Shown: positions 1-34,278 of the stretch, piece after piece
How the letters are laid out: every line of letters begins with the position of its first letter
Position numbering within the stretch: position 1 is the stretch's first letter
Assembly (NCBI GenBank): GCA_945903545.1
Contig: CAMDOO010000033.1
Coordinates: forward strand, 1 to 34,278
Direction of reading: 5' to 3'
Length of the DNA: 34,278 nucleotides
DNA from: Opitutus sp. GAS368
GTDB taxonomy: Bacteria; Verrucomicrobiota; Verrucomicrobiia; Opitutales; Opitutaceae
The notes under the pieces: generated by a model
Seen by the model: the letters and a program-made list of their open reading frames with translations, nothing else
Database searches by the model: none
What the model was told of the DNA's origin: nothing
Program-made: the position numbers and the translations under genes

Positions 1-105
1 TCAGCCAGCAAAGAGCTCAACGCCTCCACCGCCGACTCGCCAATCAGCAACAATCCTCTCGTCAGAAAACTCGAAACCACAACCCATCCGCCACCTCTCT
101 TGTAG
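1..105 (+). other. possible 3' end of an upstream ORF
   Basis: Frame 1 is open from the window edge to a TAG at 103-105 and could encode the last 34 residues of an upstream protein. A second frame is also open here, and the residues match no family I know. Coding status cannot be decided from this stub. Confidence 0.2.
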
Positions 106-134
106 CGTAATTAACCGGCCTTTGAGGTCATTGA

Positions 135-320
135 TTGAAAAACGCGGCGAGTTCTGGTTTGGTTGCCCCAAATGGTACTTTGAACACGGCTGCGGTGTCC
201 CTGAGTGCTGCGACCAACTACAGAGCTGAGGTGTTGACCGCTACCACGGCTTCCAATCTGAAAACTGCCAGTTCCATCAATCTGGGTGGTGCCACCCTGA
301 GCTTGGGGGTCCGTGGCTAG
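135..320 (+). pseudogene. frameshifted 5' fragment of an autotransporter-repeat surface protein
   Basis: The translation (PNGTLNTAAVSL, then SINLGGATLSLGV) has the pattern of autotransporter-associated beta-strand repeats found in very large verrucomicrobial surface proteins. It stops at a TAG (318-320), while the expected continuation (GLAVNNSFTIVNN) is in the next frame. Skipping one C near 312 would join the two. Stops at 108-110, 123-125 and 132-134 close the frame upstream, and no signal peptide is present. I read this as the decayed end of a once longer gene; a sequencing error at the junction is the alternative. Confidence 0.6.
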
Positions 321-1362
321 CGGCCTGGCAGTGAATAACAGCTTTACGATTGTTAACAATACTGCCTCAGCTGCGGTCCCAATCGTCGGAACGTTCGCCG
401 GTGTGCCGGAAGGGGCAATCCGTTCAGCCACGGATACCTTGGGGAATACGGTCACGTTTATAATCAGCTACAAGGGCGGTGATTCTAATGATGTTAGCTA
501 TACGGTCACCATCACCATTGCCGAGGGGCAGGCGACATCGAATGCCGCCAGTCTGGTGCTCCTTTCTTCCCGGCTTAATGCCTTTTCCGTCCGCAGTTAT
601 TCAGGCGCCGCAAATGACACCTTGATCATGGGAGTAGTCGTGACGGGTAGCGGTACGAAGAGCCTCGTTGCTCGAGGGATTGGTCCCAATCTGGGCTTTT
701 ACGAGGTCAGCGGCTTCCTCGCCGATCCTCAGCTCAAGCTCCATACTGCCTCAGGGGCACTGATGCAGACCAACGACAATTGGGGCGGCGGCACCACCCT
801 CACCAACGCCTTTATCTCAGTTGGCCTCCCGGCTCTCCCTCCTTTGTCGAAGGACGCCGCATTGGTGCTAAATCAAAGTCCGGGTGTTTTCATGATCCAC
901 CTGACCTCCGCCGCTGGCACGGGCATTGGCTTGATGGAGCTCTACGACTTTGGGACCGAGAGCGACGCGAGTAGGCTCGCCGCTGTTTCCGTGCGAGGCC
1001 AGGTCGGCACCGGTGCCAACGTGCTTATTGTGGGCTTTGTTATTACGGGCTCGACGTCCAAGCAGGTTATCATTCGCGGCGTGGGGCCGAACCTCTCGGC
1101 CTCAGGGGTGACGGGCTGGATGAACGATCCCCAGCTCAAGCTTTTCGACGGCTCCGGGGTTGAGATTGGCAGCAACGACGACTGGGGCGGCGGCAGCACA
1201 CTTGCGAACGCATTTGCGGCCGTGGGACTCGCCAGCCTGCCAGCGGCATCGAAGGATGCCGCGCTGCTGGCTACGCTTAATCCCGGTGTGTACACCGTGC
1301 AGCTCTCCGGAGTGAATAGCACCTCTGGCGTTGGGCTGATCGAGTTCTACGAGGCGCCTTAA
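313..1362 (+). CDS. C-terminal remnant of autotransporter-repeat surface protein with duplicated domain
   Basis: The 349-residue frame opens at a GTG inside a repeat unit, so the start is artificial. The first 60 or so residues finish a beta-strand repeat (FTIVNN, VGTFAGVPEGA, SYKGGDSNDV). The rest is two tandem copies of a domain of about 115 residues, each with a VTGS/ITGS turn, RGxGPNL, DPQLKL, NDxWGGG and a closing GLxELYDF or GLIEFYEA. This pair is a familiar C-terminal element of large secreted verrucomicrobial proteins; its function is unknown. No signal peptide or membrane segment is visible. With the fragment just upstream it forms a broken gene and is probably not expressed as a functional protein. 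Confidence 0.6.
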   Translation: MASGLAVNNSFTIVNNTASAAVPIVGTFAGVPEGAIRSATDTLGNTVTFIISYKGGDSNDVSYTVTITIAEGQATSNAASLVLLSSRLNAFSVRSYSGAANDTLIMGVVVTGSGTKSLVARGIGPNLGFYEVSGFLADPQLKLHTASGALMQTNDNWGGGTTLTNAFISVGLPALPPLSKDAALVLNQSPGVFMIHLTSAAGTGIGLMELYDFGTESDASRLAAVSVRGQVGTGANVLIVGFVITGSTSKQVIIRGVGPNLSASGVTGWMNDPQLKLFDGSGVEIGSNDDWGGGSTLANAFAAVGLASLPAASKDAALLATLNPGVYTVQLSGVNSTSGVGLIEFYEAP

Positions 1363-1835
1363 CCCGCGAGCGTTTCGCAGCAAGCGAGGCGAACAAGGCG
1401 AGCAAGCAAGCTGGCGCCAAGGCTACCCTGTAGCCACGCTACAGGGGCAAGGGACCCCGGTCGGCCAGTTCTCGACGGTAAAAATTCAAGCAACGAGTTC
1501 CGGATTTCGGGGCCTCGATTCGAGGAAACGGGATGGGGTGATTCCGGGGGCAGGAGTGGCCGGGGCGGGCATGACTCGCTCGTGGCCGAACCGGAGTCCC
1601 TCCTCGTTGGACGACGGTAAGCGACCGGCCGGGTGCCTCGTAGCGGCGGGATGAAATTCCCGGTAAGCTCGTCGGACGACGTGACCTGATGCGGCTACGC
1701 TAAGGCGGCCCGATTTTATCGGCGTCGCTGCGGGTCAAAACCGACAGGAGAACCGTGGTGCCCCAGATTACCCTGTGCGCCACGGGGCGGATCGCTTGCT
1801 GGGCAGAACTCCGGCGAAATGGACTGAAACTCATC
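1363..1835. other. gene-free stretch
   Basis: I see no convincing gene. The stretch contains one perfect hairpin (listed separately) and an imperfect direct repeat, CTCGT(T/C)GGACGACG, near 1612 and 1669. The open frame crossing into it on the plus strand is an antisense shadow of the deaminase pseudogene. Confidence 0.5.
1426..1446. repeat. perfect 8-bp hairpin
   Basis: CCCTGTAG and CTACAGGG pair perfectly around a 5-base loop (CCACG). A GTAG tetranucleotide lies in the left arm, as in other palindromes of this window, but it does not head the palindrome, so membership of the REP family is uncertain. It lies about 65 bases after the surface-protein remnant and has no T tract. Confidence 0.45.
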
Positions 1836-2396
1836 CTATCGGCGAACGGTCACTCCGGCGGCGGAATCCATGTCGAGATAGAGCGTCGCCGCCTCATGTT
1901 GGCTCAGCAACGACGCGGGGCACGTCGTGCTCCAAGGGCCGTCGAGGGTCGCTTTTACGGCGGCGGCTTTGCCTGGTCCAGGCACATGCACGCTCAAACG
2001 CCGGGCATCACGAAAAACCGGCAGGGTGAGCGAAAGAGCGCCAGGCGGGACCTCTACGAGAGTCGGAAAACAGCGATCGTTCACCTGTTGTCGGCGACAG
2101 GCGTCGTCGATCGCCACCCGCTTGATCAACACCGGATCGTTGAAATTAGCCACGGGCGGATCTTTGAATGCGAGGTGCCCGTTCTCGCCGATACCCAGGC
2201 AGATCAAATCAATCGGAGCCTCCTGCAGCCGTGCCGTGTAGTCGGCGCAGACTTTCTCCCAATCGGCCCGCTCGCCGGGGATCGGATAAAGCTTTGCAAT
2301 CGAGACGCGCGACAGCAGATGCTCCCCAAGATAGGCGCGGAAACTCCGGGGATCGGTCGCGGCGAGTCAGGCCAACGGGTAGTTGGCGCTGAAAGT
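1836..2396 (-). pseudogene. glucosamine-6-phosphate deaminase (NagB-like) pseudogene
   Basis: Read on the minus strand, about 185 codons resemble the central and C-terminal part of NagB-type deaminases, which convert glucosamine-6-phosphate to fructose-6-phosphate and ammonia. Recognisable pieces are LAATDPRSF, IDLICLGIGENGHLAFKDPP with the GENGH active-site motif, RQQVNDRCFPTL, VPGPGKAAAV and a TCPAS ending. An in-frame TGA at 2367-2369 interrupts the region where the HxDEYLGL motif is expected, a TAG lies further upstream at 2418-2420, and the N-terminal third is unrecognisable. The gene is therefore inactivated, although the downstream 123 codons remain open. It fits the decay of the adjacent surface-protein gene. 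Confidence 0.8.
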
Positions 2397-2617
2397 CCAC
2401 GGAACGGCACCCAATTGCTATATGCTCGGTGCGCGGCCGTGAGATAGTATTGCTTCGAATACGTCCTTGTCGGTTCTTTCCATGGTGCCCCCTTCATCTC
2501 CTCGGCGAGCAAAAGCTTTGGTAGCAGGCGATCTCGCTGGCCGCCAGATTCTCGCCGAACTGGAGACATGGGAAACACGATCCGCGATGTTCGACCTTTC
2601 TCCCCATACCCCCCCCT

Positions 2618-4270
2618 ATGAGATCGTTACTGTGTTGCCTTGCCACGTTCAGCTTTCTTCAGACCGTCCCGGCCTTCTCGGCCGAGACTGACTACTTTCA
2701 GATCGAGCCGGGATTCGTCTCGCTCTTCAACGGCCGCGATCTCACGGGCTGGGGTTACCCCGGCGCGCCGGCCCAGAGCTTCGACGGTCTCACAGCCAGT
2801 CCTGACGGGCGCTATGAAGCGAAGGACGGCCTGCTCCGGGTGAACGATCGCTTGCCGCGGTTGCAGCAGCAGCTCGCGACGTTGCAATCGCTGCCGGCCA
2901 ACTGCGTGATCCTGATGGAGTTTCGGCCGATGCAGTGGACCGACGGCGGCGTGTTCGTGCGTGGCACCCAGCTTCAAGTTCGCGATTTTCTCACGGTGGG
3001 GCCTTACTACGACCTGCTGCACCACCGCACGCAGGAATGGAACACACTGGAGATTTATATGCAGGGACCCTGGGTCTTTGCCTCCTCCAATGGTGAGGTG
3101 CTGGAACCTTCGTTTCGTGTTTCCGCGACCGGCGGGCTTGGCTTCGAAGCTGACCTTGGCGTGATGGACTATCGGCGCATCCGCGTGAAGGAGCTGCCGG
3201 CCGGCGGTCCGACGGTGCCCACGGCCATGCCTGCTCCGGCCACCCGGCCCAATCTCGCGGTCCTAGACCGGCCAATCCGCGTGGCAATCTTGGGCGACGA
3301 GATTGGCCAGCCATTTCCCGGGGCGACCAACGGAACGACCCCGCGCGGCGGAATTCAGCTGGCGGACGTGTCTGCCCGTCAGTTGGCGGCGGTGAGAGCG
3401 ATGGCCGCGGCCCCGCAGCGGGCCCTGCAGGATGTGAACGCGGCGCGCGCTGCGGTCGCGACGGCCAGCCTGTCGGCGCCGTCGGAAATCAACTCCCGGG
3501 TCGCGGCGCTCGGCGAGGCCGAGCTTGCCCTGGCGAAACAGCGGGCGGATCTGTGGATTTGGCTCCAAGCCTCGCCCCAAAGGCTGAACCCCGCGGCAGT
3601 GTCCGCACTGGTTCCGCAGGCCAACCTTCCGCCGCTCACCGGTCGAGGCAGCACCAGTCTCTCCGGAGCCGCGCTGCCAGTGGGTCGCGGAGGCGCTCCC
3701 AGCGGTCCGGCTCAGCTGGGTCCGCCGGACAACCTCGCCCCCCGCACGGACTTGGCGAGCAATCTGTCCCGGCAACTCGGGCCGCGCTGGGACGTGCGCA
3801 ATTTCGCCATTCCCGGCACTACGGTCCAGAAAGGCGGTGACAACTCGGTTTGGGGGCAGCCCGCGCTGACGGCCGCCCTCGATTTCAATCCTGATGTCGT
3901 CGTGATTCTGTTCGGCACGAACGATAGCAAGGCCGAGAACTGGCGGGGTGCGGCGGCCTTCGAGGCCGATTACCGCGCGCTGGTGACGACATTCGCCGCC
4001 GGCGCGGCGCGGCCGGGGTTTTTCCTGGCCAAGCCGTCGCCGGCCTTCACCGGCGCGGGCGGGGTTGATGAGAAGCTGCTGGCCGGCGACATCTCTGGCC
4101 GAATCGAGGCCATCGCCCGTGCCGTCGGCGGCACGGTGGTCGACCTGCACGATGCCCTGAAGGATGCAGCGAACCTCACCCTTGATGGCGTTCATCCCGA
4201 CGCCGAAGGCGCTTCCCTGATCGCCGCACGGGTGCAGGCGGCCTTGGCGCCCCTCGCCACCGGACGGTGA
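2618..4270 (+). CDS. exported DUF1080 (3-keto-disaccharide hydrolase-like) and SGNH-fold fusion with helical insert
   Basis: The 550-residue protein begins with a signal peptide (about 1-21). A DUF1080/PF06439 jelly-roll follows at about 28-195 (FVSLFNGRDLTGW, GGVFVRG, WNTLEIY, GLGFEAD), a family linked to hydrolysis of 3-keto-glycosides. Residues 220-545 form an SGNH/GDSL hydrolase: block II glycine in NFAIPG (G400), block III GTND (433-436), block V DGVH (D523, H526). Block I reads ILGDEIG, so the usual nucleophilic serine of GDS is glutamate 228 and esterase activity is doubtful. About 120 residues separate block I from the next conserved strand. They contain an Ala-rich helical module (252-345) shared with three other exported proteins here, then an RG-rich tract. 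Start: ATG directly before the signal peptide, no Shine-Dalgarno. Confidence 0.85.
   Translation: MRSLLCCLATFSFLQTVPAFSAETDYFQIEPGFVSLFNGRDLTGWGYPGAPAQSFDGLTASPDGRYEAKDGLLRVNDRLPRLQQQLATLQSLPANCVILMEFRPMQWTDGGVFVRGTQLQVRDFLTVGPYYDLLHHRTQEWNTLEIYMQGPWVFASSNGEVLEPSFRVSATGGLGFEADLGVMDYRRIRVKELPAGGPTVPTAMPAPATRPNLAVLDRPIRVAILGDEIGQPFPGATNGTTPRGGIQLADVSARQLAAVRAMAAAPQRALQDVNAARAAVATASLSAPSEINSRVAALGEAELALAKQRADLWIWLQASPQRLNPAAVSALVPQANLPPLTGRGSTSLSGAALPVGRGGAPSGPAQLGPPDNLAPRTDLASNLSRQLGPRWDVRNFAIPGTTVQKGGDNSVWGQPALTAALDFNPDVVVILFGTNDSKAENWRGAAAFEADYRALVTTFAAGAARPGFFLAKPSPAFTGAGGVDEKLLAGDISGRIEAIARAVGGTVVDLHDALKDAANLTLDGVHPDAEGASLIAARVQAALAPLATGR
3371..3652 (+). other. shared helical module, copy 1 (in the SGNH domain)
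   Basis: Residues 252-345 of the fusion protein. Landmarks in order: AARAAVATASLSAP, ALGEAELALAKQRAD, LQASPQRLNPAAV, then TGRG. The ARxA(V/L)-to-RAD distance is 36 residues, the same as in copy 2. The predicted shape is two amphipathic Ala-rich helices and a short third helix. The function is unknown. Confidence 0.75.
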
Positions 4271-4343
4271 GAAGTGCGCGCCGTCCGGAGCCTGGCACCT
4301 CGCGTCGACGCCGATCGGCGGCCGTCTGAGATTGGCGACGAAG

Positions 4344-4361
4344 CGAGGCGAGCCTCGCTAC
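4344..4361 (-). repeat. REP-like palindrome with GTAG head
   Basis: On the minus strand GTAG is followed directly by CGAGGC, TC, GCCTCG, a perfect stem. A GTAG head followed by a palindrome is the layout of REP sequences mobilised by RAYT (TnpA-REP) enzymes. The remaining intergenic bases between 4271 and 4520 show no other feature I can support. Confidence 0.5.
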
Positions 4362-4520
4362 AGATTGCCTTGATTATCCTTGATAATTCATTCGTCCTCT
4401 CCACGAAACTCGGCTCCCGCACGACCCCACCCGCAAGTCCACTCAAGCGCTGCCGAGATGAAAGCGGTCAGCCTCACCTTCGAACCCTGCATCGGTATTA
4501 CCCCTCCCCCCTGCTTTCCC

Positions 4521-7500
4521 ATGCCTATAGTCGTATCGGATACTCGTGCCTTATTTCGTTCATGGCGGTTTTTTGCCGTACTCGCTCTGGCCGTCGGCGA
4601 GCTCCATGCCCAAGCCCCTGACGGCGGCGGTGCCGCTGGAGGAGGGGGCGGTGGCGCGCGAGGCGGCCGTGGTGGCGGTGCAGCGGCCTCGCCCGACGCG
4701 GCGCTCGCCGGTCAGCTTCTTTCCCAAGGCGACAAGGATGCGGACCAAAGGCTGACCAGCGCGGAACTCGGGACGGTGGTGGACGCATGGTTCGACCGGC
4801 TGGATCCGGAGAAGACTGGGCGAGTGCGGCAGGATGAATTTCTGCTGCGTTTCGACAGCGCCTCGAATCCGCAGACGGTGGCGGCGGGGCGGGGCGGGCG
4901 CGGCGGCGGCGGCACGGGCGGCACGCCGCTCGCGGTCTTCACGGCCTCGGATTTGAATCGCGACGCCGCGATCACGACGGGCGAGTTGAAGGATGGGTTC
5001 CAGAGGCGATTTGCCGGATGGGATGGCGACAAGGACGGCAAGCTCACGCTGGCCGAGTTGACCGCGGGGATTGGATCGGTCCTGCCGAAGAACAACCTGA
5101 GCGGGTCCACCGGGATTCCGCAGGATCGAATTCCAAACCTGCCTCCGGTACCGCCGTCACCAATCCTCTCGGCAGCGGATTCCGCCGCCACGGTTAAGCT
5201 CGAAGCGGGCTTCCGGCTGGAACTGGCCGCGGTAGAGCCGATGATCGAGGATCCGATCATGCTTTCGTTTGACGAGGATGGCCGCGCCTACGTGCTCGAG
5301 ATGCGCAGCTACATGCTCGATATTGACCGCACGGGGGACCGCGACCCAATCTCCCGGATTTCGCGGCTGGAGGACACGAACGGGGACGGCAAATTCGACA
5401 AGTCGACGGTGTTTCTCGACGGGCTGATCCTGCCGCGCGCGATCGCAGCGACGTCCGGTGGTGTGTTCTATGTGAACGACTACCAGCTCTACTTCGCACG
5501 TGATGGCGATGGTGACGGCAAGGCCGAGATCAATGTGCTGGTCGATGCGGGGTATGGCCGCGGCAACGTAGAGCACGCACCCAACACGATGTTCCGAGCC
5601 ATGGACAACTGGTACTACAACGGCGAGTCGCCCACGCGCTACCGGCTGATCAATGGCACGCTGGTCCGGCAGGCGACGGAGTCGCGCGGGCAGTGGGGCA
5701 TGACGCAGGACAACTACGGCCGGCTGCTCTACAACGTTAACAACAGCCAGCTCCTGGGTGACTTCACGCCGGCCAACTACATGGCCCGGAACGCGCACTA
5801 CCCGAGCTCGGCCGGATTGAATCTTTTCGTCTCGAACGACCAGCGGGTGTGGCCGGCCCGGATGAGCACCGCGATCAATCGCGGCTATTCGCCGGAGGTC
5901 CTCGATCCGAAGACGGGCAAGGCGTTCGTCTTTGCGTCGTCCTGCAGTCCGCTGGTCTATCGCGGGGACAATTTTCCCGCGGAGTTCCTCGGCAACGTCT
6001 TTGTCGCCGACGAGGCGCTGAACCTGGTCAAACGGAATCTCCTCTCCGACAAGGATCTCACGCTGACCGCGAAGTTCCCGTACGAGGACCGCGAGTTCCT
6101 GGCGGCAACCGACGAGCGGTTTCGTCCGGTCAATCTCTACAACGGACCCGACGGCACGCTGTGGTTTGTCGATCTCTACCGCGGCATTGCCCAGTACGGG
6201 CAGTTCATGACGGCCTATCTGCGGGCGGAGACGCTGTCGCGCGAACTGGAAAAGGGTATTCACTACGGACGGATCTACCGCGTGGTTTCCAATGCGAAAC
6301 AGCCGTCCGCGCTGCAGCATTTCGCGGACAAGTCGCCGGCCGCGCTGGTGGCCCGGCTCTCGGATGCCAACGGCTGGGTGCGCGATACGGCGCAGCGGCT
6401 GCTCGTCGAGTCCGGTAACCGGTCGGTCGCGCCGGCGCTGGTCCAGGTCGTGCAAAGCAGCATCAATCCGCTCGCGCGAATCCACGCACTTTGGACGCTC
6501 GAGGGATTGTTTGCGGAGCTGACCGCCGAGGCCGCAACGACCGGCACGCTGATCAAGCTCTACCAGGCCGACGCGAAGTTCAGCGCGGGTCCGACCACGA
6601 TTCCCGCCGACGTGCTGAACGCCTGCCTGAGGGCCGTGGCCGATGCCGACCCGAAAGTCCAGGTCGCCGCTCTTCGCGTCACGGAATCGCTAACCTCCCG
6701 GAATCCCGCCGGCCAGCGCGCGCTGGTCCAGGCCCTCGCTGCGATGGGTCCCGGGACGGCGGACGAAACGCTCTTCCAGGCCGCCCTCACCGCCGGGAAT
6801 CTTCCGAAGCCGGACGCCGTTGCGCCGCTCGCCAAACTCGCGACCCAGGGGGCGGGAGCCTTCATGGTGCGCGAGGCCGTGATGACCTCACTGCAGGCTT
6901 CAGAGCTGCAATTTCTCCAGGCGCTTGTCGCCGATCCGCAATGGACGACATCTCAGCCTGGGCGGCCCGCGCTGCTGCAATCGCTGGCGAGGGCAATCGT
7001 GAGGGAAAATGTCCCGGAAAAGGTCGAGGCTCTCCGCACGCTCGCGGCCGGCGATCGCACGGAGTGGCGGTCACGCAGTCTACTGGCCGCCATCGGGCCG
7101 GGAACTGGAACCACGGCGCCCGTCGCCGCGGTCGCACGAGCCCTGACCCCGGCCGAGACCGCGCTGGTTTCCTCCGGTGCGACGGTTTACCAGCAGATAT
7201 GCACCGCTTGCCATGGCGCTAACGGTCAGGGCACCGTCCCTCTCGGCCCACCGCTCGCGAGTTCGGAGTGGGTCACCGGGTCCGAAAGCCGGCTGATCCG
7301 AATTGTGCTGCAGGGCGTATCCGGCCCGATCTCAGTGAATGGAACCACGTATCAGCCGCCGAACATTCAGCCGGAGATGCCGGGGCTGGCGGCGGGTCTG
7401 AACGACGACCAGATTGCCGGGGTGCTGAGTTACATCCGTCGCTCCTGGGGTCACACGGCCGCACCTCTCACTCCCGCCCAAGTCGCTGCCGTGCGCAGCG

Positions 7501-7556
7501 AGACTCGCGAACTCACCCGTCCGTGGGCCCCCGCCGCACTTCTCGAAATCAGATAG
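4521..7556 (+). CDS. exported PVC-type EF-hand / beta-propeller / HEAT / cytochrome c dehydrogenase-like protein
   Basis: The 1011-residue protein starts at ATG 4521 just before a signal peptide (about 1-31); the frame stays open further upstream, but that extension does not look coding. Order of parts: Gly/Arg-rich tract (35-54), four EF-hand-like calcium loops (DKDADQRLTSAEL, DPEKTGRVRQDEF, DLNRDAAITTGEL, DGDKDGKLTLAEL) with a second RG tract between them (121-134), and a membrane-bound-dehydrogenase-type beta-propeller (about 225-590). HEAT-like repeats follow (about 600-870), then a class I cytochrome c domain with heme site C894-T-A-C897-H898 and a likely Met ligand at 953 in PEMPG. Such proteins are abundant in Planctomycetes and Verrucomicrobia and are assumed to oxidise sugars or alcohols and pass electrons to the heme. 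The substrate is unknown. A gap of about 90 bases separates it from the next operon. Confidence 0.85.
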   Translation: MPIVVSDTRALFRSWRFFAVLALAVGELHAQAPDGGGAAGGGGGGARGGRGGGAAASPDAALAGQLLSQGDKDADQRLTSAELGTVVDAWFDRLDPEKTGRVRQDEFLLRFDSASNPQTVAAGRGGRGGGGTGGTPLAVFTASDLNRDAAITTGELKDGFQRRFAGWDGDKDGKLTLAELTAGIGSVLPKNNLSGSTGIPQDRIPNLPPVPPSPILSAADSAATVKLEAGFRLELAAVEPMIEDPIMLSFDEDGRAYVLEMRSYMLDIDRTGDRDPISRISRLEDTNGDGKFDKSTVFLDGLILPRAIAATSGGVFYVNDYQLYFARDGDGDGKAEINVLVDAGYGRGNVEHAPNTMFRAMDNWYYNGESPTRYRLINGTLVRQATESRGQWGMTQDNYGRLLYNVNNSQLLGDFTPANYMARNAHYPSSAGLNLFVSNDQRVWPARMSTAINRGYSPEVLDPKTGKAFVFASSCSPLVYRGDNFPAEFLGNVFVADEALNLVKRNLLSDKDLTLTAKFPYEDREFLAATDERFRPVNLYNGPDGTLWFVDLYRGIAQYGQFMTAYLRAETLSRELEKGIHYGRIYRVVSNAKQPSALQHFADKSPAALVARLSDANGWVRDTAQRLLVESGNRSVAPALVQVVQSSINPLARIHALWTLEGLFAELTAEAATTGTLIKLYQADAKFSAGPTTIPADVLNACLRAVADADPKVQVAALRVTESLTSRNPAGQRALVQALAAMGPGTADETLFQAALTAGNLPKPDAVAPLAKLATQGAGAFMVREAVMTSLQASELQFLQALVADPQWTTSQPGRPALLQSLARAIVRENVPEKVEALRTLAAGDRTEWRSRSLLAAIGPGTGTTAPVAAVARALTPAETALVSSGATVYQQICTACHGANGQGTVPLGPPLASSEWVTGSESRLIRIVLQGVSGPISVNGTTYQPPNIQPEMPGLAAGLNDDQIAGVLSYIRRSWGHTAAPLTPAQVAAVRSETRELTRPWAPAALLEIR

Positions 7557-7646
7557 CCATCCGCGTCGCCCGGGCGGCCGGGCAGGGTCCATCGCCGCGA
7601 TAATTCGCGACCTTGGTCCACCGGGTTGCCACCCTTCCTCTTTTCC

Positions 7647-8381
7647 ATGGAAAACCTAAAAAACAAAGTTGTGCTCGTCGTCGGAGGTGGCTCCGGCATC
7701 GGGCTGGGCATCGGGCTAGCCTTCGCCCGCGAAGGCTGCCGCGTCGTGCTTGCCGCGCGCACCGCGGCGTCGCTCGAAGCGGCGAAAAAGCTGCCCGAGG
7801 TTGGCGCCGCACTGCTGACGAAAACCTGCGACGCCACCAACCGTGCCGAGGTGGGCGAACTGGTGGCCTGGGTCACCGCCAACGCGGGTCCGATCGATGT
7901 CCTGGTTTACAGCGCAGGTGTGAACGTGGCGAAGCGCACCTTCGCCGAGATCGACCCCGCGGAGTTCGACCGCGTCACGTCGATCAACGCCACGGGTGCG
8001 TTCAACTCCATGCACGCCGTCCTTCCCGGCATGCGCGCGCGCAAGGCTGGACGCATCTTCAACGTCGTCTCCCTCGGGGGGGTCCGCGTGCTTCAGCTCG
8101 CGGGGCTGCCTTACACGGCGTCGAAATTCGCCCAGGCCGCGGTCGGCACATTTGCCAACCTCGAGTCGCTGCCGGATGGCGTTTCCGTGACCAATATTCA
8201 TCCCGGGGAGACCGTGACGCCCCTGCTCGACAAACGGCCGGTCCCACCCCCCGCCGAACAACGGGCCCGCATGCTGCAGCCGGAAGATATCGCCGCGATG
8301 GTGATTGCGGTCGCGAAGCTTCCTCCGCGTGCCACCGTGCCGGAGATTGTCATCACCCCGCGGCACATGCCGTTGAACTGA
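7647..8381 (+). CDS. short-chain dehydrogenase/reductase
   Basis: A classical SDR of 244 residues in the cytosol. The Rossmann motif GGGSGIGLG (13-21) replaces the usual TGxxxGxG, VYSAG (88-91 region) stands for NNAG, and the catalytic set is N114, S142, Y156 and K160 (YTASK). ATG 7647 is chosen over an earlier in-frame TTG because MENLKNKVVLVVGGG is a normal SDR beginning. The C-terminus (VPEIVITPRHMPL) resembles SDRs annotated as 3-oxoacyl-ACP reductase or NADP-dependent alcohol dehydrogenase; the substrate cannot be assigned. It lies 45 bases before the FAH-family gene and probably opens the sugar-acid operon. Confidence 0.85.
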   Translation: MENLKNKVVLVVGGGSGIGLGIGLAFAREGCRVVLAARTAASLEAAKKLPEVGAALLTKTCDATNRAEVGELVAWVTANAGPIDVLVYSAGVNVAKRTFAEIDPAEFDRVTSINATGAFNSMHAVLPGMRARKAGRIFNVVSLGGVRVLQLAGLPYTASKFAQAAVGTFANLESLPDGVSVTNIHPGETVTPLLDKRPVPPPAEQRARMLQPEDIAAMVIAVAKLPPRATVPEIVITPRHMPLN

Positions 8382-8426
8382 TCCCGTGCTGATCCCGCCG
8401 CCCTTTTCCACGCCACATATCCATCC

Positions 8427-9281
8427 ATGAAGCTCATCCGCTTTGGTCCGCCCGGCCAGGAAAGGCCCGGCGTCATTTTCCCCGACGGCAGTTGGCGCGA
8501 TGCCAGTGCCTTCACGCCCGACTACACCGGGGAGTTTTTCGGCACCGATGGCCCGGCCCGGCTCGCGCGCTGGGTGGCCCAGCAGGGTTCGGCCCTGCCG
8601 GCAATCCCGCCATCCACCCGCCTCGGCTCCCCGGTCCCCCGGCCGACCAAGATCGTCTGCATCGGCCTGAACTTCACCGATCACGCCAAGGAGTCCGGCA
8701 TGGCGATCCCGACCGAGCCCATCCTCTTCTTCAAGTCGACCTCGGCCCTGACCGGCCCGAACGACGGGCTCGAACTCCCCCGCGGCAGCGTCAAGACCGA
8801 CTGGGAGATCGAGCTGGCGGTCATCGTCGGGAAGCAGGTCCGCTACGTCTCGGAAGCGGAGGCCCCCAGCCATGTCGCCGGTTATTGCCTGCACAACGAC
8901 TACTCCGAGCGGGCCTTCCAGCTCGAGCGCGGCGGGCAGTGGGTCAAGGGCAAGAGCTGCGACACCTTCGCGCCGCTCGGGCCCTTCCTCGCGACCCCCG
9001 ATGAGATTGCCGACGTGAACGCGCTCCGGATGTGGCTCAAGGTAAACGGCCAGACCAAGCAGGACGGCACCACCGCCAACCTCGCCTTCAAGGTCCCATT
9101 TCTCATCAGTTACATCAGCCAGTTCATGACGCTCGAACCGGGCGACGTTATCTCGACCGGCACTCCCGCCGGCGTCGGCCTCGGCTTCAAACCACCGCAA
9201 TATCTGAAAGCCGGCGACGTCGTGGAACTCGGCATCGCCGGCCTCGGCGAACAACGGCAGGTCGTCCGTCCGGCAACCTAG
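8427..9281 (+). CDS. fumarylacetoacetate hydrolase (FAH) family protein, likely 2,4-diketo-3-deoxy-aldonate hydrolase
   Basis: The 284 residues span an N-terminal cap and the FAH fold. The metal ligands are visible as E127 and E129 (DWEIELAVIVG) and D158 (LHNDYSER); H86 lies in NFTDHAKE, and the STGTPAGVG loop is near the end. Members hydrolyse or isomerise C-C bonds next to keto groups, and close relatives are 2,4-diketo-3-deoxy-L-fuconate hydrolases and ureidoglycolate-lyase-like proteins. Lying 13 bases before an aldonate-type transporter and 1.3 kb before an IlvD/Edd-type dehydratase, it most likely cleaves a 2,4-diketo-3-deoxy acid to pyruvate plus glycolate or lactate. The exact substrate is inferred. 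Confidence 0.85.
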   Translation: MKLIRFGPPGQERPGVIFPDGSWRDASAFTPDYTGEFFGTDGPARLARWVAQQGSALPAIPPSTRLGSPVPRPTKIVCIGLNFTDHAKESGMAIPTEPILFFKSTSALTGPNDGLELPRGSVKTDWEIELAVIVGKQVRYVSEAEAPSHVAGYCLHNDYSERAFQLERGGQWVKGKSCDTFAPLGPFLATPDEIADVNALRMWLKVNGQTKQDGTTANLAFKVPFLISYISQFMTLEPGDVISTGTPAGVGLGFKPPQYLKAGDVVELGIAGLGEQRQVVRPAT

Positions 9282-9294
9282 CCCTTTACCCCTC

Positions 9295-10569
9295 ATGCAA
9301 TCATTCCCGACAGCTGTACCCACGCGAGCTCGCTACACGGTGGTGGTCTTTGCGATCTTGCTCGCCATCATCCAGTACATCGATCGGGTCGCGATCTCCC
9401 AAGCGGCGCCCTTCATTTCCAAGGATCTGTCGCTCTCGAAGGAGCAGATGAGCTATATCTTCTCGGCGTTCACCCTGGCTTACGCCCTCTTTGAGATCCC
9501 GACCGGGTATTGGGGCGATCGCATCGGGGCGAAAAAGGTGCTGATCCGGGTGGTCCTCTGGTGGTCGGCCTTCACGGCGTTGACGGGCATGGCCTGGAGC
9601 TATGCTTCGCTGTGGGTGATTCGCTTTCTCTTCGGCGCCGGCGAGGCAGGATGTTTTCCGAACCTGGCGAATGCCTTCAAACGCTGGCTGCCCAAGGAGG
9701 ATCGGTCGCGAGCCAAGGGGATCCTGTGGATGTGTGCGCGCTGGGGTGGAGCGGCGGGGCCGGTGCTGTTTTTCTATCTGCAGCAGTACATGAATTGGCG
9801 GACCACCTTTTATGTCTTTTCGGGACTCGGCGTTGTCTGGGCGGCGATTTTTTACGTCTGGTATCGCGACAACCCCCGGGAGCACCCGTCGGTCAATGCG
9901 GCGGAAGCGGCCCTGCTCCCGGCCGATGAGTCGGCCAGCGCGCAATCGCGGATGCCGTGGGGTAAGCTCGTCCGCTCTCGCACCGCGTGGTGCCTGTGCG
10001 GACAGTATGCCGCGATCGCCTATGGCTGGTATTTTTTCGTGACCTGGTTCCCGACTTACCTGCTGGAGGAGCTTAAGTTCAACATCAAGACGAGCGCATG
10101 GCTGGCCGGCGCGCCGCTGCTCTTGGGCGGATGCGGTTGCTTCCTCGCCGGCTGGATCACGCCGGCGCTCAACCGCTGGCTGGGCAGCGCCAGCAACACC
10201 CGGCGTTATCTGGGCGCCGGCGGATTGTTCGTGGGGGCGGTGTTGCTGCTCGTGTCGACGCAGCTGTCGAATCCCTACCTCGCGGTTGCCGCGATTGCAC
10301 TCACGAGCTTCTCCAACGATCTCGCCATGCCCGGGGCGTGGACGGCCTGTATGGAGTTCGGCGGCAAGTACGTGGGCACGATGGGTGGGGCGATGAACAT
10401 GATGGGAAATCTCGGGGGATTCCTCTCGCCGATTATCCTCGCCCGAGTGGTGACGCCGGGCAACTGGGCGCCGGCCTTTTACATCACTTCGGCCGTGGCG
10501 GTCCTCGGAGCGATCTGCTGGCTGCTGGTCGATACCTCCACTTCGCTTGAAGAACAGGTGAAAGACTGA
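9295..10569 (+). CDS. MFS transporter, anion:cation symporter (hexuronate/aldonate) type
   Basis: A 424-residue inner-membrane protein with about 12 hydrophobic helices. TM1 carries the [10 protein letters not shown] motif and the loop after TM2 is [11 protein letters not shown], both typical of the ACS family (ExuT, GudP, DgoT). [19 protein letters not shown] in the fourth-helix region is also characteristic. Such carriers import hexuronates, glucarate or galactonate with protons. It is 13 bases after the FAH gene and 10 bases before the dehydratase gene, so import of the aldonate consumed by this operon is the obvious role. The substrate is inferred from context. Confidence 0.9.
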
Positions 10570-10579
10570 ACACTGGGGC

Positions 10580-12655
10580 ATGTCCACGCCCGCTGATCGC
10601 CACCCAACCGGTTCCCCAGATCCGTCGTCGCGCGCCGCCCGCAAGCCGGAATGCGCGCTCGTCCAGGCCGGTGACACCCTGGATGGCGCGGCCGAGATCT
10701 ACGAGATCAAGACCCACGCGAGCGGTGCGGCCGGCAGCCTGCCGCTGACCGTGGAGATGCTCCGCGACCGCCCCAGCGGGGATATTTTCGGTCTCTCGCA
10801 GAACGCGGGCATGGGTTGGAACCCGTCCGAGGTGGGTCGCCGTCAGTTTCTGATCCTCAGCACCCAAGGGGGCCTGCGCGCGCCGGATGGGCGTCCGATC
10901 GCCCTCGGGTATCACACCGGCCACTGGGAGATCGGCCTGCTGGTGCAGGCGGCCGCGGAGGAATTCCGGCGGCTGCAGACCCTGCCGTTCGCCGCGTACT
11001 GCTCCGATCCGTGCGACGGGCGGACGCAGGGCACGACGGGGATGTTCGACAGCCTCCCGTATCGCAACGACGCCGCGATCATTTTCCGCCGCCTGGCCCG
11101 GTCGCTGCCCCAACGCGTGGGCGTGCTCGGGATCGCGACGTGCGACAAGGGACTGCCCGCGATGCTGATCGCCCTGGCCGGACTCCGCGATCTGCCCGGC
11201 GTGATTGTGCCGGGCGGAGTGACGCTCCCGCCGACGGTCGGCGAGGATGCGGGCGCTGTGCAGACGCTTGGCCTGCGTTTCTCCCAGGGAACGGTCACCC
11301 TGTCGGAAGCCGCTGACCTGGGCTGCCGGGCCTGTGCGACCCCGGGCGGTGGTTGTCAATTTCTCGGCACGGCGGCGACCGCCCAGGTGGTCGGCGAGGC
11401 GCTCGGGGTTTCGCTGCCGCATTCCGCGCTCGCCCCCTCCGGCCAGCCGGTGTGGCTCGACCTGGCCCGCCGCTCGGCGCGCGCGCTGCACCTGCTGGCC
11501 GAACGCAAGTTCGCGATGCGCGACATCGTGACCCCGGCCAGCATCCGCAATGCGATGGTCGTGCACGCGGCGTTTGGCGGCTCGACGAATCTGCTCCTGC
11601 ACATCCCCGCGATCGCGCACGCGGCCGGGATCCCGCTGCCGACGGTGGAGGATTGGATCGAGGTCAACCGGAAGGTTCCGCGGCTCGTGAGCGTGCTGCC
11701 CAACGGGCCGGTGCATCACCCCACGGTGCGCGTCTTCCTGGCCGGCGGCGTGCCGGAGGTCATGCTGCACCTCCGCCGCCTCGGCCTGCTCGATACCACC
11801 GCGCTGACGGTCACGGGCCAAACGCTCGGCGAGAATCTCGACGCGTGGGAAGCATCAGAACGTCGCGGGCGTTTCCGGGACCTGCTGCGCTCGCTCGATG
11901 GGGTCGAGGCGGACGACGTGATCATGGCGCCGGAACGGGCGAAGGCCCGCGGGCTCACGAGCACGCTGATTTTCCCCCGGGGCAACCTGGCCCCGGAGGG
12001 CTCGGTCGTGAAGGCGACGGCGATCGATCCCTCCGTCGTGGACGCGGACGGGGTGTATCGAAAGGAAGGCCCGGCGCGTGTTTTTGCGAGCGAACCCGCG
12101 GCGATGGCGGCGATCAAGCAGGGGCGGATCCAGGCGGGCGACGTGCTGGTGCTCGCCGGCGTGGGACCGCTCGGCACGGGCATGGAGGAGACCTACCAGG
12201 TCACAAGCGCGTTGAAGAACGTGCCCCACGGCAAACACGTGGCGTTGCTGACGGACGCGCGGTTCTCTGGCGTGTCGACGGGCGCCTGCATCGGGCATGT
12301 CGGACCGGAGGGCCTGGCGGGTGGACCGATCGGCAAGCTGGCCGACGGCGACACCATCCGCATTGAACTGGATCGCGTGGCGATGTGCGGGACGATCGAT
12401 TTGGTCGGCGAAGGCGACCGGCGCTTCTCCCCGGAGGAAGGCGCCCGCGTGCTGGCCCTGCGGGCGACGCGGGCCGACCTGGCGCCGCACAAGGCGCTGC
12501 CGGAGGACACCCGGTTGTGGGCGGCACTGCAGGAGGTGAGCGGCGGAACCTGGGGCGGGTGCGTGTACGATCCGGATCGAATCATCGCGGCGCTCAAGGC
12601 GGGCCGCGCGGCGCTGGCTGCGACCCGCCCGGCTCTGCCGCCCGAGAACGCCTAA
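10580..12655 (+). CDS. yjhG: IlvD/Edd-family aldonate dehydratase, YjhG/YagF (D-xylonate dehydratase) type
   Basis: The 691-residue protein matches the YjhG/YagF branch along its length, with a slightly longer N-terminus: [69 protein letters not shown] and [14 protein letters not shown]. Fe-S cluster cysteines are C145, C188 and C259. Enzymes of this group dehydrate D-xylonate (some also other pentonates or hexonates) to the 2-keto-3-deoxy acid. With the FAH hydrolase, MFS carrier and SDR it defines a non-phosphorylating sugar-acid pathway. D-xylonate is the best guess; L-fuconate, D-arabinonate or D-galactonate remain possible. The stop codon overlaps the first unit of a heptamer repeat. Confidence 0.9.
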
Positions 12656-12715
12656 CGCTTAACGTTTAAATTTTAACGCTTAACTCCGAAAAATTTAGCG
12701 TTCAGCGTTCAAGAA
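12653..12715. repeat. degenerate heptameric tandem repeat
   Basis: Nine consecutive 7-base units are visible: TAACGCT, TAACGTT, TAAATTT, TAACGCT, TAACTCC, then degenerate units ending TTAGCGT, TCAGCGT. The AT-rich array fills nearly the whole gap between the dehydratase and the next SDR and starts on the dehydratase stop codon. Later units resemble the reverse complement of the first, so the transcript could fold. It resembles the short tandem heptamer repeats common between genes in some bacteria. Confidence 0.65.
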
Positions 12716-12720
12716 ATCCT

Positions 12721-13479
12721 ATGTTTTCCCTCATTGATAAAGTTGCCCTCGTCACGGGTGCCGGCTCCGGAATTGGAGCGGCCATCGCTGAGGCATTCGC
12801 GACCGCAGGGGCACAAGTGTTCGTCGCGGACCGCGACGAAGCGGGCGCGCAGGCAACCAGCGCCCGGATTGGCGCCGCGGGCGGCAAGGCGCAGGCGCTC
12901 AAGTTGGACATCACGAGCGACGCAGACATCGCGGCGGCCCGGGCGGCGATCGGGAAGCCGCTCGATATTCTCGTGAACAACGCGGGAGTCGGTGCGGTCG
13001 GGACGATCCTGACCACCTCGACGGCCGATCTGCACCGGCTGCTGGAGGTGAATGTCACGGGGACTTTCCTGGTCACCAAGGCGTTCCTGCCGCCGATGCT
13101 GGAGCGGAAGCGGGGGAGCGTGATCAGCCTGGCGTCCATCGGGGGACTGGTCGGGATTCGGGACCGCTTTGCCTACACCACGTCGAAGTTTGCGATCGTG
13201 GGGATGACGAAGGCGCTCGCGCTCGATCACTCTGCGTCGGGGGTGCGCTTCAATGCGATCTGCCCCTGCCGGGTGGAAACGCCGTTCGTGGCCAAGCGCC
13301 TGGCGGAATACCCCGATCCCGTGGCGGCGCGGCGCGACATGGAGAGCACCCAGCTGGCGGGCCGCATGGCGCGGCCCGACGAGATCGCGGCGGCCGCACT
13401 TTACCTCGCGAGCGATGAGGCGGCGATGGTCACCGGAAGCTCGTTCGTGATCGACAGCGGCTGGAGTGCGGGGAGGTAA
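12721..13479 (+). CDS. SDR, probable 2-keto-3-deoxy-L-fuconate / 2-keto-3-deoxy-aldonate dehydrogenase
   Basis: The 252-residue classical SDR has TGAGSGIG (12-19), acidic D37 after beta-2 (favouring NAD), NNAG (86-89), N111, S139, Y152 and K156. The segment NAICPCRVETPF, YPDP and STQLAGRMARPDEIAAAALYL is characteristic of 2-keto-3-deoxy-L-fuconate 4-dehydrogenase-like SDRs; one residue of the usual CPGRVETP is cysteine here. It would oxidise the dehydratase product to the 2,4-diketo acid that the FAH hydrolase cleaves. ATG follows the heptamer array by 5 bases. Confidence 0.85.
   Translation: MFSLIDKVALVTGAGSGIGAAIAEAFATAGAQVFVADRDEAGAQATSARIGAAGGKAQALKLDITSDADIAAARAAIGKPLDILVNNAGVGAVGTILTTSTADLHRLLEVNVTGTFLVTKAFLPPMLERKRGSVISLASIGGLVGIRDRFAYTTSKFAIVGMTKALALDHSASGVRFNAICPCRVETPFVAKRLAEYPDPVAARRDMESTQLAGRMARPDEIAAAALYLASDEAAMVTGSSFVIDSGWSAGR
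13472..13476 (+). promoter_or_regulatory. Shine-Dalgarno that sets the start of the next SDR
   Basis: GGAGG lies 4 bases before ATG 13481, inside the last codons of the upstream SDR. It favours ATG 13481 over the GTG at 13466 and suggests translational coupling. Clear Shine-Dalgarno sites are uncommon in this window. Confidence 0.6.
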
Positions 13480-13480
13480 G

Positions 13481-14254
13481 ATGGCCGGCAACAACCCCCT
13501 CTTCGACCTCACCGGGCGCATCGCGCTGGTCACCGGCTCGAGCCAGGGCATCGGTCTGGCGCTCGCGCGCGGGCTCGGCCAGGCGGGCGCGTCGCTCGTG
13601 CTCAATGGGCGCGACGAAGGAAAGCTGGCGGCGGCGGCGGACCGGTTGCGCGGGGAGGGGCTCCGCGTCAGCACAGCGGCCTTTGACGTGACTCAGGGCG
13701 CGGCCGCGGAGCAGGCGATCGCGCGGGTGGAGGCGGAAGTGGGGCCGATCGGAATCCTAGTGAACAATGCGGGCATTCAACGCCGCTCACCTCTGGAGGA
13801 AATGTCCGAGACGCAATGGCGGGAGGTGATTGAGACCAACCTGACTAGCGCGTTCATCGTTACCCGCCAGGTCGCACCGCGGATGATTGCGCGCCGCGCC
13901 GGAAAAATCATCAACACGTGTTCCGTCATGAGCGAAGTGTGCCGTCCGACGACCGGGAACTATGCGGCGGCGAAAGGCGGTCTGAAGATGCTGACGCGCG
14001 CGATGGCGACGGAATGGGCGAGGCACAACCTCCAGATCAACGGCATCGGGCCCGGTTATTTCGAAACCGAACTGACGAAACCGCTGATGGAGAACCCGAA
14101 GTTCAACGATTGGATCTGCGCGCGGACCCCGGCGGGACGATGGGGCAAGCTCGAGGAGCTCGTCGGCGCGGCCGTGTTCCTGGCGTCTCCGGCCTCCAAC
14201 TATGTTAACGGCCAGATTATCTACGTCGACGGCGGTCTGCTCGCGGCGATCTGA
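13481..14254 (+). CDS. SDR, gluconate 5-dehydrogenase / 2-deoxy-D-gluconate 3-dehydrogenase type
   Basis: The 257-residue SDR has TGSSQGIG (18-25), R44 after beta-2 (NGRD), NNAGIQRR (95-102), N120, S148, Y161 and K165 (NYAAAK). NNAGIQRRSPLEEM, INTCSVMSEVCRPTTGNYAAAKGGL and GPGYFETELTKPL are typical of the IdnO/KduD-like group that interconverts ketogluconates or 3-deoxy-ketouronates. The role in this operon may be reduction of a keto-aldonate before dehydration. It starts one base after the preceding SDR stops and closes the cytosolic sugar-acid operon. Confidence 0.85.
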   Translation: MAGNNPLFDLTGRIALVTGSSQGIGLALARGLGQAGASLVLNGRDEGKLAAAADRLRGEGLRVSTAAFDVTQGAAAEQAIARVEAEVGPIGILVNNAGIQRRSPLEEMSETQWREVIETNLTSAFIVTRQVAPRMIARRAGKIINTCSVMSEVCRPTTGNYAAAKGGLKMLTRAMATEWARHNLQINGIGPGYFETELTKPLMENPKFNDWICARTPAGRWGKLEELVGAAVFLASPASNYVNGQIIYVDGGLLAAI

Positions 14255-14334
14255 GGGGTTTCAGGTTGCGTCATCCGTCCGTCGGTCCATTTTCCTGCCT
14301 GCTTACCCACCCCAGTCAATTAGCCCTAACCCTC

Positions 14335-14339
14335 GGGAG
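14335..14339 (+). promoter_or_regulatory. Shine-Dalgarno for the first ThuA-like gene
   Basis: GGGAG lies 7 bases before ATG 14347. It supports that start over the longer in-frame extension, because a signal peptide begins exactly there. The ATG five bases earlier is followed at once by a stop. Confidence 0.5.
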
Positions 14340-14346
14340 TCATGAT

Positions 14347-15264
14347 ATGAGAAACCGCATCGCACAAATCCTTGGAATGTCCGTTATGATCGCTGTCACG
14401 CTCGTCGCGCAGCAGCAGCCCGCGGCGCCCGCCCCAGGGCCGGCGACCGCACCGGCTCCAGCCGCCCGCGGTGGACGCGGTGGTGGTGGTGGCGGAGCCC
14501 CGGCGGTGGCGAATCTGAATGGAATGCGCATCTTCATCCGCGCGGGGCTGAAGTCCCATGCCGAAGGCCAGCATGATTACCCGCAGTTCCTGGCGGACTG
14601 GAGTAAACTCCTGACCGATCGCGGCGCGCGGGTCAGCGGCGGGCTTGAAATGCCGAGCGCGAAACAGCTGGCCGCGACGGATGTCGTTGTCTTTTATAAG
14701 GGCGACGCCGGCTACATGACGGATGAGGAGAAGGCGGACTTTGACGCGTACATCAAACGCGGCGGCGGAGTCGTCAGCTTGCACGACGCGCTGTGCGGTC
14801 CCGACCCCGTTTACTTCGCGAGCATCTTCGGCGGGGCCAAGAAGCACGGCGAACAGAATTTCTCCCAAGGCGATATGAAATACACCATCACCGACAAGGC
14901 CGATCCCATCATGCAGGGGATGTCGGACTTCATCCTGCCGAGGGACGAGGCCTTCAAGCTGATGACTTGGGCGCCTACCGGGTTGAAGGTCCTTGCCACG
15001 GTGCCAATGCCGACCGGCGCGGCCGAAGTCATCCCGCAGATCTGGTCGTACGAGCACACCGTGACCGGCGGGCAGCCGGCGCGCTCGTTCGTCTGGATGC
15101 AGGGCCATCTCTACGCCAATTTCAACGATCCGGTGATCAAGGAGATGCTCCTGCGCGGCATTTCCTGGGCCGCCAAGAAGCCGATCGACACCCTGGCCAA
15201 GTCCGTGGCGCGTCAGGGCGGCCGAGGTGTCGGCGGCTCCGACATCGTCGTACCCGCCCCGTAA
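14347..15264 (+). CDS. exported ThuA-like protein with RG-rich linker
   Basis: The 305-residue protein has a signal peptide (about 1-22), a Pro/Ala linker, an RGGRGGGGGG tract (41-50), then a ThuA/glutamine-amidotransferase-like fold: FIRAGLKSHAEGQHDY, DVVVFYKGDAGYMTDEEK, KRGGGVVSLHDALCG, DEAF, and FVWMQGHLYANF near the end. ThuA relatives occur in trehalose and 3-keto-sugar use; the reaction is unsettled. Compared with the next ThuA-like protein it lacks the helical module. A strong hairpin lies shortly after the stop. Confidence 0.85.
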   Translation: MRNRIAQILGMSVMIAVTLVAQQQPAAPAPGPATAPAPAARGGRGGGGGGAPAVANLNGMRIFIRAGLKSHAEGQHDYPQFLADWSKLLTDRGARVSGGLEMPSAKQLAATDVVVFYKGDAGYMTDEEKADFDAYIKRGGGVVSLHDALCGPDPVYFASIFGGAKKHGEQNFSQGDMKYTITDKADPIMQGMSDFILPRDEAFKLMTWAPTGLKVLATVPMPTGAAEVIPQIWSYEHTVTGGQPARSFVWMQGHLYANFNDPVIKEMLLRGISWAAKKPIDTLAKSVARQGGRGVGGSDIVVPAP

Positions 15265-15289
15265 TCGCTCTGGGAGGATATGGTTTGCT

Positions 15290-15317
15290 CCTGCTTCGCT
15301 CCTGCGAGCTAAGCAGG
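15290..15317. repeat. strong hairpin between the two ThuA-like genes
   Basis: Twelve positions pair with one mismatch around a 4-base loop: CCTGCTTCGCTC, CTGC, GAGCTAAGCAGG. There is no T tract, so I do not call an intrinsic terminator. It could stabilise the 3' end of the upstream transcript. Confidence 0.45.
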
Positions 15318-15406
15318 GTAGGCCGTGGTGTTTCAAATTACCTCCTTAGCCCCTTCGGACCGTCCCTTTTCCGTCTGTCCGTCAATCCCGACCGCCGTAG
15401 TCACCC

Positions 15407-16657
15407 ATGAAAATCCGTACGCTCGTGCTAGCGGCGCTTGCCGCTCTCCCCGTCTTCGGCCTCGCGGCCGAACCCAAGCGCGTCCTGGTCGTCGGCGCCT
15501 CCGTAGGCTTCCGGCACGGCTCGATCCCCAACACGGAGAAGCTGCTTCGGGACCTCGCGGCCAAGTCCAATGGCGAGTTCACGGTCACGATGATGTCGGA
15601 CGCACCCGACTATCCGTTCCCCCGCGTGCAGTCCCCGCTGGGTACGACCGGCACAAATGGCGGTCTCGGCGCACCCACGGGATTCCCCGGCACCATCCCG
15701 GGAGCGAGCGCTGAACTGCAGGCCGCCATCGGCAACGCCGCCGGCCCCCGCATGCCTGCCCTGGGCACGGTCACCGCGACGGCGCACACCGCCCTCGTGG
15801 AAGCCAGCTTCAGGACCCCATCCCAAATTGGGGCCCTGGCTTCCGCCTTGGCCACCGCCGAAACCAGCTTGGCGATGGCGCGGGCCGACGCCCTCTCACG
15901 CCTGCAGGCGTCCGCCAACCGGATCACCCCCGCCCAAATCCAAAACCTCGCCGGCAACTTTCCTCCGGCCGCGGGCCGCGGCGGAGCGAATCAAAACCAG
16001 GTCCTCGCCGGGATCTTCCAGACCTTCATGGGACCCGAGGCGCTCAAGAACTACGACGCCATCGTGTTCGTCAGCACCACCGGCAACCTGCCCATACCGG
16101 ACGAAAAAGCATTCCTCGACTGGGTGGCGGCCGGTCATCCCGTGATTGCGCTGCATGCCTCCATGGACCGGGGTGCCGCCACGTCGGATGCGCAGATGGA
16201 GATGCTCGGCGGCGGTGCCCGGTTTGCGGGCCATCCAGGCAACGGCAACCTCCCCCGGAAGATCTACAAGGTTGATGCCACGCACCCGGCCACGAAGGAC
16301 TGGCCGGACGGGGTCGCCATCGTCGACGAGTACTACCAGTTCTACCATATGGGCCCCAGCGGCCGCACCCCCGGGGTCGACTGGAGCAAGGTGCATTCGC
16401 TGCTCGACATGGACTTCGAAGGCACGCGGATGCCGGTGGCTTGGACGAAAATGCACGGCAACGGCCGCGTCTTCTATACCTCGCTGGGTCACCGCGATGA
16501 CGTGGTCCTCCCCTTCGTCAACAACCTCGACTACGGCTACGAGCGCGAAAACGGCAACTGGATCGCACTCGCCTACCAGAAGCACCTGCTCGAAGGCATC
16601 CGCTGGGCGCTCGGTTTCACCGAGGGCGACAGGACCCTCGGCAACCATCCGAAATAA
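15407..16657 (+). CDS. exported ThuA-like protein with internal helical module
   Basis: The 416-residue protein has a signal peptide (about 1-21) and a ThuA fold split in two. The first strand region (RVLVVGASVGFRHGSI) and EFTVTMMSD come before the insert. NYDAIVFVSTTGNLPIPDEKAF, GHPVIALHASMDR, VDEYYQF, PVAWTKMHGNGRVFYTSLGH and LLEGIRWALG follow it. Residues 101-193 are the helical module and RG tail shared with three other exported proteins. ThuA-like domains are usually about 220-280 residues, so the extra length is the insert. It lies 142 bases after its paralogue and probably shares expression. Enzymatic role unknown; context suggests sugar or keto-sugar turnover outside the cytoplasmic membrane. 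Confidence 0.85.
   Translation: MKIRTLVLAALAALPVFGLAAEPKRVLVVGASVGFRHGSIPNTEKLLRDLAAKSNGEFTVTMMSDAPDYPFPRVQSPLGTTGTNGGLGAPTGFPGTIPGASAELQAAIGNAAGPRMPALGTVTATAHTALVEASFRTPSQIGALASALATAETSLAMARADALSRLQASANRITPAQIQNLAGNFPPAAGRGGANQNQVLAGIFQTFMGPEALKNYDAIVFVSTTGNLPIPDEKAFLDWVAAGHPVIALHASMDRGAATSDAQMEMLGGGARFAGHPGNGNLPRKIYKVDATHPATKDWPDGVAIVDEYYQFYHMGPSGRTPGVDWSKVHSLLDMDFEGTRMPVAWTKMHGNGRVFYTSLGHRDDVVLPFVNNLDYGYERENGNWIALAYQKHLLEGIRWALGFTEGDRTLGNHPK
15707..15985 (+). other. shared helical module, copy 2 (in the ThuA fold)
   Basis: Residues 101-193 of the second ThuA-like protein. Landmarks: AHTALVEASFRTP, ALATAETSLAMARADA, LQASANRITPAQIQNL, then AAGRGG. The A(R/H)xAL-to-RAD distance is 36 residues, as in copy 1. 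Confidence 0.8.
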
Positions 16658-16690
16658 GCGGGGTCGATAGCTTGCTCTTCCGCCGCACCC

Positions 16691-16833
16691 AACGTTCGGT
16701 ACTGTCCTGATTTCCGGTAGGGCGGCGACTCCGCTCGCCGCCGGCAATGCCTCCGGCTCCGCATCAACTCGCAGGAAGCCATGGCGCGGAACGGAGTCCG
16801 CGCCCTACCGAAATCAGGACACAACCAAACGTT
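16691..16833. repeat. REPIN-like element: two inverted GTAG-headed REPs within long inverted arms
   Basis: REP 1 on the plus strand (16717-16742) is GTAG, then GGCGGCGA, CTCCGC, TCGCCGCC. REP 2 on the minus strand (16783-16808) is GTAG, then GGCGCGGA, CTCCGT, TCCGCGCC. Both stems are perfect 8-mers and the loops differ by one base. Outside them the arms keep pairing imperfectly (AACGTT, then TGTCCTGATTTC, mirrored on the right), so the whole 143-base element can fold. A GTAG head plus palindrome is the known signature of RAYT-mobilised REP sequences. No RAYT gene is in the window. The rest of 16658-16947 has no gene. Confidence 0.7.
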
Positions 16834-16901
16834 CAGGGACAGATCCGAGGTGCAATGCGCAGTTCCGACTGCCGTCCAAAATGGCGCAGCGATTTTGGCT
16901 T

Positions 16902-16937
16902 CTAGCAGCGCGAGGACGAAGCCCGACACGCTGCTAG
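16902..16937. repeat. hairpin downstream of the NIPSNAP gene
   Basis: CTAGCAGCG and CGCTGCTAG form a perfect 9-bp stem around an 18-base loop, beginning 11 bases past the NIPSNAP stop on the minus strand. There is no T tract. It may act as a 3' end structure for the convergent transcripts. Confidence 0.4.
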
Positions 16938-16947
16938 ATCGTGTGCG

Positions 16948-17388
16948 TCACTTGATCAGCGACCAGGGGAGGGAAGTCATGTAGACCGATTCGACCTTGA
17001 GGTTGATCGGTCCGTCCTTCTCGGTCTCGGCCCAGATTTTGATCTTTTCAGGGTCCACCTTGAACGCCGCCCAGTTTTTGTCTGCGGCCTCGCGACTGGA
17101 ATGGGCCAGGATGTAGATGAGCGTGTTAGCTGAATTCGGCGCGTCGCTCGGCGTCCAGAAACCAACCACCTCCATGTTATGCTTTTTGAAGAGCGCGAGG
17201 ATCGACTGCTGGAACCGCGCTTTCATGGCTTCAAACTTTCCCGGGTTCGCCGTGTAGGTGCGAAGCTCGAACACCCGGCCGGCCGGCATGGTGGGTTGCG
17301 CTGAGGCTGCGTGGCTGGTCATGAGGGGCAGACAGACCGCGACGAGGAGGATGCCCGCGATACCGATTTTGATGAGAACGTTTTTCAT
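16948..17388 (-). CDS. exported NIPSNAP-family protein
   Basis: The 146-residue protein has a signal peptide (about 1-27, hydrophobic core IAGILLVAVCLPLM). A single NIPSNAP domain follows: RVFELRTYTANPGKFEAMKARF, MEVVGFWTP, NTLIYILAHSSREAADKNWAAFK and a VESVYMTSL end. The fold is a dimeric alpha-beta ferredoxin-like barrel; the molecular role in bacteria is unknown, and exported copies are common in Verrucomicrobia and Planctomycetes. It is the second gene of a minus-strand pair, 30 bases after the SDR. Confidence 0.85.
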   Translation of the reverse strand: MKNVLIKIGIAGILLVAVCLPLMTSHAASAQPTMPAGRVFELRTYTANPGKFEAMKARFQQSILALFKKHNMEVVGFWTPSDAPNSANTLIYILAHSSREAADKNWAAFKVDPEKIKIWAETEKDGPINLKVESVYMTSLPWSLIK

Positions 17389-17418
17389 GGGGATTTGAGT
17401 TGAGGTGAAGGATGAAAA

Positions 17419-18177
17419 TCAGCCGCGCCCGGCATAGGGCATCTTGGTCGCCATCACGGTCACGAAAGGCACGTTCACGTCCAGCGGCAAGCCCGCCATG
17501 TACACCACCGCACGGGCCACGTGTTCGGGATCGATGGTCGGCTCCACCGCGAGCGAGCCATCCGCCTGCGGCACGCCCTGCGCCATCTTGGAGGTCAGGA
17601 CGGTCGCGGCGTTGCCGATGTCAATCTGGCCGCAGGCGATGTCATGTTTGCGCCCATCCAGCGAGGTGCTCTTGGTGAGCCCGGTGATCGCATGCTTCGA
17701 GGCCGTGTAGGCGGCGGTATTCGGCCGGGGCACGTGCGCCGAGATCGAGCCGTTGTTGATGATGCGGCCGCCGCGGGGCTGCTGGTTCTTCATGATCCGG
17801 AACGCCTCCCGGGTGCAGAGAAAGGCGCCGGTCAGGATCGTGTCGACGACGGCTTTCCAATTCTCGATGGCCAGATCCTCCAGGGGGACACCCGGTGCCA
17901 CGGTCCCGGCGTTGTTGAATAGGAGGTCAACCCGGCCAAACCTCTCCACGGTTTTCGCAAACAGGTTCTGCACCGACTCCGCCTGGGTCACGTCCGTCGG
18001 CACGACCAGCGTTCGCGCCTGCGCCGCACCCGCGGCGGCGGCAGTGGCCGCCAAGGAATCGGCCCGCCGGCCCGCCAGGGCCACGGCATATCCCTCCTGC
18101 AGCAGGGCGAGCGCGACGCTTCTGCCGATGCCCGATCCGGCGCCAGTGACGATTGCGATGCGTGGATTTGAATTCAT
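17419..18177 (-). CDS. short-chain dehydrogenase/reductase
   Basis: The 252-residue SDR has TGAGSGIG (11-18), GRR after beta-2 (suggesting NADP), FNNAG (88-91), S144, Y157 and K161 (YTASK). IDIGNAAT near the C-terminus replaces the more usual PG motif, a feature of SDRs with relaxed or unknown substrates. ATG 18177 is chosen over an upstream in-frame TTG because [14 protein letters not shown] is a normal beginning. It leads the minus-strand pair and is divergent from the cytochrome-dehydrogenase operon. Confidence 0.85.
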
Positions 18178-18186
18178 GGGGATGGG

Positions 18187-18192
18187 ATTATA
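18187..18192 (-). promoter_or_regulatory. candidate -10 box for the minus-strand SDR
   Basis: A perfect TATAAT on the minus strand lies 9 bases before ATG 18177. Transcription would begin within a few bases of the start codon, giving a leaderless or nearly leaderless message. No good -35 box is visible, so this is tentative. Confidence 0.35.
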
Positions 18193-18341
18193 CAATGGGA
18201 GACGGAAACAATTTTCTCGTCGGCAAGCTTGGGCAAGTCCAAAGGTAGTCGGCGCCCCAGTCTGTCCTGAAGGAAATCCAGCCCGGGGAATTCCTCCCTT
18301 TGCAGGTCAGACAATCAACCCCAAATACAGGTCTTGAGCTT

Positions 18342-20141
18342 ATGAAGCCTTACGTCCGCCTCGGAATACCCTTGATCGCCGCCGCGCTTTTGTTCGGTTT
18401 CGCCACCTCCATGGGTCAACCTGCCCCCGGCGGAGCCGCCGCCCCGGTTGCCGCCCCAGCCGGTGGAGCCGCGCGGGGTGGCGGTGCAGCTGGCGGAGCC
18501 GCGCGCGGTGGTGGCCCTCTGGGTGGCCCCGTGGGTGCCATCAACGCCACCGCTGCGTCGCTCTTTACGGCGAGCTGTGCCGGCTGCCATGGCACCGGCT
18601 TGGAAGGCGCCCGGGCAAAGAGCCTCTTCAATAAGGATTGGCTGGGGACGGTCGACGACGCCCGCATCACTAATGCGATCAAGAATGGTGTGCCCAATAC
18701 CGAGATGGTGGCGTGGTCGCAGTACACAGACGAGCAGGTCTGGCAGCTGGTGACCTACATCCGGCAGGCGACGGCCACGGCCAATCCGCGGCCGCCCTAC
18801 AACGACACGCCGGACGGCCTGGTGATCAAATCGGAGAAACAGACTTTCAAGGTGGAGGTCCTGTCCACGGATCTCTTCACGCCGTGGGGGCTGGCATTTT
18901 TGCCCGACGGCCGGTTGCTGGTCACTGAGCGCAAAGGCACGATCCGGATTCTCGACAAGAACAACGTCCTCTCCGCCCCGTTGAAGAACACGCCGACGCC
19001 GCACGTGCAGCAGGACGGCGGCTTCCTCGACATCGAGGTCCACCCGAACTACGCGCAAAACGGCTGGATTTACCTGGCGTATTCCGAAGTCGAGCCCCTG
19101 CAGGCGAAGGTCGCGCCGCAGGCAAACGCGGTGGCCACCGCGCGGACCGCCCTCGCCGCCGCCACCTTTACCGTGCCGCTGAACGACGCGGCCGTCAGGC
19201 AGGCCGTTGACGCGCTCGGCAACGCCGACCTCGCCCTGGCCCGCGCCCGCGCCGACGCATTTGCCGCGATGCAGGCAGGCCAGGGAAGGCTGAGTGCCGC
19301 CCAGTTGCCAGGCTATATCACAATGAACTCCGCGCCCGCGGCCGGCCAGCCACCCTCGCTGACGGTCTGGGTCCGCGGCAAGATCAACGCGGCCAACGAG
19401 TGGACCAGCCAGGAAACCGTGGCGCGTTTTCCGGGGAACCTGTACACCAACTCCGGCACTCACTTCGGTTCACGATTCCTCTTCGACACGACCGGACATC
19501 TCTTCTTCACGATCGGCGAGCGCGGCCAGGTAACCAACGCGCAGGATCTCTCAATCCCGCTCGGCAAGGTTCATCGGATCAACGACGACGGCACCATTCC
19601 CCGCGACAATCCGTTTGTGAATACGCCCGGTGCCATTGCGTCGATTTGGACCTATGGTCACCGCAACCCTCAAGGGCTGGCGTGGGAGCCCGGAACGGGA
19701 ACCCTCTGGGAGACCGAGCACGGTCCGACCAACGGCGATGAGGTCAACATCCTCGTCAAGGGCCACAACTACGGCTGGGGTGTCGTCACCAAGGGCTCGC
19801 AGGGCGGCATCACGAAGACTTCCGAACCGGGCATGGACGATCCGATCGTCTACTACATACCCACGCTGGCGCCGGCCGGCATCACGTTCTACACGGCCAA
19901 CCGCTATCCCAACTGGCGCAACACGAGCCTATTCGTCGGTGGACTGGCCGGCCAGCGCCTGATGCGGCTCGAAGTGGCAAACGGGAAGGTCACCCATCAG
20001 GAGGAGATCTTCAACACCCTCGGCCGCGTGCGCGACATCGCCATCGGCCCCGACGGCTTGTTCTATATCGCGCTGCAGAGCCCGGGTCCGCAGCTGGCGG
20101 CCGATACCGCGGGCAAACTGATACGGCTGCAACCGCAGTAA
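18342..20141 (+). CDS. exported cytochrome c / Asd-type (PQQ) sugar dehydrogenase fusion with helical insert
   Basis: The 599-residue protein has a signal peptide (about 1-25), an Ala/Gly/Arg-rich tract (about 41-64) and a small cytochrome c domain (67-146; heme site C79-A-G-C82-H83, likely Met ligand 122). A glucose/sorbosone-dehydrogenase beta-propeller follows: FTPWGLAFLPDGRLLVTER, HVQQDGGFLDIEVHPNY, GTHFGSRFLFD, GHRNPQGLAWEP, ETEHGPTNGDEVNIL, NYGWG. Such enzymes use PQQ to oxidise aldoses to lactones and pass electrons to cytochromes, here their own heme. Residues 251-337, in a loop after the strand WIYLAYSEVE, are the helical module. ATG 18342 directly precedes the signal peptide. It heads a trio with the mutarotase (5 bases on) and the lactonase. 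The sugar is not known. Confidence 0.88.
   Translation: MKPYVRLGIPLIAAALLFGFATSMGQPAPGGAAAPVAAPAGGAARGGGAAGGAARGGGPLGGPVGAINATAASLFTASCAGCHGTGLEGARAKSLFNKDWLGTVDDARITNAIKNGVPNTEMVAWSQYTDEQVWQLVTYIRQATATANPRPPYNDTPDGLVIKSEKQTFKVEVLSTDLFTPWGLAFLPDGRLLVTERKGTIRILDKNNVLSAPLKNTPTPHVQQDGGFLDIEVHPNYAQNGWIYLAYSEVEPLQAKVAPQANAVATARTALAAATFTVPLNDAAVRQAVDALGNADLALARARADAFAAMQAGQGRLSAAQLPGYITMNSAPAAGQPPSLTVWVRGKINAANEWTSQETVARFPGNLYTNSGTHFGSRFLFDTTGHLFFTIGERGQVTNAQDLSIPLGKVHRINDDGTIPRDNPFVNTPGAIASIWTYGHRNPQGLAWEPGTGTLWETEHGPTNGDEVNILVKGHNYGWGVVTKGSQGGITKTSEPGMDDPIVYYIPTLAPAGITFYTANRYPNWRNTSLFVGGLAGQRLMRLEVANGKVTHQEEIFNTLGRVRDIAIGPDGLFYIALQSPGPQLAADTAGKLIRLQPQ
19092..19352 (+). other. shared helical module, copy 3 (in a propeller loop)
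   Basis: Residues 251-337 of the cytochrome-dehydrogenase. Landmarks: ARTALAAATFTVP, ALGNADLALARARADA, MQAGQGRLSAAQL, then APAAG. The ARxAL-to-RAD distance is 39 residues, as in copy 4. The usual RG tail is replaced by a short Ala/Gly stretch, perhaps because the protein has an RG-like tract near its N-terminus. Confidence 0.8.
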
Positions 20142-20146
20142 TCCCG

Positions 20147-21388
20147 ATGAAGGATTTCAAATTTCAAATTTCAGATTTGAGGATGGGCCTCGCCGCGGCG
20201 TTCGTGCTGGTGCTGGCCGCCGCGGCGAGCGCCCAGCCATACTCCGCGGTCAGGACCGGGAATGTCATTGAGCTGAAGGATGCCCGGGCGGAGATGGTCG
20301 TACCGGTCGTCATCAACGTGGGCCGGCCATGGCGGATCCAGGTGAAGGGCAAGGATCTGGTCAGACCCGGGGCCTCGGCCGAGGCGTTTGAAAACGCTCC
20401 CGGCCTGAACGGCATGCCGCTGCTCGCCCCGTTTGCGAATCGTATCGACCAGACCGCCTTCTACGCCAACGGCAAGAAGTACAATTTCGACGTGGAGTTG
20501 GGCAACGTCCGAGGCCCGATTCCCAGCACCGGCTTTGTTGGCGGCTACAAGGGATGGGAACTCGTGGATTCCAAGGCCGACGCGACGGGCGCGTGGGCGA
20601 TGTGCAAGCTGGATTTCTACAAGAACCCGGCGTTCATGAAGCAGTTCCCGTTCGCGCACACGATCACGATCACCTACCGCGTGGCGAACGGCACACTGGA
20701 GGTCAGGACCCGGCTCGACAATCTGAGTTCGGATCCGATGCCGGTGGTGATCGGTTATCACCCAATCTACGAGTTGCCCGAAGGCAACCGCGACGACTGG
20801 ACCGTGTCGCTGGATGCGAAGACGCACTGGATCGAGATCCCTGAACGGCTGCCGACCGGCGAGACGCAGCCGATCGAGAACTTCTTCGGTTCGGACCGCA
20901 CGGCGATCCAGCTCAAGAAATACGGTTTGATCGACGATGTGTTCACCGACCTTGTCCGGGATGAGAATGGCCGTGCGACCATGAAGCTCATGTACAACGG
21001 CAAGGAACTGCACGCAATCCTCGGGCCGAAGTACAAGACTGTGCTGGCCTGGTCCACCGCGTTGCCGGCGGGTGGCGGTGGTGGGCGGGGAGGCGGGGGT
21101 GGCGGTGCTCGCGGTGGCGCCGGTGGACGGGGCGGCGGCGCGGCGCCGGCGGCTTCCGGTCCATTTCCCGTCGATCCGGCCAACGGCACCAAGGTCGCGC
21201 CGCCGGCCGTTCCGCGGGCCGAGGGCGCCCCGGCGCCCACGACCAAGGGCTTCATTGCCTTTGAACCGATGGTCGCAATCACCAATGCCCTGAATCTTTC
21301 CCAAACGGGAGTTTACAAGGAATTGCAGAGCGTTCCCCCAGGCGGTTCCTGGGAAGAAAGCTTTTGGATCACAACGAAAGGGTACTGA
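20147..21388 (+). CDS. exported aldose 1-epimerase (galactose mutarotase-like) with RG-rich insertion
   Basis: The 413-residue protein has a signal peptide ending at about ASAQ (30) and a galactose-mutarotase-like beta-sandwich: PFANRI (95-100), GFVGGYKGWEL, H205 in GYHP, and E373 in FEPMVAITNALN, matching the acid and base positions of the family. An almost pure Gly/Arg tract (309-331) and a Pro/Ala linker are inserted just before the strand bearing the catalytic glutamate. The enzyme would interconvert alpha and beta aldoses, supplying the anomer the neighbouring dehydrogenase needs. The first codons are a heptamer repeat; ATG 20183, directly before the hydrophobic core, is an alternative start. 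The gene follows the dehydrogenase by 5 bases. Confidence 0.85.
   Translation: MKDFKFQISDLRMGLAAAFVLVLAAAASAQPYSAVRTGNVIELKDARAEMVVPVVINVGRPWRIQVKGKDLVRPGASAEAFENAPGLNGMPLLAPFANRIDQTAFYANGKKYNFDVELGNVRGPIPSTGFVGGYKGWELVDSKADATGAWAMCKLDFYKNPAFMKQFPFAHTITITYRVANGTLEVRTRLDNLSSDPMPVVIGYHPIYELPEGNRDDWTVSLDAKTHWIEIPERLPTGETQPIENFFGSDRTAIQLKKYGLIDDVFTDLVRDENGRATMKLMYNGKELHAILGPKYKTVLAWSTALPAGGGGGRGGGGGGARGGAGGRGGGAAPAASGPFPVDPANGTKVAPPAVPRAEGAPAPTTKGFIAFEPMVAITNALNLSQTGVYKELQSVPPGGSWEESFWITTKGY
20154..20181 (+). repeat. heptamer repeat at the start of the mutarotase gene
   Basis: Four 7-base units follow one another: ATTTCAA, ATTTCAA, ATTTCAG, ATTTGAG. They lie between ATG 20147 and ATG 20183. Either they are translated as an odd N-terminal KFQISDL extension, or the true start is 20183 and the array is a leader. 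Confidence 0.6.
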
Positions 21389-21394
21389 CTAAAT

Positions 21395-22765
21395 ATGAAC
21401 ACGACTCGACTTCTGATTGCCGGCTTGGTTTTCGCCTCAGCTTGGCCGCTCGCTTCTCTCGCGCAACCGGCCGCGGCGCCCGCTCCGCTGGTCCCGCTGA
21501 ACGCGCCGCAGTTTGCGGCCGTCTCGGCAATGAACGCCGCACTCGCGCCCCTCAATCAGGCGCTGACCACCGCCCGGGACGCCCTGACCGCGGTCTCCCT
21601 CACGCTGCCGGCCAATGCCCAGGATATCAGTGCGAAGGCGGATGCCGTCGCGCGCGCTGACCTCGCCATTGCCAACGCGCGCGCCGCCGCGATGCCACAG
21701 TTTCAATCGGGGACCAACCGGTTGAGCGCGGCGCAGATCCAGAACCTGCTTACACCCGCCGGCCGCGGCGGCCGCGGCGGCGCGCCGGCGCCTCTGCCCC
21801 CGACCGTCTCACCTGGTGCCGTCGTCGAAAAGCTCGCGACCCTGCCGCGCGAAACGTACACGGTCGGCATGCCCTTCACCGAGGGCGCCACCAGCGCGCC
21901 CAACGGTGACGTTTATTTCGTCGAGCAGAACAGCAGCAAGATCATGAAGTGGAGCGTGGCCGACAAAGCCCTGTCGGTGTTCATGCATCCGGCCGGCTAC
22001 GCCAACGGCATGTCTTTCGACTACAAGGGCAACCTGATCGTCTGTGCGGATGAACGGAATGAGCTTTGGTCGGTTTCGTTGACCGAAAAAGAGACCATTC
22101 CATATCCCGCACCCCTTAATCCCGCGGGGGGCGATCCGGATCGCCCGGCGACGCTCACGCGGCCGAAAGTCACCTTACTGATGAACGGCAGTTACAACGG
22201 GAAGCTGCTCGGCGGCCCGAATGATGTCTGGTGCGCGCCCAACGGTGACATCTATTTCACTGACCCGCATTACGGGCGCAGTTGGTGGAATCCCGCAAAC
22301 CGGCCGACCGAGCAGGATCAGCGCACCGTATATTTCCTTTCCGCGGACCGAAAGACCTTCAAGCGCGCTGTCCCCGACTTCAACAACGTCGCCGGCGTGG
22401 CGGGCATGCCGAACGGCATCATCGGCACGAAGGACGGAAAAACCCTCTATGTCGCCAACATCAATGGCGGGGAAACCTACGGCTACGATATTCAGCCCGA
22501 CGGATCGCTCACCAACAAGCGCGTGGTCTGTCATTCCGGTTCCGACGGCATGACCCTCGACGATCAGGGCAACCTGTATATGAGCAGCGGCGGTGTCTCC
22601 GTGTATAGCACGAAGACCGGCCAGCTGATCGGCGTCATTCCCGTGCCCGAAGGCCCTGCGAACGTGGCTTTCGGCGGCCCGGACCACAAGACCCTCTACA
22701 TCACCGCCCGCACTGGATTCTACTCCATCCCGACCAACGTCAGGGGAGAGAACCCTGGGAAATAG
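21395..22765 (+). CDS. exported SMP-30/gluconolactonase-like protein with N-terminal helical module
   Basis: The 456-residue protein has a signal peptide (about 1-24), then at once the helical module (37-129) and an RGGRGG tail. The SMP-30/gluconolactonase propeller follows: FTEGATSAPNGDVYF with metal-ligand E163, GPNDVWCAPNGDIYFTDPHYG with the family Asn, FNNVAGVAGMPNGI and GSDGMTLDDQGNLY with the family Asp. These calcium enzymes hydrolyse aldonolactones to aldonates. As third gene of the exported trio (6 bases after the mutarotase) it would open the lactone made by the PQQ dehydrogenase. The propeller is of normal size and appears uninterrupted, so here the module is an N-terminal addition. 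Confidence 0.87.
   Translation: MNTTRLLIAGLVFASAWPLASLAQPAAAPAPLVPLNAPQFAAVSAMNAALAPLNQALTTARDALTAVSLTLPANAQDISAKADAVARADLAIANARAAAMPQFQSGTNRLSAAQIQNLLTPAGRGGRGGAPAPLPPTVSPGAVVEKLATLPRETYTVGMPFTEGATSAPNGDVYFVEQNSSKIMKWSVADKALSVFMHPAGYANGMSFDYKGNLIVCADERNELWSVSLTEKETIPYPAPLNPAGGDPDRPATLTRPKVTLLMNGSYNGKLLGGPNDVWCAPNGDIYFTDPHYGRSWWNPANRPTEQDQRTVYFLSADRKTFKRAVPDFNNVAGVAGMPNGIIGTKDGKTLYVANINGGETYGYDIQPDGSLTNKRVVCHSGSDGMTLDDQGNLYMSSGGVSVYSTKTGQLIGVIPVPEGPANVAFGGPDHKTLYITARTGFYSIPTNVRGENPGK
21503..21781 (+). other. shared helical module, copy 4 (N-terminal to the SMP-30 propeller)
   Basis: Residues 37-129 of the lactonase. Landmarks: ARDALTAVSLTLP, AVARADLAIANARAAA, FQSGTNRLSAAQIQNL, then PAGRGGRGG. 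The ARxAL-to-RAx distance is 39 residues. RLSAAQIQNL is nearly identical to RITPAQIQNL of copy 2. Confidence 0.8.
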
Positions 22766-22793
22766 GCCCGGCCTGACAAGCCCGCGAGAAAGC

Positions 22794-22822
22794 AGCGCCG
22801 CCTCATCGCGCGGGGCGGCGCT
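22794..22822 (+). terminator. hairpin after the exported trio
   Basis: AGCGCCGCC and GGCGGCGCT form a perfect 9-bp GC-rich stem with an 11-base loop, 28 bases after the lactonase stop, followed by CCTTTG. The T tract is short, so this is a weak intrinsic terminator at best. It fits the end of a three-gene unit before the separately spaced FAD/Fe-S gene. Confidence 0.45.
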
Positions 22823-22899
22823 CCTTTGCATCGGCCCGGCGGCCGCACCCGCCGCAATGACGCGCTTGCTTCGGCTGTTTCCCTCCGCTCCACCAGTAC

Positions 22900-25857
22900 A
22901 TGATGACGGACCGATCCGCCGCTGACCTTGCCGGCTTGGCCGCGCGCTTGGACGGACCGCTGCACACGGGCCGGTTGATGCGCACGCTCTACGCCACCGA
23001 CGCCTCCGAGTACCAGGAGATGCCGCTGGCTGTCGCGCTGCCTCACACCGAATCGGACGTTAGGGAACTGGTGCGCTTCGCCGCGCAGGGCCGCATCGGC
23101 CTCATCCCGCGCGGTGCGGGCACCTCGCTGGCCGGGCAAGTCGTGGGCAGTGGCATCGTGGTCGACCTCGGTCGTCACCTGAACGGCATCCTCGCCATCG
23201 ACGCCGCCGGTCGACGGGTACACGTGCAGCCGGGTGTCGTGCGCAACGAGCTCAACCGCGCGCTGCAGCCGCACGGGCTGTTCTTCACGCCCGAAACCTC
23301 CACGGCCAATCGGGCGATGGTCGGCGGCATGGTGGGTAACAACTCCTGCGGCGCGAATTCCATCGTCTACGGCACCACGCGCGAACACCTGGTCTCGGCG
23401 CGCGGTTTTCTCAGCGACGGCTCGGAGGCGACATTCGGCCCGCTGACCCGTGAGCAGTTCACCGCGAAATGCGAGGGTCCCGACACGCTCGAAACCCGGA
23501 TTTATCGCACCGTGCGCGATCTGTTGCGCGAGCCCTGCAACCGCGACCTCATCCGGGCCAACTACCCGAAGCCTTCCGTCACTCGCCGCAACACCGGATA
23601 CGCGCTGGACCGCTTGATGGAATGCAGCGTGTTCGATCCGGCCTCGGATCAGCCGTTCAATCTCTGCCGGCTCGTCGCCGGGTCCGAGGGAACCCTCTTC
23701 CTTGGGGTCGAATTCGAATTGAATCTGGAGCTGCTGCCGCCCCCGGGGGCGGTGATGTGCGCCCATTTCGCCACCGTGCAGGAATCGCTCCGGGGCACGC
23801 TCATCGCCATGCGGCACCGTCCCCATGGCTGCGAATTGATCGATCGCCACATCCTCGAGTGCACCAAGGCCAACCTCGAGCACGCGCGGAACCGCTTCTT
23901 CGTCCAGGGTGATCCGGGGGCCGTGCTTGTCATCGAAATCCGCCGCGACACGCCCGGGGCCATCGAGGCCGAGATGCGCGCGATCGAGGGGGAACTGCGT
24001 TCCGCCGGCCTCGGCTATGCTTTTCCTGTTCTCGCGGGGGCGGAGGCGGAGCGCGTCTGGGAACTCCGGCGGGCCGGGCAGGGGATCATGAACAATGTCG
24101 TGGGCGACGCGCAGCCGCGGGAGATTGTCGAGGACACCGCCGTCGCGGTCGAGGACCTGCCGGAATACATCGCCGAGTTTGACGCCCTGATGCGCGACAA
24201 GTACGGTATCAGCTGCGTCTACTATGCCCACGCCGGCGCCGGCGAGCTGCACACGCGCCCGCTGTTCGACCTAAAAACGCCCGAGGGCCTGCGGATGTTC
24301 CGCGCGATCGCCACGGATGTGGCCGTCCTGGTGAAGAAGTACCGCGGTTCCCTTTCGGGCGAACACGGGGATGGCCGCCTTCGGGGCGAGTTCATTCGTT
24401 TCATGGTCGGCGATGCCTGCTACGCGATGATGCGCCGTGTGAAGGAGGCATTCGATCCCCTCAACATCCTCAATCCCGGCAAGATCATCGACACGCCGCC
24501 GATGGACACCTCGCTGCGGCACGATCTCGCGCACCCGGCCGTGGAGCCGGCCACCATTTTCGACTTCGGCGCCACGCAGGGCGTGGTGCGCGCCGCGGAA
24601 CGGTGCACCGGGGTCGGTGAGTGCCGGAAATCCCACCTCGCCGGCGGCACCATGTGCCCCAGTTACATGGCCACGCGCAACGAGCGCGACTCCACCCGCG
24701 GCCGGGCCAATCTCCTGCGGCAGGTGCTCACCCGTCCGCGCGACGCGGGCAATCCCTGGGACGATTCCGAACTGAGCGAGGTCATGGACCTTTGCCTTTC
24801 GTGCAAGGGCTGCAAGTCCGAGTGCCCCTCCAATGTCGACGTGGCCCGCCTGAAAGCCGAATGGCAGCAACACTACCACGACACCCACGGCGTGCCGTTG
24901 CGCTCCCGGCTCATTGCGGGTTTCGCGTCCTCCATGCGGTTCGCGGCCCTCGCGCCGGGCGTGTACAATTGGCTCATCGGCACGCCCCGCACGTCGCGCT
25001 GGATCAAGCGCCTCTCCGGCTTCGCTGAACGACGCAGCCTGCCGCGGTTGCAGGCGACGACGCTGGTAGCCTGGCATCGCCGGCACGCCAACGCGGCCGG
25101 TCTCAGCGGCACGTCCGCATTCCCGCACGGTCGTGTCTATCTTTTCTGCGACGAATTCACGAACTACAACGATACCGGTGTCGGCATCAAGGCGGTGGGG
25201 CTGCTGAACCGCCTCGGTTACGAGGTCGTGATTCCGAAGCACGTCGAGAGTGGCCGCGCCCACTTATCGAAAGGGCTGGTGCGCGAGGCCCAGACTCTGG
25301 CCATCCGCAATGTCGAGCTGCTGAAGGATATCGTGACGGATGAGTCCCCGCTGATCGGGCTCGAACCCTCCGCCATCCTCGGCTTTCGCGACGAATTCCC
25401 TGATCTCGTGCCCGCTCGTCTGAAGGAGGCCGCGCGGTCGCTCGCGAAACGCGCGCTGCTGTTCGACGAATTCATTGCGCGGGAAATTGCAGCCAACCGC
25501 ATCCGCCGTGAGTCGTTCCGGGCCGAAAAGAAGCTCATCTGGGTGCACGGTCACTGCCACCAGAAGGCGCTGTCCTCCCTCACACCCACCGTCGCGGCGC
25601 TGGAGCTGCCCGCCGGTCATGAAGTCCGTTTGATTCCCAGCGGCTGCTGCGGCATGGCCGGCTCATTCGGTTACGAGGCCGAGCATTTCGCCCTGTCGCA
25701 GCAAATCGGCGAGCTCGTGCTCTTTCCCGCCGTCCGGGCCACACCGCCGGATGCGCTGCTCTGCGCCCCGGGCACCAGCTGCCGGCACCAGATCAAGGAC
25801 GCCACCGACCGCGTGGCCCTCCATCCCGCGGAAATTCTTTTTGACGCGCTTGTCTAG
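22900..25857 (+). CDS. fused FAD-linked oxidase / Fe-S 2-hydroxyacid dehydrogenase (GlcD-GlcF / D-lactate dehydrogenase type)
   Basis: The 985-residue single-chain enzyme has an N-terminal PCMH FAD domain with the phosphate-binding loop PRGAGTSLAGQ (70-80), PETSTANRAMVGGMVGNNSCGANS, and an FAD-oxidase C domain ending AFDPLNILNPGKI. Two 4Fe-4S motifs follow: C569, C575, C586-P (the atypical spacing of the YdiJ and large D-lactate dehydrogenase group) and C632-x2-C635-x2-C638-x3-C642-P. Two CCG-type regions close it (HGHCHQKA and SGCCGMAGSFGYE). Members oxidise D-lactate, glycolate or D-2-hydroxyglutarate and pass electrons to the respiratory chain. Here it could consume the glycolate or lactate released by the FAH hydrolase, but it is about 8.6 kb from that operon, so the link is inference. 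Confidence 0.9.
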   Translation: MMTDRSAADLAGLAARLDGPLHTGRLMRTLYATDASEYQEMPLAVALPHTESDVRELVRFAAQGRIGLIPRGAGTSLAGQVVGSGIVVDLGRHLNGILAIDAAGRRVHVQPGVVRNELNRALQPHGLFFTPETSTANRAMVGGMVGNNSCGANSIVYGTTREHLVSARGFLSDGSEATFGPLTREQFTAKCEGPDTLETRIYRTVRDLLREPCNRDLIRANYPKPSVTRRNTGYALDRLMECSVFDPASDQPFNLCRLVAGSEGTLFLGVEFELNLELLPPPGAVMCAHFATVQESLRGTLIAMRHRPHGCELIDRHILECTKANLEHARNRFFVQGDPGAVLVIEIRRDTPGAIEAEMRAIEGELRSAGLGYAFPVLAGAEAERVWELRRAGQGIMNNVVGDAQPREIVEDTAVAVEDLPEYIAEFDALMRDKYGISCVYYAHAGAGELHTRPLFDLKTPEGLRMFRAIATDVAVLVKKYRGSLSGEHGDGRLRGEFIRFMVGDACYAMMRRVKEAFDPLNILNPGKIIDTPPMDTSLRHDLAHPAVEPATIFDFGATQGVVRAAERCTGVGECRKSHLAGGTMCPSYMATRNERDSTRGRANLLRQVLTRPRDAGNPWDDSELSEVMDLCLSCKGCKSECPSNVDVARLKAEWQQHYHDTHGVPLRSRLIAGFASSMRFAALAPGVYNWLIGTPRTSRWIKRLSGFAERRSLPRLQATTLVAWHRRHANAAGLSGTSAFPHGRVYLFCDEFTNYNDTGVGIKAVGLLNRLGYEVVIPKHVESGRAHLSKGLVREAQTLAIRNVELLKDIVTDESPLIGLEPSAILGFRDEFPDLVPARLKEAARSLAKRALLFDEFIAREIAANRIRRESFRAEKKLIWVHGHCHQKALSSLTPTVAALELPAGHEVRLIPSGCCGMAGSFGYEAEHFALSQQIGELVLFPAVRATPPDALLCAPGTSCRHQIKDATDRVALHPAEILFDALV

Positions 25858-25939
25858 CGTTGCCGATGGTTCACGCAATTTCCCTTGCGGCTGAACTGGA
25901 TGTCGCCGACGTCGGCTCCGCTTCAACCCCCTGAGCACC

Positions 25940-27976
25940 ATGAAAAAAGTTTGCTCCTTGGTTGCCGGCCTGGCGCTGCTTCTGCCGGAGTCCCTTTTCG
26001 CCGCGGCGGCCGATCCGGCCGTGGCGCTCGCGCCCTACGTCGTCACCGCCTCCCGGGCTCCGCAGTCGCCTGACTGGTTGCCCGTGGCGGTCGACGTGAT
26101 CGACGCCGGGCGCTTGCGGGATTCCCCGTCGCTGACCCTCGACGACACGCTGCGGGACGTCGCTGCCTTCTCGCTGTTTCGACGGAGCGGATCGCTGAGC
26201 GCGAATCCCACGGCCCAGGGCGTGTCGCTGCGCAACATCGGCCCGAGTGGCGCCAGCCGTTCGCTCGTGCTGCTGGACGGGATTCCCCTGAATGATCCGT
26301 TCGGCGGCTGGGTCGCCTGGAGTGCGGTGCCGATCAGTTCCCTGGATCGGGTCGAAATCGTGCGCGGCGGCGGCTCCGGCGCCTGGGGCAACTCGGCCCT
26401 CAGCGGGACGGTGCAATTGTTTAGCGCCGCGCCTGAGACCCGCGCCGGGAGCATTTCCGCGATGGCGGGTGATTTTAACCTGAGGGCCGGGGAGGCCGCC
26501 TTGGCCGAGTCGATCGGCACCGGGTCGATCGCTCTCAATGTGGCAACCTTTGCCACGGACGGTTTCTACGTCCTGGATTCATCGCAGCAGGGTCCTGTCG
26601 ACCGGCCGCTCGCGTCGCGGCATCAGGCGGGCCGCTTGGGCTGGCGCCAGCCATTTGGGGACCAAACGGTGCTGCAGGTCAGCGGCCGGTATTTTCAGGA
26701 AAAGCGGGGAAATGGGACCCCCTTGCAGAAAAATGACAGTGAGTCCGGCCAGGTGGCGGCGTCCCTGTCCGGCACCACGCCGGCCAAGATGAGTTGGAGC
26801 GCAGTCGCGTATTACCAGGAGCAAAGCTTCGCCAGTTTCTTTTCCTCCGTGAACGCCGCGCGGACGACCGAGACTCCCGCCAACGACCAGTTCGATGTGC
26901 CGGCCACGGCGGGCGGGGCCTCATTCACCGTCGTGGCCCAGGGGGACCGATCGAGCACGAGCGGGGGAGCCGATCTGCGCTGGGTGAAAGGGGAGACCCG
27001 CGAGAAATTTCTCTTTTCAGTCGGTCAATTCACCCGCGTGCGCCGGGCTGGCGGCGAGCAATGTTTCGCCGGCGCCTTCCTCAATCATGACCGCGCCTTG
27101 GCGGAGGATTGGCGGGGTTCGCTCGGTCTCCGGCTGGATGCATGGTCGAATCGGGCCGGCCACCGGCGTGAAGCTGACCTGGCCACGGGAGCGATCGTAC
27201 GTGATGACCACTACGCCTCCCATCAGGGGCTCGAGTTCAGCCCGCAGCTCGGATTGGTCTGGTCGCACAGGGCGGGCCTGAGATTGCGCGGTTCGACCTA
27301 CCAAGCCTTTCGGGTTCCCACGCTGAATGAATACTATCGTCCTTTTCGGGTCGGAACGGTGACGACGGAGGCCAATGCGGCTTTGCGCCGGGAGAGTCTG
27401 ACCGGCGCCGAGCTGGGGATTGAAGTCAGCCGCGGGCCGGTGCACCTGACCGGCACCGCTTTCGCGAACGTACTCCGGGATGCGGTCGGCAATGTCACCC
27501 AGACGCCGACGTCCCGCGTGCGCCTGAATCTTGATCGGGTCACGGTCCAGGGCTTGGAGCTGGGCGGTGAATGGCGGCTGCTGCCCAGGCTGCGGGTGCA
27601 TGCCGACAGCATCCTGAGCGATGCGCGGGTTCGCGGCGCGGCGGTGCGGCCTGCCCTGGAGGGCCTGCGGCTCGCCCAAACCCCGAAGCTGACGCTTGCG
27701 ACCGGGATCGACTGGCAGGCCGGGGGGGGGTGGGAAATCGTCTCGGGGCTGCGGTACGTGAGCGGACAATTCGAGGACGACGAGAACAGTCTCTCGCTCG
27801 CCCCCATGGCGACGGTGAATCTCAGCGTGACCAAAAGCGTGGGCGCGCATTTCGCGCTCAGCCTTTCGGTTGAAAACCTCACGGACCGACGGCTCGAAAC
27901 CGGACGCAGCAGCGATGGGATTGTCACACGGGGGCCGCCGCGGATGGCGCGGCTGGCCTTGCGATGGGCGCGGTGA
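25940..27976 (+). CDS. TonB-dependent outer-membrane receptor
   Basis: The 678-residue protein has a signal peptide (about 1-22), a TonB-box-like YVVTA (33-37), a plug domain (about 45-165; PTAQGVSLRNIGPSGASRSLVLLDGIPLNDPFGGWV and IVRGGGSGAWGNSALSGTVQL) and a beta-barrel to the end (NLTDRRLETGRS near the C-terminus). The size and plug resemble BtuB/siderophore-type receptors more than the SusC type, which is much longer. The ligand is unknown: cobalamin, iron chelate or an oligosaccharide are all possible. The coding region includes a run of nine G (27722-27730), a possible slippage site. No regulator or binding lipoprotein is adjacent. Confidence 0.9.
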   Translation: MKKVCSLVAGLALLLPESLFAAAADPAVALAPYVVTASRAPQSPDWLPVAVDVIDAGRLRDSPSLTLDDTLRDVAAFSLFRRSGSLSANPTAQGVSLRNIGPSGASRSLVLLDGIPLNDPFGGWVAWSAVPISSLDRVEIVRGGGSGAWGNSALSGTVQLFSAAPETRAGSISAMAGDFNLRAGEAALAESIGTGSIALNVATFATDGFYVLDSSQQGPVDRPLASRHQAGRLGWRQPFGDQTVLQVSGRYFQEKRGNGTPLQKNDSESGQVAASLSGTTPAKMSWSAVAYYQEQSFASFFSSVNAARTTETPANDQFDVPATAGGASFTVVAQGDRSSTSGGADLRWVKGETREKFLFSVGQFTRVRRAGGEQCFAGAFLNHDRALAEDWRGSLGLRLDAWSNRAGHRREADLATGAIVRDDHYASHQGLEFSPQLGLVWSHRAGLRLRGSTYQAFRVPTLNEYYRPFRVGTVTTEANAALRRESLTGAELGIEVSRGPVHLTGTAFANVLRDAVGNVTQTPTSRVRLNLDRVTVQGLELGGEWRLLPRLRVHADSILSDARVRGAAVRPALEGLRLAQTPKLTLATGIDWQAGGGWEIVSGLRYVSGQFEDDENSLSLAPMATVNLSVTKSVGAHFALSLSVENLTDRRLETGRSSDGIVTRGPPRMARLALRWAR

Positions 27977-28221
27977 GATTTCCTGCCCGTTTTCTTGCTG
28001 TGGAGGCCGCGCCTGGACTTGCGGTGCCATCCCTCGCAGAGAGCCACGCCGTCGCGGATCGGTTGGTCGTTTGGCAGCGGGGTAAAACTTCCAAACCCGC
28101 GGGGCCGATGCCTGACGCTCTTTTCCCGATAAGCGGGAAGAAAATCATCGCTCCAATCATGGGCGAAGGTCTGAGGTGGACTTCAGATGGCTTTCCCGTG
28201 CTGTCCGGCTGCGTCTTAAGA

Positions 28222-28296
28222 TGGTGCCCCCACGGGGAGTCGAACCCCGCTCTGAAGATTGAGAATCTCCTGTCCTAACCGATAGACGATGAGGGC
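28222..28296 (-). tRNA. tRNA-Glu(CTC)
   Basis: The 75-base minus-strand gene folds as a full cloverleaf. Acceptor GCCCTCA pairs with TGGGGGC (one G-T), the D arm is GTCT/GGAC, the anticodon stem GGAGA/TCTTC holds the loop TTCTCAA with anticodon CTC, and the T arm is CGGGG, TTCGACT, CCCCG. Discriminator A and an encoded CCA end it. GTCTATCGGTTAGGAC is the usual bacterial Glu D-arm sequence. A TTGACG at 28335-28340 (minus) could be the -35 box, but no convincing -10 follows. No integration scar is visible at its 3' end. Confidence 0.95.
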
Positions 28297-28684
28297 GCCT
28301 GAAGGAGGGCAGACAGTTGGGTTTTGGTGCGATGCGTCAAGTCCGCGATTGGACCTGAATCGGGAGCTCCATTGGCCGCGAAAAGGCGCGGAAGGCGCAA
28401 AAACTGACGGGAGGGGATGGCGGGTGGAGGGCACCCCGCCGGCATCCTGAACTCATGGCGAGTCCGGCTACCCGCACTTGGAAACCGATTTCCTTTTTTG
28501 CGCCTTTTTGCGGCCAACGGGTCCGGAGTCATTCCCGACAGGATTGTTACCCAGGGAGAGGACAGCGCGGATTTTCTTCCCGGTGCAGGTGCTTTGCGCA
28601 GCGGTCGCTTGCATCCGGAATGTCAGGGCCTATGGATAGCGCGCCCCGACGTTCCTGTTCGTGGCGCCCAAATCCCCTCCGCTT
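28297..28684. other. gene-free stretch between tRNA-Glu and the peptide transporter
   Basis: I see no gene. The stretch holds one long inverted repeat (listed separately). Short open frames across it have unlikely, Arg-rich composition. The promoter of the transporter operon should lie here, but no clear -35/-10 pair is visible. Confidence 0.5.
28372..28517. repeat. inverted repeat with 18-bp arms
   Basis: Arms 28372-28389 and 28500-28517 (TTGGCCGCGAAAAGGCGC and its inverse) match at 17 of 18 positions, 110 bases apart. AAAGGCGC-like words recur just inside the left arm. It is the size of a small non-autonomous element, but no target duplication is obvious. It may simply be a pair of intergenic repeat units in opposite orientation. 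Confidence 0.5.
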
Positions 28685-30514
28685 ATGCGCACCACCCTGT
28701 TTCCTGAGCCACGGCGCAGCTCCGTTGCCACGCTGTCGATCCTTGCCTTTGGCCTGCTTCTGGCCGGTTGCGGCAAGCCGGCGAACCCGGCGGGCTCCGC
28801 CGACCCGCGGCAGGTCGGTCCCGTGGTGAAGGATGAGCCGGTGGCCGTGGAGGCGGACGGAGCGCTCGATCCAATCGCCAGTCCCCAGGCGGTGAAGGGT
28901 GGCAGCTTCTTTACCTGGGCCGGCGGCTATCCGAAGTCGCTCAACATGTGGCTCGATTACAATTCGTTTTCATTTCAGGTCAGCGGCCTGATGTTCGAGC
29001 CGCTGATCGGCATGGACACCGTCACCGACGAGCCGATCGGTACCTTGGCGAAATCATGGGAGATCTCGCCGGACAAGAAGAGTTACACGTTCAAGATTCA
29101 TCCCGACGCCAAGTGGAGTGACGGCAAGCCGGTTACGGCCGCGGACGTCCAGTTCTACTACGACGTGATCATGAACCCCAAGAACCTGACCTCGCTCTTC
29201 CGGGTGGACATGTCGCGGTTCGCCCGGCCGGAAGCGCTCGACGAGCGCACGGTGCGCATCACGGCGCAGGAGGCGCACTGGAAGAACTTCTGGACGGCCG
29301 GCGGTTTCCTGGCGCTGCCGAAACACGCGTGGGAGGGGAAGGATTTCAACGAGATCAATTTCGAGTTCCCCGTGGTGAGCGGCCCGTACCGTCTGCACCA
29401 GGTCCTGACCAACCGTTCGATCACGCTGCAGCGGCGCGGCGACTGGTGGGGCCGCAACCTCAAGATCAACCAGCACAAGTACAACTTCGACTACCTGGTG
29501 TTCCGCGCCGAGGAGGACAGGATCAAGGCGCTGGAGATGCTCAAGCGCGGCGATTTCGACCTTTATCCGATCTACACCGCCCGCATCTGGGCGCAGCAGA
29601 CGAACTTCCCGCAGGTCGAGAAGAACTGGGTGGTGCGCCAGCTGGTGTACAATCAGGAGCCGAAGGCCTTCCAGGGCTTCTCCCTGAACCTGCGCCGTCC
29701 GCTGTTCCAGGATGTCCGGGTGCGGGAGGCGCTTGCCCGCCTGTTGAACCGCGAGCTGATGCTCGAGAAGATCATGTTCAACGAGTATTTCCTGCTGAAC
29801 AACTATTACCCCGATCTTTACCCGAACAACCGGAACCCCGATGCGCCGCTCTTGAACTACAATCCGGACCGGGCCCGCTCCCTGCTCGCGGAAGCCGGTT
29901 GGAAAGTGGACAACGACGGCGTGCTGAAGAAGAACGGCCGGGCGCTCGAGCTGGTGATCCTCTATTGGGGCGAGGCACTGCCGCACTATAACATCTATCT
30001 GGAGGACCTGAAGGCCGTCGGCATCCAGGCCCGCCTTGAGCCGGTTTCTGCCGCCACGTTCACCAAGCGCGTTGATGACCAAGACTTCGATCTGGTGTGG
30101 TCGAACTGGTCGGCCTCCCGCCTGCGCGACCCCGAGACGATGTGGCATTCCAAGACGGCCGACGAGATCGCCACCCAGAACCATTCCGGCCTGAAGGATG
30201 CCGCGATCGACGCGCTGATTGAATCGCAGAAGCAGGAGCTGGATGGCGCCAAACGCGCGGAGATCCTGCGCAAGATCGATGCCCGCCTCGTCGCCATCGT
30301 GCCGTACGTGCTGCTCTGGCAGTCCGACCGCAACCGACTGCTTTACTGGAACCGGTTCGGCACGCCCGACGATGTGCTCGATAAATTCAACCGCGAGGAT
30401 GCCGCCATCGTCTACTGGTGGTTCGACGCCAAGAAGTCCGCGGCGCTCGACGCGGCCCAAAAGGCGGGCCAGGCCCTGCCGCCCGTTCCGGCCGAGGTGC
30501 GCTACAAGGAATGA
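28685..30514 (+). CDS. yejA: peptide ABC transporter substrate-binding lipoprotein, YejA-like
   Basis: The 609-residue family 5 solute-binding protein has a lipoprotein signal (FGLLLAGC, lipid-modified C29), so it is membrane-anchored. Domain landmarks: GGSFFTWAGGYPKSLN, LAKSWEISPDKKSYTFKI, KWSDGKPVTAADVQF, SGPYRL, DWWGRNLKIN, FDYLVFRAEEDRIKALEMLKRG, NLRRPLFQDVRVREAL and RSLLAEAGW. The lipoylation signal, the YejA-like DWWGRxL and ALExxKRG segments and the gene order place it with YejA, which in enterobacteria helps import of microcin C and formylated peptides. ATG 28685 is chosen because the signal sequence begins there. It overlaps the permease gene by 4 bases (ATGA). Confidence 0.85.
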   Translation: MRTTLFPEPRRSSVATLSILAFGLLLAGCGKPANPAGSADPRQVGPVVKDEPVAVEADGALDPIASPQAVKGGSFFTWAGGYPKSLNMWLDYNSFSFQVSGLMFEPLIGMDTVTDEPIGTLAKSWEISPDKKSYTFKIHPDAKWSDGKPVTAADVQFYYDVIMNPKNLTSLFRVDMSRFARPEALDERTVRITAQEAHWKNFWTAGGFLALPKHAWEGKDFNEINFEFPVVSGPYRLHQVLTNRSITLQRRGDWWGRNLKINQHKYNFDYLVFRAEEDRIKALEMLKRGDFDLYPIYTARIWAQQTNFPQVEKNWVVRQLVYNQEPKAFQGFSLNLRRPLFQDVRVREALARLLNRELMLEKIMFNEYFLLNNYYPDLYPNNRNPDAPLLNYNPDRARSLLAEAGWKVDNDGVLKKNGRALELVILYWGEALPHYNIYLEDLKAVGIQARLEPVSAATFTKRVDDQDFDLVWSNWSASRLRDPETMWHSKTADEIATQNHSGLKDAAIDALIESQKQELDGAKRAEILRKIDARLVAIVPYVLLWQSDRNRLLYWNRFGTPDDVLDKFNREDAAIVYWWFDAKKSAALDAAQKAGQALPPVPAEVRYKE

Positions 30515-31518
30515 CGACCTACCTGCTCCGCCGGCTGCTCCTGATCGCGCCGACCCTGCTGGGGATCTCGCTCGCCTGTTTCATCCTCATCCAGTTCGTG
30601 CCCGGCGGGCCGGTCGAGGAAATGATCAGCAAGGTGCGGTCGGCCGAAGGCGGGCGCGGCGGCGGAAAGTCGATCTCCGCGGCGGAGGTGGCGAATATCA
30701 AGGCGTACTTCGGCTTCGACCGCCCGGCGCATGAGCGCTATTTCAGGTGGCTGGGCGATCTCGTGCGCGGTGATTTCGGCAAGTCTTACGTTTATCACGC
30801 GCCGGTCCTCGAGGTAATCCTCAGCAAGATGCCGGTCTCGCTTTTCTTCGGCCTGACGTCGTTTTTCCTCAGTTATCTCATCTCGATTCCGCTGGGCGTG
30901 GCGAAGGCCGTGCGCAACGGCTCGGGCTTTGACGTCGCCACCTCCGTGCTGGTCTTCGTCGGGTTTGTCATCCCCGGCTTCGCGCTCGGCATCCTGCTCA
31001 TCATCTTCTTCGGCGGCGGCAGCTACCTCGACTGGTTCCCGATCTCCGGCACGATCTCGGATAACCACGAGTTCCTGTCGCCGTGGGGGAAGATGACCGA
31101 CTTTCTGCACCACATGGTCATGCCGCTGACCTGCTACATGCTGGCGGAGTTCGCGTTCCTGACCGTGCTGACGAAGAACAGCCTGCTCGAGGAGCTGAAC
31201 AAGGACTACATCCGCACAGCCCTCGCGAAGGGCGTGCCCTTCAGGCAGGCGGCCTGGAAGCACGGGCTGCGCAACGCGCTGGTGCCACTGGCGACGGGCA
31301 TGGGCGGGCTCTTCACCGTGATGTTTGCCGGCGCCCTGCTGATCGAGCGGGTCTTCAACATCGATGGCATGGGTCTCCTCTTCTACAACTCGATCGTCGG
31401 CCGCGACTACAACGTCGTCCTTGGCCTGATCGTGATGATCAGCTTCTTCACCATCCTCGGCCGGCTGTTCTCGGACTTCCTCTATGCGACGGTGGATCCC
31501 CGGATCCGCTTCGAGTAA
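30511..31518 (+). CDS. yejB: ABC transporter permease, YejB-like
   Basis: The 335-residue inner-membrane permease starts MTTYLLRRLLLIAPTLLGI and has about six helices. The binding-protein-dependent transport signature (EELNKDYIRTALAKG, the EAA loop contacting the ATPases) and a closing PRIRFE are present. The extracytoplasmic segment after TM1 contains GGRGGGK, a small echo of the RG tracts seen elsewhere. The length is close to YejB (364 in E. coli). Start and upstream stop overlap as ATGA, suggesting translational coupling; AAGGA directly precedes the ATG. Confidence 0.9.
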   Translation: MTTYLLRRLLLIAPTLLGISLACFILIQFVPGGPVEEMISKVRSAEGGRGGGKSISAAEVANIKAYFGFDRPAHERYFRWLGDLVRGDFGKSYVYHAPVLEVILSKMPVSLFFGLTSFFLSYLISIPLGVAKAVRNGSGFDVATSVLVFVGFVIPGFALGILLIIFFGGGSYLDWFPISGTISDNHEFLSPWGKMTDFLHHMVMPLTCYMLAEFAFLTVLTKNSLLEELNKDYIRTALAKGVPFRQAAWKHGLRNALVPLATGMGGLFTVMFAGALLIERVFNIDGMGLLFYNSIVGRDYNVVLGLIVMISFFTILGRLFSDFLYATVDPRIRFE

Positions 31519-31521
31519 GCC

Positions 31522-32553
31522 ATGTTTTCCGAGATCACCCGCCAGCAGTTCCGCCGTTTCCGGTCCATCCGCCGGGCTTGGATCTCGTTCTGGATCCTCG
31601 TGGGGGCGTACGTGCTGTCGCTCTTCAGCGAGCATCTGGCCAACGACCGGCCGCTCGTCATGCGCTACAACGGGGGCACGTACTTCCCGACGGTCAAGTT
31701 CTACTCGGCGGAAACGTTCGGTGGCCGCTATCGCACGGAGGCGGACTATCTCGCCCTGGAGCAAAGCCCCGAGTTTCTCGCGAAGGGAGGCTGGATGCTG
31801 TTCCCGATCATCAAGTCGGACCCGCTGCGCAACTACCTCAAGGAGGAGGGCAGTCCGCCGCATGCGCCGTCCGCCCGCCACTGGCTGGGGACGGACGACT
31901 CGGCCCGCGATGTCGCGGCCCGGCTGCTGTACGGCTTTCGCTTGAGTATGAGTTTTGCCCTCACGCTGGCGATTCTCGGCGCCGTGGTCGGGGTCATCGT
32001 CGGCGGCCTTCAGGGTTATGCCGGCGGCTGGTTCGACCTCGCCGGCCAGCGGATCATCGAGATCTGGTCGGCGCTGCCCTTCCTCTATGTGGTGATCCTG
32101 ATCGGTTCGATTTACGGCCAGACCTTCGGGGTGCTGCTGTTCGTTTTCCTGCTCTTCGAGTGGATTGGCCTCTCCTATTACATGCGCGGCGAGTTCTACC
32201 GGTTGAAAAACCAGACCTTCACGCAGGCGGCGCAGGCGCTCGGCGCCGGGAAGTTCCGGATCCTTTACCGGCACATCCTGCCCAACGCGATGGTGCCGGT
32301 GATCACGCTCTTTCCCTTCATGCTCATTGGCGGCATCTCGTCCCTCACCGCCCTCGACTTCCTCGGCTTCGGCCTGCCGCCGCCCACGCCCTCCTGGGGC
32401 GAGATGCTGCAGCAGGGGCTGAAGTACCTCTACGCCCCCTGGCTCGCGTTCTCGTCGGTGCTTGCGCTCTTTACCACGCTGCTCCTTGCGAGCTTTGTGG
32501 GGGAGGGCGCCCGTGCTGCCTTCGACCCCCGTTCCTCCAATGCCATCCGCTGA
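31522..32553 (+). CDS. yejE: ABC transporter permease, YejE-like
   Basis: The 343-residue second permease has the YejE layout: TM1 near residues 19-35, a long periplasmic segment containing LVMRYNGGTYFP and HWLGTDDSARDVAARLLYGFR, then five helices with the EAA loop (FTQAAQALGAGKFRILYRHILPNA). It forms the membrane channel with the YejB-like subunit. It begins 3 bases after that gene and overlaps the first ATPase gene by 14 bases. Confidence 0.9.
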   Translation: MFSEITRQQFRRFRSIRRAWISFWILVGAYVLSLFSEHLANDRPLVMRYNGGTYFPTVKFYSAETFGGRYRTEADYLALEQSPEFLAKGGWMLFPIIKSDPLRNYLKEEGSPPHAPSARHWLGTDDSARDVAARLLYGFRLSMSFALTLAILGAVVGVIVGGLQGYAGGWFDLAGQRIIEIWSALPFLYVVILIGSIYGQTFGVLLFVFLLFEWIGLSYYMRGEFYRLKNQTFTQAAQALGAGKFRILYRHILPNAMVPVITLFPFMLIGGISSLTALDFLGFGLPPPTPSWGEMLQQGLKYLYAPWLAFSSVLALFTTLLLASFVGEGARAAFDPRSSNAIR

Positions 32554-33391
32554 ACCCGCTCCCGCCGCCCCGCCGCTCCTGCAGGTCAACGGGCTGACCA
32601 TCCGTTTCGGCGAGCACACCGCCGTGGACGGCATCTCGTTCCGTCTCGGGAAGGGCGAGACCCTCGCGGTGGTCGGCGAATCAGGCAGTGGCAAGAGCGT
32701 CTCCGCGTTGGCCCTCACCCGGCTTCTCCCACCCCCGCCCGCCTGCCGGCTCGGGGGCGAAATCCTCCTCGGCGACCGCGACATCCTGAAGCTGGATGAA
32801 CCGGCGCTGCACCGGATCCGGGGCAAGGAGATCGCCTACATCTTCCAAGAACCTTCGTCCTCGCTGAATCCCCTCTTCACCATCGGCGCGCAGATCGCGG
32901 AGGCGATCCGGCTGCACCGGCCCGACGTGAAGAACCCCGTCGCCGAGATCTTGCGCGTGCTTGACCTCGTCGGCATCCGCGACCCGGAGAAGCGCCACCG
33001 CGATTATCCCCACCAGCTTTCCGGCGGCATGCAGCAGCGCGTCATGATCGCCATGGCGCTGGTCTGCCAGCCGAAGATCCTCGTCGCGGACGAGCCGACC
33101 ACCGCGCTCGATGTCACCATCCAGGCCCAGATTATCGACCTGCTCCGCGACCTGAAGCAGAAGCTCGGGATGTCGGTGCTGATGATCACGCACAACTTCG
33201 GCATCGTGCACGGGTTCGCGGACCGCGTGATCGTGATGTTTCGTGGCAAGATCGTGGAGGAGGGCCCGACCGAGGTGATCCTGCGCCAGCCGCAGCATCC
33301 GTACACCAAGGCGCTCATCAGCTGCATTCCGCGGCTCGGCCAGCGGCAGGAGCGCCTCGTCACCATCGATTACTCGACCCTCGTCCCATGA
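32540..33391 (+). CDS. ABC transporter ATP-binding protein, N-terminal half of YejF as a separate gene
   Basis: The 283-residue ATPase has Walker A GESGSGKS (46-53), Q-loop FQEPSSSLNPLF, signature LSGGMQQR (160-167), Walker B ILVADEP (180-186), the H-loop in MITHNF, and the oligopeptide-family tail QHPYTKALISCIPRL. ATG 32540 is preferred over an earlier start because the upstream residues are unlike the family. In E. coli YejF fuses both ATPase halves; here they are two genes overlapping by 4 bases. It powers the Yej-type peptide importer with its partner. Confidence 0.88.
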   Translation: MPSAEPAPAAPPLLQVNGLTIRFGEHTAVDGISFRLGKGETLAVVGESGSGKSVSALALTRLLPPPPACRLGGEILLGDRDILKLDEPALHRIRGKEIAYIFQEPSSSLNPLFTIGAQIAEAIRLHRPDVKNPVAEILRVLDLVGIRDPEKRHRDYPHQLSGGMQQRVMIAMALVCQPKILVADEPTTALDVTIQAQIIDLLRDLKQKLGMSVLMITHNFGIVHGFADRVIVMFRGKIVEEGPTEVILRQPQHPYTKALISCIPRLGQRQERLVTIDYSTLVP

Positions 33392-34176
33392 GCGCACTTC
33401 TCACCGTCACTGACCTGAAGGTGCATTTCCCGGTGCGCACCGGCATCGTGCGCCGCATCACCGACCACATCCGCGCGGTCGACGGCGTCTCGTTCACGGT
33501 GCCCGAGGGCGCGACGGTCGGGCTCGTCGGCGAGTCGGGCAGCGGCAAGTCCACCACGGGCAAGTCGATCATCCGGCTCGCGCCCGTCACGAGCGGCTCG
33601 ATCGCGTACCGTGCGACGGAGCTGACCGGGCTGTCGGCGAAGGAATTCCTGCCGTACCGGAAGCGGATCCAGATGATCTTCCAGGATCCCTACAACTCGC
33701 TCAATCCGCGCCTGACCGTCGAGACGATCGTCGGCGAGTCGCTGGAGATTCATTTCCCGGCGCTGGACCGCGCGGCGCGCCGGGCCCGCGTGCTCGAGCT
33801 GCTGGAGCTGGTCGGCCTCGAGAAGAAGCACATCGACCGCTATCCCCACGAGTTCTCCGGCGGCCAGCGCCAGCGCATCGGCATCGCCCGCACCCTCGCG
33901 GTGCAGCCGGAGTTCGTCATCTGCGATGAGCCGGTGAGCGCCCTCGACGTCTCCGTGCAGGCCCAGATCGTGAACCTGCTCCAGGATCTGCAGAAGCAGC
34001 TCAAGCTGACCTACCTTTTCATCTCGCACGACCTCGCCGTGGTGGAGCACATCTGCTCGCACGTGCTCGTGATGCAGAATGGGAAGATCGTGGAATCAGC
34101 CTCCTCCGAGCAGCTCTACCGGGCCCCGCAGCACGAGTATACGAAGAAGCTGCTGGCGGCGGTGCCGGACTTTTGA
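33388..34176 (+). CDS. ABC transporter ATP-binding protein, C-terminal half of YejF as a separate gene
   Basis: The 262-residue OppF-like ATPase has Walker A GESGSGKS (48-55), Q-loop FQDPYNSLNPRL, signature FSGGQRQR (156-163), Walker B FVICDEP, H-loop FISHDL, and the tail QHEYTKKLLAAVPDF. It begins with an ATGA overlap of the preceding ATPase gene and ends the five-gene transporter operon. The C-terminus is complete. Confidence 0.9.
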   Translation: MSALLTVTDLKVHFPVRTGIVRRITDHIRAVDGVSFTVPEGATVGLVGESGSGKSTTGKSIIRLAPVTSGSIAYRATELTGLSAKEFLPYRKRIQMIFQDPYNSLNPRLTVETIVGESLEIHFPALDRAARRARVLELLELVGLEKKHIDRYPHEFSGGQRQRIGIARTLAVQPEFVICDEPVSALDVSVQAQIVNLLQDLQKQLKLTYLFISHDLAVVEHICSHVLVMQNGKIVESASSEQLYRAPQHEYTKKLLAAVPDF

Positions 34177-34189
34177 GGACGGCGGCAGT

Positions 34190-34278
34190 CCTTAAGGCAG
34201 GCTTAAGGTAGGGGCGGCTGTCCTCAGCCGCCCTCGCTCGTTCCACCTTGGCTTGAACGCAAGGGCGACTGAGGACAG
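34190..34278. repeat. REP-like repeat cluster after the transporter operon, cut by the window end
   Basis: Three nested structures are visible. CCTTAAG and CTTAAGG (34190-34208) form a perfect hairpin. A REP-like unit follows (34208-34233): GTAG, GGGCGGCTG, TCCT, CAGCCGCCC. The word CTGTCCTCAGCCGCCCT (34218-34234) recurs inverted with one mismatch at 34262-34278, the last base of the window. The element probably continues beyond the edge, and either hairpin could also end transcription of the operon. Confidence 0.6.

Follow-up and report, generated by a model that had tools for sequence, protein, structure and literature searches.

An 87-residue segment that interrupts a predicted dehydrogenase of Opitutus sp. 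GAS368 is one copy of a domain, by predicted fold a helical hairpin, that is found in frame in dozens of unrelated proteins of a single genus. A sequence-only reading of the DNA analysed here (34,278 nucleotides; hereafter the window) had picked out this segment as an insertion. The insertion was confirmed, and the dispersed, genus-wide family to which it belongs goes beyond that reading. No paper listed in searches of the open-licence PMC literature describes the module in its title or the opening lines of its abstract.

Insertion of the module in a GSDH/Asd-type dehydrogenase

By profile and by predicted fold the protein carrying the segment (P0001, Table 1) is a GSDH/Asd dehydrogenase of the PQQ type, for which PQQ binding and sugar oxidation are predicted. 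The Pfam family GSDH is matched at 4e-105 (352 bits against a cut-off of 25) in two stretches, the better of which covers residues 343-579, and the cytochrome c domain is recognised by Cytochrome_CBB3 (2e-12, residues 69-140) and Cytochrom_C (9.5e-8, residues 72-143). A Foldseek search with the model of P0001 returned the Asd protein of E. coli (YliI, 2g8s; E 9.3e-34, TMt 0.89) and PQQ glucose dehydrogenases including 7cdy. The propeller and the sequence family are common to all of these, whereas the 2g8s and 7cdy chains are about 350 residues long and lack the N-terminal cytochrome c of P0001. In the sequence alignment with 2g8s, residues 168-251 of P0001 pair with 7-91 and residues 370-581 with 126-343 as separate matches, and 118 residues of P0001 stand opposite 34 at the place of insertion. 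The motifs HFGSR, RNPQG, EHGP, NYGW and GRVRD that follow the insertion align with HFGGR, RNPQG, EHGP, NYGW and QRIRD of 2g8s and fall in conserved columns of our homologue alignment (A4); we take them to have catalytic roles in GSDH/Asd enzymes. These motifs, together with a propeller that AlphaFold predicts to be intact, support the earlier suggestion that the enzyme tolerates the insertion.

Table 1. Module copies and host dehydrogenase in the window.
Feature	Position	Strand	Remarks
Module copy 2, in an exported 3-keto-disaccharide-hydrolase-like + GDSL protein (ORF 2618-4270)	3362..3625	+	
Module copy 3, in an exported ThuA-like protein (ORF 15407-16657)	15698..15964	+	Lies before the stretch of the fold that Pfam matches (profile 43-191)
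Exported cytochrome c - GSDH/Asd-type PQQ dehydrogenase (P0001), predicted, module-bearing	18342..20141	+	599 aa
Cytochrome c domain, about residues 69-147	18546..18782	+	Pfam
Propeller part 1, residues 161-250, last element blade strand B	18822..19091	+	AlphaFold and 2g8s alignment
Inserted module copy 1, residues 251-337	19092..19352	+	87 aa, in frame
Helices of module copy 1	19095-19166 and 19185-19274	+	AlphaFold
Propeller part 2, residues 338-599, first element strand C	19353..20138	+	AlphaFold and 2g8s alignment
Module copy 4, N-terminal in an exported SMP-30/SGL protein (ORF 21395-22765)	21491..21763	+	

That a long loop is standard in the whole family was ruled out by an alignment of 80 rows, comprising P0001, its orthologue in the congener G002 and 78 further homologues (a partial sequence, L157, a duplicate, L111, and identical copies were left out). 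The stretch from WIYLAY to VWVRG spans 7-18 residues in 76 of these rows and the insertion is therefore real and non-standard; it spans 94 residues in P0001 and 106 in the G002 orthologue, the module being absent from the other 78 rows. The idea that a short turn joins the flanking strands in family members thus holds for the 76 rows but not for the two nearest relatives without the module, an MAG labelled Caulobacterales (L113, 28 residues) and Acidobacteria bacterium SCN 69-37 (L112, 36 residues). Both have a Pro/Ala-rich linker at the insertion site, and the loop of L112 includes a GRGRG run. Most copies open with an LTxxQ-like stretch; copy 1, which begins near residue 251, lacks it.

The AlphaFold2 model of P0001 was built from 42 sequences, leaving out module-only rows, which were misaligned (7-17% identity). 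Mean pLDDT is 81.4, with values below 50 at residues 4-66, 323-325 and 327-333; ten-residue blocks of the propeller mostly reach 90-98 (a few 78-87) and those of the module 48-83. Two module helices (252-275 and 282-311) lie between strands 243-250 and 339-348. The strand order of this blade is A 228-233, B 243-250, C 339-348 and D 353-361, which makes the module the B-C loop of the model and agrees with the earlier proposal that it projects from a blade loop. Propeller topology places B-C and D-A loops together on one face. Since the D-A loop of P0001 carries His374, which we take to be the equivalent of His144 of sGDH, the hairpin probably rises on the PQQ-pocket face. Such a position would suit a local regulatory lid or an electron-transfer spacer specific to the dehydrogenase. 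However, the same domain occurs in hosts with no recognised PQQ or heme domain (ThuA, GDSL, esterase), and we regard a role of this kind as very improbable.

A dispersed domain family found in one genus and a sister genus

A profile built from the segment and two similar stretches brought to light the fourth copy in the window. Searched as protein, the 87-residue segment by itself matched 37 places in its own genome at E<=10. A profile of 27 copies likewise hit 37 places in this 3.08-Mb genome (G000), all at E<=1.3e-10 and free of stops, with nothing between that value and the limit of E<=1; four of the 37 lie within the window. Two congeners, G001 and G002, whose genomes are 92% and 75% complete, hold 26 and 24 copies, and the other 26 relatives searched hold none. 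Altogether the three genomes of the genus contain 87 copies in 87 ORFs, one module per ORF, and no stop was seen inside any of the 87.

In a wider search, which sampled 200 genomes from 49 genera of the family, matches were confined to the three species of the genus, G034 and G084. G034, of a sister genus, has two copies in one stand-alone exported ORF (L228:1114-2223), which consists of the two modules and Gly/Arg-rich linkers only; directly downstream lies an exported protein that, from its translation, resembles the dehydrogenase/DUF7133-type hosts. The G084 match is weak (0.006) and its protein reads as coiled-coil-like. Among 387 genomes of the phylum, our own aside, there were three weak matches, the best being a Spy-family protein of G479. 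The weak matches of G084, G377 and G278 and the Spy protein of G479 are left out of the copy counts. At most 26 candidates per genome were scored in the family search and at most 13 in the phylum search, so that a divergent copy elsewhere could be missed. G000 also has a stand-alone exported copy, a 198-aa open frame (C35).

Host proteins

At the threshold used, clustering of the 87 hosts without their modules yields 27 homology groups and 35 site clusters. The 37 hosts of G000 form 22 groups without detectable homology at that threshold and about 28 site clusters; the clustering may split some equivalent sites. Pfam scans of 43 of the 87 hosts (all 37 from G000 and six of the other 50) identified ThuA, 3-keto-disaccharide hydrolase, GDSL lipase, DUF7133 with HEAT and cytochrome c, GSDH, SGL, esterase, alpha/beta-hydrolase, AP_endonuc_2 barrel, FGE-sulfatase, YNCE-like propeller and DUF6797 types, with GH28 in the congener G001; several hosts had no Pfam match at E<=0.001. 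A home-made hydrophobicity heuristic, run without control proteins, found a signal peptide in 34 of the 37 G000 hosts, and the remaining three were judged exported by eye, one having a Tat-signal match just under cut-off. Apparently, then, all 37 are exported.

The site of the module varies even among hosts of one type. In ThuA-type proteins it lies mid-fold in the window protein, whereas in C12 it precedes the entire domain and in C32 it is C-terminal; C12 belongs to the homology group of the window protein but to another site cluster, and C32 forms part of a separate homology group. In the GDSL hydrolase C28 the module comes shortly after the GDSITFGSG block. The GDSL parts of the window host at 2618-4270 and of L179:69-1802 read GDEI/GDDI where their C28 paralogue has GDSI, and both may have lost the GDSL nucleophile.

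The composition of this set bears on one alternative, in which the module is a docking or assembly tag by analogy with dockerins: by binding each other, or a receptor, the hairpins would bring together exported enzymes that oxidise or hydrolyse sugars, with the stand-alone proteins of one or two modules as cross-linkers. Many hosts are indeed sugar-acting or redox types (3-keto-disaccharide hydrolase, ThuA, GSDH, SGL, DUF7133 with cytochrome c, AP_endonuc_2), the sister genus has its exported two-module protein, and alanine-rich amphipathic hairpins would suit coiled-coil pairing. The FGE-sulfatase-like, esterase and GH28 hosts, however, do not obviously belong to one pathway. A single module in each of the 87 ORFs is what a tag would predict, but by our estimate few double insertions would be expected by chance when a few insertions are spread over many exported genes, and we therefore give this point little weight.

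Linkers and an empty site

GRG-type words (GRG, RGG, GGG, RGA) occur within 30 aa upstream of the module in 26 of the 37 G000 copies and downstream in 27. Thirty-two copies have one on at least one side and 21 on each; among control pieces taken from these hosts the figure is 38 of 425. Five of the 37, the dehydrogenase copy included, have no such word within 30 aa on either side.

One host offers a candidate empty site. The esterase G000:C13 contains a module. Its counterpart in G001, which shares 84% identity with it over residues 176-453, has a linker rich in Ala, Gly and Arg at that place. Matches to the esterase in six genomes of other genera start at residue 168 or later in five cases and at residue 38 in G003 (the module occupies 86-176), and none of these six genomes has a module match. 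From these sequences, gain in G000 and loss in G001 are not distinguishable with certainty. Other comparisons were less informative: an SGL relative without module in G001 is 58-59% identical and may be a paralogue, the contig of the G001 counterpart of G000:C7 ends at the module edge, and the host G000:C4 had no match in the four genomes tried. Within the window, the ORF at 20147-21388 encodes an aldose-epimerase-like protein with a long Gly/Arg-rich linker and no module; this is possibly an empty linker of the module-carrying kind.

Selection and age of the module

We compared modules and hosts in 45 reciprocal-best pairs, after dropping pairs with fewer than 40 aligned module codons; at least one pair (C77/C167) is probably paralogous. 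In all 45, pN is lower than pS within the module. Mean identity over pairs is 67.4% in the module against 79.0% in the host, with dN 0.250 against 0.148 and pS 0.449 against 0.443. The module is under purifying selection, which is looser than that on its hosts.

The module of the orthologue is the closest module of the other genome in 43 of the 45 pairs, and for 22 of the 37 G000 copies a congener has a reciprocal-best orthologue that also bears the module. Between copies from different host groups mean identity is only 35.5%, third codon positions being 42.5% identical. These data fit a module that spread early in the genus and has since been inherited along with each host, less tightly constrained than the host itself. 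No recent copying between hosts was seen. The closest cross-group pairs of modules involve stand-alone, small or contig-end-truncated proteins, for which host homology is not scorable. This divergence also bears on the docking tag, as a shared receptor would restrain it, and we consider such a tag, though conceivable, somewhat unlikely.

The same figures weigh on the possibility that the module is a tolerated passenger, that is, a harmless coding segment in the linkers of exported proteins that is folded only to avoid aggregation and brings its host no benefit. Its location mostly beside linkers, the weaker constraint, the star-like divergence and the one orthologue without module (the G001 esterase) are all as a passenger would have them. 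Nevertheless, a passenger would hardly be expected to remain free of stops in every copy and to have pN below pS in every pair, nor to be retained in the orthologues of 22 G000 hosts when the congener genomes are themselves incomplete. We judge this possibility unlikely.

Comparison with known dispersed elements

At the DNA level the module bears no marks of a palindromic or terminal-repeat element. Its longest inverted repeat averages 9.77 against 9.95 in codon shuffles and its folding z is -0.17 (35 of the 37 G000 copies), and terminal inverted repeats average 7.36 against 7.13 in shuffled sequences (33 of the 37). Direct repeats at the module ends are slightly longer than in shuffles (8.0 against 7.09), as repetitive linkers would give. 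With neither palindromes nor terminal inverted repeats beyond those of shuffles, we reject an RPE- or MITE-type element.

The Rickettsia palindromic element (RPE), as outlined in PMC10969869, is a palindromic element of about 150 bp that is found in frame in many unrelated (metabolic) genes of one lineage. The module shares the in-frame insertion in many unrelated genes and the restriction to a lineage. It differs in being about 270 bp long, in encoding a predicted folded domain rather than a palindrome and in having hosts that are apparently exported. A selfish DNA element of this kind would account for a short, in-frame, lineage-restricted segment, but neither the lack of excess inverted repeats nor a set of hosts that all look exported is in keeping with it, and third codon positions diverged to the extent given above are set against protein-level constraint in the orthologous pairs. 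We find it hardly credible.

PARCEL repeats, in the account given in PMC2996958, are tandem palindromic repeats of 25 residues, amphipathic and dispersed in membrane-targeted proteins of many clades. The module resembles them as an amphipathic coding module dispersed among proteins. In contrast, it is single, non-palindromic and about 90 residues long, and among the genomes searched it was found in one genus and, on its own, in a sister genus.

Predicted fold of the module and possible kinship with Spy/CpxP

Modelled alone from 74 sequences, the module (copy 4) reaches a pLDDT of 91.3 in AlphaFold, with helices at 5-36, 43-71 and 80-87. Its composition is 28.5% Ala and 0.1% His, with no Cys. 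The consensus of 27 copies has TxxQ at the start and RLxxxQ at the end; in that of 74 copies the start motif is reduced to its Q.

Structural searches returned no match to the module at E<=0.001 in Foldseek. ZraP, CnrX and NccX recur among the best-ranked matches, with probabilities of 0.69-0.99 and E of 0.56 and above, but the first rank is taken by an unrelated HR1 domain (0.41), and CpxP stands at rank 40. In VIA-align ZraP (3lay) comes first with Z 8.9, rmsd 2.1 and 77 aligned positions, tied with an unrelated channel; this Z lies within the range of unrelated helical hairpins, others of which come close.

Sequence profiles gave a similar picture. Scanned singly, none of the 27 copies reached a Pfam cut-off and PF07813 was not listed. 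Four of the 27 touch Metal_resist (PF13801) weakly, at no more than 16.8 bits against a cut-off of 29.2, and in the copy that reaches this value DUF2564 scores higher (20.1 bits, cut-off 26.3). The stand-alone module proteins score 19.7 and 15.6 bits with PF13801, against the same cut-off, and a PF13801 search of the whole of G000 matched the stand-alone copy C35 alone (0.0029, under cut-off). A search of PDB sequences with the module profile yielded a single hit, to a SlyX homologue (0.017), and nothing from the Spy family.

The clearest link is the G479 protein (L234, 179 residues), which the module profile finds at E 1.5e-5, the best value among the 387 phylum genomes. L234 passes both Spy-family cut-offs of Pfam (PF13801 and PF07813) and matches CpxP and Spy in the PDB. 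It aligns with the module in hhalign over 81 columns at 79.6% probability, through both LTxxQ motifs. Its score of 25.4 bits compares with at most 8.2 in 2000 shuffles and at most 6.4 in 1993 ORF decoys; the other 12 of 13 Spy-like proteins score no more than 6.9 bits, L234 alone standing above the decoys, and the Spy-like set used as a profile against the module reaches 29% only. Taken together, the match to L234, the LTxxQ-like ends and the predicted fold suggest, but do not prove, kinship of the module with the Spy/CpxP periplasmic chaperones.

Spy, CpxP, ZraP and CnrX are periplasmic helical hairpins with LTxxQ motifs; the module is of similar length and apparently exported, and its predicted hairpin and LTxxQ-like ends may correspond to theirs. 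The module departs from the family in falling below every family cut-off and in its near absence of His and lack of Cys; moreover, Spy/CpxP proteins are free whereas the module is built into other proteins. A metal-binding role like that of CnrX or ZraP is disfavoured by the same composition. A separate Spy-like protein with a long Gly/Arg-rich tail is encoded in G002 (L273:1429-2082; LTXXQ 0.00068, under cut-off).

A candidate origin and role for the module

The explanation that we tentatively prefer, at clearly less than even confidence for the whole, is of a Spy/CpxP-derived hairpin that spread early by way of linkers and acts in cis; the docking tag and the tolerated passenger are its serious rivals. 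A stand-alone periplasmic hairpin of the Spy/CpxP (LTxxQ) type would have given rise to the module. It would then have spread early in the genus by recombination between the GC-rich stretches that encode linkers, rather than as a transposable element; as no recent transfer between hosts was seen, this route rests on the linkers and the one empty site. Finally, and least certainly, the module may be a tethered holdase of the Spy type, or a solubility arm, that aids the folding and solubility of the exported enzyme in which it is embedded; in the dehydrogenase it would rise from the propeller on the PQQ side.

In a bolder and unlikely form, the genus would have tagged dozens of its exported enzymes with a domesticated Spy-like hairpin, either a built-in periplasmic chaperone or a homotypic docking tag, moved by recombination of Gly/Arg-linker DNA with no mobile element involved.

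A complete predicted domain in 22 unrelated groups of exported proteins, with no sign of transposition, would amount to a natural, repeated experiment in domain insertion. The copies show where propeller, ThuA, GDSL and other folds accept a hairpin of 90 residues. The Gly/Arg-rich linkers are suggested as entry points for domains, and the dispersed module makes in-cis periplasmic chaperoning or enzyme docking directly testable.

A precedent for the preferred in-cis holdase is SlyD, in which a chaperone domain (insert-in-flap) lies inside the FKBP enzyme fold; in FKBP12, folding activity increased when a chaperone domain was inserted close to the active site, as summarised in PMC5034536 and PMC11013033. 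The SlyD insert belongs to one host family, whereas the module, whose chaperone role is put forward here as a candidate, is carried by 22 host groups in one genome.

A DNA hairpin in the window

Beyond the ThuA gene, positions 16685-16840 form a strong DNA hairpin (DNA folding z -7.7). We claim no association between it and the module, because the eight other stretches of G000 and G001 in which its parts recur (L158, L168, L169, L170, L172, L207, L213 and L218) were chosen round modules. The recurring parts are 22 to 101 bases long, and the hairpin is perhaps a member of a MITE/REP-like family.
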